From assembly GCF_008693385.1 (NCBI RefSeq), contig NZ_CP044067.1:1054001-1118000 (forward strand): DNA of 64,000 nucleotides. Reading direction: 5' to 3'. The number at the start of each line of letters is the position of its first letter. Within the stretch, counting starts at the first letter, position 1. Of the stretch, positions 1-64,000 are shown piece after piece. The DNA comes from Cupriavidus pauculus. GTDB lineage: Bacteria; Pseudomonadota; Gammaproteobacteria; Burkholderiales; Burkholderiaceae. The notes beneath the pieces are model-generated. The model was not told where the DNA came from. It ran no database searches and was given only the letters and a program-made list of their open reading frames with translations. Made by a program: the position numbers and the translations under genes.

Positions 1-299
1 AACGTGGGCAGCCAGCGCGCGGCCAATGCCTGGTTGGGCGATTGCAGCAGGTATTCGATAAAGACGCGCTGGGCCCAGAACACGAAGCCCGCGGTCTGCG
101 AATGCGCGGCCGTGGCGGCGATGGCGAGCACGGCGTCGGTGGTCGTGCCACCGCTGCCCCCGTGTGCGGACGGCACGCCGACGCGGAACAGGCCGGCACG
201 CGCGAGCGTGCCCAGCAGGTCGGACGGCGCATTGCGGCCGCTGTCCAATGCTTCCGCGTGGGTATCGAGCCAGCTTGCGAGTTCCGGAGAAAGCGTCAT
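1..299 (-). CDS. Acyl-CoA dehydrogenase family protein (N-terminal part; runs off the window)
   Basis: The 99 visible residues begin MTLSPELASWLDTHAEAL and contain RAGLFRVGVPSAHGGSGG followed by a helical stretch with FVFWAQRVFIEYLLQSPN. This resembles the N-terminal helical domain of acyl-CoA dehydrogenases, FAD enzymes that oxidise acyl-CoA thioesters at the alpha-beta bond. The catalytic base and most of the FAD site lie outside the window, so the substrate cannot be judged. The gene starts 12 bp downstream of the AhpD-like gene on the same strand, so the two are probably co-transcribed. The family call is fairly sure, the exact function unknown. Confidence 0.7.
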   Translation of the reverse strand, partial: MTLSPELASWLDTHAEALDSGRNAPSDLLGTLARAGLFRVGVPSAHGGSGGTTTDAVLAIAATAAHSQTAGFVFWAQRVFIEYLLQSPNQALAARWLPT

Positions 300-311
300 G
301 GCGGAGTTCTG

Positions 312-872
312 TCAGGCGTTGGGCGGCGTCCAGCGATACGGCTCGAGCTGGCTGTTCAGCGGCGACTGCGCGAGGTTGTTGCCGAAATTGCAGAGCGTGG
401 CCAGGCTCACGCCGAGCACGACTTCCAGCGCCTGCTGCTCGTTGTAACCGGCTCGATAGAAGGCTTGCAGATCGGCATCGGGCACCGCGCCACGGTCGCG
501 AATGACCGCGCGGGTGAAGTCTGCCACAGCGTTCAAACGTACGTCGTCCACCGGTGCCTGCGCACGCAGCGCGTCCACTTCCGCCTGCGGCAGGTTCGCC
601 TTCTTCAGCGCGACGGCGGTGTGCCCGGCCACGCAGAAACCGCAACCATGCGTCGCGGCGGCGGTAATCTGCACCACTTCGCGTTCGGCCAGCGTGAGGG
701 AACTGCGCGCATTGATACCCGAGACCGTCAGGTACGTTTCCAGCGCCACGGGCGCGTTGGACAGCGCGGCGATCAGGTTCGGCAGATAGCCGTTGTTGGC
801 GATGGCGCGTTCGATGAACGGCCGGCTTGCTTCGGGGGCCGATTCCAAAGTCTGCAGGGGGAGGCGACTCAT
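312..872 (-). CDS. Carboxymuconolactone decarboxylase / AhpD-like protein
   Basis: A 186-residue protein starting MSRLPLQTLES. It carries the AhpD-type signature: an acidic and helical segment (LAEREVVQITAAA) followed by Cys77-Gly-Phe-Cys80 and His84. In this family the CxxC pair forms a redox-active disulfide that supports alkylhydroperoxidase or peroxidase activity. An upstream in-frame extension of 65 residues is Arg/Pro-rich and not protein-like, so this ATG was chosen. It lies directly upstream of an acyl-CoA dehydrogenase and downstream of an AraC regulator, all on the minus strand. A protective or auxiliary role in that small pathway is inference. Confidence 0.85.
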   Translation of the reverse strand: MSRLPLQTLESAPEASRPFIERAIANNGYLPNLIAALSNAPVALETYLTVSGINARSSLTLAEREVVQITAAATHGCGFCVAGHTAVALKKANLPQAEVDALRAQAPVDDVRLNAVADFTRAVIRDRGAVPDADLQAFYRAGYNEQQALEVVLGVSLATLCNFGNNLAQSPLNSQLEPYRWTPPNA

Positions 873-1002
873 GGCATATCCATCAGCGATTGAACATGAC
901 CCGAGTGTGGTCGATGATCGCGCGTCCTGCCATGTGCAAACGTATGGAAATCGTGCTGTTTCGTCTGGCCTTATGTATGGGCGATGTATGGAGACAATGC
1001 GC

Positions 1003-1962
1003 TCAGGCGGCCTGCGCGACGGACGCCACATCGGGGGCGTCGGCGTTCGTACGCCGGCGCCACGCACCGGGCCATGCGCCCGTGGTCTTGCGGAACGCCT
1101 TCGCGAACGCGGCCTCCGAACCGTAGCCCACGCGCTCCGCCACCTGCGCCACGCTGCGGCGATCGTCGAGCAATCGCGCGGCGATCTTCATGCGCAGCAG
1201 CAACAGGAACGCGGCCGGCGTCTCGCCGCACACCGCGGCAAACCGCTTGCAGAACGTCGCGCGCGACATGTGGACGCGCTCGGCCATCGTCTCCACGGAC
1301 CAGCGCGCTTCGGGATGCCGGATGAGCTCGAGCACAAGCGACGAGAACTCCGCGCTGCGCAGCATCGGCCAGAGCCCGCGCGCCACATCCTCGCGCGCGG
1401 CAAGCTCGCGCACCACGTAGAAGAAGAGCAGCTCCACGAGGCGCGCGATCAGCGGCGACGGCTCGGCGCCGGCCTGCCCCCTGCCCGATTCCGCCTCGGC
1501 AACGATGAGGTCGAACAGCGCGCGCGTGCCCCGCACCGACGGATCGTCGGCACGCAGCACGAGGTAATCGGGGAATGGCGCCAGCAGCGCCTCGGCAAGG
1601 CCCGGACGGAAGTCGAAGAACCCGCAGGCCAGGCCGGTGGACCCGGCCTGCGCGCGGTCGAGCGGCTGCATCGCCGCCTCGGGCCGGCACGCCTCGGCCT
1701 GCTCCGACGGGCCCAGATGATGCGGCACATCGCGCAGGAAGAACACCGCATCGCCGGGCGCCAGCCGCAATGGCGGCTCGCGGTCGGGCACATGCAGCCA
1801 GCATTCGCCATGCAGCACGAGGTGATACCCCGCGCGTGCGCGCCCCGCCACGGACGCGCGCCAGCTGCCGCAATACTGACCCATGTGGAACAGCGTGGTC
1901 TCGAGTTCGAGACTGTTCAGGACCCAATGGATGATACGGTCGGCGCGATCGGACTGAGGCAT
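1003..1962 (-). CDS. AraC family transcriptional regulator with N-terminal cupin
   Basis: A 319-residue protein. The N-terminal half is cupin-like (GYHLVLHGECWLHVPD, then LAPGDAVFFLRDVPHHL), matching the ligand-binding domain common in AraC regulators. The C-terminal roughly 100 residues form the double helix-turn-helix: WSVETMAERVHMSRATFCKRF for the first and RRSVAQVAERVGYGSEAAFAKAFRK for the second. It probably senses a small molecule and activates neighbouring genes; the CMD/acyl-CoA dehydrogenase pair 130 bp downstream and the MFS exporter just upstream are the natural candidates. No operator was identified. The ligand is unknown. Confidence 0.9.
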   Translation of the reverse strand: MPQSDRADRIIHWVLNSLELETTLFHMGQYCGSWRASVAGRARAGYHLVLHGECWLHVPDREPPLRLAPGDAVFFLRDVPHHLGPSEQAEACRPEAAMQPLDRAQAGSTGLACGFFDFRPGLAEALLAPFPDYLVLRADDPSVRGTRALFDLIVAEAESGRGQAGAEPSPLIARLVELLFFYVVRELAAREDVARGLWPMLRSAEFSSLVLELIRHPEARWSVETMAERVHMSRATFCKRFAAVCGETPAAFLLLLRMKIAARLLDDRRSVAQVAERVGYGSEAAFAKAFRKTTGAWPGAWRRRTNADAPDVASVAQAA

Positions 1963-2042
1963 AGTCCCGTCAGACTAGCCGACCTCCGTACCGCCGCGAA
2001 CGATCAAGATGTCATGTCGATATACGGAAATCGACAGACGCG

Positions 2043-3281
2043 TCAGGCCTGCATGGCCATCACGCGCCGCGACGAAGACAGCGAGACCGCGTAGACCATC
2101 AGCCCGCCAATGGCCAGCACAAGGCCGACCCAGCCCGTCGACGTCCATCCATACCCCGCGCTGATCGTCACGCCGCCGAGCCACGCGCCGAGGGCGTTCG
2201 CCATGTTGAAGGCGGAGTGGTTGAGTGCCGCGGCGAGGGTCTGGGCTTCGCCGGCCACGTCCATCAGGCGGATCTGCAACGCCGGCCCGATGGCGACGAT
2301 GGTGCCGATGAGCAGCACGTTGGCCGACGCCAGCCATGGATGCGGCGCGGTATAGACGAACAGGCCGAGCACTACCGCGGACCAGGCCAGCAGCCCGCCG
2401 ATCGTGGGCATCAGCGCCTTGTCCGCGAGCCGCGAGCCGATCAGGTTGCCGCCGACCATGCCGACACCGAACAGCGCAAGCACGAACGGGATGCTGTCCA
2501 CCGACATATGCGCCACTTCGAGCATGGTCGGCTTGATGTAGCTGAACACCGCGAACATGCCGCCAAAGCCGATGGCGCCGATACCGAGCGTCAGCCAGAC
2601 CTGCTTGCGCGCCAGCGCCGACAGTTCGCGCAACGGGCTTGCCAGGCGGTCACCGGCCACGAACGGGACCCAGCGCCATACGAGCACCACCGTCAGCACA
2701 CCGATGGCGCCCACGAGCGCGAACGCGGAGCGCCAGCCGAGCCATTGGCCGATGGCCGCGGCAATCGGCACGCCGATCAGCGTGGCCGTGGTCAGCCCCA
2801 GCATCACGAGCCCGACCGCCTGCGCGCGCGCATGCCGCGGCACGAGGCTCGCGGCGACGAGAGCCGCCACGCCGAAATACGTGCCATGCGGAAAACCCGT
2901 CAGCAGCCGCGCAACGAGCATCGCGCCGTAATCGGGCACCACCGCGCTCGCGAAATTGCCGATCGCGAAGACGGTCATCAGCGCGAGCAGCAGATTGCGC
3001 CGCGGCCATCGCGCGCCGAGCACCGCGAGCAGTGGCGCGCCGATCACGACGCCGAGCGCGTAGGCGCTGATCAGATGCCCGGCCTCGGGAATGGAAATCG
3101 AGAGATCGCGCGCGGCATCGGGCAGCAGGCCCATGATGACGAATTCGCCGGTACCGATCGCAAAGCCGCCGACGCCGAGCGCGAGCAGCGCCTTGCGGGA
3201 GGTGGCGCGGTCAGGCGTATCGGCCGGGGTGGCGGGGGCGTTCGAGTCTGTGTCGTTTGACTGGTCTGGAGTCACTACCAT
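2043..3281 (-). CDS. MFS transporter, DHA1/AraJ-like exporter
   Basis: A 412-residue inner-membrane protein with about 12 hydrophobic segments after a polar N-terminus of about 28 residues. The first helix has GGFAIGTGEFVIMGLLPD, typical of AraJ/YdhP-type DHA1 exporters, and the loop after helix 2 carries ARWPRRN. These carriers export sugars, amino acids or drugs by proton antiport; the substrate cannot be inferred. The start at 3281 (MVVTPDQSND) has no good ribosome binding site. It lies 80 bp upstream of the AraC regulator gene on the same strand, which may control it. Confidence 0.88.
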   Translation of the reverse strand: MVVTPDQSNDTDSNAPATPADTPDRATSRKALLALGVGGFAIGTGEFVIMGLLPDAARDLSISIPEAGHLISAYALGVVIGAPLLAVLGARWPRRNLLLALMTVFAIGNFASAVVPDYGAMLVARLLTGFPHGTYFGVAALVAASLVPRHARAQAVGLVMLGLTTATLIGVPIAAAIGQWLGWRSAFALVGAIGVLTVVLVWRWVPFVAGDRLASPLRELSALARKQVWLTLGIGAIGFGGMFAVFSYIKPTMLEVAHMSVDSIPFVLALFGVGMVGGNLIGSRLADKALMPTIGGLLAWSAVVLGLFVYTAPHPWLASANVLLIGTIVAIGPALQIRLMDVAGEAQTLAAALNHSAFNMANALGAWLGGVTISAGYGWTSTGWVGLVLAIGGLMVYAVSLSSSRRVMAMQA

Positions 3282-3440
3282 GAGGGCGAGGAGAGAGAGA
3301 TCGCGAAAACGTCTCCGTGACGTGAAGCGCGTGCCGTGGACTGCATGCTCGGGTCCGCGTGCCGGCCTCTATCGTCATATTTCCCTTGCGGGGAAGGCGC
3401 TATTGTCCAACAAAACCGCGATGCCTGCCGCGCGCCACCT

Positions 3441-4325
3441 TCAACGCAGGCCTTTCAGCGCGCGATACACCTCCGCCAGTCCCGCATGCAGCCGCTTGTC
3501 GCGCCGGATCACCACGGCGAGCCCCCGGTGCAGACGCGGCGACAGCGGCCGCACGACCACATCGCTGGGCGGTTGCCGCACGGCCATTCCCGGCAGGATC
3601 GCGCAGCCCAACCCTGCCGCGACCAGGGCCTTGATCGCCTCCACGCTGCCCAGCGACATCACGGGACGAATGCTCGCGCCACCGCGCGCGATCCACGTAT
3701 CGGCGATGCGGCGCGTATTGCCGCCTTCGAACAGCAGCACGGGCCGCGTGGCCAGCGCGGCGGCCGTGATCCGGGCCGGCAGCGCCATGCCCGCCGGCGC
3801 GATCAGCAGGAACTCGTCTTCCATGACCGGCGTGATATGGAGGCTGCGGCCCGTTACGGGCAGCGTCACGAGCGCGATATCGAGCAGATTGTCTTCCACG
3901 GCCTTGACGATGTCCGCCGTATTGCCCACCGTCACGGCGATCTCGAGGTCCGGATGCCGCTGCCGCAGATCCTTCAGCAACGGCGGCAGCAGAAAGATGC
4001 ATGCGGTAGCGCCGGTGCCGATGCGCACCGGCCCCGCCGCCACGCCGCTGCGGCGCGTCACGGCTTCCACCGCGGCCTCCACGGCCGAATCGATCGTCCC
4101 CGCGTGGGCCAGCAACTCGGCACCGGCGGCCGTCGCGCGCGCCTGCCGCCCCACACGCTCGAGCAGCGTCGTGCCGAGACTGCGCTCGAGCTGGCGGATC
4201 TGCTGGCTCACGGCGGGCTGCGTGAGGTCGAGGCGCTGCGCCGCGGCGGAGAAGCTGCCGAGTTCGACGACGGACACGAACGTGCGCAGGTAATTGAGGT
4301 TGAGACCGGGGGTCGGAGATTTCAT
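3441..4325 (-). CDS. LysR family transcriptional regulator
   Basis: A 294-residue regulator beginning MKSPTPGLNLNYLRTFVSV. The N-terminal winged helix-turn-helix is clear (FSAAAQRLDLTQPAVSQQIRQLE, about residues 25-50), followed by a periplasmic-binding-protein-like effector domain starting near GPVRIGTGATACIFLLPP. An in-frame upstream ATG adds 37 atypical residues and was rejected. It is transcribed divergently from a GNAT acetyltransferase gene 119 bp away. The shared intergenic region holds nested inverted repeats suited to LysR binding, so autoregulation and control of the acetyltransferase are likely but inferred. The effector is unknown. Confidence 0.92.
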   Translation of the reverse strand: MKSPTPGLNLNYLRTFVSVVELGSFSAAAQRLDLTQPAVSQQIRQLERSLGTTLLERVGRQARATAAGAELLAHAGTIDSAVEAAVEAVTRRSGVAAGPVRIGTGATACIFLLPPLLKDLRQRHPDLEIAVTVGNTADIVKAVEDNLLDIALVTLPVTGRSLHITPVMEDEFLLIAPAGMALPARITAAALATRPVLLFEGGNTRRIADTWIARGGASIRPVMSLGSVEAIKALVAAGLGCAILPGMAVRQPPSDVVVRPLSPRLHRGLAVVIRRDKRLHAGLAEVYRALKGLR

Positions 4326-4355
4326 GGCGGCCGGGCGATATGAGACGATCTCAAA

Positions 4356-4408
4356 CAATCGCTTATACATTGCATCAAAGGATGAAGCTTCATTTATGGT
4401 AGCGATTG
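4356..4408. promoter_or_regulatory. Nested inverted repeats in the LysR/GNAT divergent promoter
   Basis: Outer arms CAATCGCT (4356-4363) and AGCGATTG (4401-4408) are exact inverted copies. Inside them is the perfect 12-bp palindrome ATGAAGCTTCAT (4382-4393). The position between two divergent genes fits a LysR-type operator. Binding itself is inferred. Confidence 0.5.
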
Positions 4409-4444
4409 AGGCAAGATGCGGCAACGCCTGACCCATGACCCACC

Positions 4445-5023
4445 ATGTCCACCGCTGCCTCTTCCCTCGATCCCGCCATCCACACCACGGTGCAGGTACG
4501 CGACGCCACCGACGACGATATGGCCGCGATCCAGGCCATCTACGCCCATCACGTCCTGCATGGCAAATCGAGCTTCGAGGAAGTGCCGCCGACGCTGGAC
4601 GACATGCGCGCGCGGCGCGCGGGCGTCCTCGGCCACGGCCTGCCCTATCTGGCCGCCGAACTCGGCGGCCGGGTGGTGGGCTATGCCTACGCCACGCCCT
4701 ATCGGCCGCGCCCGGCGTACCGGTTCACGGTGGAAGATTCGGTGTATGTGGCCGATGGGCTCGCGGGACGCGGCATCGGCAATGCGTTGATGGCCGCGCT
4801 GATCGCGCGCTGCGAGCAGGGACCATGGCGGCAGATGATCGCCGTGATCGGCAATAGCGCGAACGCGGGCTCGCGCGCGCTCCATGCGCGCCACGGCTTC
4901 GAATATGTCGGCACGCTCGCGAACGTCGGCTTCAAGTTCGGCGGCTGGCTCGATACCGTATTGATGCAGCGACCGCTCGGCGAAGGCGCGCGGTCGCTGC
5001 CGTCCACTAGCCCGAAGGACTAG
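4445..5023 (+). CDS. GNAT N-acetyltransferase, phosphinothricin-acetyltransferase-like
   Basis: A 192-residue protein with the layout of the Pat/Bar/YncA group: VRDATDDDMAAIQAIYAHHV at the start, SSFEEVPPTLDDM, VVGYAYATPYRPRPAYRFTVEDSVYV (split here only by reading order), and the acetyl-CoA pyrophosphate loop GLAGRGIGNAL. Late in the protein is NAGSRALHARHGFEYVGT. Family members acetylate the amino group of phosphinothricin, methionine derivatives or other small amines. The natural substrate is unknown. It is divergent from the LysR gene, its probable regulator. Confidence 0.88.
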   Translation: MSTAASSLDPAIHTTVQVRDATDDDMAAIQAIYAHHVLHGKSSFEEVPPTLDDMRARRAGVLGHGLPYLAAELGGRVVGYAYATPYRPRPAYRFTVEDSVYVADGLAGRGIGNALMAALIARCEQGPWRQMIAVIGNSANAGSRALHARHGFEYVGTLANVGFKFGGWLDTVLMQRPLGEGARSLPSTSPKD

Positions 5024-5052
5024 CGCAAAGGACTGGCGCAAAACCCTGGCGC

Positions 5053-6048
5053 TCAGCTCTTGATGAACGCGAGCAGGTCGTTGTTGAAGCGTTCCTTGTG
5101 CGTGTCGGTCAGACCGTGCGGCGCACCGGGATAGACGATCAGCTTCGAGTTCTTCACGAGCTTGTGCGAGGCGCGGCCCGCCGCATCGATCGGCACGATC
5201 TGGTCGTCGTCGCCATGAATCACGAGCGTCGGACGATCGATCTTCTTCAGGTCCTCGGTGAAATCGGTTTCCGAGAAGGCCTTGATCGAGTCGTACGTGT
5301 TCTTGTGTCCGCCCTGCATGCCCTGCGCCCACCACCATTCGACGAGGCCCTGCGACACCTTCGCGCCCGGACGGTTGAAGCCATAGAACGGACCCGACGG
5401 AATATCGCGATACAGCTGCGAACGATTGGCCAGTTGCCCATTGCGAATGCCGTCGAACACTTCCAGCGGCAATCCACCGGGGTTGGCCGGCGTCTTGAGC
5501 ATCAGCGGCGGCACGGCCGAGACCAGCACGACCTTGGCCACGCGCGACGTACCGTGCCGGCCGATATAGCGTGCCACCTCGCCGCCACCGGTGGAAAAGC
5601 CCACCAGGATCACATTGCGCAGGTCCAGCGTCTCGATGACGGTCGCGAGGTCGTCCGCGTAGTGGTCCATGTCGTTCCCGTTCCACGGCTGGCTCGAACG
5701 GCCGTGGCCGCGGCGGTCATGCGCGACCGCGCGGAAGCCGTTGTTGGCAACGGCCATCATCTGCGATTCCCAGCTGTCCGAAGACAGCGGCCAGCCGTGG
5801 CTGAACACGACCGGCTGGCCCGTGCCCCAGTCCTTGTAGTAGAGCTGCACGCCGTCCTTCGTGGTGATGAAGCTGCCACCGGCGTTCGCACCGGCCGGCG
5901 ATGCGCCGGCACCCGGCTGGCCTGCCGCGCTGGCGGCAACCGCCTGCGTGGCCAGCAGTGCGCCAGCGGCGCCGAGGGCGCTGCCGAGCAGCAGGGAGCG
6001 GCGGGCGGGTACGGCTACGGCTTCGTTCTTCTCGTTCTTTGCAGACAT
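5053..6048 (-). CDS. Exported alpha/beta hydrolase (non-heme chloroperoxidase-like)
   Basis: A 331-residue alpha/beta hydrolase. Residues 1-45 look like an export signal with a twin arginine ([19 protein letters not shown]) and an Ala-rich cleavage region, suggesting Tat export. The fold shows the oxyanion region [21 protein letters not shown], the nucleophile elbow GFSTGGGE, the acid region GDDDQIVP and the C-terminal His in YPGAPHGLT, so the Ser-Asp-His triad is intact. This resembles bacterial non-heme chloroperoxidases/esterases. The upstream palindrome at 6079-6094 matches the one before the OhrR-type gene, so peroxide-responsive control is likely. Confidence 0.88.
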
Positions 6049-6078
6049 GATGGGCTCCGATTAAGATCGTACGTATTT

Positions 6079-6094
6079 ATATCGCGTGCGATAT
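6079..6094. promoter_or_regulatory. Predicted OhrR-type operator upstream of the hydrolase
   Basis: Perfect palindrome ATATCGC-GT-GCGATAT. It has the form ATATCG-N4-CGATAT shared with the site at 6602-6619. It lies 31 bp upstream of the hydrolase start, where a bound repressor could block transcription. Confidence 0.65.
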
Positions 6095-6116
6095 TTAAGG
6101 TCAAAAAAAGCTCGCT

Positions 6117-6563
6117 TCACGTGTAGTCGCCGAGGCTGCCCCGCAGGTTCAGCATCCGGGTCCGCATCTCGCGAATCTCCGCCGCATTCAGCCCCGTGGC
6201 TTCCGCCACGCATGCGGGAATGCGCTCGGCCTTCTCGCGCAACGCCTCGCCCTGCTTCGTCAGCGTGACGATGACCTGCCGCTCGTCGGCCGCCGATCGT
6301 GTCCGCCTGACCAGACCCTGCGCCTCGAGCCGCTTGAGCAACGGCGTCAGCGTGGTGGTCTCCAGCGCGAGGCGTTCGCAGATCTCGGAGACATTGACGC
6401 CTTCCTTCTCCCACAACACCAGCAGCACCAGATACTGGGGATAGGTCACGTCCAGCTCGCGCAACAGCTTGCGATACACCTTGTTGAAGCTCAGCGCCGT
6501 GGAATAGACGGCGAAACACAGCTGCGCGTCGAGCGCCAGGGCATTCGATTCGGGCCGTTTCAT
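6117..6563 (-). CDS. MarR/OhrR-type organic peroxide-sensing repressor
   Basis: A 148-residue MarR-fold protein beginning MKRPESNALALDAQLCF. The Cys at residue 16 within LDAQLCFAVYSTAL matches the reactive cysteine of OhrR repressors, which is oxidised by organic hydroperoxides and releases DNA. The winged helix region is LVLLVLWEKEGVNVSEICE through RRTRSAADERQVIVTLT. An alternative ATG lies nine codons upstream (6590); the chosen start has GGAAA at a workable distance and fits the short N-termini of homologues. No ohr peroxidase gene is adjacent; the gene next in line is the exported hydrolase. Matching palindromes before both genes support joint control. Confidence 0.87.
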   Translation of the reverse strand: MKRPESNALALDAQLCFAVYSTALSFNKVYRKLLRELDVTYPQYLVLLVLWEKEGVNVSEICERLALETTTLTPLLKRLEAQGLVRRTRSAADERQVIVTLTKQGEALREKAERIPACVAEATGLNAAEIREMRTRMLNLRGSLGDYT

Positions 6564-6601
6564 CGTGGGTTTCCGTTGGTCACTGGGCATGGAGCGAAAT
6601 T

Positions 6602-6619
6602 TATATCGCACACGATATA
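6602..6619. promoter_or_regulatory. Predicted OhrR-type operator upstream of the repressor gene
   Basis: Perfect inverted repeat TATATCG-CACA-CGATATA. The core ATATCG-N4-CGATAT equals that of the site before the hydrolase. Its place upstream of the repressor gene suggests autoregulation. Confidence 0.65.
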
Positions 6620-6996
6620 TTGTCAAGCGACTTTTTTGATGTGCGGTCGCTGCCCTCATTCATGCACAACCTACTGAGCAGCCCAGCACCATTCCGTGCG
6701 ATGCCCTCCCGGCACTGGTGCACGCCCGATCGCGGCATCGTGCCCGCTCGCGCCACGCTGGCCCGCTCACAGACCAGACATATCCCCTCCCGATGCGGGG
6801 GGTCCGCCACCCTCGAGCTGGCGCGGGGCCTGAGGGCAGACGCTCCGCCTCATGCAGACAACTCGCCCGGCCACACGGCAATGGTGAGCAGCCCACAACG
6901 ATCAGGCATTACATGTGCTTCTGAGAAACGCTTCGTTTGGTCACAGCGTTCACGGTCTTAAGCTTTGCCTCTCTGATTGAGAGTCACTGCATAGCT
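6620..6996. other. Intergenic region without a recognisable gene
   Basis: About 380 bp between the OhrR-type gene and the GntR gene. The short open frames here do not look like proteins. The stretch after about 6900 is less GC-rich and should hold the promoter of the downstream operon; a small inverted repeat CTCTC-TGATT-GAGAG lies at 6969-6983. I see no RNA gene. Confidence 0.5.
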
Positions 6997-7013
6997 CTGT
7001 GAGCGGCTCACAG
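6997..7013. promoter_or_regulatory. Palindrome at the GntR gene start, candidate operator
   Basis: Perfect inverted repeat CTGTGAGC-G-GCTCACAG ending 14 bp before the GntR start codon and touching its AGGAG ribosome binding sequence (7012-7016). GntR regulators often bind short palindromes near their own gene, so it is a likely autoregulatory site for the operon at 7028-17451. Confidence 0.55.
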
Positions 7014-7027
7014 GAGTCAATGAACCC

Positions 7028-7765
7028 ATGAGCGAACCACAATTCCACGCGCCATCCCGCGAGACTGACGCCGATAGCGTCAGCCTCGGTCTTGCGGCCT
7101 ACACCGCGATTCGTCGCGACATCCTCACGTGCCGACTCGTCCCCGGGTCCATGGTGACCGAGGGCGAGCTGATGGCGACGTATGGCTTCGGCAAGAACAG
7201 TTGCCGCATCGCGCTGACCCGGCTCGCGCACGAGCGCCTCGTGTTTGCGCGGCCACGCAAGGGCTATCAGGTAGCGCCCATCACGCTGAAGGACGTCGAG
7301 GAAGTCTTCGCGCTGCGCGTGCAGCTCGAGCCGATGGCGGCGCGGCTGGCGGTCAATCGCGTCGACACGCAGCTGCTGCATCGGCTCGAAGCGGCCTGCC
7401 GCGTCGAACACATCGGTCCGCTGCCGCATCGCATCGACGTCTTCATGGATGCGAACAAGGCATTCCACCTCGCCATCGCCGAAGCCACCGGCAACGAGCG
7501 CCTGCTGCGCACGCTGTCGGGCCTGATGGACGAGATGTCGCGGCTGGTCGCGCTCGGCTTCAACGTGCAGCGCGTGAAGCCGGAGATCCGTCACGACCAC
7601 AACTCGATGATCAAGGCATTCGAGGATCGCGACGAACGCGCGGCGGAAACGATCGCGCGCCGCCATATCGAGACCTTCCGCACGCAGACGATGGAAAAGG
7701 TCTACGCAAGTCTGTCGCAGGCGGGGACGTATCTGCCGCTCGTCGTGGCCGGAGGTGTGCGATGA
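7028..7765 (+). CDS. GntR family regulator, FadR/FCD subgroup
   Basis: A 245-residue regulator. The N-terminal winged helix covers about residues 22-85 (YTAIRRDILTCRLVPGSMVTE and RIALTRLAHERLVF). The all-helical C-terminal FCD domain follows, with conserved elements EVFALRVQLEPMAARLA, FHLAIAEATGN and HDHNSMIKAFEDRD; the His and Asp residues usually bind a metal near the effector. FCD regulators respond to carboxylates or acyl-CoA. It is the first gene of a long operon for import and CoA activation of an organic acid and overlaps the next gene by ATGA. It is therefore probably the operon's local regulator. Confidence 0.92.
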   Translation: MSEPQFHAPSRETDADSVSLGLAAYTAIRRDILTCRLVPGSMVTEGELMATYGFGKNSCRIALTRLAHERLVFARPRKGYQVAPITLKDVEEVFALRVQLEPMAARLAVNRVDTQLLHRLEAACRVEHIGPLPHRIDVFMDANKAFHLAIAEATGNERLLRTLSGLMDEMSRLVALGFNVQRVKPEIRHDHNSMIKAFEDRDERAAETIARRHIETFRTQTMEKVYASLSQAGTYLPLVVAGGVR

Positions 7766-8514
7766 GCCCCCCCGTTCTGGTTGCCACGGGCATCACCAAG
7801 CGCTTCGGGGCAACCACGATCCTCGACGACATCGACCTGACCGTGAACGCCGGCGAAGTCCTTGCGCTGGTCGGCCCGTCGGGCTGCGGCAAGAGCACGC
7901 TGCTGAATATCCTGTCGGGCCTCGTCGCGCCCGATGCGGGCCAGTTGCTGGTGGAAGGCGTGCCGTCGACGCAGGTCAGGGACTGGCGCCGCATCGCGTA
8001 CATGTTTCAGGAAGACCGGCTCCTGCCCTGGCGCACGGTGCGCGACAACGTGACGTTCGGGCTCGAAGCCTCGCCGATGCTGCGCGGCGAACGCGACCGC
8101 ATCGCCGACGAGATGCTCGCGCTCGTGGGCCTGCATGGCCGCGCCGACGCATGGCCGCACGAACTGTCGGGCGGCATGCGCAGCCGCGTGGCCCTGGCGC
8201 GCAGCCTCGCCGTGCAGCCGGACGTGCTGCTGATGGACGAGCCGTTCTCGAAGCTCGACCCGCATACGCGCAGCCAGATGCATGAAGAGTTGCTGCGCAT
8301 TCAGGCCGGCAATCCCAACCACAAGCGCATGACAGTCGTTTTCGTCACGCACGATATGGAAGAGGCCGTGGTGCTCGCTGACCGCGTGGTGCGCCTGGCC
8401 GCGCGCCCGGGGCGTGTCGCCGACGTCGTCGATCTCGCGACACTCGTGCGGCCCCGTATTCCGACGGCACCGGTCGTCGCCGAACAGGTCCGCGTGCTGC
8501 GGGCCGCCGCGTAA
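7762..8514 (+). CDS. ABC transporter ATP-binding protein, NitT/TauT (SsuB-like) type, importer 1
   Basis: A 250-residue ATPase with Walker A (GPSGCGKST), Q-loop (YMFQEDRLLPWRTV), signature (LSGGMRSRVALARS), Walker B (VLLMDEP), a D-loop where FSKLD replaces the usual FGALD, and the switch His (FVTHDMEEA). The LLPWRTV element after the Q-loop is typical of the nitrate/sulfonate/taurine importer ATPases. The start at 7762 overlaps the GntR stop (ATGA) and has GGAGG 6 bp upstream. With the permease and binding protein that follow it forms the first of two importers in this operon. Confidence 0.93.
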   Translation: MSPPVLVATGITKRFGATTILDDIDLTVNAGEVLALVGPSGCGKSTLLNILSGLVAPDAGQLLVEGVPSTQVRDWRRIAYMFQEDRLLPWRTVRDNVTFGLEASPMLRGERDRIADEMLALVGLHGRADAWPHELSGGMRSRVALARSLAVQPDVLLMDEPFSKLDPHTRSQMHEELLRIQAGNPNHKRMTVVFVTHDMEEAVVLADRVVRLAARPGRVADVVDLATLVRPRIPTAPVVAEQVRVLRAAA

Positions 8515-8526
8515 GGAGCCGCCGCC

Positions 8527-9363
8527 ATGTCTAACGTGATCCAGAACCGCGCGCTCCAACTCGTCGCGCAACGTCTGCTGTTGGTCGGCGCCGTGCTTGG
8601 GCTGTGGTGGTGGGGCGCGTCGCACGTGCCGTCGTTCGTGCTGCCGGGCCCGGCCAAGGTTGCCGACGCACTGGTCGCGCTGTGGCACAGCGATACGTTC
8701 GCGGCCGATGTGGGCGCCACGTTCCGACGCGTGCTGACGGGCTTCCTGATCGCCACCGTCATCGGCACGGGACTCGGGCTCGCGCTCGGTGGCAGCCGGA
8801 TGCTCGCGCGCTTCTTCGAGCCCATCCTCACCGTCTTCAACACCGTGTCGTCGGCCATCTGGGCGATCTTCGCGATCATCTGGTTCGGCATCTCGGACGC
8901 GACCACCATCTTCGTCGTGTTCATGACCGCCATGCCGCTGATTCTCACGAACGTGTGGGAAGGCGCGAAGACCGTCGATGCGCAGTACGTGGATCTGGCG
9001 CGGAGCTTCCGCATGTCGCGGCTGCAGATCCTGCGCAAGATCTACGGGCCCACGATCCTGCCGCACTTCTTCGCCGGCGCGCGGCTCGCCTTCGGTTTCG
9101 GCTGGCGCGTCTCGCTGGTGGCGGAAACCATCGGTTCCTCCAGCGGCATCGGTTACCGGCTGCGCCAGGCCGCGGACCTCGTGCAGACGGATCAGGTCTT
9201 CGCGTGGACCGTGCTGCTGGTCGGCCTGATGCTGCTGCTCGAAGGCGGCGTGCTCAAGCCCGCCGAACGCTGGCTGTTCCGCTGGAAGGCGCCGGCCGGT
9301 GCATCCGGCAAGTCCGCCGCCCCGTCACGCAACACCTCTTCTCTGCTTCAAGTTCAAGGATGA
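8527..9363 (+). CDS. ABC transporter permease, NitT/TauT type, importer 1
   Basis: A 278-residue membrane protein with about six transmembrane segments. The coupling-helix EAA motif is visible around ARSFRMSRLQILRKIYGPTILPHFFAGAR. It resembles SsuC/TauC permeases that move sulfonates, nitrate-like anions or aromatic acids inward. It starts 12 bp after the ATPase gene with GGAG just upstream, and its stop overlaps the region where the binding-protein gene begins. The C-terminal 25 residues are Ala/Ser-rich and probably cytoplasmic and disordered. Confidence 0.92.
   Translation: MSNVIQNRALQLVAQRLLLVGAVLGLWWWGASHVPSFVLPGPAKVADALVALWHSDTFAADVGATFRRVLTGFLIATVIGTGLGLALGGSRMLARFFEPILTVFNTVSSAIWAIFAIIWFGISDATTIFVVFMTAMPLILTNVWEGAKTVDAQYVDLARSFRMSRLQILRKIYGPTILPHFFAGARLAFGFGWRVSLVAETIGSSSGIGYRLRQAADLVQTDQVFAWTVLLVGLMLLLEGGVLKPAERWLFRWKAPAGASGKSAAPSRNTSSLLQVQG
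9356..9360 (+). promoter_or_regulatory. Ribosome binding site deciding the binding-protein start
   Basis: AAGGA lies eight bases before the ATG at 9369. An earlier in-frame ATG at 9360 overlaps this motif and has no ribosome binding site of its own, so translation most likely starts at 9369, giving a standard signal peptide. Confidence 0.6.
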
Positions 9364-9368
9364 CCATC

Positions 9369-10349
9369 ATGCGCAAGCTATTTACTGCCACCTTTGCCGC
9401 GCTGTCGCTGTTTTCGGCCGCCGCAAGCGCCGCCGACACCGTGAAGATCGGCTACTGGACCAGCGGCGTGAGCCTGGGCTACGGCTCCGTGCTGGAAGCG
9501 AAGGACTTTCTGGCCAAGCGCGGCATCAAGGCCGAGTTCGTGCACTTTCCCGACGTGAACGCCCCGCTGCGCGCGCTGGCGGCCGGCTCGATCGACCTCG
9601 CGTTCGGTGCCCCGGTGGCTGGCGTGTTCGGCACCGCGGCCTCGGGCGTGCCCATCCGCATCTTCGCGGCCACGCAGCCCGCCGACGTGCAGTTCGTCGT
9701 GCCGAAGGACTCGCCGATCCAGTCGATCGCCGAGTTCAAGGGCAAGAAGATCGGCATGTCGCCGGCCGGCTCCTCGGTGGCCGTGATCGCGAGCGCCGTG
9801 CTCGCGGGCAACTATCAGATCAAGAGCAGCGAGTTCTCGCTGATCGGCGGCAACGAGTCACGCCTTGCGCAGTTCCTCGTGCAGAAGCAGGTGGACGCGG
9901 CCGCGCTGCGGTCCGTGACCGTGGCACAGCTCGGCAGCGAACTGCCCGTGCGCAAGCTCAGCACGTTTGCCGACGAATGGAAGAAGCTCACGAAGTCCGA
10001 TGCGGTGCCGTATATCGGCGTGGGCGCCGTGCGCACGGAGCTCATCGACAAGCAGCCGGAGACGGTGGCACGCGTGATCGCCGCGCTGCGCGACACGCTC
10101 GCGTGGGGCAACGCCAACCGCGACGAAGTGGTGCAGATCCTTCAGAAGAAGGCCAACCTGCCCGCCGACGACGCCAAAGTCTACGTGAGCCACTGGAACG
10201 ACATGAACCGCGTGGCCTTCGAGCCGGCCGATATCGATACGCTGCGCCGCCAGCATGCGGTGTTCGTCGAGTCAGGTCTGGTCAAGGGCGAACTCAAGGA
10301 CGACCTGTTCGCGCGCGGTCCGTACGAGCAGTCGAAGACGCTCAAGTAA
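9369..10349 (+). CDS. ABC transporter substrate-binding protein, NMT1/SsuA-like, importer 1
   Basis: A 326-residue periplasmic protein. The signal peptide is MRKLFTATFAALSLFSAAASA, with cleavage probably after ASA. The mature protein starts ADTVKIGYWTSGVSLGYGSV and has the two-lobed NMT1/SsuA pattern: LRALAAGSIDLAFGAP, KDSPIQSIAEFKGKKIGMSPAGSS and QVDAAALRSVTVAQL. Members of this family bind sulfonates, nitrate-like anions, pyrimidines or aromatic carboxylates; which one applies is not visible. The downstream acyl-CoA ligase and thioesterases point to a carboxylic acid, by inference. Confidence 0.92.
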   Translation: MRKLFTATFAALSLFSAAASAADTVKIGYWTSGVSLGYGSVLEAKDFLAKRGIKAEFVHFPDVNAPLRALAAGSIDLAFGAPVAGVFGTAASGVPIRIFAATQPADVQFVVPKDSPIQSIAEFKGKKIGMSPAGSSVAVIASAVLAGNYQIKSSEFSLIGGNESRLAQFLVQKQVDAAALRSVTVAQLGSELPVRKLSTFADEWKKLTKSDAVPYIGVGAVRTELIDKQPETVARVIAALRDTLAWGNANRDEVVQILQKKANLPADDAKVYVSHWNDMNRVAFEPADIDTLRRQHAVFVESGLVKGELKDDLFARGPYEQSKTLK

Positions 10350-10387
10350 TTGGATAGATTCGCCCCCCCTTTTTTCTTCCCCCAAGC

Positions 10388-10392
10388 AAGGA
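10388..10392 (+). promoter_or_regulatory. Ribosome binding site supporting a GTG start
   Basis: AAGGA lies seven bases before GTG at 10400. The next in-frame ATG is at 10412 and has no comparable site, so GTG is taken as the start of the oxidoreductase gene. Confidence 0.6.
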
Positions 10393-10399
10393 ACATCCC

Positions 10400-11416
10400 G
10401 TGAGCCAAACCATGCAGGCGCTCGTTCTCGATGCGCACGGTACCCTCGATCAACTCCGCGTCGTCAGCGACAAGCCCGTTCCCACGGCAGGCGAAGGTCA
10501 CGTCGTGATCCGCGTCGGCGCGTCCTCGTTCAACTATCACGACGTATTCACCGTGCAGGGCATGCCCGGCATCAAGGTGCCGCTGCCCGTCGTGATCGGG
10601 CTGGACCTCGCCGGCACGATCACCGAGATCGGTGAGGGCGTGTCCGGCTGGAAGATCGGCCATCGCGTGCTCGTCAATCCGCTGAAGCCCGGCGTGGGCC
10701 TGATGGGCGAGATGGTCGACGGCGGCATGGCCGAGTACGCGCGGGTCGATGCCAAACAGCTGATCGCGCTGCCCGAGAACGTGACGTTCGAGCAGGCCGC
10801 CGCGCTGCCGGTGGCTTACGGCACCGCGCACCGCATGCTGATCACGCACAACACGGTCAAGGCCGGCGACAAGGTGCTCGTCCTCGGCGCGAGCGGTGGT
10901 GTCGGCACGGCGACGGTGCTGCTGGCCAAGATGCTCGGTGCGGAAGTCATTGCCGCGGCCGGCAGCGACGAGAAAGGCGAAAAGCTCAAGGCGATCGGCG
11001 CGGACCATGTCGTCAACTACCGCGAAGTCGATTTCGGCAAATGGGTCATCGAGCGCTACGGCAAGCCGCAGCGCCGCAACTTCGACGGCGGCGTCGATGT
11101 CGTGGTGAACTTCACGGGCGGCGACACGTGGCTGCCGTCGATCAAGAGCCTCAAGCGCGGCGGCACGCTGCTCGTGTGCGGCGCCACCGCGGGGCACGAC
11201 CCGAAGGAAGATCTGCGCTACGTATGGAGCTTCGAGCTGAACATCAAGGGCTCGAACAGCTTCTACGACGACAACCTCAAGGCGCTGCTCGCGCTGGTGG
11301 CCGAAGGCAAGCTCGATCCGGTCATCGACAGCGTGGTACCGCTCACCGGTGCCGCCGACGGCCTCGCGCTGATTCGCGATCGCGCCGTGCTCGGCAAGGT
11401 GATTGTCACGCCCTGA
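10400..11416 (+). CDS. MDR family NAD(P)H-dependent oxidoreductase (quinone oxidoreductase / enoyl reductase-like)
   Basis: A 338-residue medium-chain dehydrogenase/reductase starting with GTG. The substrate-binding half has SSFNYHDVFTVQGMPG and the Rossmann half has VLGASGGVGTATVLLAKMLGAE (nucleotide loop GASGGVG). The GHE zinc motif and cysteine zinc cluster of classical alcohol dehydrogenases are not seen, so this is closer to zinc-free quinone oxidoreductases and enoyl-CoA reductases. In this operon it may reduce an unsaturated acyl intermediate, which is inference. It sits 50 bp after the binding-protein gene and 41 bp before the thioesterase gene. Confidence 0.85.
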   Translation: MSQTMQALVLDAHGTLDQLRVVSDKPVPTAGEGHVVIRVGASSFNYHDVFTVQGMPGIKVPLPVVIGLDLAGTITEIGEGVSGWKIGHRVLVNPLKPGVGLMGEMVDGGMAEYARVDAKQLIALPENVTFEQAAALPVAYGTAHRMLITHNTVKAGDKVLVLGASGGVGTATVLLAKMLGAEVIAAAGSDEKGEKLKAIGADHVVNYREVDFGKWVIERYGKPQRRNFDGGVDVVVNFTGGDTWLPSIKSLKRGGTLLVCGATAGHDPKEDLRYVWSFELNIKGSNSFYDDNLKALLALVAEGKLDPVIDSVVPLTGAADGLALIRDRAVLGKVIVTP

Positions 11417-11457
11417 GCGTCACGCCTGATTCCCTCTTACTTCCCATACCCCCGATC

Positions 11458-11877
11458 ATGTCCGAAAACACCACCCTTCCGACCGCCGCCGACGTGCAGG
11501 CACGCCTGCTGCGCGGCCCCTATCACCAATGGCTGGGCCTCGAAGTCCAGAACGTCGCCGACGGCGAGATCACCATCACCGCGAAGTTCCGCGACGAATG
11601 GGTCGTCAACGTCGAGGGCGGCTATATCCATGGCGGCATTCTTGCCGCGCTGGTGGACCTCGGCGCGGACTGGGCGCTCGTCTCGCACACCGGCAAGGGC
11701 GTGCCGACGATCGACCTGCGCGTGGACTACCACCGTGCCGCGCGCGGCGACCTCAAGGTCGTCGGCAAGGTCATCAAGACCGGCCGCCAGGTCTCCGTCG
11801 CGGAGGCGAGCGTGTTCGACGCCGAAGGACGGCTCGTGGCCAGCGGCCGCGGCGTCTATTCGACGCCTGCCGCCTGA
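11458..11877 (+). CDS. PaaI-type hotdog-fold thioesterase
   Basis: A 139-residue single hotdog domain. The hot-dog helix carries GGYIHGGILAALVDLGADWAL, with the HGG turn that forms the CoA-thioester site in PaaI/4HBT thioesterases. The end SGRGVYSTP is also typical. It hydrolyses an acyl- or aryl-CoA and may recover free CoA when the pathway stalls. It precedes the acyl-CoA ligase gene by 18 bp, so synthesis and hydrolysis of the thioester are encoded side by side. Confidence 0.9.
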   Translation: MSENTTLPTAADVQARLLRGPYHQWLGLEVQNVADGEITITAKFRDEWVVNVEGGYIHGGILAALVDLGADWALVSHTGKGVPTIDLRVDYHRAARGDLKVVGKVIKTGRQVSVAEASVFDAEGRLVASGRGVYSTPAA

Positions 11878-11895
11878 CCGGACACGGATACGATC

Positions 11896-13455
11896 ATGGA
11901 CGAGCGCTCGAGTTTCAGCCCTGATTCCAGCCCGAACGTCAGTCGAAACCTCGGTCGGATCATCGATCGAGGTTTCGACCGTGCCGCCATCGCGATCGTG
12001 GGCCTCGATCTGGAAGGCCATGCCACCGAGCATAGCTTCGGCGAGATCGACACGCGTGCCGATGCCATGGCGCGCGGGCTGCTCGCGCGCGGGCTCGTGC
12101 CCGGCGATCGCGTGGCGCTGCTCGGCGTGAACGCGGTGGATTACGTCGTCTCGCTGCTCGGCATCGTCCGTGCGGGGCTCGTGGCGGTGCCCGTCAACTT
12201 CAAGCTGCCGGCCACGATCGTCGAGTACATCCTGGCCGACAGCGGCGCGCGCCTCGTGCTGTGCGACGCCGCGCGCGCGCCGCAGGTGCCCGCCGCCCTG
12301 CCGCACCTCGTGTTCGGCTCGGCGGCGTTCGCCGCCCTGGCCGTCGCGCAACCGAATGCCGAGCCATTCGAGGCATTCGAGCCCGGCGAGCGGGATCTTG
12401 CGCTCATTCTCTATACGTCCGGCTCCACGGGACGTCCCAAGGGTGTCCTGCTGAGCCATGCGTCCCATCGCTGGGTCGTACGCACACGCCAGGCGGCCAC
12501 GCCGCTGGCCGACGAACGCGTACTGATTGCCGCCCCGCTGTACCACATGAATGCGCTCGCGCTCATCCTGCTGACGCTCGCGAGCCATGCGCCGGCCGTA
12601 TTGCTGCCGCAGTTCCAGGCGGCCGCGTATATCCGCGCGATCGCCCGCTATCGCTGCACTTGGCTCACGGCCGTGCCGCCGATGATCGCAATGATGCTGC
12701 GCGAGCGCGAACTGCTCGCGCAGACGGACCTCGGCAGCGTGCGCGTGGTGCGCATGGGCTCCGCGCCCGTGAGCCCCAGCCTGCTCGAACAGATTCACAA
12801 GCTGCTGCCCAATGCGCGCGTGATCAACGCGTTCGGCACCACCGAAGGCGGTCCGGTCGTGTTCGGTCCGCACCCCGACGGCCTGCCCACACCCACCCAA
12901 TCGGTCGGTGCCGCGCATCCGGCCGTGCAGATGCGGCTGGTCGACGCGCAAGGCCAGGCCGCGGAGGAAGGCGTGCTCGAACTGAAGAGTCCGGGCCTGA
13001 TGCTCGGCTACCACCAGCGTCCCGAGCTGTCGCCATTCACGCCCGACGGCTATTACGTGACCGGCGATGTGTTCCGTCGCGATGCCAACGGGTTCTACAC
13101 GTTCGTCGGCCGCCGCGACGACATGTTCGTGAGCGGTGGCGAGAACCTGTATCCCGGCGAAATCGAGAAAGCGCTCGAGCGTCATCCGGCCGTGCAGCAG
13201 GCCAGCGTGGTGCCGGTGCCGGACGACATCAAGGGCACCAAGCCCGTGGCATTCGTCGTGCCGCGCCCGGGCCATGCCGTCCCCAGCGAAGACGAACTCA
13301 AGGCGTTCTCGCTGACCCAGCTGGCCGCCTACGAGCATCCGCGACGCATCTGGTTCGTGGATGCGCTGCCGCTCGCGGCCACGCAGAAGATCGACCGGCG
13401 CGCACTGACCGAGGATGCCTTGCAGCGCCTTGGCGGCGAGCACGCCCATCATTAA
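11896..13455 (+). CDS. AMP-forming acyl-CoA synthetase / ligase
   Basis: A 519-residue ANL-superfamily enzyme. The P-loop-like motif LYTSGSTGRPKGVLLSH, the A5 motif FGTTEGGPV, the A7/A8 region YYVTGDVFRRDANGF and GRRDDMFVSGGENLYPGEIE, and the C-terminal lysine region ATQKIDRRAL (catalytic Lys) are all present, so it should be active. It converts a carboxylic acid to its acyl-CoA with ATP. Its place between two ABC importers suggests it traps the imported acid as a CoA ester. The chain length or aromatic nature of the substrate cannot be read from the motifs. Confidence 0.93.
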   Translation: MDERSSFSPDSSPNVSRNLGRIIDRGFDRAAIAIVGLDLEGHATEHSFGEIDTRADAMARGLLARGLVPGDRVALLGVNAVDYVVSLLGIVRAGLVAVPVNFKLPATIVEYILADSGARLVLCDAARAPQVPAALPHLVFGSAAFAALAVAQPNAEPFEAFEPGERDLALILYTSGSTGRPKGVLLSHASHRWVVRTRQAATPLADERVLIAAPLYHMNALALILLTLASHAPAVLLPQFQAAAYIRAIARYRCTWLTAVPPMIAMMLRERELLAQTDLGSVRVVRMGSAPVSPSLLEQIHKLLPNARVINAFGTTEGGPVVFGPHPDGLPTPTQSVGAAHPAVQMRLVDAQGQAAEEGVLELKSPGLMLGYHQRPELSPFTPDGYYVTGDVFRRDANGFYTFVGRRDDMFVSGGENLYPGEIEKALERHPAVQQASVVPVPDDIKGTKPVAFVVPRPGHAVPSEDELKAFSLTQLAAYEHPRRIWFVDALPLAATQKIDRRALTEDALQRLGGEHAHH

Positions 13456-13471
13456 CCGCAGGAGTATTCCG

Positions 13472-14551
13472 ATGTCTTTCCAGCACCCGGCGGCTCGCGC
13501 CGTGGCCTTCTCTCTTCTTGCCGCGTGCGCGGCGCCCGCGTTCGCGCTCGACGAGGTGACCGTCGCGCTGGCCATTCCGCCCGCCGTGCACGACGGCGCG
13601 CCCTACGCGGCCGCCGAGGAGCTCGGACTGTTCAAGGAGGCCAACCTCAGCGTCAAGACCATCGTGTTCCAGGGCGCGGGCGCGCTGCTGCCGCAGGTGG
13701 CCGGCAAGCGCGTGACGTTCGGCTATCCGACCTCCGAACCCGTGATCGCCAGCTATTTCTCGGGCAAGGATCCGCTGCCCCTGCGCTATTTCTACAACGG
13801 CGTGCCCGGCAACACGATGGAGTTCGCGGTGCTGGCGGACTCGCCCATCAAGACGCTGGCCGACCTCAAGGGCAAGCAGATCGGCGTGGGCGCGCTCACA
13901 TGGGGCACGATTCCCGGCGGCCGCGCGGCGCTGCGCACGGCGGGCCTCGAACCCGGCAAGAACGTGGAGTACGTGGCCGTCGGCGCGCTGGGCGCGGGCT
14001 TCCAGGCCCTGCGCACGCACAAGGTCGATGCGCTCAACTTCAACAGCAGCTGGGACGACCAGCTCGAGTTCTCGGGCGTGAAGATCCGCCGCATCGCCTA
14101 TCCGCCGGTATTCCAGGAAACCGCCGGCAATGGCTTTATCGCCCACGTGGACACGCTGCGCGACCAGCCCGATCTCGTACGGCGCTTCGGCCGCGCCTAT
14201 ACGCAGGCGCAACTCGTGTGCGAGGCGAACCCGACGTTCTGCGTCAAGGCCTTCTGGAAGCACAACCCCGAGGCCAGGCCCGCCGGCGATGAAGCGAAGA
14301 ATCTCGCCGAGGCCACCGAACTGCTGAGCCGCCGCCTCAAGCGCGTCCTGCATACGCCCGCCGGCGCCGCGCGTGTGCCGGGGCAGTACGACCTGGCCGC
14401 CATCCAGCGCGGCATCGATGCCATGGCCAAGGCCGGCGAGTATCCGAGCGCGGATGTCCCGCTGCAGAAGATCTTCAGCAACGAGTTCGTGCCCGCGTTC
14501 ACCGACTTCGATCGCGCGGCATTGCTGCGCCGGGCAAAGGCGGCGCAATGA
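13472..14551 (+). CDS. ABC transporter substrate-binding protein, NMT1-like, importer 2
   Basis: A 359-residue exported protein with signal peptide up to AFA (residues about 1-24), preceded by GCAGGAG seven bases before the ATG. The mature part has VTVALAIPPAVHDGAPYAAA, GAGALLPQVAGKRVTFGYPT and a hinge region SPIKTLADLKGKQIGVGA. It is only distantly similar to the importer 1 binding protein and is longer, so the two importers probably differ in ligand. Its stop overlaps the next start by ATGA. It is the receptor for the ATPase/permease pair further downstream. Confidence 0.9.
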   Translation: MSFQHPAARAVAFSLLAACAAPAFALDEVTVALAIPPAVHDGAPYAAAEELGLFKEANLSVKTIVFQGAGALLPQVAGKRVTFGYPTSEPVIASYFSGKDPLPLRYFYNGVPGNTMEFAVLADSPIKTLADLKGKQIGVGALTWGTIPGGRAALRTAGLEPGKNVEYVAVGALGAGFQALRTHKVDALNFNSSWDDQLEFSGVKIRRIAYPPVFQETAGNGFIAHVDTLRDQPDLVRRFGRAYTQAQLVCEANPTFCVKAFWKHNPEARPAGDEAKNLAEATELLSRRLKRVLHTPAGAARVPGQYDLAAIQRGIDAMAKAGEYPSADVPLQKIFSNEFVPAFTDFDRAALLRRAKAAQ

Positions 14552-15900
14552 GCGGAACGATCCACGAACTGGCCACCGGCACGCCCGTGCTTTCGGTCAC
14601 GCCCGCCGACGCCCTCGTCGATGTGCCCCGCGAGATCGTCGTGCGCGGCTTTCGCGCGGGCGAGCGCGTGGCACTGGACGCCACGCTCGCGCATCCCGAT
14701 GGCAGCGCATGGCAGAGCCATGCCGAGTTCAACGCCGATGCCGATGGCCATATCGATATCGCGCGCGTCATTCCGATCGCCGGAGACTGGCGCATCGCGG
14801 ATGCCACCGCCCCGGTCTGGGCCATGCAGCGCACGCAGGCGCCCGTACGGCCTCAACTGAGCGAGGACGTGAACCCGCTGGAGATCGTGCTGTCCGCCAC
14901 GGGCGAGCACGGCGCGCGGGCATCGGCCACGTACACGCTGCGCTTTCTTGGGCCGGGCGTCGCACTGCGCCCAGTCCGCGAGGCGGGCCTGACCGGCACG
15001 CTCCTGACCGGCACGCTCTATACGCCGGCGGGCGACGGCCCGCATCCGGCCGTGCTCGTGCTGGCGGGGTCCGGCGGCGGCATGCACGAGCAGCGCGCGG
15101 CCCTCTACGCGGCGCGCGGTTACACGGCGCTTGCGCTCGGATATTTCAAGGCACCGGGACGTCCCGACCATATCGACGACACCCCGCTCGAGTATTTCGA
15201 AAGCGCGCTGCAATGGATGCACGCGACGCTGAAGCCGGCCAATGGCTTCGTCGCGGTATCGGGCGTCTCGCGCGGCGGCGAGCTCGTGCTGCTGCTCGGC
15301 GCGCGCTTTCCGGAACTCGTCTCGGCGGTCATCGCCTATGTGCCGAGCGCCGTCGTCAACGGCACGTTGCGCGCGGGCAAGCCCGGTGCGCCGCGCGACG
15401 CCACGGCATGGACCTGGCGCGGCGAGCCGTTGCCCAATGTCTGGCGCGGCAATCCCGATGCCGACTGGTCGGCATTCGACGCGCCCGCCGCGCCGGGGCA
15501 GCCGGTCCGGCAGGCGGCCGCATTCCACACGGTATTGCGGAACGCGGACTTCGTCGCGGCCGCGCGGATTCCGGTCGAACAGATTCGTGGGCCGGTGCTG
15601 CTGATCTCCGGCACCGACGACGGTTTCTGGCCGTCCACGCTGTATAGCGAGCAGGTGGAACGCACGCTGCGCGAGCACGGCGCGCGCTGGCCCGTGAAGC
15701 ATGTGGTCGGCACGGGCGCGGGGCATGCGATCGGGGTGCCGCAACTGCCGGCGACGCTGATTGCCAAGCCCCATCCGGTGGCGGGCCTGCTGCTCGATGG
15801 CGGCGGTACGGCGGAAGCGAATGCGCGGGCGAGCGCGCAGTCGTGGGAAGCGGTGCTGGCATTCCTCGCGGATGCCGTGACAACGGGCAAACAGGCATGA
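14548..15900 (+). CDS. BAAT-type acyl-CoA thioester hydrolase
   Basis: A 450-residue protein with two parts. The N-terminal beta-sandwich (about 1-140, TPADALVDVPREIVVRGF) matches the acyl-CoA thioesterase/bile-acid-CoA N-acyltransferase N-domain. The C-terminal alpha/beta hydrolase has PAVLVLAGSGGGMHEQ, the nucleophile elbow GVSRGGELVL, the acid region ISGTDDGFWPS and a late His in GAGHAIG. It should hydrolyse acyl-CoA or transfer the acyl group to a small acceptor; human-type enzymes use Cys, whereas here the elbow residue is Ser, favouring hydrolysis. It is a second CoA-thioester hydrolase in the same operon. Confidence 0.85.
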   Translation: MSGTIHELATGTPVLSVTPADALVDVPREIVVRGFRAGERVALDATLAHPDGSAWQSHAEFNADADGHIDIARVIPIAGDWRIADATAPVWAMQRTQAPVRPQLSEDVNPLEIVLSATGEHGARASATYTLRFLGPGVALRPVREAGLTGTLLTGTLYTPAGDGPHPAVLVLAGSGGGMHEQRAALYAARGYTALALGYFKAPGRPDHIDDTPLEYFESALQWMHATLKPANGFVAVSGVSRGGELVLLLGARFPELVSAVIAYVPSAVVNGTLRAGKPGAPRDATAWTWRGEPLPNVWRGNPDADWSAFDAPAAPGQPVRQAAAFHTVLRNADFVAAARIPVEQIRGPVLLISGTDDGFWPSTLYSEQVERTLREHGARWPVKHVVGTGAGHAIGVPQLPATLIAKPHPVAGLLLDGGGTAEANARASAQSWEAVLAFLADAVTTGKQA

Positions 15901-16694
15901 CCGCGGCGTTGCCTGTCATGTCGCCCGTTGCGTCTCCCGCGCTCGACGCGCGGCACGTCGGCCTGACCTACCCCACCCGCAGCGGCGAAACCGAAGCGCT
16001 CAAGGACATCGACCTCGCAATCGGCGACGGGGAATTCGTGGCACTGCTCGGTCCGTCGGGCTGCGGCAAGTCCACACTGCTGCGGCTGGCGGCGGGCCTG
16101 ATGCCGGCCAGCACGGGCACGCTCCACCTGCACGGCAAACCCATCGAGGGACCGAGCCGCCGCGCGGGCGTGGTGTTCCAGAAGCCGAACCTGCTGCCGT
16201 GGAAGACCGTACGCGACAACGTGCTGTTGCCCGCGCGCACGCAGCGGCTCGATCTTCGCGCCGCCGGGCGCCGTGCCGACGAACTGCTCGAACTCGTGGG
16301 GCTTGCGCAGTTCGCCAAGGCATACCCGTTCGAGCTATCGGGCGGCATGCAACAGCGCGTGGGCATTGCGCGCATGCTGCTGCCCGATCCGGACCTCCTG
16401 CTGATGGACGAACCGTTCGCCGCGCTCGATGCGCTCTCGCGAGAGACGCTGACGTTCGCATTGCAGGAAATCTGGAGTGTGCAGCGCAAGTCCGTGCTGT
16501 TCATCACGCACAGCATTCCGGAAGCGGTATTCCTGGCCGACCGGGTGCTCGTGATGTCGCCGCGTCCGGGGCGCATCGTGGAATCGCTGCAGATCGACCT
16601 GCCCCGCCCGCGGACGCTCGATACCTTCGATACGCCCGCGTTCACGGCGCTGACCCAACACCTGCGGAGACACTTCAATGCCTCGCCGATCTAG
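15897..16694 (+). CDS. ABC transporter ATP-binding protein, NitT/TauT type, importer 2
   Basis: A 265-residue ATPase: Walker A GPSGCGKST, Q-loop VVFQKPNLLPWKTV, signature LSGGMQQRVGIARM, Walker B LLLMDEP followed by FAALDAL, and switch His FITHSIPEA. It starts in an ATGA overlap with the previous stop. The last 17 bases overlap the permease gene, implying translational coupling. It is the energy module of importer 2 and is more canonical in its D-loop than the importer 1 ATPase. Confidence 0.93.
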   Translation: MTAALPVMSPVASPALDARHVGLTYPTRSGETEALKDIDLAIGDGEFVALLGPSGCGKSTLLRLAAGLMPASTGTLHLHGKPIEGPSRRAGVVFQKPNLLPWKTVRDNVLLPARTQRLDLRAAGRRADELLELVGLAQFAKAYPFELSGGMQQRVGIARMLLPDPDLLLMDEPFAALDALSRETLTFALQEIWSVQRKSVLFITHSIPEAVFLADRVLVMSPRPGRIVESLQIDLPRPRTLDTFDTPAFTALTQHLRRHFNASPI

Positions 16695-17451
16695 ACTGCT
16701 GCCGGCACCGCTCTACCCGCTGATCAGCCTCGGCGTACTGCTCCTCGTCTGGCATCTGGCCGTACGCATCTGGCAGATTCCCGACTACCTGCTGCCGCCG
16801 CCATCGGCCGTCTTCGACGCGCTGTCGGCGGGCTTCGCCAGCGGCAGCCTGTGGCCGCATATCTGGGCCACGCTCGTCAATACGTTCAGCGGCTATGCCA
16901 TCGGCTGTGCACTGGCTATCGCGCTCGGGGCGTTGCTCGCCGAGTCGGAGACGTTCGAACGCTTCGTCTACCCGGTGCTGGTCGGCCTGCAGGCCACGCC
17001 GAAGGTCGCGCTCGGACCGATCATCCTGGTCTGGTTCGGCTTCGGGGCCGCGTCGAAGATCGTGCTCGTCGCGCTGGTCTGCTTCTTTCCGCTGTTCGTG
17101 AACACGGTCAACGGTATCCGGCGCACCGATCCGGAACTGCTCGAAGCGTGCCGCGCGTTCAGCGCGTCGCGATGGTTCCTGCTATGGCACGTGAAACTGC
17201 CGGCCGCGCTCGGCGATATCTTTGCCGGGTTGCAGATCGGCGTGTCGCTCGCATTGATCGGCGCGGTGGTGGGCGAGTTCCTGTCCGCGCAGAAGGGGCT
17301 TGGCTATCTGATCGCCTCGTCCTCGGTCAGCATGAGTCTGGCCACGATGTTCGCGGGCGTGATTCTGCTCGCGGTCACGGGACTCACGGGTGCGGAGATC
17401 GTGCGCGCGTTGCAGCGACGCGTGGTGTTCTGGCAGGCGCGGAAACAGTAA
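16678..17451 (+). CDS. ABC transporter permease, NitT/TauT type, importer 2
   Basis: A 257-residue membrane protein with about six transmembrane helices. The coupling-helix region is EACRAFSASRWFLLWHVKLPAALGDIFAGLQIG. It overlaps the ATPase gene by 17 bp. It is the last gene of the operon; its stop is three bases from the stop of the convergent DsbA-family gene, so transcription from the two sides must collide or end here, yet I see no strong terminator. Confidence 0.92.
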   Translation: MPRRSRLLPAPLYPLISLGVLLLVWHLAVRIWQIPDYLLPPPSAVFDALSAGFASGSLWPHIWATLVNTFSGYAIGCALAIALGALLAESETFERFVYPVLVGLQATPKVALGPIILVWFGFGAASKIVLVALVCFFPLFVNTVNGIRRTDPELLEACRAFSASRWFLLWHVKLPAALGDIFAGLQIGVSLALIGAVVGEFLSAQKGLGYLIASSSVSMSLATMFAGVILLAVTGLTGAEIVRALQRRVVFWQARKQ

Positions 17452-17454
17452 GCG

Positions 17455-18102
17455 TCAGCCCTTCACACGCAGGATCTCTTCTTCGACCGCGGGCAGCGCA
17501 TCCTTGCCGAACCACATCTCGTCATTGACGAAGAATGTCGGCGAGCCAAACGCGCCGCGGTCGAACGCGGCCTGCGTGTTGTCGATCAGCGTCTGCTTGA
17601 CGTCGGCCTGACCGATACGCGCGACAAAGGCCTCGGGATCGAAGCCGGCTTCGCCGAGCGTGGCCGCGAAGATCGCGGGGTCGTCCATCTTCTTCCCGTC
17701 TTCCCACATCGCCTTGAAGATCGCGTCCACATAGCGCGCGAAGGTCCCATCCGACTTGTCGTCAATGCGCGTGGCCACCGCGCCGCGCATCAGTTGCAGC
17801 GTATTGACGGGGAAATGCGGATTCGGGCGGTAGGCATCGAGCCCGTGGCGCGCAACAAAGCGGCGGACTTCCAGCCGGCCGTACTCCTGCTTGTTCTTGA
17901 TGCCCGCGAACGCTTCCGCGGGCGAGCGGTTGCCGGTCAGGCGGAACAGACCGCCGAGCAGCACCGGCACGTACTCGAACGGAACGCCCGTGCGCGCCGC
18001 GATGCGGGGGAGCACCTTGTGCGACAGATAGGCATTGGGACTGCCGAAATCGAAACAGAACTGGGCGCTCACCGCGGGTTTCGCATGGTTTGCCTCGGGC
18101 AT
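17455..18102 (-). CDS. DsbA-family / 2-hydroxychromene-2-carboxylate isomerase-like protein
   Basis: A 215-residue thioredoxin-fold protein with a helical insertion, starting MPEANHAKPAVSAQF. The N-terminus FDFGSPNAYLSHKVLP matches HCCA isomerases, in which a Ser (here in FGSPNAY) replaces the redox Cys and glutathione is bound. The C-terminus has GAFGSPTFFVNDEMWFGKDAL, the usual end of this family. Members isomerise cis/trans aromatic ring-cleavage products or act as GSH transferases. It is divergent from the MATE exporter gene. The aromatic substrate is unknown. Confidence 0.88.
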   Translation of the reverse strand: MPEANHAKPAVSAQFCFDFGSPNAYLSHKVLPRIAARTGVPFEYVPVLLGGLFRLTGNRSPAEAFAGIKNKQEYGRLEVRRFVARHGLDAYRPNPHFPVNTLQLMRGAVATRIDDKSDGTFARYVDAIFKAMWEDGKKMDDPAIFAATLGEAGFDPEAFVARIGQADVKQTLIDNTQAAFDRGAFGSPTFFVNDEMWFGKDALPAVEEEILRVKG

Positions 18103-18261
18103 GTCGGGTCTCCGAATTGTCTTTGTATTGCGGAACAATGTACTGCACTGCAATCCATCCTGCAACCGCGCCAAGCAGGATTTCAGGCGCCACTATAGAA
18201 TCTCGCGCATTCGCACCGTGTTTCGGTGTTTCCCACACGGAATCGCATTCCGATACGCAGC

Positions 18262-19698
18262 ATGACTGAGCCATCACCCGCCGCCGCCCCGGCCACCGCC
18301 GCGCCCCGCCAGACCGCGCGGGCAAAGCGTCTGCTCAACGATCCGATCCTGCCGACGCTGTTGCGGCTGGCGGCGCCCAATATCGTCGTCATGCTCGCAC
18401 AGGCGGCCGCGAACTTCCTCGAGAGTTATTACGTCGGTCAACTGGGCGTGCCCGCGCTGGCCGGGGCGGCGCTGGTCGTGCCGCTGGTCATGGCCATGCA
18501 GATGCTGTCCGCCGGCGCGGTCGGCGGCGCGATTTCCTCGGCCATCGCCCGGGCGCTGGGGGCCGGGCGGCACGCGGAGGCCGAGGCGCTTGCCCTCCAT
18601 GCGACGGTGATCGGGATCGTGTTCGGCGTGGTGCTGAGCGTGGCCATGCTGGGACTCGGGCCCTATATCTATCGGGCGCTGGGCGGGCGCGACAGCACGC
18701 TGGCGGCGGCGGTCACCTACTCCAACGCGGTGTTTCTGGGCACCACCTTCCTCTGGCTGCTCAATGCGTTCGCGAGCATTCTGCGCGGCACCGGAAACAT
18801 GCTGCTACCCGCTGCCGTGGTCACCGGTGGCGTGCTGGTCCTCGTGGTGGCATCGCCGGTGCTGATCTTTGGCGCCGGGCCGATTCCGCCGATGGGGATC
18901 GCCGGGGCCGGGCTGGCGCTCGTTTGCTATTACGCGGTGGGATTCGTGGTGCTGCTGGTGGCGCTGCTGCGCGGATATGGCGGCATCCGGCTGTCGTTCG
19001 CGCATCGGCTGCGGTGGTCGATGTTTGCCGAGATTCTCGGCGTGGGCATCTATGCCGCGGTGAACAGCCTGATGATCAATCTGTCCGTGATCACCGCCAC
19101 GGCGATGATCGGGATGCACGGGCCGCATGCGCTGGCGGGCTTCGGGCTCGGTATCCGGCTCGAGTATCTGCTGGTGCCGCTGATCTTTGGCTTCGGGGCC
19201 GGGATGGTGGCGATGGTCGGCATGAACACGGGCGCCGGGCAGCATGCGCGGGCGCGGCGGGTGGCATGGACGGGCGCGTTGGTCGCCGCCGGGTTGTGCG
19301 AGCTGATCGGCCTTGCCGCGGCGATCTGGCCGGCGGCATGGCTCTCGCTCTTCACGCAGGACGAGGAGGCGATCCGGATGGGCGCGGCGTATCTGCGGGC
19401 GGTGGCGCCCGCGTATGGGCTCTTCGGGCTTGGGCTGGCGTTGTATTTCGCTTCGCAGGGCGCGCGGCGACTGGGATGGTCGGTCATCGCGGCCGTGTCG
19501 CGGGTGGCGGTGATCGGGTTGCTCGGGTATTTGACGCTGACGCTATGGCATGGCGAGCTCGGGGCGTTTTTCGCGGCGCTGGTGTTGGGGCTCGCGATCT
19601 TTGCCGCGGTGAACGCGGTGCCCTGGGTGCCGACTCCGCCGGCCCCTCTCCCTGACGGAGAGGGGAGCAAGCCGCTGGCCAGCGCCCCGAGGCGCTGA
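18262..19698 (+). CDS. MATE family efflux transporter
   Basis: A 478-residue inner-membrane protein with about 12 hydrophobic segments, starting MTEPSPAAAPATA. Two homologous halves are visible (LPTLLRLAAPNIVVMLAQAAANFLE near the start; FAEILGVGIYAAVNSLMIN mid-protein), as in MATE multidrug/Na+ or H+ antiporters. A GTG 36 bp upstream is an alternative start; neither has a good ribosome binding site. The C-terminal 20 codons include a palindromic CCCCTCTCC repeat that also occurs at 46447, so the end of the protein appears altered by a mobile-like repeat. Confidence 0.9.
   Translation: MTEPSPAAAPATAAPRQTARAKRLLNDPILPTLLRLAAPNIVVMLAQAAANFLESYYVGQLGVPALAGAALVVPLVMAMQMLSAGAVGGAISSAIARALGAGRHAEAEALALHATVIGIVFGVVLSVAMLGLGPYIYRALGGRDSTLAAAVTYSNAVFLGTTFLWLLNAFASILRGTGNMLLPAAVVTGGVLVLVVASPVLIFGAGPIPPMGIAGAGLALVCYYAVGFVVLLVALLRGYGGIRLSFAHRLRWSMFAEILGVGIYAAVNSLMINLSVITATAMIGMHGPHALAGFGLGIRLEYLLVPLIFGFGAGMVAMVGMNTGAGQHARARRVAWTGALVAAGLCELIGLAAAIWPAAWLSLFTQDEEAIRMGAAYLRAVAPAYGLFGLGLALYFASQGARRLGWSVIAAVSRVAVIGLLGYLTLTLWHGELGAFFAALVLGLAIFAAVNAVPWVPTPPAPLPDGEGSKPLASAPRR
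19643..19665. repeat. REP-like palindrome, copy 1 (inside the MATE gene end)
   Basis: Perfect hairpin CCCCTCTCC-CTGAC-GGAGAGGGG. The same stem with loop CTGAA occurs at 46447-46469. Here it encodes the last part of the MATE exporter, in frame. Confidence 0.75.
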
Positions 19699-19707
19699 GC
19701 GCGCCTC
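19689..19707. terminator. Possible terminator hairpin between convergent genes
   Basis: GAGGCGC-TGAGC-GCGCCTC forms a 7-bp stem with the MATE stop codon in the loop. No U-run follows on either strand, so termination is uncertain. It lies between the convergent MATE and FecR/DUF6600-like genes. Confidence 0.35.
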
Positions 19708-19711
19708 TCCG

Positions 19712-22483
19712 TCAGCGACGGTCTTCGTTGCGGGCCTGTTGGCCGCGCTGCTGCTGGAACTGACGCTGTTGCTGCTGTTGTTGCTGCTGCTGATGCTGTT
19801 GTTGCTGACGCTGCTGCTCGAATGCCTGCCGTTGCTGCTCCTGCGCCTGGCGTTGCTGTTCCATCTGCTGGCGCTGCATCGACTGTTGCCGCTGCTGCTC
19901 CATCTGCGCGCGCTGCTGTTCCTGCTGCGCGCGTTGCATCGCCTGCCGCTGCTGATCCTGCTGCTGCCGCTGCTGCTCGAACGCCCGTTGCTGTTCCTGC
20001 TGAGCCCGCTGCATGGCCGCCCGCTGCTGATCCTGCTGCTGCCGCTGCATGTCCTGCGCGCGTTGCTGCTCCTGCTGCGCGCGCTGCATCGCCGCCCTTT
20101 GCTGGTCCTGCTGCTGACGTTGCATGTCCTGCGCCCGTTGCTGATCCATCTGCGCGCGTTGCATCGCCGCCCGCTGCTGGTCCTGCTGCTGCCGCTGCAT
20201 GTCCTGCGCGCGCTGCTGCTCCATCTGGGCCCGTTGCATGGCCGCCCGCTGTTCATCCTGCTGCTGCCGCTGCTGGGTAAATGCCCGCTGCTGATCCTGT
20301 CGCGCGCGGTCGCCCGCCGCCTGCTGCTCGCCGAGCTGGCGTTGCTGTTCCATCTGCTGCCGTTGCAACGCCTGTTGCTGCTGCCGCTGGAAGTCCGATC
20401 CCTGCCGCTGCTGCTCCTGCAACTGCCGTTGCTGTTCGAACTGCTGCCGCTGCAATGCCTGTTGCTGCTGCCGCTGGAAATCCGGTCCCTGCCGCTGCTG
20501 CTCCTGCAACTGCCGTTGCTGCTCGAACTGCTGCCGCTGCAATGCCTGTTGCTGCTGCCGCTGGAAATCCGGCCCCTGCCGCTGCTGCTCCTGCAACTGC
20601 CGTTGCTGCTCGAACTGCTGCCGCTGCAATGCCTGTTGCTGGCGCTGTGCCTCGGCCGGCAAGCCTCGCATCTGGTCCGGCCGCGTCGAGTAGGTGCGGC
20701 CGTTGTCCGCCGCACCGGGCGCCGAAACGAAACCCTGCGGCTGCCCCGATCGGCCCGGCTGCCCTTGCTGCCACGACTGCCGGTCGCGCGGATGCTGCGC
20801 CGCCTGACTGACCCGCACATCCGAATACGACGCCACGGGCTGCGGCGAGCGGCCCGGCTGCCGTGCATCGGGCACCTGCGGCCCGCGCCATGCCGGACCG
20901 GCGCCCGCCGTGCCGCCTTCCCGCGCAAACCGCCGCGCGAGGTCGTCGCTCCGGACAAACCCCGGCGCCCGCGCCGCGATGGCCTCGCGATCGAACGTCT
21001 GCCGCGCCTGCGGCGGAAGATTGCGAACCGGCGCACCGCCGATCAGGCTCGTCTTGACCGGGGCGATCGCGGGTCCGCCATGCGCCTCGCCACCGGGAAT
21101 CCGGCGCCACTCGTCGTTGTGCCCGCCTGCCCGATAGGGCGCGGACGGCCGCCCTTCGACGAACCCGCGCGCCGGCATGCCCGTGATCGCGCCGGGCACG
21201 CCCCGGTTGAACCAGCGATCCCGATCGCCACGCCCGTTCCAGTCGCGCGCCCCATAGTTGATGCGCGTCAGATACGTCGGACTCGACCGATAGATCGGCC
21301 GGTACCGTTCGCCGGGCCCCAGCGGATACCACGCGACGCCGGGCCCGCCGCCGATGCGGATCTGCGTCGAGCTGCCGATAAAGCCGACCACGGCCGGCGC
21401 GTAATAGGGCCGCACGTTGGCCGGCCCCGGCACCCATCCCCAGCGATTGCCCACATGCGCCCAACGCCCATAATGCGACGGCGCAAACCCCCATGGCGCA
21501 TCATCGACCCACGTCCAGCCCCAGGGCGCCACCCATGCCCACTGCCCCACGCTATACGGCGCCCATCCCGGCGACACCGCGCGCGGGAACCAGACCGCGC
21601 CATAGTCGGCGTCCTGCTGCCAGTCGCCGTAATCGTCGAGCGCCGTATACCCGGTCATGTCGCGCGGGACATACTGCGCCGCCACCGACCGGTCTTCGCG
21701 CGCATCGCGGTCCGCGGTCCAGCGGTCGAACGCATCGGTCGGCGCAAGATTGCCCGCGCCGGCGTCGGCCAGATCGGTTCCGGCGAACCGCACACGCTCG
21801 CCGCGCTCGAGTTCGGTGGAGCGGCTGTCGCCATAGAGCACGGCGCGGCCATGCCGCATCGTGACCGTCGTGGTGCTGCCATCGGGCGCGACATCCAGCC
21901 GGTAGTCGCCCGGCTCGCTCGGCACGAATGCCAGGTTCGGCGTATCGACCTCGACGGTCTGTCCCTGCGGCAGCGCGCGCACGCGCAACTGCAGCGTGCC
22001 CTGCGTGAGCTTGACCTGCGTGGTGTCGTCATCGAGATTGAGGACGGACACCGCGGTCGCCCCGGCCAGCCGCACCGCCGTCGAGCCCGCATGGAGTTCC
22101 GCCCGGCCACCGGGATCGACCCACAACCGGTCGCCCGTGGTCACGGGGCGGTTGAGCCCCGTCGCCGCCCAGGTGTCGGAGCCCGCCGGCGCAAAGCTGA
22201 CGTTGCCGCCGACATCGGTCAGCGTGGCCACCCGCGACGAGGGGTCGGCGCCCAGCGCCGCGTTGCCGGGATCGCCGAGCGGATTGCCCGAGGGATCGAC
22301 GGGCTGGCCATAATCCTGTCCGCCCTGCCCCGGTGGGTACCCATAGCCTCCCTGACCGTACCCCTGCGCGCCGGCCGAGGCCGCGATCACGCTGGCCAGC
22401 ACCACGGGCGCAAGCCGCCACGAGGTCGCAAGCTTCGGACGCTTCGGTCGCTGGGGATCGATGGAGATAGAAAAGGGGCGCAT
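19712..22483 (-). CDS. Large secreted FecR/DUF6600-like protein with Gln-rich repeat tail
   Basis: A 923-residue protein. Residues about 22-40 form a signal peptide (LAPVVLASVIAASAGAQ). A FecR-like beta domain follows (about 85-230: RVATLTDVGGNVSFAP, GDRLWVDPGGRAELHAG, VEVDTPNLAFVPSEPGDYR). Next are repeated Trp/Tyr-rich motifs (GYTALDDYGDWQQD, WVAPWGWTWVDDAPWGFAPSHYGRW in two pieces) typical of DUF6600 proteins. From about residue 613 to the end it is almost only Gln, Arg, Ala, Met and Glu in tandem repeats, likely a long coiled or disordered tail. The function is unknown; an envelope location is inferred. The promoter should lie in 22484-22785. Confidence 0.85.
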   Translation of the reverse strand: MRPFSISIDPQRPKRPKLATSWRLAPVVLASVIAASAGAQGYGQGGYGYPPGQGGQDYGQPVDPSGNPLGDPGNAALGADPSSRVATLTDVGGNVSFAPAGSDTWAATGLNRPVTTGDRLWVDPGGRAELHAGSTAVRLAGATAVSVLNLDDDTTQVKLTQGTLQLRVRALPQGQTVEVDTPNLAFVPSEPGDYRLDVAPDGSTTTVTMRHGRAVLYGDSRSTELERGERVRFAGTDLADAGAGNLAPTDAFDRWTADRDAREDRSVAAQYVPRDMTGYTALDDYGDWQQDADYGAVWFPRAVSPGWAPYSVGQWAWVAPWGWTWVDDAPWGFAPSHYGRWAHVGNRWGWVPGPANVRPYYAPAVVGFIGSSTQIRIGGGPGVAWYPLGPGERYRPIYRSSPTYLTRINYGARDWNGRGDRDRWFNRGVPGAITGMPARGFVEGRPSAPYRAGGHNDEWRRIPGGEAHGGPAIAPVKTSLIGGAPVRNLPPQARQTFDREAIAARAPGFVRSDDLARRFAREGGTAGAGPAWRGPQVPDARQPGRSPQPVASYSDVRVSQAAQHPRDRQSWQQGQPGRSGQPQGFVSAPGAADNGRTYSTRPDQMRGLPAEAQRQQQALQRQQFEQQRQLQEQQRQGPDFQRQQQQALQRQQFEQQRQLQEQQRQGPDFQRQQQQALQRQQFEQQRQLQEQQRQGSDFQRQQQQALQRQQMEQQRQLGEQQAAGDRARQDQQRAFTQQRQQQDEQRAAMQRAQMEQQRAQDMQRQQQDQQRAAMQRAQMDQQRAQDMQRQQQDQQRAAMQRAQQEQQRAQDMQRQQQDQQRAAMQRAQQEQQRAFEQQRQQQDQQRQAMQRAQQEQQRAQMEQQRQQSMQRQQMEQQRQAQEQQRQAFEQQRQQQQHQQQQQQQQQRQFQQQRGQQARNEDRR
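19790..20643 (-). repeat. Gln-rich tandem repeats in the FecR/DUF6600-like gene
   Basis: Two repeat families lie in series. The first is about 87 bp (29 residues) with core FEQQRQLQEQQRQGPDFQRQ in three near-identical copies (about 20380-20640). The second is about 75 bp (25 residues) with core MQRAQMEQQRAQDMQRQQQ in four to five variants (about 19980-20260). Unit lengths are multiples of three, so copy change keeps the frame. Confidence 0.8.
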
Positions 22484-22785
22484 TGCTTCGGTCTTGTTCA
22501 GGGAGTCCGCACCGGAGGCGGCAGTCGTATTGTCACCCTATATGCGGAACGGGGCGCGGCGCGCAACGGCGCGGGAGGACTTTGTAAGCACGTATTTCCC
22601 CGTGCCCGCACGCCGGCGGGGCATCCTTCCCGCCAAGGCCGGCGGCGGGCGGCTGCCCGGGCGGCGACGGCGGACAGCGTCCCCGCAGGCGGACGCACAC
22701 GGAAACAAGTCTTGCAGTCGGAGAGCCATTCGAGGGCTACTGCTGCGCCGCACCAACCGGGGGAGAAGCGAGGGGGGCGCGACGT
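22484..22785. other. Intergenic region, 302 bp
   Basis: It lies between the stop of the GGDEF-EAL gene and the start of the FecR/DUF6600-like gene, both on the minus strand. It must contain the promoter and leader of the latter, but I see no clear -10/-35 pair, no terminator hairpin and no coding sequence. Confidence 0.4.
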
Positions 22786-24141
22786 TCAGCGCGGCTGGTT
22801 GCGCAGGAAATCGGTCAGGCGATCCGGCGCCATCGGCCGGCCATACAGGTAGCCCTGCGCCTCGTAGCAACCGTTCGCGAGCAGGAAGTCGCGCTGGCCC
22901 GCGGTCTCCACGCCTTCGGCCACCACGCCGATGCCCAGGCTGTTGCCGACCGTGATGACGGAATTGACGATCGCGGCGTCCACGCCGTCATCGACGACGT
23001 TGCGGATAAAGGACTGGTCGATCTTGAGCCGGTCCACGGGAAACGACTTGAGGAACGACAGCGAGGCGTAGCCCGTCCCGAAGTCGTCGCAGGTCAGCGT
23101 CACGCCGTCGCGGCGCAGCGCCTGGAGCTGGTCGGAAACGTCGTCCCCCTGCTGGAGCGCGATCGTTTCGGTAATCTCGATCTCGAGCAGCGAGGGCGGC
23201 AGCTCGAGCGCGCGCAGCACGTGCCGGACTTCGGTCAGCAGCCGGCTTTCGGCCAGCTGGGCGGCAAACAGGTTGATGGCGACGCGCGGCGCTTCCTCGC
23301 CGAACTGGAGCGACCACGCCCGCGCCTGCGCGCAGGCCGTATGGAGCAGCCACATGCCGACGTCGCTGGCGACGCTGCTGGCGGCCAGCGCGTCGATAAA
23401 CGCGGCCGGCGTGAGCAGGCCGAGCGTCGGATGGCGCCAGCGCATGAGCGCCTCGGCACCGAGCACCCGCCCGTCGCGCAGATCGACCTGGGGCTGGTAC
23501 AGCAGCTCGAACTGCCGCTGGGCATAGGCCTCGCGCAGGGCCTGGACCAGCGACAGGCGCGTCGTCACGTCCGTGCGCATCTGCGGCTTGAAGAAACGGA
23601 TCGTCCGGCCGCCATCGTGCTTGGCGCGCGCGAGCGCCAGGCTGGAGGCGGCCAGCACGTCGGAAGCGGTATCCCCGCCGGCCGGCAGCACGCACGCGCC
23701 GACGCTGGCCAGCACATGATGGCGGCGACCGGCCATTTCATACGGGGCGGACAGCATCGACTGGATCGCGGCACTGACGTGGCGCACCAGAGTGGGGTCG
23801 GAAATGGACGTCAGCAGGACGCCGAATTCGTCGCCGCCGACGCGGCCGATCACCGCATCGCGCGGCGAGGCATCCTTGAGACGACGGGCCACGTGCTGGA
23901 GAATCAGGTCGCCTTCGGCGTGGCCATGCATGTCGTTGAACGCGCGAAAGTCGTCGATCCCCACAAGCAGCAAGGCGAAACGGGGCGTCGCGTCCGTCTG
24001 CAGACGCGTTTCCAGCCGCTTCAAGAATGCCTGGCGGGCGACCACGCCGGTCAGCGGATCGAGGTCCGCCGGCGGCAAGGCGCCAGTCGCCTTTGCCTCC
24101 GACTTGGCCACCATTCCTGCCCTATCTGTTGTGAATGACAT
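22786..24141 (-). CDS. GGDEF-EAL cyclic-di-GMP turnover protein
   Basis: A 451-residue cytoplasmic protein. The GGDEF domain (about 28-185) has the intact [11 protein letters not shown] motif. The EAL domain (about 200-445) keeps EALMRW, the Asn of VAINLF, Glu of [19 protein letters not shown], the Lys of [12 protein letters not shown] and QGYLYG, so both catalytic sets appear complete. No sensory or membrane domain precedes them. It could make or degrade c-di-GMP; in many such proteins the EAL activity dominates. It is divergent from wspA with 215 bp between, placing it next to the operon for the diguanylate cyclase WspR. A start at codon 10 is also possible. Confidence 0.92.
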
Positions 24142-24356
24142 TGTGCGCGCTTCAGCTATTTGGCAAGTGTGACGAAAACCATGGAAAAATCAAGCGTCTC
24201 AAATCGGCGGCGCAACCGCGCAACGTCGCCGCAAGGCGGCTTGCGGGCGTCGTTGAAATGGGTTGGGGCTTCGCGTACCCTACGCCGCAACGTCCCTCCG
24301 GTCGGAATGGTTACGCGCCGGCCGGGGATATGACATCTCATAACAAGAGCATCATC

Positions 24357-25976
24357 GTGAAGCACTGGACCATCCGAACGCGCATCCTGGCGAGCTTTAC
24401 CTTTATTTTGCTGGTCATGACGCTGATGGCCGTGGTGTCGTACAACCGGCTGAGCAAGATCGAGCACGAGACCACCGTCATGCGTACCGACGCGCTGCCG
24501 GGCCTGACCTACAGCGCCGGCCTGCGCGGCGTCTGGGGCGAGATCTACGTGCTGGCGTGGCAGACCGTGACCGCCGCCGATGAAGGCCAGCGCGGCCGGC
24601 TGCTGGCGCAGACCAAGGACGCGATCCAGCGTTTCGATCGTTTGGAACAAATGTATGAGGCCTCCATCGCGCGCGAGGAAGACCGCGCGCGCTTCGAGGC
24701 CTTCAAGCAGGTGCGGGCCAAATACGATCAGGCCGCCCTCCCCTATATGGATCCGCTGCGGTGGAAGGACACCGCCACGGCCGAAGCCGCGCTGCGCGGC
24801 ACCGCCCACGACCTCTGGTTCGATGGCCGCAAGCTGCTGCAGCAACTCGTGGACGACAACACCGCGGTAAACGACCGGGCGGCGGCGAGCATCGTCAGCG
24901 CCGTGGACGCGGCCAAGATCAGCATCGAGGTGGCGCTGGCCATCGCCGTGCTGGCCGCGGCCGTCTGCGGCTATCTGCTGCTGCGTGCGATCACCGTCCC
25001 GATGCGGACCATCGTCTCGCTGCTGGCGACCATGCGCGGCGGCGACCTGCGCCAGCGCATGGCGCTGGCCCGCCGCGACGAATTCCTTGCCGTCGAGGAA
25101 GGCTTCAATCAGATGTCCGGCGAACTGACGGGGCTGGTCGGCCAGGCCCAGCGCTCGGCCATCCAGGTCACGACCTCGGTCAACGAGATTGCCGCCACCG
25201 CGCGGCAGCAGCAGGCCACCGCGACCGAGACGGCCGCCACGACCACGCAGATCGGCGCGACCTCGCGCGAAATCTCGGCCACCGCGCGCGACCTCGTTCG
25301 CACGATCAGCGAGGTATCGCACGCCGCCGAGCAGACCGCGGGGCTGGCCGGTACGGGTCAGGTGGGCCTGTCGCGCATGGAAACCACCATGCACCATGTG
25401 ATGGACGCCGCCGGTTCGGTCAATTCCCGTCTGGCCACGCTCAACGAGAAGGCCGGCAATATCAATCAGGTGGTGACGACCATCGCCCGCGTGGCCGACC
25501 AGACCAACCTGCTCTCCCTGAACGCGGCGATCGAGGCCGAGAAGGCCGGCGAGTACGGCCGCGGCTTCTCTGTCGTGGCCACCGAGATCCGGCGCCTGGC
25601 CGACCAGACCGCTGTCGCGACCTACGACATCGAGCAGATGGTGCGCGAGATCCAGTCGGCCGTGGCCGCGGGCGTGATGGGCATGGACAAGTTCTCGGAA
25701 GAAGTGCGCCGTGGCATGTCGGAGGTGACGCAGGTCGGCGACCAGCTGTCGCAGATCATCGGCCAGATCCAGTCGCTGGCGCCGCGCGTCCAGATGGTCA
25801 ACGAAGGCATGCAGGCGCAGGCCGGCGGTGCCGAGCAGATCAACCAGGCGCTGATGCAGCTGTCGGAGGCCGCGCAGCAGACCGTCGAGTCGCTGCGCCA
25901 GTCCAGCCAGGCGATCGACGAGCTCACGCTCACGGCCAACGAACTGCGCAGCGGCGTGTCCCGCTTCAAGGTCTGA
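24357..25976 (+). CDS. wspA: WspA, methyl-accepting chemotaxis-type receptor of the Wsp system
   Basis: A 539-residue receptor. TM1 is at about residues 9-31 ([20 protein letters not shown]), then a four-helix periplasmic sensor, TM2 (about 185-205, [18 protein letters not shown]), HAMP, and the signalling hairpin [20 protein letters not shown]. The GTG start gives the N-terminus KHWTIRTRI typical of WspA and has AAGAG upstream; an ATG at 24330 would add nine residues. In the Wsp system it senses surface contact and drives WspE. It heads the wspABCDEFR operon and is methylated by WspC and demethylated by WspF, as known for pseudomonads. Confidence 0.93.
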
Positions 25977-25994
25977 GCGGCATTGTCGCCCGCG

Positions 25995-26495
25995 ATGAAA
26001 TTGTTCCTGCTGTTCCGCATCGGTAGCGATCATTACGCGCTCGACACCGCCGAGATCGCCGAGGTGCTGCCGCTGACCGCGCTGAAGCAGATTCCCGGCG
26101 CGCCGGCGTGGGTCGCGGGACTGATGGTCCGGCATGGCAAGCCGGTGCCGGTCATCGATATCTCCGCGCTGGCCGTCGGGACGCCCGTGGTGCCGCGCAC
26201 GAGTTCGCGGACCGTGCTCGTCCACTATCGTCCGGCGCATGCGGGCGACGATCGTCCCGCGCAGTTGCTCGGCCTGCGGCTCGAATACGCGACGGAGACG
26301 CTGCGCTGCGAGGAAGATTCGTTCGTCGATGGCGGCATCGATCCCGGTACGGCGCGCTACCTTGGCCCCGTGCGGCATGACGCGCGCGGGCTCGTGCAAT
26401 GGATTACCGTGCCGGCGCTGCTGCCGGACGATGTGCGCGCGCTGCTGTACCCCGAGAGCAATGCCGCCCGGGATCTCGCCGTGAGTCATCCATGA
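25995..26495 (+). CDS. wspB: WspB, CheW-like adaptor
   Basis: A 166-residue CheW-domain protein beginning MKLFLLFRIGSDHYALDTAEI. The two SH3-like lobes are seen with PGAPAWVAGLMVRHGKPVPVIDIS, the typical CheW signature. It links the WspA receptor to the WspE kinase. The ATG at 25995 is preceded by an in-frame TTG at 25983, which is less likely. Its stop overlaps the wspC start (ATGA). Confidence 0.9.
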   Translation: MKLFLLFRIGSDHYALDTAEIAEVLPLTALKQIPGAPAWVAGLMVRHGKPVPVIDISALAVGTPVVPRTSSRTVLVHYRPAHAGDDRPAQLLGLRLEYATETLRCEEDSFVDGGIDPGTARYLGPVRHDARGLVQWITVPALLPDDVRALLYPESNAARDLAVSHP

Positions 26496-27868
26496 TCAAC
26501 GCCATTCCGGACGCCACGCATATCGCGCTGCTGCTCAAGGAGCGGATCGGGCTCGATGCCGAGACCATCGGCGCCGGCGCGGTGGCGCGCGCGGTGCGCG
26601 ATCGTCAGCTGGCGGTGGGCGTGGAGGATATCGCCGCCTACTGGAACGTGCTGCACGCCGCGCCCAACGAGCTTCAGGCGCTGATCGAGGCCGTGATCGT
26701 CCCCGAGACCTGGTTCTTCCGCCATCGCGAGGCGCTGCTGGCGCTCGCCCGCGCGGCCGCGCAGCGCGTGTTCGGCCTGCCGGCCGAGGGGCCGGGCGGG
26801 GTGCCGCTGTTACGCGTGCTCAGCGTGCCGTGCTCGACGGGCGAGGAACCGTACTCCATTGCGATGGCGCTGCTCGACGCCGGGATTCCGGCCGACCGCT
26901 TTCGCGTGGATGCGATCGATATCAGCGCGCGTTCGCTGGAGCGCGCGCGCATTGGCATTTATGGCCCCAACGCGTTCCGGAGCGGGCCGCTCGATTATCG
27001 CGAACGGCATTTCTCGATCGCGCCCGGGGCGGTGCACGGCAGCTATCAGATCGATTCGCGCGTGCGTGCGCAGGTGCGACTGCTGCGCGGCAATCTCGTG
27101 GACCCGCTGCTGCTCGCCAACGAGCTGCCCTATCACTTCGTGTTGTGCCGCAATCTGCTGATCTATTTCGACGCCGAGACGCAGCGCCGCGCGGTTCGCA
27201 CGCTGACGCGCCTGACGGAGGCGGACGGCATGATCTTCGTCGGTCCGGCGGAGGCGAGCCTGCTGACGCGTGAAGGGCTGCGCAGCACGGGGGTGCCGCT
27301 GGCGTTTGCGTTTCATCCGGTGCCGGCGGCGGATCCGATTGCCGCGAGCGCCGCGATTTGGCCACCGGTCCAGCACGCGCCGCCGCGCGCGGCCTTGCCG
27401 CCGCCCGCGCGGACGACGGTCCGGGCGCGGCGCCCGGACGCGCAGGGGGATGGTCGCGCGGATGGCGCGGGCATTGGCGGCAGCGGGCTCGCGAAAAGAG
27501 CAAGGGACGGTGCCGCGCGAGACGTTGCCGACGACAAGGGCGAGGAGGCGGAACGGCGGTCCGCGCTGGCCGCCATCGCCGCGCGCGCGGACCGTGGCGA
27601 GCTGGCCGAGGCTACGGCCGCCTGCCTCGACTATCTGGACGCACACGGCCAGTCGGCCGACGGATGGTGCCTGCTCGGCGTGCTGCACGACGCGGCCGCG
27701 CGTACGTCGGATGCGCAGGCCGCCTATCGCAAGGCGGTCTACCTCGACCCGGGCCACGAGGAAGCGCTCTATCATCTCGCCGCCTTGCTGGAAAGCGTGG
27801 GCGACGCACCGGGGGCCATGCGCCTGCGGCAGCGCGCCCAGCGGCATGCACGCATGAACCATGGCTAA
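26492..27868 (+). CDS. wspC: WspC, CheR-type methyltransferase with TPR tail
   Basis: A 458-residue protein. Residues about 1-275 are a CheR methyltransferase: the receptor-binding helical part, PETWFFRHREAL, the SAM site VLSVPCSTGEEPYSIAMALL, and NELPYHFVLCRNLLIYFD. A Pro/Ala-rich linker of about 90 residues follows, then TPR-like helices (about 365-450, AYRKAVYLDPGHEEALYHLA). It methylates WspA to set its sensitivity. It overlaps wspB by ATGA and wspD by eight bases. Confidence 0.92.
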   Translation: MINAIPDATHIALLLKERIGLDAETIGAGAVARAVRDRQLAVGVEDIAAYWNVLHAAPNELQALIEAVIVPETWFFRHREALLALARAAAQRVFGLPAEGPGGVPLLRVLSVPCSTGEEPYSIAMALLDAGIPADRFRVDAIDISARSLERARIGIYGPNAFRSGPLDYRERHFSIAPGAVHGSYQIDSRVRAQVRLLRGNLVDPLLLANELPYHFVLCRNLLIYFDAETQRRAVRTLTRLTEADGMIFVGPAEASLLTREGLRSTGVPLAFAFHPVPAADPIAASAAIWPPVQHAPPRAALPPPARTTVRARRPDAQGDGRADGAGIGGSGLAKRARDGAARDVADDKGEEAERRSALAAIAARADRGELAEATAACLDYLDAHGQSADGWCLLGVLHDAAARTSDAQAAYRKAVYLDPGHEEALYHLAALLESVGDAPGAMRLRQRAQRHARMNHG

Positions 27869-28667
27869 GCCCTCCGCGCCCCACGGGCCCGCCGAGGCCA
27901 ACGTAGCAGCCAGGCCGAGTGGCGTTGGTGCCGACACGGGCGCCGGGCTCGTCGCGCGTACGATCGACGCCCCCCTGGTGCTCGACGAAAGCGCCGGCGC
28001 CATCGACGATTGCTGGCGCCGGATCGGCGAGACCGGCGACCGGAGCTGCCCCGAGCTCGTCAAGTACGTACGCTGCCGCAATTGCCCCGTCTATGCCAAC
28101 GCAGCCGTTGCGCTGCTCGATGCGCTGTCCGTTGACGCGCCCATCGACATGGCCCAGCTGGAAGCCGCCACCGAGGCCCACCGTACCGCCCATGCGCGTG
28201 GCCGCTCGTGCCTCGTGTTCCGTGTCGGCGACGAATGGCTGGCGTTGCCGACCGTCGTCCTCGGCGAAGTTACCGCGCCGAGCCGCGTCCATTCGCTGCC
28301 GCATCGGCGGCATGCGGCACTGCTCGGCGTGGCGCCCGTGCGTGGCGCGCTGTTGCCCTGCCTGTCGCTCGCGCTGCTGTTCGACGTCAACGGCGCCACG
28401 GGCGACTTCAGCGCCGATGGCGACGCGCAGGCCGTGCGCGGGGCCCGCTTTCTGATCCTCGGGCAGGGACGCCAGGCACTGGCGCTGCCCGTCGATGAAG
28501 TCGCCGGCGTGCACGGCGTGCCCGATAACGCGCTGTTGCCATTGCCCGCGACGCTCGCGCGCGCATCGTCCCACTATACGGAGGCGCTGTTCGACCACGA
28601 TGGCCGCACCGTCGGTCTGCTGAACGCGGCGATGCTGCGCCAGGCCCTCGCACGGAGCCTGTCATGA
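27861..28667 (+). CDS. wspD: WspD, second CheW-like adaptor
   Basis: A 268-residue protein with an N-terminal segment containing a CRNCPVYANAA motif (about residues 72-82), conserved in WspD-type proteins, followed by a CheW domain (about 115-255: SCLVFRVGDEWLALPTVVLGEV, GARFLILGQGRQALALPVDEV). It is thought to help couple WspA to WspE. The wspC overlap of eight bases and the ATGA overlap with wspE show tight translational coupling. Confidence 0.9.
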   Translation: MAKPSAPHGPAEANVAARPSGVGADTGAGLVARTIDAPLVLDESAGAIDDCWRRIGETGDRSCPELVKYVRCRNCPVYANAAVALLDALSVDAPIDMAQLEAATEAHRTAHARGRSCLVFRVGDEWLALPTVVLGEVTAPSRVHSLPHRRHAALLGVAPVRGALLPCLSLALLFDVNGATGDFSADGDAQAVRGARFLILGQGRQALALPVDEVAGVHGVPDNALLPLPATLARASSHYTEALFDHDGRTVGLLNAAMLRQALARSLS

Positions 28668-31630
28668 ATCCCGAACAGCTACGCGATGCGTCGATGCTCG
28701 AGCTGTTCGCGCTCGAGGCCGACTCGCAGGCGGAGGTCCTCAATGCCGGCGTGCTCGCGCTCGAACGCGACCCCGTGGCGGCGGATCACCTCGAAGCGTG
28801 CATGCGCGCCGCGCATTCGCTCAAGGGCGCGGCGCGCATCGTGGGACTCGATGGCGGCGTGCGGGTCGCGCATGTCATGGAAGACTGCCTGGTGGCGGCA
28901 CAGCGGGGCGGGCTGCTGCTGTCGCCCGCGCATATCGATGCGTTGTTGCAGGGGACTGACCTGCTGCAGCGCATCGGGCGGCCGCCGGGGGGCAGGGTCG
29001 ATTGGTCGGAGACCGATGGGCGTGCGGAGATCGATGCGTTTGTTGTGCATATGTCTGCGGTGCTCGATGGGACGGTGGGGTCGTCGGTGCAGGGGGGGCG
29101 TGTAGCGGGACTGAGCGCGCATGTGCCATCGGCAACCGTGGCCGATCCCGACAGCCGGGGCCGGGCCGACGCGGGCCCAATGGCTGCCCCGACGGCGGGT
29201 CCGACCGCCGCCCCGATCACCGCCCCAATCGCCGCCCCAATCGCCGCCCCGATTGCCGACCCGATCGCCGCCCCGATTGCCGCCCCGATCGCCGCCCCGA
29301 TCGCCGCCCCGATTGCCGCCCCGATCGCCGCCCCGACTGCCGCCCCGATCGCCGCCCCGATCGCCGCCCCGATCGCCGGCCCGATGGCTGGCCCGATGGC
29401 TGGCCCGATGGCTGGCCCGATTACCGGCCCGGTCGCTCGCCCGTTTGCTAGCCCGGTCGCTGGCCCGATTACCGCCCCGGTCGCTGGCCCGATTACTGGC
29501 CCGATTACCGGCCCGGTCGCTGGCCCGGTCGCTGGCCCGGTTGCTGGCCCGGTTGCTGGCCCGGTTGCTGGCCCGGTTGCTGGCCCGGTTGCTGGCCCGG
29601 TCGCTGGGCCGGTTGCTGGCTCGGTCGCTGGGCCGGTTGCTGGGCCGGTTGCTGGGCCGGTTGCTGGGCCGGTTGCGGGCCGGGTTGCTGGCCCCGCTGC
29701 TGGGCCGACTGCTGGCCCGGCGGCCGGGGCTTCGCCCTCGGCGTTCGCCACAGCGCCCGTATCCGCGCGCGGCTCGGCGCCCAGTGGCACTCCCGGTGGC
29801 GCGCCCGGCAGCGCGTCTGCCGCCCCCGCGCCCATCCCGCGCCACGACACCGGCCTCGTCGACGACAGTCATGGCAAACAGGAACGCATGCTCCGCGTCA
29901 ACGCCGACCGCCTCGACAGCGTCCTCGCGATGGCCGGCGAGGCCATGGTCGAGACGCACTGGCTGCATCCGTTCGGCGTGGCGCTCCAGCAGACGCGCCG
30001 CCAGCAGATGCGCGTCATGCAGGCCGTCGACAGCATGCAGGCACTCCTGGCCAGCCCCGATGCCAGCGCCGCCCGCATGGGCGCCGCCCTCGCCGACCTG
30101 CGCCGCATGCTCGGCGAGGCCAGCGACCAGCTCTCCCAGCGCGCCGACGAACTCGACCAGTACGATCATCGCGCCACGCGCCTCTCCCGCCGGCTCTACG
30201 ACACGGCGCTCTCGTGCCGCATGCGTCCGCTGTCCGACGGCATCACCGGCTACGCACGCATGGTGCGCGACCTCGGCCGCGCGCTCGGCAAGTCGGTGCA
30301 CCTCGAGCTCTCGGGCGAACACACGCAGGTCGATCGCGACATACTGGAGCAACTCGACGCCCCGCTCGCGCACCTGCTGCGCAACGCGGTGGATCACGGC
30401 ATCGAGACCCCCGAGGCCCGCCGCGCGGCGGGCAAGCCCGAAGAAGGCCGCATCTCTCTGCACGCGCGCCATAACGCGGGCCGCCTCGTCATCGAGATCT
30501 TCGACGATGGCGCTGGCGTCGACTTCGACGCGCTGCGCGCGACCATCGTCCGGCGCGGCCTCGCGCAGCCCGATACCGCCACGCGCCTGTCGCAGGCGGA
30601 GATGCTCGAGTTCCTGCTGCTACCCGGCTTCAGCCTGCGCGAGACCGTGTCCGAGGTATCGGGCCGCGGCGTCGGCCTCGACGCCGTACAGGACATGGTG
30701 CGCGGCGTACGCGGCAGCCTGCGCGTGACGCAGCAACCCGGCAGCGGCATGCACTTCCACCTCGAACTGCCGCTCACGCTGTCCATCGTCCGCGCGCTGC
30801 TCGTCGAAGTGGCCGGAGAAACGTACGCGTTTCCGCTCGGCCATGTGCTGCGCGCCGTCAGCGTGGCCCGCGAAGACATCGAGCAGGTCGAAGCGCAGCA
30901 GCACTTCCGGCACGACGGCAAGCCGGTCGGCCTCGTCAGCGCCGCGCAATTGCTGCAGCGCCCGGAACGCCCGCAGGAAGATGCCGCGATTCCGGTGGTC
31001 GTGCTCGGCGAGCACGACCGCGTCTATGGCGTGGCCGTGGACCGGCTGATCGGCGAACGCACGCTCGTCGTGCAGCCGCTCTCGCCGGCGCTCGGCAAGA
31101 TCAAGGACATCGCGGCCGGCAGCCTCACGGACGACGGCACCCCCGTGCTGATCTTCGACGTCGAGGACATGCTGCGCTCGGTCGAGAAACTGGTGTCCGA
31201 CGGCCGCCTCGCGCAGGTGCGCCAGGTGGGACCGGAAGCCGGACAGGTGCGCCGCAAGCGCGTGCTCGTCGTGGACGATTCGCTGACCGTCCGCGAACTC
31301 GAGCGCAAGCTGCTTGCCGGACGCGGCTATGATGTCGCCGTCGCCGTCGATGGCATGGACGGCTGGAACGTGCTGCGCGCGGAGAAGTTCGACCTCGTGA
31401 TCACCGACGTCGATATGCCGCGCATGGACGGCATCGAACTGGTCGGGCGCATTCGCGCGGAGCCGGCCCTCCAGCAGTTGCCGGTGATGATCGTTTCGTA
31501 CAAGGACCGTGAACAGGACCGCGAACGCGGCCTGCAGGCCGGCGCGGATTACTATCTGGCCAAAGGCAGTTTCCACGATACCGCACTGCTCGACGCGGTA
31601 CAGGACCTGATCGGCGAGGCACGCGCATGA
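28664..31630 (+). CDS. wspE: WspE, hybrid CheA-type histidine kinase/response regulator with a repeat-expanded linker
   Basis: A 988-residue protein, roughly 200 longer than usual WspE. Domains in order: Hpt (about 1-130) with phospho-acceptor His51 in AAHSLKGAARIVG; a linker of residues 171-355 made almost wholly of four-residue repeats (PIAA, PMAG, PVAG); the dimerisation and ATPase core (about 405-690) with HLLRNAVDHGIETPEARRAAG (N box) and DDGAGVDFDALR (G1); a CheW-like domain (about 690-850); and a receiver with VITDVDMPRMDG (Asp acceptor) and the Lys of YLAKG. It phosphorylates WspR and WspF. The core looks intact; only the linker is abnormal. Confidence 0.93.
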   Translation: MNPEQLRDASMLELFALEADSQAEVLNAGVLALERDPVAADHLEACMRAAHSLKGAARIVGLDGGVRVAHVMEDCLVAAQRGGLLLSPAHIDALLQGTDLLQRIGRPPGGRVDWSETDGRAEIDAFVVHMSAVLDGTVGSSVQGGRVAGLSAHVPSATVADPDSRGRADAGPMAAPTAGPTAAPITAPIAAPIAAPIADPIAAPIAAPIAAPIAAPIAAPIAAPTAAPIAAPIAAPIAGPMAGPMAGPMAGPITGPVARPFASPVAGPITAPVAGPITGPITGPVAGPVAGPVAGPVAGPVAGPVAGPVAGPVAGPVAGSVAGPVAGPVAGPVAGPVAGRVAGPAAGPTAGPAAGASPSAFATAPVSARGSAPSGTPGGAPGSASAAPAPIPRHDTGLVDDSHGKQERMLRVNADRLDSVLAMAGEAMVETHWLHPFGVALQQTRRQQMRVMQAVDSMQALLASPDASAARMGAALADLRRMLGEASDQLSQRADELDQYDHRATRLSRRLYDTALSCRMRPLSDGITGYARMVRDLGRALGKSVHLELSGEHTQVDRDILEQLDAPLAHLLRNAVDHGIETPEARRAAGKPEEGRISLHARHNAGRLVIEIFDDGAGVDFDALRATIVRRGLAQPDTATRLSQAEMLEFLLLPGFSLRETVSEVSGRGVGLDAVQDMVRGVRGSLRVTQQPGSGMHFHLELPLTLSIVRALLVEVAGETYAFPLGHVLRAVSVAREDIEQVEAQQHFRHDGKPVGLVSAAQLLQRPERPQEDAAIPVVVLGEHDRVYGVAVDRLIGERTLVVQPLSPALGKIKDIAAGSLTDDGTPVLIFDVEDMLRSVEKLVSDGRLAQVRQVGPEAGQVRRKRVLVVDDSLTVRELERKLLAGRGYDVAVAVDGMDGWNVLRAEKFDLVITDVDMPRMDGIELVGRIRAEPALQQLPVMIVSYKDREQDRERGLQAGADYYLAKGSFHDTALLDAVQDLIGEARA
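29174..29728 (+). repeat. 12-bp tandem repeats encoding the WspE linker
   Basis: About 46 units of 12 bp. The first block has unit GCCCCGATCGCC and codes APIA; the second has GGCCCGGTTGCT and codes GPVA, with intermediate PMAG and PITG units. Unit length is a multiple of three, so gain or loss of units changes linker length without frameshift. All other frames are also open through most of it. Confidence 0.93.
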
Positions 31631-32649
31631 AGATCGGTATCGTCAACGATTCACCGCTGGCCGTCGCGGCCCTGCGCCGCGCGGTCTCGCTCGAGAACTC
31701 GCACGAGATCCTGTGGGTCGCGGGCGATGGCGAGCAGGCCATCCGCATGGCGGCGTCGCGCACGCCCGACGTCATCCTCATGGACCTGCTGATGCCGGTC
31801 ATGGACGGCGTGGAGGCCACGCGCCGCATCATGGCCGCCACACCCTGCGCGATCGTGATCGTAACCACCGACCTGGGCCGCAACGCCACGCAGGTCTTCG
31901 ACGCCATGGGCCATGGCGCGATCGACGCCGTGGACACGCCCACGCTGACCGAACCCGATGCGCAGCTCGTCGCCGGTCCGCTGCTGCGCAAGCTGCGGAA
32001 CATCGGCCGCCTGCTCGCGGGCCGCGGCGCGGTACCGCTCGCCGTGCGGCGCGCCACGCCGCTGCCGGCCGCCCCGCGGCTCGTGGCGATCGGGGCGAGC
32101 GCGGGCGGTCCCGCGGCCCTTGCCACGCTGCTCGCGGAAATTCCCGAGAACTTTGGGGCTGCCGTGGTGATCGTACAGCACGTGGATGAAGCGTTCGCGC
32201 AAGGCATGGCCGAATGGCTCGACGCGCAGTGTGCGCTGCCGGTACGCCTGGCACGCGCGGGGGAGACGCCGCAGACGGGCACGGTGCTGCTGGCCGGCAC
32301 CAACGACCATCTGCGGCTCGTCGCGAGCGCGCAGTTCGCCTATACGCCGGACCCCGCCGATTCGCTCTACCGGCCCTCGATCGACGTATTTTTCGAGAGC
32401 GTGGTGGAACACTGGCGCGGCGAAGCGGTCGGCGTCCTGCTCACGGGCATGGGCCGCGATGGCGCGCTCGGGCTGCGAGCCATGCGGGAGCGTGGCTATC
32501 TGACGATTGCGCAGGACCAGGCGACCAGCGCCGTCTATGGCATGCCGAAGGCCGCCGCGGCGCTCGACGCGGCCTGCGACATCCTGCCATTGCCGAGGAT
32601 CGCGCCACGATTGATCAAGGCCTGCGGCGGCGGACGCCCGGCGTGCTGA
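31627..32649 (+). CDS. wspF: WspF, CheB-type methylesterase
   Basis: A 340-residue protein. The N-terminal receiver has VILMDLLMPVMDG with the acceptor Asp. The C-terminal CheB domain (about 150-335) carries the triad: Ser in IGASAGGPAA, His in IVQHVDEAF, Asp in TGMGRDGAL. It removes methyl groups from WspA after phosphorylation by WspE and so limits signalling; loss of WspF locks the pathway on in Pseudomonas. It starts in an ATGA overlap with wspE and shows no truncation. Confidence 0.93.
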   Translation: MKIGIVNDSPLAVAALRRAVSLENSHEILWVAGDGEQAIRMAASRTPDVILMDLLMPVMDGVEATRRIMAATPCAIVIVTTDLGRNATQVFDAMGHGAIDAVDTPTLTEPDAQLVAGPLLRKLRNIGRLLAGRGAVPLAVRRATPLPAAPRLVAIGASAGGPAALATLLAEIPENFGAAVVIVQHVDEAFAQGMAEWLDAQCALPVRLARAGETPQTGTVLLAGTNDHLRLVASAQFAYTPDPADSLYRPSIDVFFESVVEHWRGEAVGVLLTGMGRDGALGLRAMRERGYLTIAQDQATSAVYGMPKAAAALDAACDILPLPRIAPRLIKACGGGRPAC

Positions 32650-32697
32650 CGCGGCACGCCAAAGGGCAACGACAAGAATAGAATCAGGAAGCACACC

Positions 32698-33705
32698 ATG
32701 TCCAGACACAACGAACCGGCCGACGCGGCGGCCAATGCCGAGTACCTGTCGATGGTGCTACTGGTCGATGACCAGGCCATCATCGGCGAGGCGATCCGGC
32801 GCGCGCTCGCCGGCGAGTCCGATATCGATTTTCACTACTGCGCGCAGCCCGAGGAAGCGGTGGCCGTGGCCGAGCGCACGCAGCCCACGGTGATCCTGCA
32901 GGATCTGGTAATGCCCGGCACCGACGGCCTGACCCTCGTGCGGCGCTATCGCGAGAACCCTGGCACGCGCGACATCCCGATCATCGTGCTTTCCACCAAG
33001 GAAGAGCCGACGATGAAGAGCGCGGCGTTCGCGGCAGGTGCCAACGACTACCTCGTGAAGCTGCCAGACAGCATCGAGCTCATCGCGCGCATTCGCTACC
33101 ATTCGCGCTCGTACCTGAACCTGCTCCAGCGCGACGAGGCTTACCGCGCACTGCGCCAGAGCCAGCAGCAACTGCTCGAAACCAACCTCGAGCTCCAGCG
33201 GCTGACCAACTCCGATGGCCTGACCGGCCTGTCCAACCGGCGTTACTTCGACGAGTATCTCGGCGCGGAATGGCGCCGCGCGCAACGCGAGCAGACACAG
33301 CTCGCGCTGCTGATGCTCGATGTCGATGCGTTCAAGGCGTACAACGACACCTACGGCCACGTGGCCGGCGACGAAGTGCTGCGCCGCGTGGCCAGCGTGA
33401 TCCGCGACAACTGCACGCGTCCGGCGGACCTGCCGGCGCGCTTCGGTGGCGAGGAATTCTCGATGATCCTGCCGTCGACCTCGCCCGGTGGCGCACGCCT
33501 GCTCGCGGAGAAGGTGCGGCGGGCGATCGAGGGCATGAAGATACCGCACAGCGGCTCGCCCAATAGCGACTACGTGACGGTGAGCATCGGCGGCGCGGTA
33601 ATCGTGCCGGAAGCCGACAGCATCTTCAGCAGCATCGTCGAAGCCGCCGACACAGGGCTCTACCAAGCCAAGCGCAGTGGCCGCAACCAGGTCGTCATGG
33701 TGTAA
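32698..33705 (+). CDS. wspR: WspR, response regulator diguanylate cyclase
   Basis: A 335-residue protein with a receiver (about 18-140, [15 protein letters not shown], phospho-Asp in [12 protein letters not shown]), a helical stalk (about 145-170, rich in Gln/Leu) and a GGDEF domain (about 170-335) with the active FGGEEF motif. The allosteric I-site RxxD is present (RPAD, just before [10 protein letters not shown]). When phosphorylated by WspE it should form clusters and make c-di-GMP, raising biofilm formation. It follows wspF after 48 bp and ends the operon. Confidence 0.95.
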
Positions 33706-33982
33706 CTATTTCCGCTTCTTTCGCGCGATGTAATGTTTTCCGCATCGCGCGCATCCCTTGTCCCGCCTGGCCTCGCGGGCAATCGTCACGCATCGTGTGT
33801 GTCCGGCGTGTAACCGGATTGTGGGATTCCTCCGACATGGATATCGGAGCCGTGCGTCTGCTCCGCGAGGTCCGACATGCCTATCGTTGCATCACGGCAT
33901 GCGCGACTTCCTTCAGCTGCCTCACCGCTGCCCCGGCACGGCTGCTTCGCGCCCTTCTTTTCCACAACGGCGAGGTGAATCC

Positions 33983-34807
33983 ATGACAAGCTTTAAGAAC
34001 AAACTGACGGTAGGACTGGTGGTTGCGGCAACGGCACTGTTGGCCGCTTGCGGTGGGGATGACGGTATCGACGACCGCCTTGGCATTTCCAAGCCGGCCG
34101 TGCGTCTGCTCAACACGGTTCCGGTTGGCGTCAATGTCGACCTGTTCCAGAACGGCGCGCCGACGCAAGTCGCGAACGCGCCGTACAAGTACGTTTCGGC
34201 TTACTTCGACATCTCGAAGGACAACAACCTGTTCCAGCTGCGCGTCGCCGGTACGCAAACGGTGATCGGCCAGCAAACGATCAACGGCGCCACGGGCCAC
34301 AAGTACTCGCTGGTTGCCACGCCGGGCTCGACCGGTGCCGAACTCGTCGTGATCGACGATCCGTATGACAAGGGCCTGACGTCCGACAAGGCGCGCGTGC
34401 GTGGCTTCAATGCCGCGCTGAATGCGCAGAACATCGACATGTACATCACGGCGCCCGCGATCGACATCACCTCGGTGAACCCGACGCTGGCCGCCATCGC
34501 GTACAAGAGCGCCAACCCGGCTTCGGGCTCCGATTCGATCTACTTCGACTCGGGTACCTATCGCCTGCGCATCACGGCAGCCGGTACGAAGAACGTGATC
34601 TTCGATTCGGGCGCGCTGACGCTGCAGAACAACGCCGACTGGCTGATCACGACGATCCCGGTGGACGGCATCGGCGCCGTGGTCCCGAACCGCATCAAGG
34701 TGCTGGTGGCACAGAGCAGCACGGGTCCGAGCGATTCGCAGGAACTGGTCACGCAGCCGCTCACGACCGCACCGGCAGCGCCCGCCTCGGCAGCCGCCGC
34801 TCAGTAA
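33983..34807 (+). CDS. DUF4397 lipoprotein
   Basis: A 274-residue protein. The signal peptide ends in the lipobox LLAAC (Cys at about residue 23) followed by GGDDG, so it is a lipoprotein. The body has two beta-rich DUF4397-like repeats, each starting with a form of VRLLNTVPVGVNVDLFQNG / VRGFNAALNAQNIDMYI and ending near FRLRVAGT/YRLRITAAGT. The start has GAGGTG upstream. The function of the family is unknown; an outer-membrane or periplasmic location is inferred. A strong terminator follows. Confidence 0.88.
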   Translation: MTSFKNKLTVGLVVAATALLAACGGDDGIDDRLGISKPAVRLLNTVPVGVNVDLFQNGAPTQVANAPYKYVSAYFDISKDNNLFQLRVAGTQTVIGQQTINGATGHKYSLVATPGSTGAELVVIDDPYDKGLTSDKARVRGFNAALNAQNIDMYITAPAIDITSVNPTLAAIAYKSANPASGSDSIYFDSGTYRLRITAAGTKNVIFDSGALTLQNNADWLITTIPVDGIGAVVPNRIKVLVAQSSTGPSDSQELVTQPLTTAPAAPASAAAAQ

Positions 34808-34825
34808 GCAGCACTCCGCTCCAAA

Positions 34826-34856
34826 GAAAAACGCCGCGAATCGCGGCGTTTTTTTT
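34826..34856. terminator. Rho-independent terminator, probably bidirectional
   Basis: AAAAACGCCGCG-AAT-CGCGGCGTTTTT: a GC-rich stem with an eight-T run on the plus strand and an A-run before it, so it can end transcription of the DUF4397 gene and of the convergent PadR-like gene. Confidence 0.93.
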
Positions 34857-34864
34857 ACGCCGCA

Positions 34865-35191
34865 TCAAGCAGCGTTCTTTCGTTCCCCCACATCCTCGAT
34901 GTCTTCCCGCAGCACCGCGAGGTGCGACAGGTAGGCATCGAGCTCGGCACGTCCGGAATCGGTAATGCAGTAGACACGACCGTTGCCTTCCACAAGCTCG
35001 GCGGTGATCGCGCGCGCCATCATCAGGCTGCGCAAGATCGGCCGCAACGCGCGGATATTCTTGTCGATGCCGCGATCGCGCAGCCGCTCGACGAGGTTGA
35101 ACACCGTCGCCGGACTGGCCTGTACGAGCTTCAGGATGTAAAGCCGGAATACAACCCGGTCCAACGGAGGCGGTTTCATGGTGGTTATCAT
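34865..35191 (-). CDS. PadR-like winged-helix regulator
   Basis: A 108-residue protein. The winged-helix features are FNLVERLRDRGIDKNIRALRPILRSL and GRVYCITDSGRAELDAYLSHL, as in PadR-type regulators with a short C-terminal helix. It probably binds DNA as a dimer. An ATG four codons in (35179) is an alternative start; neither has a clear ribosome binding site. It lies between the DUF4397 gene and the tct genes, all or none of which may be targets. Confidence 0.75.
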   Translation of the reverse strand: MITTMKPPPLDRVVFRLYILKLVQASPATVFNLVERLRDRGIDKNIRALRPILRSLMMARAITAELVEGNGRVYCITDSGRAELDAYLSHLAVLREDIEDVGERKNAA

Positions 35192-35284
35192 GCTGACACG
35201 CCAAAAAAGCGGGGTGCACGCGGCACCCCCAAAGCTTGCGTTGTGTACGCCCGAGGTGCGGGCGTAGTTCCGTAGCGCAGCGCG

Positions 35285-36787
35285 CTATTCTTCCTGGAAC
35301 GCTTCCTCGCGCTTCGCCTTGATCGACGGCAGTGCGACCACGGCGACGAGTGCGGCGGCTGCGATCAGCAGACCGAGCGACAGCGGACGGGTGAAGAACA
35401 CGCCGAAGTCACCACGCGACAGCAGCAGCGAACGGCGGAAGTTCTCTTCCATCATCGGTCCCAGCACGAAGCCGAGCAGCAGCGGGGCCGGTTCGCACTT
35501 GAGCTTCAGGAACAGATAGCCGATCACGCCGAAGGCCGCAGCCATGAACACGTCGAACGTCTGGTTGTTCACCGAGTACACGCCGATGCAGCAGAACGTG
35601 AGAATCGCGGGGTACAGGAAGCGATACGGCACGGTCAGCAGCTTCACCCAGATACCGATCATCGGCAGGTTCAGGATGATCAGCATCAGGTTACCGATCC
35701 ACATCGAGGCGATCAGGCCCCAGAACAGCGCGGGGTTGCTGGTCATGACCTGCGGACCCGGCTGGATGTTGTGGATGGTCATTGCACCGACCATCAGCGC
35801 CATCACGGCGTTCGGCGGAATGCCGAGCGTCAGCAGCGGGATGAACGAGGTCTGCGCCGCGGCGTTGTTGGCCGATTCCGGACCCGCCACGCCTTCGATG
35901 GCGCCCTTGCCGAATTCATGCGCGTACTTCGAGGTCTTCTTCTCGAGCGAGTAGGCCGCGAACGAAGCCAGTGCCGCACCGCCGCCCGGGAGGATACCCA
36001 GTGCCGAGCCCAGGAACGTGCCACGCAGCACGGCCGGGATCATGCGCCTGAAGTCTTCCTTCGTCGGGAACAGGTTCGTCACCTTGTTCGTGAACGTTTC
36101 GCGGGCTTCCTTCTGCTCGAGGTTCGCGATGATTTCCGCGAAGCCGAACATACCCATTGCCAGCGCGACGAAGTCGATGCCGTCGGTCAGTTCAGGCACG
36201 TCGAACGAGAAGCGCGCCGCGCCCGAGTTCACGTCGGTACCGATCAGGCCGCACAGCAGGCCCAGCACGATCATCGCGACGGCCTTCGGCAGCGAACCCG
36301 ATGCCAGCACCACGGCACCGATCAGGCCCAGCACCATCAGCGAGAAGTATTCGGCGGGGCCGAACTTGAACGCGAGTTCCGACAGCGGCGTTGCGAATGC
36401 GGCCAGGATCAGCGTGGCCACGCAACCGGCGAAGAACGAACCCAGACCGGCCGTGGCCAGCGCCACACCGGCGCGGCCGCGCCGTGCCATCTGGTAGCCA
36501 TCGATCGTGGTCACCACCGACGACGATTCACCTGGCAGATTCACCAGAATGGCCGTGGTGGAGCCGCCGTACTGCGCGCCGTAGTAGATACCGGCCAGCA
36601 TGATCAGCGCGGCCACCGGCGGCAGCGAGTACGTCACCGGCAGCAGCATCGCGATGGTCGCGAGAGGGCCGAGGCCCGGCAGCACGCCGATCAGCGTACC
36701 GAGCACGCAGCCCAGGAACGCGTACGCGAGGTTCTGCAGCGTCAATGCCGTGGAAAAGCCCAGGGCAAGGTGATCGAACAATTCCAT
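35285..36787 (-). CDS. tctA: TctA, large membrane subunit of a tripartite tricarboxylate transporter
   Basis: A 500-residue protein with about 10-12 transmembrane helices. Family signatures are GVLPGLGPLATIAMLLP near the start, PGESSSVVTTIDGYQMARRG, and GILPGGGAALASFAAYSLEKK in the middle. With TctB it forms the membrane part of a secondary importer for citrate-like acids driven by ion gradients and fed by a TctC binding protein. The gene follows tctB after 13 bp. No TctC gene is in the window. Confidence 0.93.
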   Translation of the reverse strand: MELFDHLALGFSTALTLQNLAYAFLGCVLGTLIGVLPGLGPLATIAMLLPVTYSLPPVAALIMLAGIYYGAQYGGSTTAILVNLPGESSSVVTTIDGYQMARRGRAGVALATAGLGSFFAGCVATLILAAFATPLSELAFKFGPAEYFSLMVLGLIGAVVLASGSLPKAVAMIVLGLLCGLIGTDVNSGAARFSFDVPELTDGIDFVALAMGMFGFAEIIANLEQKEARETFTNKVTNLFPTKEDFRRMIPAVLRGTFLGSALGILPGGGAALASFAAYSLEKKTSKYAHEFGKGAIEGVAGPESANNAAAQTSFIPLLTLGIPPNAVMALMVGAMTIHNIQPGPQVMTSNPALFWGLIASMWIGNLMLIILNLPMIGIWVKLLTVPYRFLYPAILTFCCIGVYSVNNQTFDVFMAAAFGVIGYLFLKLKCEPAPLLLGFVLGPMMEENFRRSLLLSRGDFGVFFTRPLSLGLLIAAAALVAVVALPSIKAKREEAFQEE

Positions 36788-36800
36788 ATGCGTGCGCTCC

Positions 36801-37262
36801 TTAGCCCGTAATGAAAGCAGGCCACACCGGCATCTGCAGGTTGATACCGTAGACGAAGGCGCCCATGCTGATCAGTACCAGCACGACCCCTGCGCACAAC
36901 GCACCCTTCCAGCTGAATTCGTGGCTTGCCATCGACGAGATGACGACCAGCACGAACACCGACAGCACCATGCCGAGCGGCTTCAGCAGCAGACCGAACA
37001 GCACCACCGAACCCAGAATCCACAACAGCGTCTTCAGGTCCCAGCGGGCCAGCTGGTCTTCTTCACCCTTGGTGCCCAGCGAGCCGATCGTCACGATCAC
37101 GCCGAGCAGGGCCAATACGAGGCCCAGCAGGAACGGAAAGTATCCGGGGCCCATTTTCGCGGCTGTTCCCATGGAATAACCGCGCGCGACGAAGGAAAAG
37201 CTCAGGCCGACCAGGATGAACATCAGGCCGGAAGCGAAATCCTTTTGGCTGCGTATGCGCAA
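36801..37262 (-). CDS. tctB: TctB, small membrane subunit of a tripartite tricarboxylate transporter
   Basis: A 153-residue membrane protein with four transmembrane segments, beginning RIRSQKDFASGLMFILVG and containing the family pattern MGPGYFPFLLGLVLALLG. The start is taken as TTG at 37262 because GAGGAG lies seven bases before it; an upstream in-frame TTG overlaps that site. It is the first gene of the tctBA pair and accompanies TctA. Confidence 0.88.
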   Translation of the reverse strand: MRIRSQKDFASGLMFILVGLSFSFVARGYSMGTAAKMGPGYFPFLLGLVLALLGVIVTIGSLGTKGEEDQLARWDLKTLLWILGSVVLFGLLLKPLGMVLSVFVLVVISSMASHEFSWKGALCAGVVLVLISMGAFVYGINLQMPVWPAFITG

Positions 37263-37269
37263 AGCGAAT

Positions 37270-37275
37270 CTCCTC
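37270..37275 (-). promoter_or_regulatory. Ribosome binding site deciding the tctB TTG start
   Basis: GAGGAG on the minus strand, seven bases before TTG at 37262. It shows that the protein begins RIRSQKDF rather than five residues earlier. Confidence 0.65.
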
Positions 37276-37277
37276 AA

Positions 37278-37677
37278 CGTTTAACAAACCATGCCACTCG
37301 CGTGGTGCGCCGGCTCAGGCGCGAGATGCGAGCGCAACCAGGAAATGGGTGCGGTCGGCAGGATGGGACGAACAGTAGAGACGCGATCTTTCAGCCGCCT
37401 TTCAGTTGTCTGGTGTTTAGGGTATTCACCGAGACACGACGATGACCGCTGGAAAACGCTATTTTTCGCGTTATATCACGTCGTGATATATCTATGCGCA
37501 TGCAGCGGAAATGATGGTGCGTTGCGTCGAAAGGGGATTGAAAGCGAAGGGTCCCGTAACTGGCGGATCGAATCTTTCGATTGCCTTACACGTGAATGCT
37601 CACGCGGACATTCGCGCGCTCGCGCAAATGTCTCTCATGTGAAATTGCGATGAATGCGTTGAAACTATCGCCCTACT
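37278..37677. other. Long non-coding region upstream of tctB
   Basis: About 400 bp with lower GC than its surroundings and no convincing gene. It holds the perfect palindrome at 37472-37490 and should contain the tctBA promoter. No terminator was recognised for the MATE gene on its other side because that gene also reads leftward into it. Confidence 0.5.
37472..37490. promoter_or_regulatory. Perfect AT-rich palindrome, candidate operator of tctBA
   Basis: TATATCACG-T-CGTGATATA, nine-base arms around one central base, about 210 bp before the tctB start. No regulator gene with this known site is adjacent; the PadR-like gene and the OhrR-like sites (ATATCG...CGATAT) were considered. The role is unproven. 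Confidence 0.45.
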
Positions 37678-39150
37678 TCAGCGGGGGTCGGTAGCAGGAG
37701 TGGGTAGCGTGTCGCGCGCGGCGTCCTCGCAGGGCGTGGCCATGCTCGTGTCCGCGGCCTGCCCCATCGCGGCGGGTGCCGGCTCCTCCGGCAGGATATG
37801 GCTGCGCCGCCAGTTGCCGAAGCGATAGTAGCCCCATGCCAGCGCGACGGAGATGATCGACCCGAGCGGAAAGCTCCACCAGATCGACTCGGCGCCGATG
37901 CGCTCCCCGAGCAGCCAGGCGAACGGCAGCCGGATGCCCCACATCGCGACGAACAGGATCACGAGCGGTGCCATCACGGCACCCGTCGCGCGCACGGTGC
38001 CGAAGATCACGATCGTGAAGCCGAACAGGATGAACGACCACAGCACCACATGGTTGATATGCTGCGCGATGGAGATGGCGAGGCTATCGTCGCCGAGGAA
38101 CAGGCTCAGCGAATGGCGGTTGAACACGTAGAGCAACGCGACCAGCGCGCCGGTCATGGCCAGGTTGAACAGCAGGCCGACCTGCGTGATGCGCGTGACG
38201 CGCGCCCACAGCCCGGCGCCGACGTTCTGCGCGACCATCGACGACACGCTCGCGCCGACGGCCAGCGCGGGCATCTGCACGTACGTCCACAGCTGGGAGG
38301 CCACGCCGTAGGCCGCGGTGGTCTGCGAACCGTACGTATTGACCAGCGACATCATGACGATGGCCGACGACGAGATCACGACCATCTGCAGGCCCATCGG
38401 CAGGCCCTTCATCACGAGCGCGCGCAGGATCGCCCCATCGGGCCGCAGCAGGTTCAGTTGCCCGCGATGGAGCAGCAGGAAATGCTTGCGTCGATAGAGC
38501 AGCGCGATCATCGCGAACAGGCTGGTCACCTGCGCGATCAGCGTCGCCATGGCCGAGCCCGCGATGCCCATCGCCGGAATCGGACCCACGCCGAAGATCA
38601 GCACGGGATTGAGCACGACGTCGATGACCACCGACAACAGCATGAAGTAGAACGGCGTGCGCGAATCCCCGGCACCGCGCAGCGCCATCATCACGAAGTT
38701 GTAGAAGTACATGAACGGCAGCGCGATGAAGATCACCCGCAGGTACACCTCCGCGAGCGGCGTGGCATCGACCGGCGTGTGCATGGCGGCGAGGATCGAC
38801 GGTGTGAACACGTAGCCGAGCGCCGCCGCGAATACGGACAGCAGCACGAAGAACGTCGTGCCGGTGCCGACCACGCGCCGCGCCTCCTCGATGTTCCGCG
38901 CGCCCACCGCCTGGCCGATCATGATCGTATTGGCCATGCTGATGCCGAACACCACGCCGAGCAGGAAGAACAGGATGATGTTCGCGTTGGACGTGGCCGT
39001 GAGCGCGGCCTCTCCCAGATACCGCCCGACCCAGACCGCGTTGACCGAGGCATTGAGCGACTGCAGGATGTTGCTGCCGAGCACCGGGAGCGAAAAGGCG
39101 AGGAGCGTTCGGCCGATCGGGCCGGAGGTCAGTCTGGCGTCTGGTTTCAT
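37678..39150 (-). CDS. MATE family efflux transporter (NorM/VcrM-like)
   Basis: A 490-residue membrane protein with about 12 helices, beginning [19 protein letters not shown]. Both halves carry the MATE pattern: [21 protein letters not shown] near the start and [21 protein letters not shown] in the middle. It differs clearly from the MATE at 18262. An upstream ATG at 39195 adds 15 residues. A TATAAT lies only seven bases before the chosen ATG on its strand. The substrate is unknown; drugs or metabolites are plausible. Confidence 0.9.
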
Positions 39151-39325
39151 CCGCACGATTATAGGTGCGGGGCGCGGAGAACCATGTCGGTGCATGGCCG
39201 ACGCGAGGGAGGGAAAAAGGGGGGTATGGTGCGAATTGCACGCGCTCGGGGTAAGCTTGCGGTTTCGTTCCCGCCCACCCCGCTGGCGCCCTCAATGTTG
39301 CGGCGCCGCACCTCAGGAGACACGC

Positions 39326-40753
39326 ATGTACCAGGATCTCGCCCTCTATATCGACGGAGAATTCGTCAAGGGCGGCGACCGGCGCGAGCAGGACGTGCTC
39401 AACCCGGCCACCCAGGAAGTCATCGGCAAGCTGCCGCACGCCTCCCGCGCCGACCTGGACCGCGCGCTCGCCGCGGCGGAGCGGGCCTTCGAGTCGTGGA
39501 AGAAGACTTCGCCGCTGGACCGCTCCAAGATCCTGCGCCGCGTGGCCGAACTGACCCGCGAACGAGCCAAGGACATCGGCCGCAATATCACGCTGGACCA
39601 GGGCAAGCCGCTCGCGGAAGCCGTGGCCGAGGTCATGATCTGCGCCGAGCATGCCGAATGGCACGCCGAGGAATGCCGCCGCATCTACGGCCGCGTGATT
39701 CCGCCGCGCCAGCCCAACGTGCGCCAGATCGTCGTGCGCGAGCCCATCGGCGTATGCGCGGCCTTCACGCCGTGGAACTTTCCGTTCAACCAGGCCATCC
39801 GCAAGATGGTGTCCGCGATCGGCGCGGGCTGCACGCTGATCCTGAAGGGGCCGGAAGACTCGCCGAGCGCCGTGGTCGCGCTGGCCCAGCTGTTCCACGA
39901 TGCAGGCCTGCCCCCGGGCGTGCTGAACATCGTCTGGGGCGTGCCGGGCGAGATTTCGTCGTATCTGATTGAATCGCCGATCGTGCGCAAGATCTCGTTC
40001 ACGGGCTCCGTGCCGGTGGGCAAGCAGCTGGCCGCGCTGGCCGGCGCCCATATGAAGCGCGTGACCATGGAACTGGGCGGTCACTCGCCGGTGCTGGTGT
40101 TCGACGACGCCGATATCGAGCCGGCCGCCGAGATGCTGGCCCGCTTCAAGCTGCGCAACGCCGGCCAGGTCTGCGTGTCGCCGACCCGCTTCTACGTGCA
40201 GCAGGGTGCGTACGACAAGTTCCTGGCGCGCTTTACCGAAGTCATCGGCTCGATCAAGGTCGGTAACGGCCTGGAAGACGGTACCCAGATGGGCCCGCTC
40301 GCGCACGAGCGCCGCATCGCCTCGATGGAGCAGTTCCTCGACGACGCGAACCATCGCGGCGGCAAGATCGTCGCCGGCGGCTCGCGCATCGGCGACAAGG
40401 GCTACTTCTTCGCCCCGACCGTGATCACCGACCTGCCCGACGACGCCAAGCTGATGACCGACGAGCCGTTCGGCCCCGTGGCGCCGGTCGTGCGCTTCAA
40501 GGATACCGACGAAGTGCTGCGCCGCGCCAACAGCCTGCCGTTCGGCCTGGCCTCGTACGTGTTCACGAACTCGCTGAAGACCGCCAACTACGTGTCGAAC
40601 GGGCTCGAAGCCGGCATGGTCAATATCAACCATTTCGGCATGGCCCTCGCCGAGACCCCGTTCGGCGGCATCAAGGACTCGGGCATCGGCAGCGAAGGCG
40701 GCCAGGAAACGTTCGACGGCTACCTCGTGACCAAGTTCATCACGCAGGTCTGA
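39326..40753 (+). CDS. NAD(P)-dependent aldehyde dehydrogenase (succinate-semialdehyde dehydrogenase-like)
   Basis: A 475-residue aldehyde dehydrogenase with CAGGAGA just before the ATG. The NAD region [38 protein letters not shown], the general base in [16 protein letters not shown] and the catalytic Cys in [14 protein letters not shown] are all present. The sequence pattern fits the GabD/aldehyde dehydrogenase group with broad semialdehyde substrates. Its stop is three bases from the stop of the convergent oxidase subunit IV gene. No linked pathway gene shows the real substrate. Confidence 0.92.
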
Positions 40754-40756
40754 CGC

Positions 40757-41107
40757 CTATCGGAAGAACGCCCCACGTGTCAGGAACGTGAAGTTGGCCT
40801 CCTCGGCCATCAGCCATACGAGGACCAGCAGGCATAGCGGGGGCAGGAGGATGGCGCAGATCAGTGCCATCCTCTCCCATGCCATGTGCATGAACACCGC
40901 GATGATCAGGCCGGCCTTCGCCGCCATGAAGATCAGGATGAGCGTCCAGCGCAGATAGCCCTGCACGTGGAAGTAGTCCACCCCGTACGACATGGCCGAC
41001 AGGACGAACAGCAGCAGCCACACTTTCAGATACAGACTGATCGGATGTTGTTGATGTTGTTGATGCTGTTGATGTTGCGGATGCAGTTGATGGACCTGGG
41101 CTTCCAT
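40757..41107 (-). CDS. Cytochrome c oxidase subunit IV-like protein
   Basis: A 116-residue membrane protein with three transmembrane segments (VWLLLFVLSAMSYGVDYF, LILIFMAAKAGLIIAVFMHM, ALICAILLPPLCLLVLVWLM), the pattern of prokaryotic oxidase subunit IV. The N-terminus has a His/Gln repeat (HQQHQQHQQH) from 9-bp DNA repeats. It is the last gene of the oxidase operon, eight bases after subunit III. Confidence 0.85.
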   Translation of the reverse strand: MEAQVHQLHPQHQQHQQHQQHPISLYLKVWLLLFVLSAMSYGVDYFHVQGYLRWTLILIFMAAKAGLIIAVFMHMAWERMALICAILLPPLCLLVLVWLMAEEANFTFLTRGAFFR

Positions 41108-41115
41108 GGGACACC

Positions 41116-41811
41116 TCACCAGAGGTAGAACAGCGCAAAGATGAATACCCACACCAGATCCACGAAGTGCCAGTACAGCCCGGCGATCTCGACGATCTGG
41201 TAGTTGCCGGTCCGCTCGTAACGGCCGCCCAGTACCCGCAGCGCCACCACCAGCAGATAGATCACGCCGCACGTCACGTGCAGGCCATGAAAGCCCGTGA
41301 TCATGAAGAACGTCGAGCCGAACTGCGCGGCCCCCATCGGGTTGCCCCACGGCCGCACGCCCTCATCGACGATCAGCTTGGTCCATTCGAACGCCTGCAT
41401 GCCGACGAACATCGCGCCGAACAGCGCGGTCACCAGCATCAGCATCGCGCATTCGCGACGCTGGCGCCGATAGGCGAAATTGACGGCCATCGCCATGGTG
41501 CCGCTGCTTGTGATGAGCACGAACGTCATGATGGCGATCAGGATCAACGGCACGGGCTGCCCGCCGAAATCGAGCGCGAACACTTCGCTCGGATTCGGCC
41601 ACGGCACCGTCGTCGACATCCGCACGGTCATGTAGCCGGTCAGAAAGCAGCTGAACACGAATGTGTCCGACAGCAGGAAGATCCACATCATTGCCTTGCC
41701 CCAGGACACCTTGAACGCGCGCTGGTCCGACGACCAGTCCGCGACGAGGCCCCGGAACCCATCCGGCAGCCTGGCCAGCGGATCCTGTGCAGTGGAGAGT
41801 GGCGCGGTCAT
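41116..41811 (-). CDS. Heme-copper oxidase subunit III
   Basis: A 231-residue protein with about five transmembrane helices. Motifs include WIFLLSDTFVFSCFLTGYM, GMQAFEWTKLI, FFMITGFHGLHVTCGVIYL and IAGLYWHFVDLVWVFIFALFYLW (in two parts), the typical subunit III end. Subunit III stabilises the core and helps proton uptake. A second subunit-III-like gene precedes it by 22 bp, which is unusual. The start at 41811 is near GGAGAC. Confidence 0.92.
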   Translation of the reverse strand: MTAPLSTAQDPLARLPDGFRGLVADWSSDQRAFKVSWGKAMMWIFLLSDTFVFSCFLTGYMTVRMSTTVPWPNPSEVFALDFGGQPVPLILIAIMTFVLITSSGTMAMAVNFAYRRQRRECAMLMLVTALFGAMFVGMQAFEWTKLIVDEGVRPWGNPMGAAQFGSTFFMITGFHGLHVTCGVIYLLVVALRVLGGRYERTGNYQIVEIAGLYWHFVDLVWVFIFALFYLW

Positions 41812-41833
41812 GGCGTCTCCTTCGTTGTCGCGC

Positions 41834-42487
41834 TTACGCGGTGCCGCAGAGATAGCGCACGATCTCCGGCGTGAGCCAGCCCAGCGCGCCGAGCAGCACG
41901 ACCCAGACCGCGAGCAGGAAGTGCCAGTACCGCGCGCACAGCCGGATGCGCATCAGCGTGCGCGGCCCGCTTCCGCGGTCGGTCACCACCATCGCCCATC
42001 CCGCGACGCCGCCGAGCATGTGCAGCCCATGCATGGCCGTCAGCAGATAGAAGAAGCTGGCGGCCGGGTTGTTCGCGGGTACCACGTGCAGGGCATACAG
42101 CGCCTCCCAGGCCCATAGCTGCGAGGCCACGAACGCAATCGCCCCCACCCCGCCCAGCCGCAGTGCCAGGCGCGCGGGCGCCATGCGTCCCGCCGGTGCC
42201 AGCCGCGCGGCGGCCTCCATTGCCACGCATGCACCCACCAGCAGCGCCGTGGACAGCCAGCTCTGCCAGGGCAGCGTGACGCGATGCCAGTCGGGACTGT
42301 CCATGCGCATGACGTACGCGGCCAGGAACAGCGAGAACAGCGACGTAACCACGGCGATAAAGGCCCATAGCCCGATGCTGCCCGGCATCGGCGTGCGCGC
42401 ACCCGGACGCGTATCGCCCGATGTCGCCCCACCGCCCGCGCCACCGCCCATCCCCGGGCCCGCGGCGAAATTCGATTCGGTTTTCAT
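41834..42487 (-). CDS. Second subunit III-like protein of the oxidase
   Basis: A 217-residue protein. After a Gly/Ala-rich N-terminus of about 35 residues come about five transmembrane helices: GLWAFIAVVTSLFSLFLAAYVM, then FFYLLTAMHGLHMLGGVAGW and ARYWHFLLAVWVVLLGAL. MHGLHMLGG and RYWHFL equal subunit III landmarks, but the protein lacks the usual WILLLSD start. It overlaps the subunit I stop by ATGA. Bradyrhizobium coxMNOP also has two subunit-III-like genes. Confidence 0.85.
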   Translation of the reverse strand: MKTESNFAAGPGMGGGAGGGATSGDTRPGARTPMPGSIGLWAFIAVVTSLFSLFLAAYVMRMDSPDWHRVTLPWQSWLSTALLVGACVAMEAAARLAPAGRMAPARLALRLGGVGAIAFVASQLWAWEALYALHVVPANNPAASFFYLLTAMHGLHMLGGVAGWAMVVTDRGSGPRTLMRIRLCARYWHFLLAVWVVLLGALGWLTPEIVRYLCGTA

Positions 42488-44241
42488 GCCACGGCCCCCC
42501 GGCTCGAATGCGGTTCCGGCTCCGCGCCCCCGGCATCGGGCGGCGCGTTCTGCGCGACAAAGTCCTCGCGCGCGCCGGGCACGCTGTACGCATAGGCCCA
42601 GCGGTAGACGACGGGCAGATGCGGTCCCCAGTTGCCATGCGCGGGCGGCGTCTCGGGCGTCTGCCATTCGAGCGACGCCGCGCGCCATGGATTGGACCCG
42701 GCCGGCCGCCCGCGCACGAGGCTCCAGCCGAGGTTGAAGACGAACAACAGCTGCGCCGCCGCCACGATGAACGCGGCAATCGAGATATACATGTTCATCA
42801 CGTGCGCGGACTCGGGGATGAACGCGTAGTTCTCGTACGCGTAATAGCGCCGCGGCATGCCGAGGATGCCGAGGTAATGCATCGGGAAGAAGATCGCGTA
42901 GGTGCCGATGAACGTGACCCAGAAGTGAATGCGGCCCATCGTGTCGTCGAGCATGCGGCCCGTGACCTTCGGATACCAGTGGTAGATACCGCCGAAGACC
43001 ACAAGGATTGGGGACACGCCCATCACCATATGGAAATGCGCGACCACGAAGTAGGTGTTCGACAACGGAATGTCCACGCTGACGTTGCCGAGGAACAGTC
43101 CGGTCAGCCCGCCGATCACGAACGTGCTGATGAATGCGATGGCGAACAGCATCGGCACCGAGAAGTGGATATCGCCGCGCCACAGCGTGATGACCCAGTT
43201 GTAGACCTTGATGGCCGTGGGCACCGCGATGATCAGCGTGGTCGTGGCGAAGAAGAATCCGAAGTACGGGTTCATGCCGCTCACGAACATATGGTGCGCC
43301 CAGACCACGACGGACAGCAGCCCGATGGCGAGAATCGCCCACACCATCGTGCGGTACCCGAAGATGCTCTTGCGCGAATGCACGCTCACGAGGTCCGATA
43401 CGATACCGAACGCGGGCAGCGCGACGATATAGACCTCGGGGTGCCCGAAGAACCAGAACAGATGCTGGAACAGCAGCGGACTGCCGCCCTTGTAGTCGAG
43501 CTGCTGCCCCATGGAAACCATCGCCGGCATGAAGAAGCTCGTGTGGAGCGTCTTGTCCAGCAGCATCATCACGCCCGAGACGAACAGCGCGGGAAATGCG
43601 AGCAGCGCGAGGATCGTCGCCATGAAGATGCCCCACACCGACAGCGGCATGCGCAGCAGCGTCATGCCTTCGGTGCGCGCCTGCAGCACGGTCGTCACGT
43701 AGTTGAGGCCGCCCATGGTCGCGGCGACGATAAAGATCACGAGCGATACGAGCATCAGGATGATGCCCCAGTCATAACCGGGCGTACCCGGCAGGATCGC
43801 CTGCGGCGGATACAGCGTCCAGCCCGCCCCCGTGGGCCCGCCCGGCACGAAGAAGCTGGCCAGCAGTACGAGCACCGAGAGAAAGTACACCCAGAAGCTC
43901 AGCATGTTCAGGTACGGGAACACCATGTCGCGGGCACCGACCATCAGCGGGATCAGGTAATTGCCGAAGCCGCCGAGGAACAGCGCGGTCAGCAGATAGA
44001 TCACCATGATCATCCCGTGCATCGTCACGAACTGGTAGTAGCGGTTCGCGTCGATAAACGAGAAATGCCCGGGAAACCCGAGCTGCAATCGCATCAGGTT
44101 GGACAGCGCGACGCCCACCAGTCCCACGAAGATCGCGACGATCGTGTACTGGACGGCAATCACCTTGTGGTCCTGGCTCCAGACATAGCGCGTCCAGAAG
44201 CTCCTCGGCCCGTGGTCCGCGGCATCTTCGGCATGGCTCAT
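42484..44241 (-). CDS. Heme-copper oxidase subunit I (A-type cytochrome c oxidase)
   Basis: A 585-residue protein with 12 or more transmembrane helices. The low-spin heme His lies in YYQFVTMHGMIMV; CuB ligands are in FFGHPEVYIVAL (with the cross-linked Tyr and proton-channel Glu) and WAHHMFVSG; the heme a/a3 His pair is in YFVVAHFHMVMG. The HPEVY glutamate marks an A1-type D-channel. It reduces oxygen to water and pumps protons. It follows subunit II after 20 bp. The C-terminus ends in a 40-residue Pro/Ala-rich tail. Confidence 0.95.
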   Translation of the reverse strand: MSHAEDAADHGPRSFWTRYVWSQDHKVIAVQYTIVAIFVGLVGVALSNLMRLQLGFPGHFSFIDANRYYQFVTMHGMIMVIYLLTALFLGGFGNYLIPLMVGARDMVFPYLNMLSFWVYFLSVLVLLASFFVPGGPTGAGWTLYPPQAILPGTPGYDWGIILMLVSLVIFIVAATMGGLNYVTTVLQARTEGMTLLRMPLSVWGIFMATILALLAFPALFVSGVMMLLDKTLHTSFFMPAMVSMGQQLDYKGGSPLLFQHLFWFFGHPEVYIVALPAFGIVSDLVSVHSRKSIFGYRTMVWAILAIGLLSVVVWAHHMFVSGMNPYFGFFFATTTLIIAVPTAIKVYNWVITLWRGDIHFSVPMLFAIAFISTFVIGGLTGLFLGNVSVDIPLSNTYFVVAHFHMVMGVSPILVVFGGIYHWYPKVTGRMLDDTMGRIHFWVTFIGTYAIFFPMHYLGILGMPRRYYAYENYAFIPESAHVMNMYISIAAFIVAAAQLLFVFNLGWSLVRGRPAGSNPWRAASLEWQTPETPPAHGNWGPHLPVVYRWAYAYSVPGAREDFVAQNAPPDAGGAEPEPHSSRGAVA

Positions 44242-44261
44242 GCGTGACCTCCCTGCTTCGT

Positions 44262-45449
44262 CTATTTGGCTCCCGCCTGCGGTGCGCCGCCCGCCGCCGC
44301 GCCCTGCGCGCGGATATACGCGCTCAGCGCGGCCACCTCTTCCTCGGTCACCGGCATCTTCGGCATCAGCGGGCCGTAGCCCTTGACCAGCCGCGAGTGC
44401 GGGTCCTCGATCTCGTGCTTCAGGAATGCATCGTCAACGGGCGCCGTGCTGCCATCGGCAAACGTCTCGGTCTTGCCGTACAGCCCCTTCCAGGTCGGCC
44501 CAACGCCGGGCGCGCCGTCGATGCTGTGGCAGCCGACGCAGCCCTTGCTCTGCGCCAGCGCGCGTCCCTGCTCGATCAGGCCGGCAGCGGCGGCCACGCC
44601 GGCACCGCCCGTGCCCGCCTCGCCGCCGGCGGGCGCCGCGGCGACCGGCGCCGTCGCGCGCACCTGCGTCATGGCGAACGTCTGCTGCTTCGTCAGCCAG
44701 GCCTCGAATGCCGCCGGCTCGTCGACCACGACGTGCCCGCGCATGTTGTAGTGCCCGACGCCGCAGAGTTGCGCGCACAGGATGTCGAAACGCCCGGTCT
44801 GTGTCGGCGTGAACCAGAACGACGTGATCATGCCGGGCACCATGTTCATGCGCGCGCGAAACGGCGGCACATAGAAATCGTGCAGCACATCCTTCGATCG
44901 CAGCAGTACCTTGATGGGCTGGTTCAGCGGCAAATGCACCTCGGGCCCCACGACGATCACGTCGTCCTGTCCGTTGGGGTCGTCCGGGTTGACGCCGAGC
45001 GGATTCGTCGCGCTGACGAAGCGCATATCCGACGTGCCGAGCTGGCCACCGCGGCCCGGAAAGCGGAATGCCCACTGCCACTGCTGGCCCACGACCTCGA
45101 GCACCATTGCCTGCTGCGGCGGGCGCACATAGTCGGCGTAGACGAAGAGGCCCGGCGCAAGCAGCACGATGATGCCGACGGTGGTAATGGCGATCAGCCC
45201 CCACTCGAGCCGCCGGTTCTCGGGCGCATAGTGCGCGCGATGTCCGTCGCGGTGACGGTCGCGCCAGACGATATAGCCGAGGAGGAGATTGATGACGACG
45301 AAGAAGACGCCGGTGATGACGAGGGTAATGGTCAGCGTGTCGTCCATCTGCTTCCAGTTGGACGCCAGCGGCGTCGCCCACCACGGGCTCAGAAAATGAA
45401 AGAGCACCGAAGCGACGACGAGGACCACGAGCGCAATGGCGATTGCCAT
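44262..45449 (-). CDS. Cytochrome c oxidase subunit II with fused cytochrome c domain
   Basis: A 395-residue protein. Two N-terminal transmembrane helices (about 3-22 and 42-65; a third hydrophobic part near 90-108) precede the CuA cupredoxin domain with ligands CAQLCGVGHYNM. A C-terminal cytochrome c domain has CVGCHSIDGAPGVGPTWKG and a late Met (GPLMPKMP). This caa3-like fusion takes electrons directly or from soluble cytochrome c. The ATG at 45449 has GAGGAGGGTGGAT upstream, better than an ATG eight codons earlier. It heads the oxidase operon. Confidence 0.94.
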   Translation of the reverse strand: MAIAIALVVLVVASVLFHFLSPWWATPLASNWKQMDDTLTITLVITGVFFVVINLLLGYIVWRDRHRDGHRAHYAPENRRLEWGLIAITTVGIIVLLAPGLFVYADYVRPPQQAMVLEVVGQQWQWAFRFPGRGGQLGTSDMRFVSATNPLGVNPDDPNGQDDVIVVGPEVHLPLNQPIKVLLRSKDVLHDFYVPPFRARMNMVPGMITSFWFTPTQTGRFDILCAQLCGVGHYNMRGHVVVDEPAAFEAWLTKQQTFAMTQVRATAPVAAAPAGGEAGTGGAGVAAAAGLIEQGRALAQSKGCVGCHSIDGAPGVGPTWKGLYGKTETFADGSTAPVDDAFLKHEIEDPHSRLVKGYGPLMPKMPVTEEEVAALSAYIRAQGAAAGGAPQAGAK

Positions 45450-45488
45450 ATCCACCCTCCTCTGCGCGGACAACTGCCGCGAGAGACG

Positions 45489-45540
45489 CGCAACCCACGC
45501 AAGTGGTTAAAGCGTAGTGCATGGGTTGCGAATGCGGCAA
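45489..45540. promoter_or_regulatory. Inverted repeat in the leader region of the oxidase operon
   Basis: Arms CGCAACCCA (45489-45497) and TGGGTTGCG (45532-45540) are exact inverted copies, 34 bp apart, about 40 bp upstream of the subunit II start. It could be an operator or an mRNA stem. Confidence 0.4.
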
Positions 45541-45593
45541 GTGCTCTTGCGCGAGCTTCAGTGCCGCGGAACGTGACACATGCTGTGCCGCAT

Positions 45594-46097
45594 TCAGTGC
45601 ATCACGTCCCTGGATTCGAGCTTCCAGTAGCAGATGGCCATCACCATCCCGAACAGCATATGGGCGATCAGCGTGTGCCAGCCGCGCGCTTCCACGAACC
45701 ACGGGAACGCGCCCGTCATCACGTAGAAGTTGAAGAGGTAGACCACCACGCCGAACACCGCGCCGGCCAGCACCGCCATGCCCGGACTCGAGTCCAGATG
45801 AAACGGCGCCATGATCGCGCCCAGCACCATGCCGAGTACCGCGCCGAGCACGAAGTGGATCAAGAGCGCCGCGCCGACGGTACCGATGCTGAACAGCGCG
45901 TTTTGCATCACGTCCTGACCCATGACGATCGCCGCGATCATGCGCGTGGGCACCCACGGGTTGACGCCGGACATCATCGACGCCCAGAACAACTCCAGCA
46001 CGATCAGGAAGGCGCCGGCCGCGATACCTGACACGGCCGCGGCGCTCCAGTCGGGCAGACGGCGCACGTAGTGATGCGAATGCACGTGAAGTTCCAT
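45594..46097 (-). CDS. Four-helix membrane protein of unknown function next to the oxidase operon
   Basis: A 167-residue protein beginning MELHVHSHHYVRRLPDWS, with AAGGAGA seven bases before the ATG. Four transmembrane segments are visible (about 22-42, 65-90, 100-125, 130-155). His-rich residues cluster at the N-terminus. I do not recognise a family with certainty. It lies 144 bp upstream of the oxidase subunit II gene on the same strand, so it may be co-transcribed and serve membrane or oxidase assembly; that is inference. Confidence 0.75.
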   Translation of the reverse strand: MELHVHSHHYVRRLPDWSAAAVSGIAAGAFLIVLELFWASMMSGVNPWVPTRMIAAIVMGQDVMQNALFSIGTVGAALLIHFVLGAVLGMVLGAIMAPFHLDSSPGMAVLAGAVFGVVVYLFNFYVMTGAFPWFVEARGWHTLIAHMLFGMVMAICYWKLESRDVMH

Positions 46098-46259
46098 GAT
46101 GGTCTCCTTGTCGCTTCGGCTTCGTGAGTCCAGCATAGGACACGCGACGCACGATTCCGCGCCATGGAACGCACATAGGGACAACCCTGAGGCCAACTGC
46201 CTTGTATTCGCCACACACGGCCTATACTGGAAGAACAAAAGACAAGAAAGGAGACCGCC

Positions 46260-46442
46260 ATGTTTCATCTACAGGCGCACGATCTTGTATTTCTGCTGCC
46301 GATGGCACTCGTCGGCATGCTGGCGATGGGCGCGGTACCCGTCGCCGCCAAGGCGCTCAAGATCAGCTGCCGCTGCTGCGGCGTGATCATCGGCCTCATG
46401 ATGGGCGTGCTGGTGTTGGAAGTGTTGCCGATGCTGATCTGA
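46260..46442 (+). CDS. Small two-helix membrane protein with a CRCC motif
   Basis: A 60-residue protein with a strong ribosome binding site (AAAGGAGACCGCC before ATG). Two hydrophobic helices (LVFLLPMALVGMLAMGAVP and VIIGLMMGVLVLEVLPMLI) flank the sequence ISCRCCG. It is divergent from the four-helix membrane gene, with 162 bp between. The CRCC cysteines could bind metal or form disulfides. I know no matching family. Confidence 0.7.
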   Translation: MFHLQAHDLVFLLPMALVGMLAMGAVPVAAKALKISCRCCGVIIGLMMGVLVLEVLPMLI

Positions 46443-46446
46443 TCGG

Positions 46447-46469
46447 CCCCTCTCCCTGAAGGAGAGGGG
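46447..46469. repeat. REP-like palindrome, copy 2
   Basis: CCCCTCTCC-CTGAA-GGAGAGGGG, the same 9-bp stem as at 19643-19665 with one loop base changed. Here it lies between the convergent small membrane gene and rubredoxin gene, where it may act as a terminator. Confidence 0.75.
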
Positions 46470-46504
46470 GAACACTCAGGTGTTTGAAACGCCCGATGGT
46501 CGAA

Positions 46505-46690
46505 TCACAGTTCGATCATCGCGAAATCTTCCTTGCCGACGTCGCACTCGGGGCAACGCCAATCGGCCGGGATGTCTTCCCAGCGGGTGCCCGGGGCGAT
46601 ATTGTCGTCGGGCCAGCCCTGCTCTTCGTCATACACCCAACCGCAAATCACACAAACCCAGGTCTTGTAGGCGACGGCTTCCTGCTGCAA
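46505..46690 (-). CDS. Rubredoxin
   Basis: A 61-residue protein with the two rubredoxin iron ligands pairs: WVCVICGWVYDEEQGWPDD and WRCPECDVGKEDF (CxxC twice). It carries one electron at a single Fe(Cys)4 site, usually to alkane hydroxylase, oxygen-detoxifying enzymes or other oxidases. No ATG is available in frame; TTG at 46690 with GGAGA upstream is the start. It lies between the oxidase cluster and the DUF748 gene and has no clear partner here. Confidence 0.93.
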   Translation of the reverse strand: MQQEAVAYKTWVCVICGWVYDEEQGWPDDNIAPGTRWEDIPADWRCPECDVGKEDFAMIEL

Positions 46691-46768
46691 AACGTCTCTC
46701 CGTTAAATAAAGTCGATGGAACGGGCCGCATGATACCGCGCCTGCGGTTGCGGCCCGATTTTCGGTCG

Positions 46769-49700
46769 TTACTGGCGGATCGAGAAATCCACGCGGTTGG
46801 GACCGCCCTTGTCCTTGATGCCTTCGGCATTGAGCTTCGGCGCGGTCAGGAACAGCTTCGAATCGGGCACCTTGCCGTCGCGCTCGAGCGCCTGCTTGAC
46901 GGCCAGCGCACGCTGGTCGGCCAGCTGGCGCAGTTCCGTGTCGGTGACGGGCGCGTTCTCCAGCAGCAGCTTTTCCATCTCCGCCGTCGACAGGGACTTG
47001 TTCAGGCCGATCATGTTGGTCGGCTTCTTGAACGACTGGCGCTTGTACACGGCCTCCAGATACTTCGGATACTCCTGCCTGGAGACCGTGATCTTCGCGC
47101 CCTGCTCGCCGCTTTCTTCCTCGTCGGCCTGGCCGCCCGAACGCGCGCTGCGGCGCAGTTCGCGCTCCTTCTGCTCCGCCACACGCTGGTCGAGCCATAC
47201 GCGGCGCGCGCCGTCGGCGTCCGTTGCGGGATCGATGCGGCCGCTGATCTCGAGCCGCAGCGACGGCCGGTCGTTCAGCGCCTTGGCCACCGTGGCGATC
47301 TTCTCCTGCGCTTCCTTGGACAGCGTGGCGCTGCCCGGCGCGAACTCGATATAGCCGAGTTCGTCGCCGCTGCCGCCGAACGCGGAGGCGATCAGCGAGA
47401 ACGGTGACGTGATGGCCTTGGTGAGCAGGTTGACGATCACGCGAACGATCACGCCGCCGATGCTGAACTCGGGGTCGGAGAGCGAACCCGACACCGGCAG
47501 GTTCACGTCGATCACACCGTTGCGATCCTTGAGCAATGACACCGCAAGCAGCACGGGCAGCTTGGTCGCATCGGGACTGTCCACGCGATCGCCGAACGTG
47601 AGCTGGTCGAGGTACAGGTGATTGCGCGCATCGAGCCTGCCGTTCTCGATCTTGTACCCCACGTCCACCGTGAGCTTGCCCTTGGTAATCGGGTAGCCCG
47701 CGTACTTGGCCGCGTAGGGCGTCAGCCGCGTGAGCTCCACGCCCGCCGCTTTCGCCGCGATATCGAGGAACAGCTGCTCGCCGAGCGGATTCAGCTTGCC
47801 GCTGATGCTGACCGGCGCATCGTCGTCGAGCCGGCCGTTGAGCACGATATCCGCGGGGGTCGGGTCCGACGACGACACCTTGGAGATCGAGCCCTTCATG
47901 TCGGTGAGGTTCGCCGAGTAGTTGGGCTTGACGAAGAAGTCCGAGAAGTTGATGTTGCCCTTGTTGATGGACACGCCGCCGAGACGAATCTGCGGCGCGG
48001 GGCCGGCCTTGCCCTCCTTCGCGACCGTCGCCGTTGCAGGGGCCGCGGCCGGTGCGGAAGCGGCCGGTGCCGAAGCGGGGCTCGCCTGCGTGAGGCTCGT
48101 CGATGGCGCGGGCTGGCCGCGATCGCTGCCGCCGGCCATGACGTCCTGCAGGTTCAGGCGGCCGTTCGCGTTGAGGATCACGCGCGCATAGAAGTCCGAG
48201 AGCGCGACGTTGTTCACGCCCACGCGCATCGGCCCCTTCGACTCGTCCATTGCGAAGTCGATGCCCGTTACCGCGAGTGAACGCCAGCGCAGGAAGTCGT
48301 CGCCGCTGATGCGGTCGACCGTACGCACATTGCCCGCCAGTGCGTTGCCGGCGAAATGCGCGACGATCGGCTTGCCGGCCGGCGCATTGAAGTCGAGCTT
48401 GCCCTTGAGCGTCATCGTGCCGCCGCGCAGTGCCGCGTTGAAGCGATCGGCGATATAGGGCTGTAGCGGCGCGATATCGAGCTCGCGCACGTCGAGCTGC
48501 ATTTGCGCGCCCGGCGCGGCGGGCAGCAGGCTGCCTTCGAGGCCGATCACGCCGCGGCGTCCGGACTCCGCGTGCAGCTTGACGGGTATCGCGGCGTTGG
48601 CAAGCGGCCATGTCACGGTACCGCCCGTGAAGCCGATATTGCGGTACTGGTGGATCACGGGGCGGCCACGGTTGGCCTCGGCGGGCTCGTAGTCGGCGAG
48701 GCGTGCCGCGCCGCCGTCGACGTTGATCTTGCCGATGCGGACTTTCCAGCCCGGTGGCGTGGCCGTGCCGCGCGCGGCCGCGCTGCCGTTAGCCGTGCCA
48801 TTTGCCGTGCCGTTTGCCGTGCCATTTGTCGCGCCATTTGTCCGTGCGGTCGCGGCCCCGGTGCCCTGCGGCGCGCCCGAAGCAGCCGCTTGCCGCGCCG
48901 GTGCTGCCTTCTCCTGCGCCGATTGCACGGCCCAGATGCGGGCCATCTCGAGCAGTTGCCCGCGATGATCGCGCGTGGCCGCGATCTGCGGCTGCACCAG
49001 CGATACGGCGCTCGTATCGAACGTCTGCTTCGCGAGGTCGAGGTTGATGTCCTCGAGTACGAGCTTCTCCGCGCGCACGAGCGGCAACTGCGCGCCCTCG
49101 ATATCGGCCACGCGCCGCTGCGCCTGCGTGGTGCGCTTGCGGGTCGTGCCCTGCCCAGCTTGCGCGGCCTGTGCCGACTGTGCCGCTTGCACATTGCCGC
49201 GCTGCGCGCGCTGGCCATCGCGGCGCGCGCCATTGCGCGCCCTGTCGTTTGCTCGGTCATTCGCGCCGTCGCTTGCCGCGGCGGCATCGTCGCCCTGCCC
49301 GGCCGGTGCGGCCGGCAGCGCGATGGGCTCGCGCGTCGCCACATACACCGGCGACAGCTCGAGGCGCGATTTCTCGAGGACGAACTGGAACGTCGGCTGC
49401 GTCCACGCCATGCGGTAATTCAGCTCCGCGTTGATGCCCGTCTCGCCGAACTGGCTTTGCAGTTCGCGCGGCCACCATGCGGCAAACCCCTGCGGCCGCA
49501 GGCCCGTGGTCTTCAGCGTGCCCGCAAGCGTGCCCTGCCGCAGGGCCAGCTGGCCCTTGTGGTCGAGCGTCTGCCCATCGGCAATCGTCACCTTCGCGTC
49601 GAGTTGCGCGGGCTTGTCGCCCGTGCTGGCAAGGTCCGCGATCTCCACGTTGACGGGGCCGATATCGAGCTTCCCCGGGCCCGACGGCGCGAGCTCGTCA

Positions 49701-50950
49701 CGGAAGCCGAGCTTCGCGTCCTTCAGCGTGATGCGCTGAATCGCATAGCTGAACGGCTCGGCCGGTGCGGGTGCCGGGGCCTGCGCGGCAGCCGGCGCGG
49801 AGGCCGAAGCTGCCGGCGCGGAAGCCGGAGCGGGAGCCGGAGCCGCCGGCGTTGCCTTCGGCGTCGGCGCGCTCTCCGGCAGAAACGCCGTGGCAAGGTT
49901 CAGCGAACCGTCCGCGCGCCGAATGGCCTGCAGTGCCAGTCCTTCCAGATCGATGCTACGGATGGCCGCCCGATTCGCCAGCGGCTCCACGCGGTCGAGG
50001 TCGATCGCCAGCCGTCCCGCCTTGACGATCGGCGCTCCCGCATGGGTCACCACATCGGCATCGCGCAACACCACGGTGCCCGAGACGAACAGGTCCTGCT
50101 TGTCCTTGTCCTGGCGGAAGCCGACCACCAGGCGGGTATCGACGAGCCCGCCTTTGATCTCGGCGTCCTTGAGCCGCGGCGCAAAGGCCATATAGGTGGG
50201 CACCTCGAGCGCGTCGAGGTTCACGTTCAGGTTCGTCTCGCGCGTATCGGCAAATGGCTGCGTCGTACCGTCGAGCGACAGCGGCGACCCATTGATCTTC
50301 GCGAACAGCGTCGGCCGCGTATTGATGGTCGCGTCGTGCGGCAGGTTCGAGAGGAACGGCAGCGTCAGCGTGAAGTTCTCCACGCGCTGCGTGGTATCGC
50401 GCGGCTTGTCCTCGTACACGAATGTCGAGTTGGTCACCGCGATATTGCTGATCGAGAACCGCGCGGGCTTGCTGTCGGCGGGCTTCGGCGGCATGGCCGC
50501 GAACTTTTCTTCCACGTCCGCAAAGTTCATGCGGCCCTGCGCGTCGCGCACCACGTGCACGGACAGCCTGTCCACATGCAGGCTGTGCACCACGGGCGCC
50601 AGATGCCAGAGCGACGCGATGGACGCATTGGCATCCACTTCGCCCAGCGTCACCATCGGCGTCGTGCCGTCCGGCTCGAAGATCGTCAGGTCATTGAGCG
50701 TCGCCGCGAGGTCGAACGGCCGCACCTGCGCCGCCCCGAGCGTGACCTTGCGTCCCAGCGCCTCGGTCGCCTGTTTCTCGACGAGATATTTGACCAGCGG
50801 CGGGCCGCCGAAATATCCCGCAATTCCGAAAATCGCCACGGCGACGACAATGCCGCCGAGCACGCGCAACGCGAGCCGCCTGCGCGGCGTGGCCCTGGCT
50901 TTCTCGCCGGCCGTTCGGGCCGCAGTGCCGATGGAATCCTTGAATGACAT
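46769..50950 (-). CDS. Large DUF748 / AsmA-like envelope protein
   Basis: A 1393-residue protein. A single N-terminal transmembrane helix (about 25-47, LRVLGGIVVAVAIFGIAGYF) anchors a long periplasmic part. Repeated patterns such as LDLAATLNDLTIFEPDG, FSISNIAVTNSTFVYEDK, and IRLGGVSINKGNINFSDFFV mark DUF748/AsmA-like repeats that form long beta grooves, thought to move lipids between membranes in this superfamily. Low-complexity blocks (Ala/Pro; NGTANGTANGTANG) interrupt it around residues 370-400 and 700-730. The end (LRLEISGRIDPATDADGARR) is OmpA-like. An ATG ten codons upstream was not preferred. Confidence 0.85.
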   Translation of the reverse strand: MSFKDSIGTAARTAGEKARATPRRRLALRVLGGIVVAVAIFGIAGYFGGPPLVKYLVEKQATEALGRKVTLGAAQVRPFDLAATLNDLTIFEPDGTTPMVTLGEVDANASIASLWHLAPVVHSLHVDRLSVHVVRDAQGRMNFADVEEKFAAMPPKPADSKPARFSISNIAVTNSTFVYEDKPRDTTQRVENFTLTLPFLSNLPHDATINTRPTLFAKINGSPLSLDGTTQPFADTRETNLNVNLDALEVPTYMAFAPRLKDAEIKGGLVDTRLVVGFRQDKDKQDLFVSGTVVLRDADVVTHAGAPIVKAGRLAIDLDRVEPLANRAAIRSIDLEGLALQAIRRADGSLNLATAFLPESAPTPKATPAAPAPAPASAPAASASAPAAAQAPAPAPAEPFSYAIQRITLKDAKLGFRDELAPSGPGKLDIGPVNVEIADLASTGDKPAQLDAKVTIADGQTLDHKGQLALRQGTLAGTLKTTGLRPQGFAAWWPRELQSQFGETGINAELNYRMAWTQPTFQFVLEKSRLELSPVYVATREPIALPAAPAGQGDDAAAASDGANDRANDRARNGARRDGQRAQRGNVQAAQSAQAAQAGQGTTRKRTTQAQRRVADIEGAQLPLVRAEKLVLEDINLDLAKQTFDTSAVSLVQPQIAATRDHRGQLLEMARIWAVQSAQEKAAPARQAAASGAPQGTGAATARTNGATNGTANGTANGTANGSAAARGTATPPGWKVRIGKINVDGGAARLADYEPAEANRGRPVIHQYRNIGFTGGTVTWPLANAAIPVKLHAESGRRGVIGLEGSLLPAAPGAQMQLDVRELDIAPLQPYIADRFNAALRGGTMTLKGKLDFNAPAGKPIVAHFAGNALAGNVRTVDRISGDDFLRWRSLAVTGIDFAMDESKGPMRVGVNNVALSDFYARVILNANGRLNLQDVMAGGSDRGQPAPSTSLTQASPASAPAASAPAAAPATATVAKEGKAGPAPQIRLGGVSINKGNINFSDFFVKPNYSANLTDMKGSISKVSSSDPTPADIVLNGRLDDDAPVSISGKLNPLGEQLFLDIAAKAAGVELTRLTPYAAKYAGYPITKGKLTVDVGYKIENGRLDARNHLYLDQLTFGDRVDSPDATKLPVLLAVSLLKDRNGVIDVNLPVSGSLSDPEFSIGGVIVRVIVNLLTKAITSPFSLIASAFGGSGDELGYIEFAPGSATLSKEAQEKIATVAKALNDRPSLRLEISGRIDPATDADGARRVWLDQRVAEQKERELRRSARSGGQADEEESGEQGAKITVSRQEYPKYLEAVYKRQSFKKPTNMIGLNKSLSTAEMEKLLLENAPVTDTELRQLADQRALAVKQALERDGKVPDSKLFLTAPKLNAEGIKDKGGPNRVDFSIRQ

Positions 50951-51262
50951 GGTTACCCAGAAAAGATGACCCCTGTGCATCGGAAATCACTGTCGGGTAG
51001 TGTGCCCCGGATTTCACTTTTTTTAGCATTATGGCAACGGATTATGGCAAGGCAAAGGACCATTTCAAAACATTCCGGCATTACCAAAAAGGGAGAGCGG
51101 CGGTTCTGGTATCGTTACGCCTTTCGCGAAGCGACCCCCTTTCAGGCCGGCAGGCATATCCGCCGCCGCGCGCCTGGCCCGGCACGCCATCCTCCGTGCC
51201 CCTCCGCCCCACGCCATCCGTGTAGCGCGCTTCGTGTGTGAATTCACTATGCGAGCTTTTTC
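50951..51262. other. Divergent promoter region, 312 bp
   Basis: It lies between the DUF748 gene (minus) and the MHS transporter gene (plus). It contains a run of T and lower-GC segments around 51010-51075 that could hold promoters. Open frames in it are short and without protein-like features. Confidence 0.45.
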
Positions 51263-52564
51263 ATGTCTACCTCCAGCAGCACTGCCGGGGCAGTGGGCGC
51301 GCCCGGTCATGCCGCGCGTCCCCTGACCGGGCAGGATTACAAGACTCTCGCGCTCGCCGCCCTCGGCGGCGCGCTCGAGTTCTACGATTTCATCATCTTC
51401 GTCTTCTTTGCCACCGTCATCGGCCAGCTATTCTTCCCGCCGTCGATGCCGGACTGGCTCCGCCAGTTCCAGACCTTCGGCATTTTCGCCGCCGGTTACC
51501 TGGCCCGTCCGCTGGGCGGCATCATCATGGCGCACTTCGGCGACCTGCTGGGCCGCAAGAAGATGTTCACGCTGTCCATCCTGCTGATGTCGGTGCCGAC
51601 GCTGGCGATGGGCCTGCTGCCGACCTATCACTCCATCGGCCTGCTCGCGCCGCTCGCGCTGCTGCTGCTGCGTGTGCTGCAGGGCGCCGCCGTGGGCGGT
51701 GAAGTGCCGGGCGCGTGGGTATTCGTGTCCGAACACGTGCCGAACCGGCATGTCGGCTATGCCTGCGGCACGCTGACGGCCGGGCTGACCGCCGGCATCC
51801 TGCTGGGCTCGCTGGTCGCCACCGGCATGAATTCGGCGTTCACGCCGACCGAGCTCCATGACTGGGCATGGCGCGTGCCGTTCCTGCTGGGTGGGGTGTT
51901 CGGCATTGCCTCGATGTACCTGCGGCAGTGGCTGCACGAGACGCCGGTGTTCGCCGAACTGCAGCAGCGCAAGGCGCTGGCGGCCGAAATGCCGCTGAAG
52001 TCCGTGGTCCGCGACCACCGTGGCGCCGTGGCCATCTCGATGCTGCTGACGTGGATGCTTTCCGCGGGCATCGTGGTCGTGATCCTGATGACGCCGACGT
52101 TCCTGCAGAAGCTGTTCGGCTTCGATGGCCGCACGGCGCTGGTCGCCAACAGCTTCGCCACGCTCGCGCTGTCCATCGGCTGCGTGGTGGCGGGCATGCT
52201 GGCGGACCGCTTCGGCGCGCGCCGGACGCTGTTCGTGGGTGGATTGCTGCTGGCCGGTACGGCGTATCTGCTGTACACGACGGTGGGCACGCATCCGCAG
52301 CTGCTGATTCCGCTGTACACGCTGGCCGGCTTTATGGTCGGCACCGTCGGCGCGGTGCCCTATGTGCTCGTGAACGCGTTTCCGGCGCAGGTCCGCTTCT
52401 CGGGGCTCTCGTTCTCGTACAACGTGTCGTACGCGATTTTCGGCGGACTGACGCCGATGATCGTCACGCTGATGCTCAAGGACAACCCGCTGGCCCCGGC
52501 GCACTACGTGATCGCGGTCTGCCTGATCGGTATCGTGACGGCGCTGTTCGTGAAGAAGGCCTGA
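51263..52564 (+). CDS. MFS transporter, metabolite:H+ symporter (MHS) family
   Basis: A 433-residue protein with 12 transmembrane helices. The family motif EFYDFIIFVFFATVIG in helix 1, HFGDLLGRKKMFTLSI between helices 2 and 3, and GGEVPGAWVFVSEHVP in helix 5 identify the MHS group, which imports organic acids such as citrate, shikimate or ketoglutarate by proton symport. The exact substrate is not evident. It is alone in its transcript and is followed by a good terminator. Confidence 0.92.
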   Translation: MSTSSSTAGAVGAPGHAARPLTGQDYKTLALAALGGALEFYDFIIFVFFATVIGQLFFPPSMPDWLRQFQTFGIFAAGYLARPLGGIIMAHFGDLLGRKKMFTLSILLMSVPTLAMGLLPTYHSIGLLAPLALLLLRVLQGAAVGGEVPGAWVFVSEHVPNRHVGYACGTLTAGLTAGILLGSLVATGMNSAFTPTELHDWAWRVPFLLGGVFGIASMYLRQWLHETPVFAELQQRKALAAEMPLKSVVRDHRGAVAISMLLTWMLSAGIVVVILMTPTFLQKLFGFDGRTALVANSFATLALSIGCVVAGMLADRFGARRTLFVGGLLLAGTAYLLYTTVGTHPQLLIPLYTLAGFMVGTVGAVPYVLVNAFPAQVRFSGLSFSYNVSYAIFGGLTPMIVTLMLKDNPLAPAHYVIAVCLIGIVTALFVKKA

Positions 52565-52600
52565 TCGGGCTATTCGTCGATTCGTTGCGGCACGTCAAGA

Positions 52601-52626
52601 ACAAAGGGGGCAATCGCCCCCTTTGT
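52601..52626 (+). terminator. Terminator hairpin after the MHS transporter gene
   Basis: ACAAAGGGGGC-AATC-GCCCCCTTTGT: an 11-bp perfect stem followed by a weak T-rich stretch. It can also serve the convergent esterase gene that ends at 52647. Confidence 0.8.
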
Positions 52627-52646
52627 CGTTTCCCGCCTTCGGCGCC

Positions 52647-53810
52647 CTACTTCCGCCGGTGCTCCCGAAAGAACTCCCACATCATCGCGCTGGCGTCGGG
52701 CCCGGTGCTGCTGTGATACTCGACCCGCCCGTCACCGCCACTCCACGCGTGATCGAGCCCGGCAACCTCCACGAGCTTCACCAGGTCCTTGTTCCACCGC
52801 CCGAACCGCGCCTCGCGATAGTTGCCGCGCCGGAGCGCTGGCCTTTCGTTGGCTGCCCGGGCGTTGGCCACACCTTCGTTAGCGACACCCTCGTTGGCCG
52901 CCTCCGCGCCGGCACCCGCCATCGCCGCCACCCGGGGCGGCATCGCCACCGAGAGCCGGTCGTCCATGCGGTTGTAGGCAAGAAACTGCCGCGCCAGCAG
53001 ACGCCCGTTGACCGGGTGTACCGCCTGGTCCTCGAGCCCGTGCATGACGATCGCGGGCATCGTGGGGCCGCCCGGCGTCACGCCCGCGGCGTCGAGCAAC
53101 ACGAGCGGATCGGTCGCGGAGCCCTGCTCCATCGCGCGCAATCCCGCCCGCGGCGAATCCGCGGCACCGATGACCACGCCCGAGTGCAACCCGACCGCGG
53201 CCACCTTCTCCGGATAGCGCAACGCCACCAGCGCCGCCATCGTGGCACCGGCCGACAACCCTGCCAGATAGATTTCGCCCGCGCGCACATCGGGCCGCTC
53301 GGCAAGCTCGTCGATCAGCGCCGCAACAGCCTGCGCCTCGCGCCCGCCTTCCTCGGCGCCGAGGTCGAACCACTGCCAGCAGCGATGCACGGACCGCCGC
53401 AGCGGCTGCTGCGGATAAGCCACCATAAAGCCTTCGCGCTCGGCGAGCGCGTTCATGCGCGTGCCCTCGGCCAGCGCCTCGGGTGTCTGCCGGCAGCCAT
53501 GGAGCAATACCACGACGGGCATCGGACCCGTTCTGCGCGACAACGCGCCCGACGGAATGTAGAGACGGTATGACAGCTGCGGAACGAGTTCACCCGGCAG
53601 CGGCGCAAGGCCAAGCCGGTGGGATTCCCATGTGCCGGGCAGCGAACCGGGCGCATGCTCGCCGACCGGAGGTACCGGGCGGAGCGGGGGGGTGGGCTGG
53701 AACGCGTCGAAGCGTCGCAGCCAGGACTTCAATTGCTGTGCGGCCTGGTGCTGCGCGTGGCCGATTTGGCGCCATTGCGTTTCCCAGTCCGAGGACAGGC
53801 TTTTGGCCAT
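52647..53810 (-). CDS. PHB depolymerase-family esterase
   Basis: A 387-residue protein without a signal peptide. Esterase features: VVVLLHGCRQTPEALAEGTR (oxyanion loop), the nucleophile elbow LAGLSAGATMAALVAL, the acid region VMHGLEDQAVHPVNG and a late His in GLDHAWSGGDG. This is the pattern of the LpqC/PHB-depolymerase-type esterases. A repeat EGVANEGVANARAANE (about residues 310-325) interrupts the C-terminal part. It could act on polyhydroxybutyrate oligomers or other esters. It stands alone. Confidence 0.88.
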   Translation of the reverse strand: MAKSLSSDWETQWRQIGHAQHQAAQQLKSWLRRFDAFQPTPPLRPVPPVGEHAPGSLPGTWESHRLGLAPLPGELVPQLSYRLYIPSGALSRRTGPMPVVVLLHGCRQTPEALAEGTRMNALAEREGFMVAYPQQPLRRSVHRCWQWFDLGAEEGGREAQAVAALIDELAERPDVRAGEIYLAGLSAGATMAALVALRYPEKVAAVGLHSGVVIGAADSPRAGLRAMEQGSATDPLVLLDAAGVTPGGPTMPAIVMHGLEDQAVHPVNGRLLARQFLAYNRMDDRLSVAMPPRVAAMAGAGAEAANEGVANEGVANARAANERPALRRGNYREARFGRWNKDLVKLVEVAGLDHAWSGGDGRVEYHSSTGPDASAMMWEFFREHRRK

Positions 53811-53930
53811 TAGAGACTCCTGCTCGTCTTTGGAACGGATCCCCTCCTATGTTTGTGCGATGCAGCATAACACAAGCCGCCGCGGCGTATCGCTCACTCC
53901 AGTGCGGCAATGTATGCATCTTGCAACATT

Positions 53931-53961
53931 AAAAAAGACCTGCGGAACTGGCTCGCAGGTC
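53931..53961 (-). terminator. Rho-independent terminator of the DUF3300-DUF2950 cluster
   Basis: On the minus strand the stem GACCTGCG / CGCAGGTC with a nine-base loop is followed by six T. It lies 31 bp after the DUF2950 stop. Confidence 0.9.
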
Positions 53962-53991
53962 ACTCGATAGATGCGGAAGTGCGGCAGGCGC

Positions 53992-54828
53992 CTATTTATC
54001 GGCCACGCGACGCCATCCTTCCGTGGAAAACGACCGCATCGCGGCGGCCCGACTGGCCGTGGAAGTGCCGAGATCGCGTTCGTAAAAATTTCTTTCCGCG
54101 TCGATCAAAAAGGTGTGTACGCCACTTTCGCCGTATCGGGCGGGCCATGCGATAAACGCGAACCGCGTCGCGCCGGCGCCCGTGCCGGGCGGGAGCACGC
54201 GAAAACGGTAGCCGTAATAGGCGTCTTCGGGCGGGACATCGGGGCCCATGGCGAGGGCGTCGGGGCCGATCGGGCTGGCGTCGGCCTCGGTGTCGGACGG
54301 CCAGTAGAGGCCATCGGTGCGGCCCCGCGAGCTCACGATACGTTTGGCGAAGGCGCCGTTGCCGACCTGCTGCGCGTAGCGCTGCTGGGCATCCGCGAGT
54401 TGCAGCAGCGAATCCATCGCCACGAGTTCGTTACGGGCGATGCGGCGGTCGCGCACTTCCTCGCGGCCTGCCTTGAGGTCGAACTGCCAGCCGGCGGGGC
54501 GCTTGACGATCGGCGCGGGGAACGTCCAGCCGCTGTCGCCCACGGCAATGCGCATGGCGTTGTCGCCGGCAGGCTGGAGCGCGTGGTGCGCGGCCCAGGC
54601 GCCGAGAAAGTCGTAGATATCGTCCTGCGTGATGCCTTCGGGCGGCAGAAGCGTGCGGTATTGATTGCCGAGTACCTTGCGCAGGGCATCCTGGTCGCTG
54701 CGGGCGATGGCATCGCCGAGGGCGTTCGAGGCGGCTTCGGCGGTGTCGAAGACCTGCTGTGCGGCGACGGGTGCGGCCACCATGACGACCGCAGCCATGG
54801 CCACGACTGCCTTTAGCGCCGCCCTCAT
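53992..54828 (-). CDS. DUF2950 exported protein
   Basis: A 278-residue protein with signal peptide up to VAAQ (start [21 protein letters not shown] three bases upstream). The body matches DUF2950: [45 protein letters not shown] (two pieces), [18 protein letters not shown], and the end [23 protein letters not shown]. The function is unknown; DUF2950 genes are usually beside DUF3300 genes, as here. A longer in-frame start at 55485, coupled to the DUF3300 stop, would add about 219 residues of repeat; which start is used is open. Confidence 0.88.
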
Positions 54829-54845
54829 CGCCACCTCGATCACCC

Positions 54846-55377
54846 TCGCCAGCCTCGCCGCCCTCGCCAGCCTCGCCAGCCTCGCCGCTCTCGCCGCTCT
54901 CGCCGCCCTCGCCGCCATCGCCGCCATCGCCGCCATCGCCGCCATCGCCGCCATCGCCGCCATCGCCGCCATCGCCATGGTCGCCATGGTCGCCGGGGCC
55001 GCCGGGGCCGCCGTGGCCGCCATCGCCGTGGTCGCCGTGGTCGCCGTGGTCGCCGTGGCCGCCATCGCCGTGGTCGCCGTGGTCGCCGTGGTCGCCGTGG
55101 TCGCCGTGGTCGCCGTGGCCGCCGTGGCCGCCGTGGTTGCCGTGGTTGCCGTGGTTGCCGTGGTTGCCGTGGTTGCCGTGGTTGCCGGGGTTGCCGGGGT
55201 TGCCGGGGTTGCCGGGGTTGCCGGGGTTGCCGGGGTTGCCGGGGTTGCCGGGGTTGCCGGGGTTGCCGGGGTTGCCGGGGTTGCCGGGGTTGCCGGGGTT
55301 GCCGGGGTTGCCGGGGTCGCCGGGGTCGCCGGGGTCGCCGGGGTCGCCGGGGTCGCCGGGGTCGCCGGGGACGGCAT
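54846..55377. repeat. 9-bp minisatellite between DUF3300 and DUF2950
   Basis: About 60 imperfect tandem 9-bp units (for example CCGGCAACC on the minus strand). One minus-strand frame reads as collagen-like Gly-Asn-Pro, Gly-Asp-His and Gly-Gly-Asp triplets; the frame joined to DUF2950 reads Ala-Thr-Pro; plus-strand frames are open too. Blocks of identical units show recent expansion. It has no spacers, so it is not CRISPR. Confidence 0.92.
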
Positions 55378-55485
55378 GGTCGCCCGGGGCGCGGCGGTGG
55401 GCGCCTCGCATGCCGTCGTCGTACCCGCTACGCCATGTGCGTCGCCGCGGCCTGTGGTTGCCTTCCCGATCGTCGTTCCGGTCAT

Positions 55486-55495
55486 GCTCACCTCC
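55486..55495 (-). promoter_or_regulatory. Strong ribosome binding site before the ATG at 55485
   Basis: GGAGGTGAGC directly precedes ATG at 55485, and the DUF3300 stop codon TGA lies inside it. The frame from this ATG stays open through the minisatellite into DUF2950, so translation coupled to DUF3300 is suggested. Confidence 0.7.
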
Positions 55496-56972
55496 GTCCG
55501 TGCCCGCCATGGCCCATGCCGCCCCGTTGCACGCCGTGCGGAGCACTCATGCCGCCCGCATTGCCGGTTCGCTGGAACCCGCCCTGCATCTGCCCCATGC
55601 GCGCACCCTGCTGCTGCAGGCGCTGGCCGTTGCCGGCGTCCCGCAGCGCGCTGTCGCGGTTGGCTGTATGCGCGCGATTGCGTGCCTCGCTCGCGTCCGC
55701 GCGTTGCCGGTCCGCGCCGGCCGGCCGCGGATTGGCATTCGCGCCGCCGCCGTGCCCGGCGATCGACTGTCCCGTGTGCCCCTGGAACGACTGCGCGGCG
55801 CGATCGCGCGCCGCATCGCGCGAACCGGGCTGTGCCTGCGTGCCACCGCCGCCCGCGCCCAGCCGCTGTTGCGCGCCGCCCTGCCCGAGTTGCTGCCCCG
55901 CCTGCTGGCCCCCACCCCCTTGGCCCAGCCGTTGCTGCCCGCCGCCCTGCCCGAACTGCGGCCCGGCCTGCTGGCCCGCGCCGCCCGCGCCCAGCCGTTG
56001 CTGCGCGCCGCCCTGCCCGAACGGTTGGCCGGCCTGCTGGCCCGCGCCCCCCTGCCCGAGCCGCTGCCCACCTTGCCCGCCCTGCGTCCGACTGGCCAGT
56101 GCCTGCTGGCGCTGCGCATCGTACCGATTGGCCACCCCCGGATTGTTGTAGGGCACGTTGCCACGCGCGGCCGGATTGTGTTGCCAATTCACGTTCGACC
56201 GATTGACATCGAGTTGTCGGTTCACATTGATGTTGTTGTACCGATTCACATTGATGTTGACGTCATGACGCCCCCAATCGCAACCGCCCCATAGCGAATT
56301 GACGGCCGCCACGCCAAGCCCGAACCCGATGCCCGCCACCAGCGACGTGGCAAACACCGACCCCGGCGGCGGCGGATAGTAGGCAGGCGGATAGGCCGGA
56401 TACGGCCACGCGCCATAGACCACCGTCGGGTTGTACGACGGCACATAGACCACCTGCGGATTCGCGGGCTCGATCTGCACGATGGTCGTGCCGCCACTCT
56501 GCTGCGTCACGACCTTCTGCTCGGGCGTGGTTTTCAGCGAGCCCGCCTTCTGGGCCTGCGCGCGCAGGCGCTGCACGCCATTCATGACATCGTCGGGTTG
56601 CGCGAGAAATGCATCGCCGACCGACTGCACCCATTGCGGCTGCCGGCCCATCATGTCCATCACCGACGGAAACGCCACCAGCGACTGCACGCTCGGATCC
56701 CACGACTCGCCCTGCACCGCCTTGGTCGCGGCATCGCCGGACAGCGACGGATTGGCCTTCGACCATTGCGCGGCCGCCGCGACATCGGCCGGATAGGTCG
56801 ACGCCATCAGCACCTGCGACAGCAGCGCATCGGGATACAGCGCGATAGGCGCCAGCAACTGATCGAGCTGGCCGTTACCGAGCTTTGCCTGCGCGTAGAC
56901 GGAGGTCGGCGAGAACGACACCGCTGCCAGCATCAGCAGCGACAACACGGCACGCATCAGGCGATGTGACAT
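55488..56972 (-). CDS. DUF3300 exported protein with Gly/Gln-rich repeats
   Basis: A 494-residue protein with signal peptide ([21 protein letters not shown]). The DUF3300 domain (about 32-240) has [23 protein letters not shown] (in two parts), [26 protein letters not shown] and [22 protein letters not shown]. Then comes an Asn-rich part ([16 protein letters not shown]) and four repeats around [27 protein letters not shown] lies seven bases before the start. Function unknown; paired with DUF2950. Confidence 0.9.
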
Positions 56973-57020
56973 CGTGGGCCTCCCTCAAAGCGCTCGGCAG
57001 TGCAACGGTCAGCGCGCGCG

Positions 57021-57440
57021 TCATCGTCCCTGCTGCGCGCACTCCTTTCGATAGGCATCTTCCATGCGGCCCCGATCCGGCGCGGCCGCGGGCAACGCCT
57101 CGATTTGCCGGAGCAGCCCCGTGCAATACTGCCGCTGCGACGTGGCCGGCCTGCTGTCGCCCTCGGCCGACGTGCCAGGCTCCAGCATGCGCGGCGGCGG
57201 GGGAATATCGGGCATTCCGCCCGGCGCATTGCCACGGCCGCCGCCATAGACCGGCGGTGGCGACGACGGCGGGTTCGATCCCTGCGCGGCGACATCCCAC
57301 GCACCGGTCGTCGCCGCGATGGCCATACCCGCGATGGCCATACCCGCGATGGCCATACCCGCGAATGCCAGCACGCGCCATCGGGCCGGCGTGCTAGTCG
57401 GCACTCTCGCTACCCACTTCCCTCTCTTCCCGTTCGTCAT
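57021..57440 (-). CDS. Small exported protein with GMAIA repeats
   Basis: A 139-residue protein of unknown family. The N-terminus contains GMAIAGMAIAGMAIA (three 15-bp DNA repeats) within the hydrophobic export signal, then a Pro-rich stretch and a conserved-looking C-terminus CTGLLRQIEALPAAAPDRG. The start overlaps the end of the IS3-OrfA-like gene by 47 bases, and DUF3300 begins 48 bases after its stop, so it sits in the same transcript. Confidence 0.65.
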   Translation of the reverse strand: MTNGKRGKWVARVPTSTPARWRVLAFAGMAIAGMAIAGMAIAATTGAWDVAAQGSNPPSSPPPVYGGGRGNAPGGMPDIPPPPRMLEPGTSAEGDSRPATSQRQYCTGLLRQIEALPAAAPDRGRMEDAYRKECAQQGR

Positions 57441-57723
57441 GATGTCTGCCGCCACGCTGGCGGGTGGTGCGATGGCGCAGCAGTTCGAGCCTGAGCAACG
57501 CGTCCGCAAGCAGGTTTCTGAGTCGTGCGTTCTCGTCTTCGAGTTCACGCAACCTGCGGCGCTCCGCATCTGCCGGCGCGCCGGGCGTGCCGTAACGGGC
57601 GCGCCATCCGTAGAACGAAGCATCGCTGAAACCATACCGGGCGCATAGCTCCTTGACGGGCACTCCCCGGGCGGCCTCGGCAAGGTACATGCGGATCTGC
57701 TCTTCCGAATACCGTCTGTTCAC
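57394..57723 (-). CDS. Orphan IS3-type OrfA-like helix-turn-helix protein
   Basis: A 109-residue protein starting with GTG (GGAGG nine bases upstream): NRRYSEEQIRMYLAEAARG, VPVKELCARYGFSDASFYGW, then a leucine-zipper-like helix LRELEDENARLRNLLADALL. This is the OrfA part of IS3-family transposases. No OrfB, no inverted repeats and no target duplication are visible, so it is a fragment or a domesticated DNA-binding protein. It overlaps the small exported protein gene. Confidence 0.8.
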   Translation of the reverse strand: MNRRYSEEQIRMYLAEAARGVPVKELCARYGFSDASFYGWRARYGTPGAPADAERRRLRELEDENARLRNLLADALLRLELLRHRTTRQRGGRHHDEREEREVGSESAD

Positions 57724-58241
57724 GCTCCGCCTCCACTCGCCCCCCGGATGGCCGCGGGTTCTCACTCGACCCTTGCCGTACGTTAACCACCCCTCGCGCG
57801 GAAGGCAATTCAGTGTCTTCGCGGCCCGAGTTAAGCAATTTGATCGAGATAACGATTTCCGAATTTCGTTGTTCCAAATTGGAAAAATTCAATGACCAGC
57901 TTCTGTCGTCTCAGTCGTGATCTGCGAGATTTCGCGCAATAAGAAATGCACGACGATTCACGTTACATCGACATAACTAACCGGGAACCCTTACGTAGAC
58001 TGGGTTTCCGGGAGGCATGCATCAAGACGACTGACCTTGTCAAATATCGCGGCATAGTGATAAATCGTACTGCTTCCTAGGAAGTTTCAAATTCATGTAT
58101 TAACATGGCTCGGACAAACTAAATTTAGAAGAAGCGTAGCCGCCGCGTGAGAGGTCCCTGACGTTCGCGCGGCGCGCAGCCCGTGTTGCCCCAAACCATA
58201 AGAACGAAGAACGAAACAATCGTGGACAGGGAGAGCTCAGC
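57724..58241. other. AT-richer intergenic region with several palindromes, 518 bp
   Basis: No gene is seen. It contains TTCCAA-A-TTGGAA (57872-57884), arms CCGGGAACCC (57981-57990) and GGGTTTCCGG (58002-58011) with one mismatch, and the perfect 12-bp palindrome CTTCCTAGGAAG (58073-58084). The lower GC content suggests foreign origin or a long regulatory region for the LysR gene. Confidence 0.65.
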
Positions 58242-59201
58242 ATGCGGCACGTCAGCACCAAGCTATTGCACGTCTTCGTCCTTTTGATGGAGTACCGCGA
58301 CCTCAATGCCGTGGCCGCATGTACGCAGGGACGAGTCCCCACGGTGGCATACGGTCTGGCGAGGTTGCGCGAGATCACCGGCGATCCGTTGTTCATCAAG
58401 CGCAACGGCAGGCTCGAACCCACGCCCCATGCGTTGCGGCTCGAGCAAACGGCAAGGCAGATCCTGACCCGATGGAATCAGCTCGTACGGCCGCAGCGCG
58501 CGGCCGTCGCGCGGCGCGGACAGGGGCGCCGCATCTCGATCGGCTTCTCCTCGTCGATCGGCGACCCGGTCATCACCGAGATCCTCACCACGCTCTGCGA
58601 ACAGTTTCCGCGCGACAGTTTCATCACGCGTCCCGTCATCGCCGACGCCTCGCTGGCCAGCCGCCTGCACGCGGGCGAGCTCGACTGCGCGTTCGTCGTC
58701 GATGGCACACAGATCCCGGACGGCGTGGTGCCGCACAGTCTGCTGGCCACGCCGCGCCGGCTGGTCGGCGCGCTGCGCGCCGACGGTCACGAGGACACCG
58801 AAACCGACTGGATCCTGCTGCAGGAAGACTGCGAGGCCGGCAGTCCCCTGCACGCGTTCCTGGCGCGCCAGGCGAACGCGCCCGGCCATCGCGAAACCGT
58901 CGTGCCATCGTGGCACACGCAGATCACGCTCCTGCATGCGACCGGCGGCATCTGCCCGGTGCTGGACTTCAACGTGCCGCTCGTCACGCGCCATCGCAAG
59001 GCACGCCTGCTCGCACCGCCCACGAATTTTCCCGGCTGGGCCGCGCTCCATTTCTGGATGCCCGAGCAGACGTCCGACGCGTGCGACGGCGGCGTACTGC
59101 GCGACGTGATGGAGGTCGGCGCGGCGGTTCTGCGAGATCCGCTCAAGGCGATCGACGACCGCCGCCATCATCAGGAGAGCGCGCGGCGCGTCGCGGCATA
59201 G
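58242..59201 (+). CDS. LysR-type regulator
   Basis: A 319-residue protein with GGGAGAGCTCAGC before the ATG. The HTH region (residues about 1-60: LLHVFVLLMEYRDLNAVAA and VPTVAYGLARLREITGDPLF) is LysR-like but with unusual residues (CTQGRVPTVAYG) in the recognition helix. The effector domain begins ISIGFSSSIGDPV. A terminator follows the gene. No adjacent target operon stands out; the divergent OrfA/DUF3300 cluster upstream is one candidate. Confidence 0.88.
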   Translation: MRHVSTKLLHVFVLLMEYRDLNAVAACTQGRVPTVAYGLARLREITGDPLFIKRNGRLEPTPHALRLEQTARQILTRWNQLVRPQRAAVARRGQGRRISIGFSSSIGDPVITEILTTLCEQFPRDSFITRPVIADASLASRLHAGELDCAFVVDGTQIPDGVVPHSLLATPRRLVGALRADGHEDTETDWILLQEDCEAGSPLHAFLARQANAPGHRETVVPSWHTQITLLHATGGICPVLDFNVPLVTRHRKARLLAPPTNFPGWAALHFWMPEQTSDACDGGVLRDVMEVGAAVLRDPLKAIDDRRHHQESARRVAA

Positions 59202-59232
59202 CGCCTCCTTCGCAGGCGCCTTCGGTTTTTTT
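59201..59232 (+). terminator. Rho-independent terminator after the LysR gene
   Basis: Stem GCGCCT / AGGCGC with a seven-base loop, followed after CTTCGG by seven T. It begins at the last base of the stop codon. Confidence 0.75.
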
Positions 59233-59402
59233 CTCATTCGACACGACGTACTGCCTGAATTTGGCGCACGTTTTGCGAATCGTCTCACTCCCACGGCAAC
59301 GACACGCCAGTATGCTCGGCGGGCATTGCCGTGCTCCGTATCCCCACGGGGCGGCATGCCGCACAGGGGATCCGCCGGGATCCACCGGACAGGAGTGACC
59401 GG

Positions 59403-60074
59403 ATGACATCGACGATATTGAGAATTCTGCTGGCCGACGATCATCCCGTCATCACGGCGGCAATCGGCGCCAGGCTGCAGACGCAGACGGGCTGGGAGGT
59501 CTGCGGGGAGGTCAACAGCGCCGCCGAACTGCTGCACGAGGTCGATCTGCTCGCGCCCGACGTCATCGTCACCGACTATCACATGCCCGGCGTGGCCGCG
59601 CTCGACGGCGCGCGGCTGCTGCTCGCATTGCGGCGCCGCTATCCCACGATCGCCGTCGTCGTGCTCACGATGATCACGAACCCGCTCGTGCTGCGCGCGA
59701 TTCTCGACGCGCGCGTGCATGGGCTGCTGCTCAAGGACTGCCCGCTTGCGGAGGTGGTCGTGGCCATCGCACGCGCGCAGCGGGGGTTCACCTATATCGG
59801 CAAGTCGGCCTTGCGCGCGCTCGCGCCGATCGACCCGCGCACCGCGCTGCCGATGGGGCGCAACGGCACGCATTCGCTCTCCATGCGCGAGATGGAAGTG
59901 CTGCGGCTTTACCTGACGGGCCGCACCGTGACCGAGATCGCCGCGACGCTGTGCCGCAGCGTCAAGACCATCAGCCGGCAGAAGAACAGCGCCATGAGCA
60001 AGCTCGGTGTCGGCAACGACCGCGAGCTGTTCGAATGCGCGGCACTGCAGGGCATGGTCCTGCCGCGCCGGTGA
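59403..60074 (+). CDS. NarL/RcsB-like response regulator
   Basis: A 223-residue protein beginning MTSTILRILLADDHPVITA with CAGGAG eleven bases before the ATG. Receiver (about 1-125) has Asp in DVIVTDYHMPGV and Lys in LLLKDC; the LuxR-type HTH (about 160-215) has LSMREMEVLRLYLTGRTVTEIAATLCRSVKTISRQK. The receiver pattern (VVVLTMITNP) is RcsB-like. No histidine kinase gene is nearby, so its partner is encoded elsewhere. Confidence 0.92.
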   Translation: MTSTILRILLADDHPVITAAIGARLQTQTGWEVCGEVNSAAELLHEVDLLAPDVIVTDYHMPGVAALDGARLLLALRRRYPTIAVVVLTMITNPLVLRAILDARVHGLLLKDCPLAEVVVAIARAQRGFTYIGKSALRALAPIDPRTALPMGRNGTHSLSMREMEVLRLYLTGRTVTEIAATLCRSVKTISRQKNSAMSKLGVGNDRELFECAALQGMVLPRR

Positions 60075-60076
60075 GG

Positions 60077-60105
60077 GACATGCGGGGACATGCGGCGACA
60101 TGCGG
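60077..60105. repeat. Three direct repeats of GACATGCGG
   Basis: Copies at 60077-60085, 60087-60095 and 60097-60105, one base apart (10-bp period, one helical turn). They lie upstream of a TATAAT element at 60134, so they could be a regulator binding array. Confidence 0.5.
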
Positions 60106-60133
60106 GGGCAAGCGAGGGATCGATCGAAGCCGA

Positions 60134-60139
60134 TATAAT
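60134..60139 (+). promoter_or_regulatory. Candidate -10 element for the cobyrinate synthase gene
   Basis: Exact TATAAT, 44 bp before the start codon. No good -35 is seen 17 bp upstream, which fits promoters that need an activator. Confidence 0.45.
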
Positions 60140-60182
60140 CGGTCGCCTCATCGCGAGACGCCCCTCCCCCGTGCCGCCCGAC

Positions 60183-61559
60183 ATGTCCGCAACGCCTGCC
60201 CCCTCCCTCCCTGCTGACGCGCATCGCGCCGCCGCCGCGCCCGCCGCGCGTGCCGTGCCCGCGATGATGATCACGGCCTCGGCCTCGGGCCAGGGCAAGA
60301 CCACGGTCACCGCGGCCCTTGCGCGCCTGCATGCGCGGCAGGGCCGCGCGGTGCGGGTCTTCAAGTCCGGACCGGACTTTCTCGATCCGACATGGCTGGC
60401 CGCGGCCAGCGGCGCGCCCGTGCATTCGCTCGATCTCTGGATGACCGGCGCGGACGATGCGCGGCAGCGGCTCGCGCAGGCCGCGCGGACCGCCGACGTC
60501 ATCCTCGTGGAAGGTGTCATGGGCCTGCATGACGGCGACCCCAGCAGCGCCGATATCGCGCGCCGCTTCGGCCTGCCCGTGCTGACCGTGATCCAGGCGA
60601 GCGCGATGGCGCAGACGTTCGGCGCGATTGCCTATGGGCTGGCGCACTATGGTGAGCCGTTCGCGGACATGCGCGTGCTCGCCAACGGCGTCGGGTCCGC
60701 GCGCCATGCGGACATGCTGCGCACTAGCCTGCGCGAACCGGGGCAATGGGCCGGCGCGCTCGCGCGCGATCCATCGGTGGCACTTCCGGAGCGGCATCTC
60801 GGCCTGTACAGCGCGAACGAACTGCCGGACCTGATGGCGCGTCTCGATCGGCTGGCCGATCTGCTCGCGCCGTTGCCGGTCTCGCAATTGCCACCTGCCG
60901 TGCGCTTCGATACCGCGCTCGATGCCGCGTCCGCGCCACCGGTATCGCGCAGGCTCGAAGGCAAGACCATCGCGGTCGCCTGCGACGACGCGTTCCGCTT
61001 TATCTACCCCGCCAACGTGGACACGCTCGAAGCGCTCGGCGCGCGCGTGGCGCTGTTCTCGCCGTTACGCGATGCCGACCTGCCGGCATGCGACGCGGTA
61101 TGGCTGCCCGGTGGCTATCCCGAACTGCACGCGGCCACGCTCGCCGCGAACGCGGGCATGAAGGAAGCACTGCGGCGCGCGCGTGCGAGCGGCATGCCGA
61201 TGCTGGCCGAATGCGGCGGGATGATGGCGCTCTTCGATACGCTGATCGACAAGGAAGGCAACGCGCACGAGATGGCGCGCGTCCTGCCGGGCACCGTGCG
61301 CATGCAGACACGGCTCGCGGCGCTCGGACATCAGGCCGTGTCGCTGCCGTGGCTCGGCGCGGAACACGATACGGTGCGCGGCCACACGTTCCACTACTCG
61401 CAGACCGAGACGACGCTCGCACCGGCCACGCGGGCGGTTTCCCCGCGCGACGGCAAACCCGGCGAGGCGGTCTACCGCGCGGGCGCACTCACGGCGTCAT
61501 ACGTGCATTTGTATTTTCCGTCGAACCCGGAAGCCATCGCGCGCCTGTTTGGCGGCTGA
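60183..61559 (+). CDS. cobB: Cobyrinate a,c-diamide synthase
   Basis: A 458-residue enzyme with an N-terminal P-loop amidoligase domain (MITASASGQGKTTVTAALAR; FKSGPDFLDPTWLAAASG; LVEGVMGLHDGDP) and a C-terminal class I glutamine amidotransferase domain with Cys in AECGGMMALFDT and the late His in ASYVHLYF. It amidates the a and c side chains of cobyrinate in vitamin B12 synthesis (CobB/CbiA). No other cobalamin gene is in the window and no B12 riboswitch precedes it. The start follows homologues; an earlier in-frame start gives an atypical N-terminus. Confidence 0.93.
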   Translation: MSATPAPSLPADAHRAAAAPAARAVPAMMITASASGQGKTTVTAALARLHARQGRAVRVFKSGPDFLDPTWLAAASGAPVHSLDLWMTGADDARQRLAQAARTADVILVEGVMGLHDGDPSSADIARRFGLPVLTVIQASAMAQTFGAIAYGLAHYGEPFADMRVLANGVGSARHADMLRTSLREPGQWAGALARDPSVALPERHLGLYSANELPDLMARLDRLADLLAPLPVSQLPPAVRFDTALDAASAPPVSRRLEGKTIAVACDDAFRFIYPANVDTLEALGARVALFSPLRDADLPACDAVWLPGGYPELHAATLAANAGMKEALRRARASGMPMLAECGGMMALFDTLIDKEGNAHEMARVLPGTVRMQTRLAALGHQAVSLPWLGAEHDTVRGHTFHYSQTETTLAPATRAVSPRDGKPGEAVYRAGALTASYVHLYFPSNPEAIARLFGG

Positions 61560-61586
61560 TGGCGATTGTCGACGGCGAAGGCGGGT

Positions 61587-62048
61587 TCAGGCAGCGTCGC
61601 GCTGTGCCTGCGTGCGGGCGACGGCTTCGGCGATGCCGGCCTCGAGTTCGCCCAGTCCCTTGGACAGGTTGTGCATCGTGGTCTCGGTGACGTTCGTCAG
61701 GACGTCCTGCAGGAACTCCGCACGGCGCGGCAGCGCCTCCTCGACGATCTCCCGGCCCAGCGGCGACAGCGTGACGTTGGTCATGCGATTGTCGCGTTCG
61801 CTCGTGGCGCGCTCCACCCAGCCCAGTTCCTGCAACGCCTTGAGCTGCCGCGTGAGCGCGCCCGGGTCCATGCCGACCCGGTCGGCCAGCGGCTTCTGCG
61901 CAATCGCGCCCTCGTGCCCGTACAGCGCGTACAGGATGCGCCAGCGCGGCATGGGAAGGCCGATGCGCGCCTCGAACGCCGATGCCCACGCGCGGTAGGT
62001 GCGTCCGAATTGCTGCAATACGGCCAGGCTTTGTCGCTCCAGTTCCAA
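61587..62048 (-). CDS. MarR family regulator
   Basis: A 153-residue MarR protein starting at TTG (GGAGAG six bases upstream). The winged helix is RWRILYALYGHEGAIAQKPLAD, MDPGALTRQLKALQELGWVER, SERDNRMTNVTLSPLG. It precedes no other gene but follows the MFS pump gene by 15 bp on the same strand, the typical MarR/EmrAB-like pairing, and probably represses the pump until a drug or phenolic ligand binds. Confidence 0.9.
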   Translation of the reverse strand: MELERQSLAVLQQFGRTYRAWASAFEARIGLPMPRWRILYALYGHEGAIAQKPLADRVGMDPGALTRQLKALQELGWVERATSERDNRMTNVTLSPLGREIVEEALPRRAEFLQDVLTNVTETTMHNLSKGLGELEAGIAEAVARTQAQRDAA

Positions 62049-62063
62049 TCCACTCTCCAGTCT

Positions 62064-63689
62064 TCAATCCGCCGCCATCACGGGCTCGTGCACGCGCACG
62101 AGCTTGACGGGCGGCACGCGGCGCGAGCGCCAGATGCCGATTACGGCGATCACCGCGGCAAGCGCCATGCCCAGATGGATGGCGCCGACCAGCGACAAAC
62201 GCGCCTGCTCGAGCAGCAGGGCTCCATTGTGCCCTGCCTGCTGCAGTTGAGTCAGCAAGGCCCCTTGCGCGGCGCGGTCGATCAGGATCTGTGGATCGCT
62301 CATGCGCGACGCCCAGTCCATGGCACCAGCCGAACTCAGCGCCCGCTCCACCCCGCCCGTATAGCTGCGGGTAACCAGCGTGCCCACGAGCGCGGTACCG
62401 ACCATCCCGCCGACCATCCGCAGCGACTGCAACATCGCCGTGGAGATGCCGAGCTGCGAGCGGCCCGCGGTCTGCTGCGCGAACACCGTCAGGTTCGGCA
62501 TGATAAAGCCAAGACCCAGACCGCCGAACAACATGATGGCGAGCAGGAGGTTATGGTGCATGCCGCGCGTGGCCTGCGTCAATCCAAGACAGGCCAGCGC
62601 CAGCAGTGCGAAACCGGCATACAACATGCTGTTCGGTAACGGAATGCGCGTGATGATGCGACCGTTGACGATGCTCCCGATGGTGATGCAGACCACGAGC
62701 GGCGTGACCAGGAGGCCCGCATCCTTCGGCGAGTAGCCGAACCCGCCCTGGAACAGCAGCGGCGCATACAGCAGCAGCGAGAACATCACGAAACCGGACA
62801 GCACGGCCAGCAGGAACAGCGGCGCGAGTGCCGGATTGCGGAACATGTCTAGCGGCAGGATCGGATTCGGGCACCGTAGCGACCAGCGCCATAGCGCCAC
62901 GAACGAGGCCACCGACAGCAACAGCAGGCCCACGGTCACGAGATCGAGCCCGCGCTCGGGCAGCCACTCCACCGACAGCTGCATCGTACCGAGGCCCGCG
63001 GCGATCAGGAACGCGCCGACCCAGTCGACACGCGTCGAACCGCTGTGCGCCTCCGTGTGCATCTGCTGGCGCAGATGGGGCAGATAGCGCCACGCGAACC
63101 ACAGGCCGAGCAGGCCCACCGGCAGGTTCACGTAGAACACCGCGCGCCAGCCGTACCACTCGGTCAGGATACCGCCGAGCGATGGACCCACCGCATTGGC
63201 GAGGCCGAATGCGGTGCTCATCATCACCTGCCAGCGCAGGCGGACGTGCGCATCGGGAAACAGATCGGGAATGCATGCGAACGCGGTGCCGACGAGCATC
63301 CCGCCGCCAATCCCCTGCAACGCGCGCGCCACGACGAGGAACTGCATGCTGTTGGCCATGCCGCAAAGCGCCGAGGCCGCGAGAAACACGATGATCGAGG
63401 CGAGCACGAACGGCTTGCGCCCGTAGTAGTCGCCAAGCCGGCCGAAGATCGGCACGGTGATCACGGAAGTCAGGAGATAGGCGGTGGCCACCCACGCATA
63501 GAACTCGAACCCTTGCAGTTCGGCGACCACGGTCGGCAACGCGGTGCCGACGACGGTCTGATCCAGTGCCACCAGCATGACGACGAACGCGATACCCAGC
63601 ATCGCCATCAGCGATTCGCGGAACGGCAGCACCTGTCCAGCGCGCACCACTGCGGCGCCGTTCTGCCCTTCGCGTGACTCGGAGGTCAT
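62064..63689 (-). CDS. MFS multidrug transporter, DHA2 (EmrB/QacA) family
   Basis: A 541-residue protein with about 14 transmembrane segments. Signature motifs are VVMLVALDQTVVGTALPTV (motif D1), GRLGDYYGRKPFVLASI (motif A) and GIGGGMLVGTAFACIPD/ GLANAVGPSLGGIL (motif C). It exports drugs or toxic metabolites by proton antiport. The ATG at 63689 is preferred to a TTG four codons earlier. Its promoter region holds TATAAT on its strand at 63723-63728. It is followed by the MarR gene. Confidence 0.92.
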   Translation of the reverse strand: MTSESREGQNGAAVVRAGQVLPFRESLMAMLGIAFVVMLVALDQTVVGTALPTVVAELQGFEFYAWVATAYLLTSVITVPIFGRLGDYYGRKPFVLASIIVFLAASALCGMANSMQFLVVARALQGIGGGMLVGTAFACIPDLFPDAHVRLRWQVMMSTAFGLANAVGPSLGGILTEWYGWRAVFYVNLPVGLLGLWFAWRYLPHLRQQMHTEAHSGSTRVDWVGAFLIAAGLGTMQLSVEWLPERGLDLVTVGLLLLSVASFVALWRWSLRCPNPILPLDMFRNPALAPLFLLAVLSGFVMFSLLLYAPLLFQGGFGYSPKDAGLLVTPLVVCITIGSIVNGRIITRIPLPNSMLYAGFALLALACLGLTQATRGMHHNLLLAIMLFGGLGLGFIMPNLTVFAQQTAGRSQLGISTAMLQSLRMVGGMVGTALVGTLVTRSYTGGVERALSSAGAMDWASRMSDPQILIDRAAQGALLTQLQQAGHNGALLLEQARLSLVGAIHLGMALAAVIAVIGIWRSRRVPPVKLVRVHEPVMAAD

Positions 63690-63879
63690 TTTATTGCCCA
63701 ATCAATAGTTGCAATGTCAATGATTATAGGACAGTTGAAATGGTTTTGCAGAACGGTGGGCGGATCGTGCGTTTTACTCATCAAACCGGAAGGAATCATC
63801 GCTTTCTCTCTCCCGCGCGGCCCTCCAGAATCCCTGCCATACCCGCAACGTCGTGGCGGGGCCATACGGGAGAGGCTGG
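63690..63879. promoter_or_regulatory. Divergent promoter region of the efflux gene and the flavoprotein gene
   Basis: On the minus strand TATAAT (63728-63723) lies 34 bp before the efflux start, and the imperfect repeat CAATCAATAGTTGCAATG next to it could bind the MarR protein. On the plus strand GGGAGAGG precedes the flavoprotein start. Confidence 0.45.
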
Positions 63880-64000
63880 ATGCAGTGGACAGTGGAGACG
63901 GTATCGACGGACGTACTGGTGCTGGGCGCCGGCATGGCGGGCTTTCGCGCGGCCCTCGCCGCCCGGGCCACGGGCGCGCACGTCACGCTGGCCTATCGCG
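63880..64000 (+). CDS. FAD-dependent oxidoreductase (N-terminal part; runs off the window)
   Basis: Forty codons are visible. VLVLGAGMAGFRAALAARA is the FAD-binding GxGxxG Rossmann motif near the N-terminus, as in the succinate dehydrogenase/fumarate reductase/aspartate oxidase flavoprotein group. The start has GGGAGAGGC upstream. The substrate cannot be judged from this part. Confidence 0.75.
   Translation, partial: MQWTVETVSTDVLVLGAGMAGFRAALAARATGAHVTLAYR

Follow-up and report, generated by a model that had tools for sequence, protein, structure and literature searches.

A probable coding minisatellite of 12-bp units in the Hpt-core linker of a WspE kinase and its possible role in tuning Wsp output

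We identified an array of 46 consecutive in-frame 12-bp units in the wspE gene of the window (the whole 64-kb stretch of DNA analysed), in the linker between the Hpt domain and the catalytic core of the kinase. We consider it likely that this array is a coding minisatellite (an in-frame VNTR) in a disordered Hpt-core tether, and that its copy number could mildly tune WspR output. The first-pass annotation had described about 46 tandem four-residue units here, and the unit count at 29174-29725 agrees; its span of residues 171-355 is correct as far as residue 354, codon 355 being out of register. The protein was also said to exceed the usual WspE length by some 200 residues; it has 988 aa, whereas the two closest proteins that were listed have 795 and 805 aa.

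The wsp operon and the repeat array

The wspABCDEFR operon and the domains of WspE look intact by Pfam (Table 1). Hpt, HATPase_c, CheW-like and C-terminal receiver domains are present in one protein, and genes for a chemoreceptor, two CheW proteins, a CheR, a CheB and a receiver-GGDEF protein are adjacent to it, the same gene set, domains and receiver-GGDEF output as in the Wsp R-system of Pseudomonas and Cupriavidus. The wspR-like receiver-GGDEF protein is the probable output of the operon. Because the wspC-like ORF overlaps the wspB-like ORF, the true wspC start is probably downstream. H51, in the HSLKG motif of Hpt, and D915 of the receiver domain are both invariant across 43 aligned sequences; judging from the family and CheA, H51 is the putative phosphorylated histidine, and D915 is the presumed phosphoacceptor by analogy with CheY.

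The best PDB relatives of HATPase_c are CheA kinases. Neither the P2 nor the Pfam H-kinase_dim (P3) domain of a canonical CheA was matched in wspE, the two H-kinase_dim matches in the genome both lying elsewhere. In the AlphaFold model, the helices opening the core occupy the place of the CheA dimerisation region (P3 position). According to excerpts of a Burkholderia study (PMC8552884), the region between Hpt and HATPase in WspE is too dissimilar to be annotated as P2 or P3. Residues 136-413 are modelled as coil, with pLDDT mostly below 50 and secondary structure absent, suggesting that the tether is disordered.

Table 1. Features of the wsp operon and of wspE in the window
Feature	Position	Strand	Basis
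wspA-like chemoreceptor	24135..25976	+	Pfam 4HB_MCP, HAMP, MCPsignal
wspB-like CheW protein, predicted start	25983..26495	+	Pfam CheW
wspC-like CheR methyltransferase with TPR	26399..27868	+	Pfam CheR
wspD-like CheW protein	27861..28667	+	Pfam CheW
wspE hybrid kinase, 988 aa, ATG	28664..31630	+	open ORF, Pfam
Hpt domain, residues 11-101	28694..28966	+	Pfam
Extra helix after Hpt, residues 120-135, in conserved linker head	29021..29068	+	AlphaFold
Probable disordered tether, residues 136-413	29069..29902	+	AlphaFold pLDDT
46 12-bp tandem units, residues 171-354	29174..29725	+	TRF, unit count
APIA-rich block, 13 units	29222..29377	+	unit listing
Mixed units, mainly GPMA, GPIT, GPVA, 11 units	29378..29509	+	unit listing
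GPVA-rich block, 15 units	29510..29689	+	unit listing
Helical region opening core, residues 414-519	29903..30220	+	AlphaFold model
HATPase_c catalytic domain, residues 567-705	30362..30778	+	Pfam
CheW-like domain, residues 711-840	30794..31183	+	Pfam
Receiver domain, residues 867-979	31262..31600	+	Pfam
wspF-like CheB methylesterase	31627..32649	+	Pfam
wspR-like diguanylate cyclase	32698..33705	+	Pfam Response_reg + GGDEF

TRF reported a period of 12 for the array, with 27.7 and 28.6 copies and scores of 312 and 399. As expected of a coding minisatellite, the units lie head to tail, have a length that is a multiple of 3 and fall inside an open reading frame. They comprise 24 distinct 12-mers and 14 distinct tetrapeptides, the commonest being GPVA (14), APIA (11), GPMA (4) and GPIT (4). 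The stretch between the APIA-rich and GPVA-rich blocks consists of GPMA, GPIT and GPVA units with some irregular ones among them, and five identical units follow in succession within the GPVA-rich block (29534-29593). Neighbouring units were identical in 13 of 45 pairs, and shuffling the unit order 20,000 times never gave as many.

Linker length among WspE proteins

The Hpt-core linker of the window WspE is 303 aa long, unlike that of other Wsp R-systems: 130 other distinct WspE proteins have linkers of 56-180 aa, and the longest in any other WspE measured, in the B. vietnamiensis-like set, is 204 aa. The GPVA/APIA array was seen in none of the 130. This comparison measured 153 of 168 loci, missing L100-L112, which are lower-scoring kinases and not WspE, and two loci of the first set (78 of 80 measured) whose gene is split across two frames (L019, L068). 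Forty loci were hand-picked, in many cases for a long open frame, and this choice makes the test of the window WspE as an outlier stricter.

Each protein search (nearest relatives; Burkholderia set) supplied its best 120 matches. Among those listed, the nearest relatives, with 92-95% core identity, are without the array, and no near-identical WspE or second strain of the window species appears in the best 120. We measured 118 of the 120 relatives of the window protein, P0004 and P0062 being without the Hpt part; P0004 (labelled B. pseudomallei, 1066 aa), in which part of the core is repeated and an Hpt match is absent, was left out. Outside the array the linker has 119 aa (303 minus 184). The closest relatives listed have similar linkers, of 110 and 120 aa, and the array thus resembles an addition to an ordinary linker.

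Linker length also shifts between closely related proteins. Among 203 pairs whose cores are at least 96.5% identical (cores longer than 560 aa, pairs passing a word filter), it differs in 119, compared with 25 for core length and one for Hpt length. In-frame arrays recur in the Hpt-core linker of other lineages, with other units. Arrays with a TRF score of at least 50 were found in 31 of 131 linkers versus 2-9 after codon shuffling (20 rounds), 49 of 50 TRF rows had a period divisible by 3, and arrays cover 8.1% of linker bases versus 0.33% elsewhere in the same genes.

An example is provided by B. vietnamiensis-like WspE, which has an in-frame, strain-variable tandem array at the same linker site (about 18 copies in L132). 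Its unit is unrelated, however, with 15 bp and a different peptide in place of the 12-bp GPVA/APIA units described here, suggesting a probably independent origin. The Burkholderia set was measured for 118 of 119 proteins (P0219 is without Hpt), five of which, with linkers of 168, 82, 85, 83 and 85 aa, fell outside all four core groups. Among 58 distinct B. vietnamiensis-like proteins (50 so labelled), we counted 21 linker lengths from 103 to 204 aa; every core has 579 aa, with identity no lower than 99.3%, and Hpt length is fixed too. Even the 24 that share one identical core have linkers of 103-184 aa, and contigs larger than 2 Mb carry several lengths (proteins of 794, 847, 852, 857, 868 and 888 aa among the matches listed). 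B. multivorans-like WspE, with no visible array, has a linker of 82 aa in 30 of 30 proteins, indicating that variation is unnecessary for Wsp function. According to the same Burkholderia excerpts, the Wsp output in nearly all Burkholderia studied is WspH, not WspR (PMC8552884).

Tuning, drift and other explanations

Recombination between repeats or slippage during replication may add and remove units, and the growth of the array would date from after the split from the nearest relatives. Such an array may be tolerated since the tether has only to allow Hpt contact with its partners. Lengthening the tether would be expected to alter, by degrees, how concentrated Hpt is near the ATPase domain and perhaps near the receiver domains, in which case unit copy number could adjust WspR output mildly and would not act as a switch. 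Graded tuning of phosphotransfer by tether length is plausible, and CaMKII offers a precedent for linker length altering kinase output (PMC7141811). A polymer estimate put the local Hpt concentration with the 303-aa linker at 0.25-0.46 of that with a 119-aa linker for gaps of 0-5 nm; at 7 nm and a stiffness of 0.4 nm it was 0.85 relative to the 119-aa linker and 1.21 (a rise) relative to an 82-aa linker, the outcome hinging on the reference linker chosen and on how wide a gap the tether has to bridge. Since tether length differs between strains of a related species, the tether may act as a natural length dial. The broader proposal, that the WspE tether is a recurrent, mutation-prone length dial for surface sensing by proteobacteria, in which lineages independently gain in-frame arrays and tether length sets Wsp gain, we offer tentatively and with more doubt than confidence.

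The main rival to tuning is neutral drift, to which we give an even chance of being correct: with little constraint on length, slippage in GC-rich Pro/Ala-coding DNA would produce transient arrays that have no signalling effect. Consistent with drift, the measured lineages have WspE linkers of very different sequence and length, and the array is rich in Pro (0.24) and Ala (0.32) like other linkers (medians 0.22 and 0.25). Nor do the distinct substitution types inside the two blocks, five synonymous and four non-synonymous (chance expectation 31% synonymous), clearly point to selection on the peptide. In contrast, the CheA-like kinases of the same genomes are far steadier than WspE in overall length, with 676-685 codons in 15 of 18 open frames listed (18 of 19 Cupriavidus genomes, G012 being without a row among those listed and the row of G016 having an internal stop). 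The excess of arrays over the codon-shuffled expectation also argues against drift, although a purely mutational cause would yield the same.

Expansion driven by DNA hairpins was rejected: both strands of the array fold worse than dinucleotide shuffles (z +3.44 and +2.94), indicating no special structure. A genome-wide tendency to long arrays was rejected on counts from the contig of the window, one of three in the genome: arrays of at least 300 bp number three in the 64-kb window versus one in 400 kb (20 other 20-kb stretches), so that the wspE array is not a mere sample of a repeat-filled genome. The sister genome G005 has two in 400 kb, and G290 and G007 have none in 200 kb each. The window itself is unusually rich in long arrays.

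The first-pass annotation had proposed that slippage provides a contingency-locus-like control. The in-frame array in the linker and the length shifts among close relatives uphold part of this idea, but we find it very unlikely that rapid copy-number change toggles Wsp phases and is selected as bet hedging. While the analogous Burkholderia array is hypervariable at the strain level and adaptive mutation repeatedly targets Wsp (excerpts of PMC6324874, PMC8552884), units of 12 and 15 bp preserve the frame, and their loss or gain makes no on/off state. A 12-bp unit inside the gene cannot shift the frame, leaving unsupported a strict contingency locus of the phase-variable kind, in which copy-number change switches expression via frame or promoter. 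The wsp mutations named in excerpts of four papers also fall elsewhere, in WspF, WspA, WspC, WspR and the WspE receiver domain (PMC6324874, PMC8370652, PMC6692513) and, in Burkholderia WspE, in conserved regions flanking the HATPase domain (PMC8552884); none is stated there to lie in the Hpt-core linker. Excerpts of a paper on glyphosate adaptation in B. anthina, which we set aside, mention tandem repeats and not wsp.

It is highly improbable that the repeat itself does something specific, for instance by forming a polyproline-like rod, offering a binding surface or self-associating and so clustering WspE. In favour of this explanation, the array has almost no charge (charged residues make up 1.6%, compared with a median of 16.7% for other linkers), and its Gly content of 0.15 is high next to their median of 0.04. 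Against it, lineages do not share the unit sequence, which is GPVA here and has five residues in Burkholderia, and none of the 14 proteins obtained in a protein search with the array region was listed with a kinase domain. Some of the 14 had FAS1 or PT-repeat annotation, and an origin from another protein was rejected; hits of the array residues to circumsporozoite protein in the PDB were taken as low-complexity chance matches. Finally, although the 552-bp array exceeds typical short reads, it is very unlikely to be an assembly or sequencing artefact, because its 24 different units stand in ordered blocks with the frame intact, on a 3,096,601-base contig of a 7.06-Mb genome in 3 contigs.

Related systems and significance

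To judge from excerpts of the literature, the linker resembles the P1-P2 and P2-P3 linkers of CheA, flexible tethers through which the phosphorylated domain is brought to the core of the kinase (PMC10653900, PMC5705603), although CheA has a P2 docking domain. Disordered-linker length shifts the autophosphorylation balance of CaMKII isoforms (PMC7141811), but these are isoforms of a human Ser/Thr kinase and not repeat-number alleles. Borg elements also have fast-evolving, independently arising tandem repeats that create intrinsically disordered regions (PMC9879509); unlike wspE, they are archaeal and extrachromosomal, and the repeats do not form the tether of a signalling kinase.

Wsp is a model for predicting the mutational evolution of biofilm types, and the forecasts, in the passages cited, cover substitutions, inactivating mutations and in-frame deletions (PMC6324874, PMC8370652). 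A fast, graded, in-frame change of the tether would be a mutational route unlike those forecast. The B. vietnamiensis-like alleles on one core are a ready natural series for relating tether length to kinase gain, and polymer models of tethered domains make this question quantitative. If the tether does act as a length dial, Wsp gain would be set without changing any catalytic residue in strains whose identical cores carry tethers that differ by up to about 80 residues, and the window species would have pushed this dial beyond any other WspE measured.

The wspE operon and its array

The window lies within contig 3 (3,096,601 bases) of a genome of three contigs and 7,064,126 bases. Its wspE gene, whose nearest relatives among the matches listed are from Cupriavidus, is flanked by a wspD-like CheW gene on one side and a wspF-like CheB gene on the other. 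The next gene after the latter encodes a receiver-GGDEF protein, which makes this an R-type Wsp operon; a GGDEF-EAL gene is a second c-di-GMP gene adjoining it. The first-pass annotation had reported about 46 tandem four-residue units in WspE, and we located 46, in frame. The units are non-uniform (24 different 12-mers, 14 different tetrapeptides). Neighbouring units are identical in 13 of 45 pairs, a count matched in none of 20,000 random reorderings of the units, and the longest exact match at a 12-bp shift is 59 bp. Unit identity declines with distance (0.84 at lag 1, 0.66 at lag 23), as expected if the array grew by local duplication. In the array's second half GC3 drops to 0.53-0.70. Charged residues make up 1.6% of the array compared with a median of 16.7% in other linkers, and this near absence of charge could matter as a separate factor.

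Features in the window, in window coordinates
Feature	Position	Strand	Remarks
DUF6600 protein	19712-22483	-	carries 877-bp compound array
877-bp compound array	19765-20641		Gln/Arg-rich repeats, C-terminal end of DUF6600 protein
GGDEF-EAL gene	22786-24141		opposite strand, immediately upstream of wspA
wspE	28664-31630	+	988 aa
wspE linker head	28976-29074		codons 105-137
WspE array	29174-29725	+	46 units x 12 bp; WspE residues 171-354
Apparent signal-peptide start of DUF2950 gene	inside ORF 53992-56187	-	borders 9-bp array
9-bp tandem array	54828-55384		one unit x 46.6 at 54972-55384, related units preceding
DUF3300 gene	55488-56972	-	borders 9-bp array
66-bp unit x 3.2	55857-56067		within DUF3300 gene

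Measured from the Hpt end (residue 104) to the core start (RMLRV, residue 408), the window linker is 303 aa. Linkers are 65-151 aa (median 82) in 78 of 80 wspE loci from genome contigs, 63-136 aa (median 79) in 118 of the best 120 database relatives, and 56-180 aa in the others of 131 distinct proteins from loci, the window being counted in the 131; 40 of the loci were picked in large part because their open frames are long, which means that the upper tail was deliberately searched. The longest in any other WspE measured, within the B. vietnamiensis-like set, is 204 aa. The closest cores among the matches listed, those of P0002 (a database protein labeled C. plantarum; 94%), genome G183 (95%), sister genome G005 (93%) and database protein P0003 (92%), carry array-free linkers of 110, 110, 120 and 120 aa. 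Without its 184 array residues the window linker would be 119 aa, and the simplest reading is that the array is an additive expansion, probably younger than the splits from these four relatives. The linker head diverges from that of locus L113 more than the Hpt or core does, with non-synonymous codons at 6 of 33, 0 of 104 and 30 of 581 positions, respectively. P0004, a 1066-aa entry with part of the kinase core repeated and no Hpt match, appears to reflect either a duplication or an error of assembly.

An AlphaFold model on 43 sequences (mean pLDDT 66.8, pTM 0.41) resolves the Hpt bundle with confidence, places an additional helix at 120-135 and renders 136-413 as low-confidence coil; long helices (414-519) come next, followed by ATPase, CheW and receiver domains. 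The model suggests a disordered tether. Across the 43 aligned sequences, neither H51 of the Hpt domain nor D915 of the receiver varies. In the accessible part of a comparison of Wsp systems, the Hpt-HATPase region is without similarity to CheA P2 or P3 and left unannotated (PMC8552884); in CheA, according to an excerpt, long disordered linkers attach P1 and P2 (PMC10653900).

Arrays and length variation in other WspE linkers

Because wspE sequences are related, array counts describe the sample and not the number of events. At a TRF score of at least 50, 31 of 131 distinct wspE genes carry linker arrays, versus 2-9 after the codons of each linker were shuffled (20 rounds); at a score of 40 the numbers are 43 and 5-16, and at this lower threshold 62 of the 131 have an array outside the linker as well, covering only 1.0% of non-linker bases. 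Arrays occupy 8.1% of linker bases, or about 6.8% if the window gene is left out, versus 0.33% elsewhere in the same genes, and the period is a multiple of 3 in 49 of 50 TRF rows. Units vary by lineage, with a PPS run in locus L016, SNAT-like units in L113 (a C. plantarum relative) and five-residue units in L131 and L132. Judged from these sequences, the Hpt-core linker appears to be a hot spot for arrays in other lineages.

Among the database matches listed, none was a near-identical protein from the window's own species; the genome collections used contain a single genome per species or omit records very close to the window. Strain-level variation was seen in Burkholderia (118 of 119 proteins measured, among the matches listed), where 58 distinct proteins whose cores are at least 98.5% identical to that of P0253 (50 labeled B. 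vietnamiensis; eight unnamed, Burkholderia sp. or MULTISPECIES) form a group with an unrelated 15-bp array at the same linker. All 58 have an Hpt part of 104 aa and a core of 579 aa (core identity at least 99.3%), and their linkers take 21 lengths from 103 to 204 aa; 24 with an identical core span 103-184 aa. B. multivorans-like linkers are 82 aa in 30 of 30, with no array visible in the 15 distinct linkers. B. ubonensis-like linkers are 75-91 aa (19 proteins), some differing by one or two terminal GANT units, and B. territorii-like linkers 85-88 aa (six proteins). In a wider set of WspE relatives, 203 close pairs (core identity at least 96.5%; pairs non-independent) were compared: the linkers differ in length in 119, the cores in 25 and the Hpt parts in one. 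As a control, the open frames of CheA-like kinases among the matches listed are 676-685 codons long in 15 of 18 Cupriavidus genomes (18 of 19 genomes covered) and 741-744 in three, which may be upstream extensions since these lengths run stop to stop. Short-read collapse is unlikely to explain the length variation fully, as Burkholderia WspE of 794, 847, 852, 857, 868 and 888 aa sit on contigs >2 Mb.

The 168-aa linker of P0136 (B. ubonensis label) is identical to that of P0164 (B. vietnamiensis). Their Hpt and core are 90% and 94.5% identical, suggesting that the Burkholderia array may also pass between species through recombination.

Other repeats in the window

The 64-kb window holds three arrays of at least 300 bp versus one in 400 kb sampled from the same contig. 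The 9-bp array is possibly a leader or intergenic VNTR between the DUF3300 gene and the DUF2950 gene start. Arrays resembling that of the DUF6600 protein are present in sister genome G005 (L215 7226-8197).

Possible effects on signalling

Units would be gained or lost via slippage or recombination, and copy number may change signalling via tether length. Estimated as a simple chain with a persistence length of 0.4-0.8 nm, a 303-aa tether gives a local Hpt concentration 0.25-0.46 times that of a 119-aa tether at gaps of 0-5 nm and 0.46-0.85 times at 7 nm; relative to an 82-aa tether the ratio is 0.14 to 1.21. The estimate thus predicts a graded, modest effect that depends on geometry. In CaMKII, according to an excerpt, a long disordered linker can flip the autophosphorylation balance (PMC7141811). 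Wsp mutations have been located in WspF, WspA, WspC, WspR and the WspE receiver domain (PMC6324874, PMC8370652, PMC6692513) and, in the Burkholderia H-system, in conserved WspE regions beside the HATPase domain (PMC8552884); the Hpt-core linker is absent from the sites named in the accessible portions of these four papers. No description of a repeat array in WspE was found in the literature searched, mostly as titles and abstract openings and with subscription journals mostly outside its scope.

Neutral drift accounts for the sequence facts about as well as does tuning of Wsp signalling by tether length, which we regard as a tentative proposal with the chances against it. Control of an on/off kind, a strict form of the contingency-locus-like control put forward in the first-pass annotation, would not be expected, since gain or loss of units keeps the frame. 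Beyond the array's position, frame and recurrence and the strain-level variation of an analogous array, all directly observed, we consider it fairly probable that WspE carries a VNTR in a tether with at most a graded effect, an account that allows for a measurable effect without depending on it.
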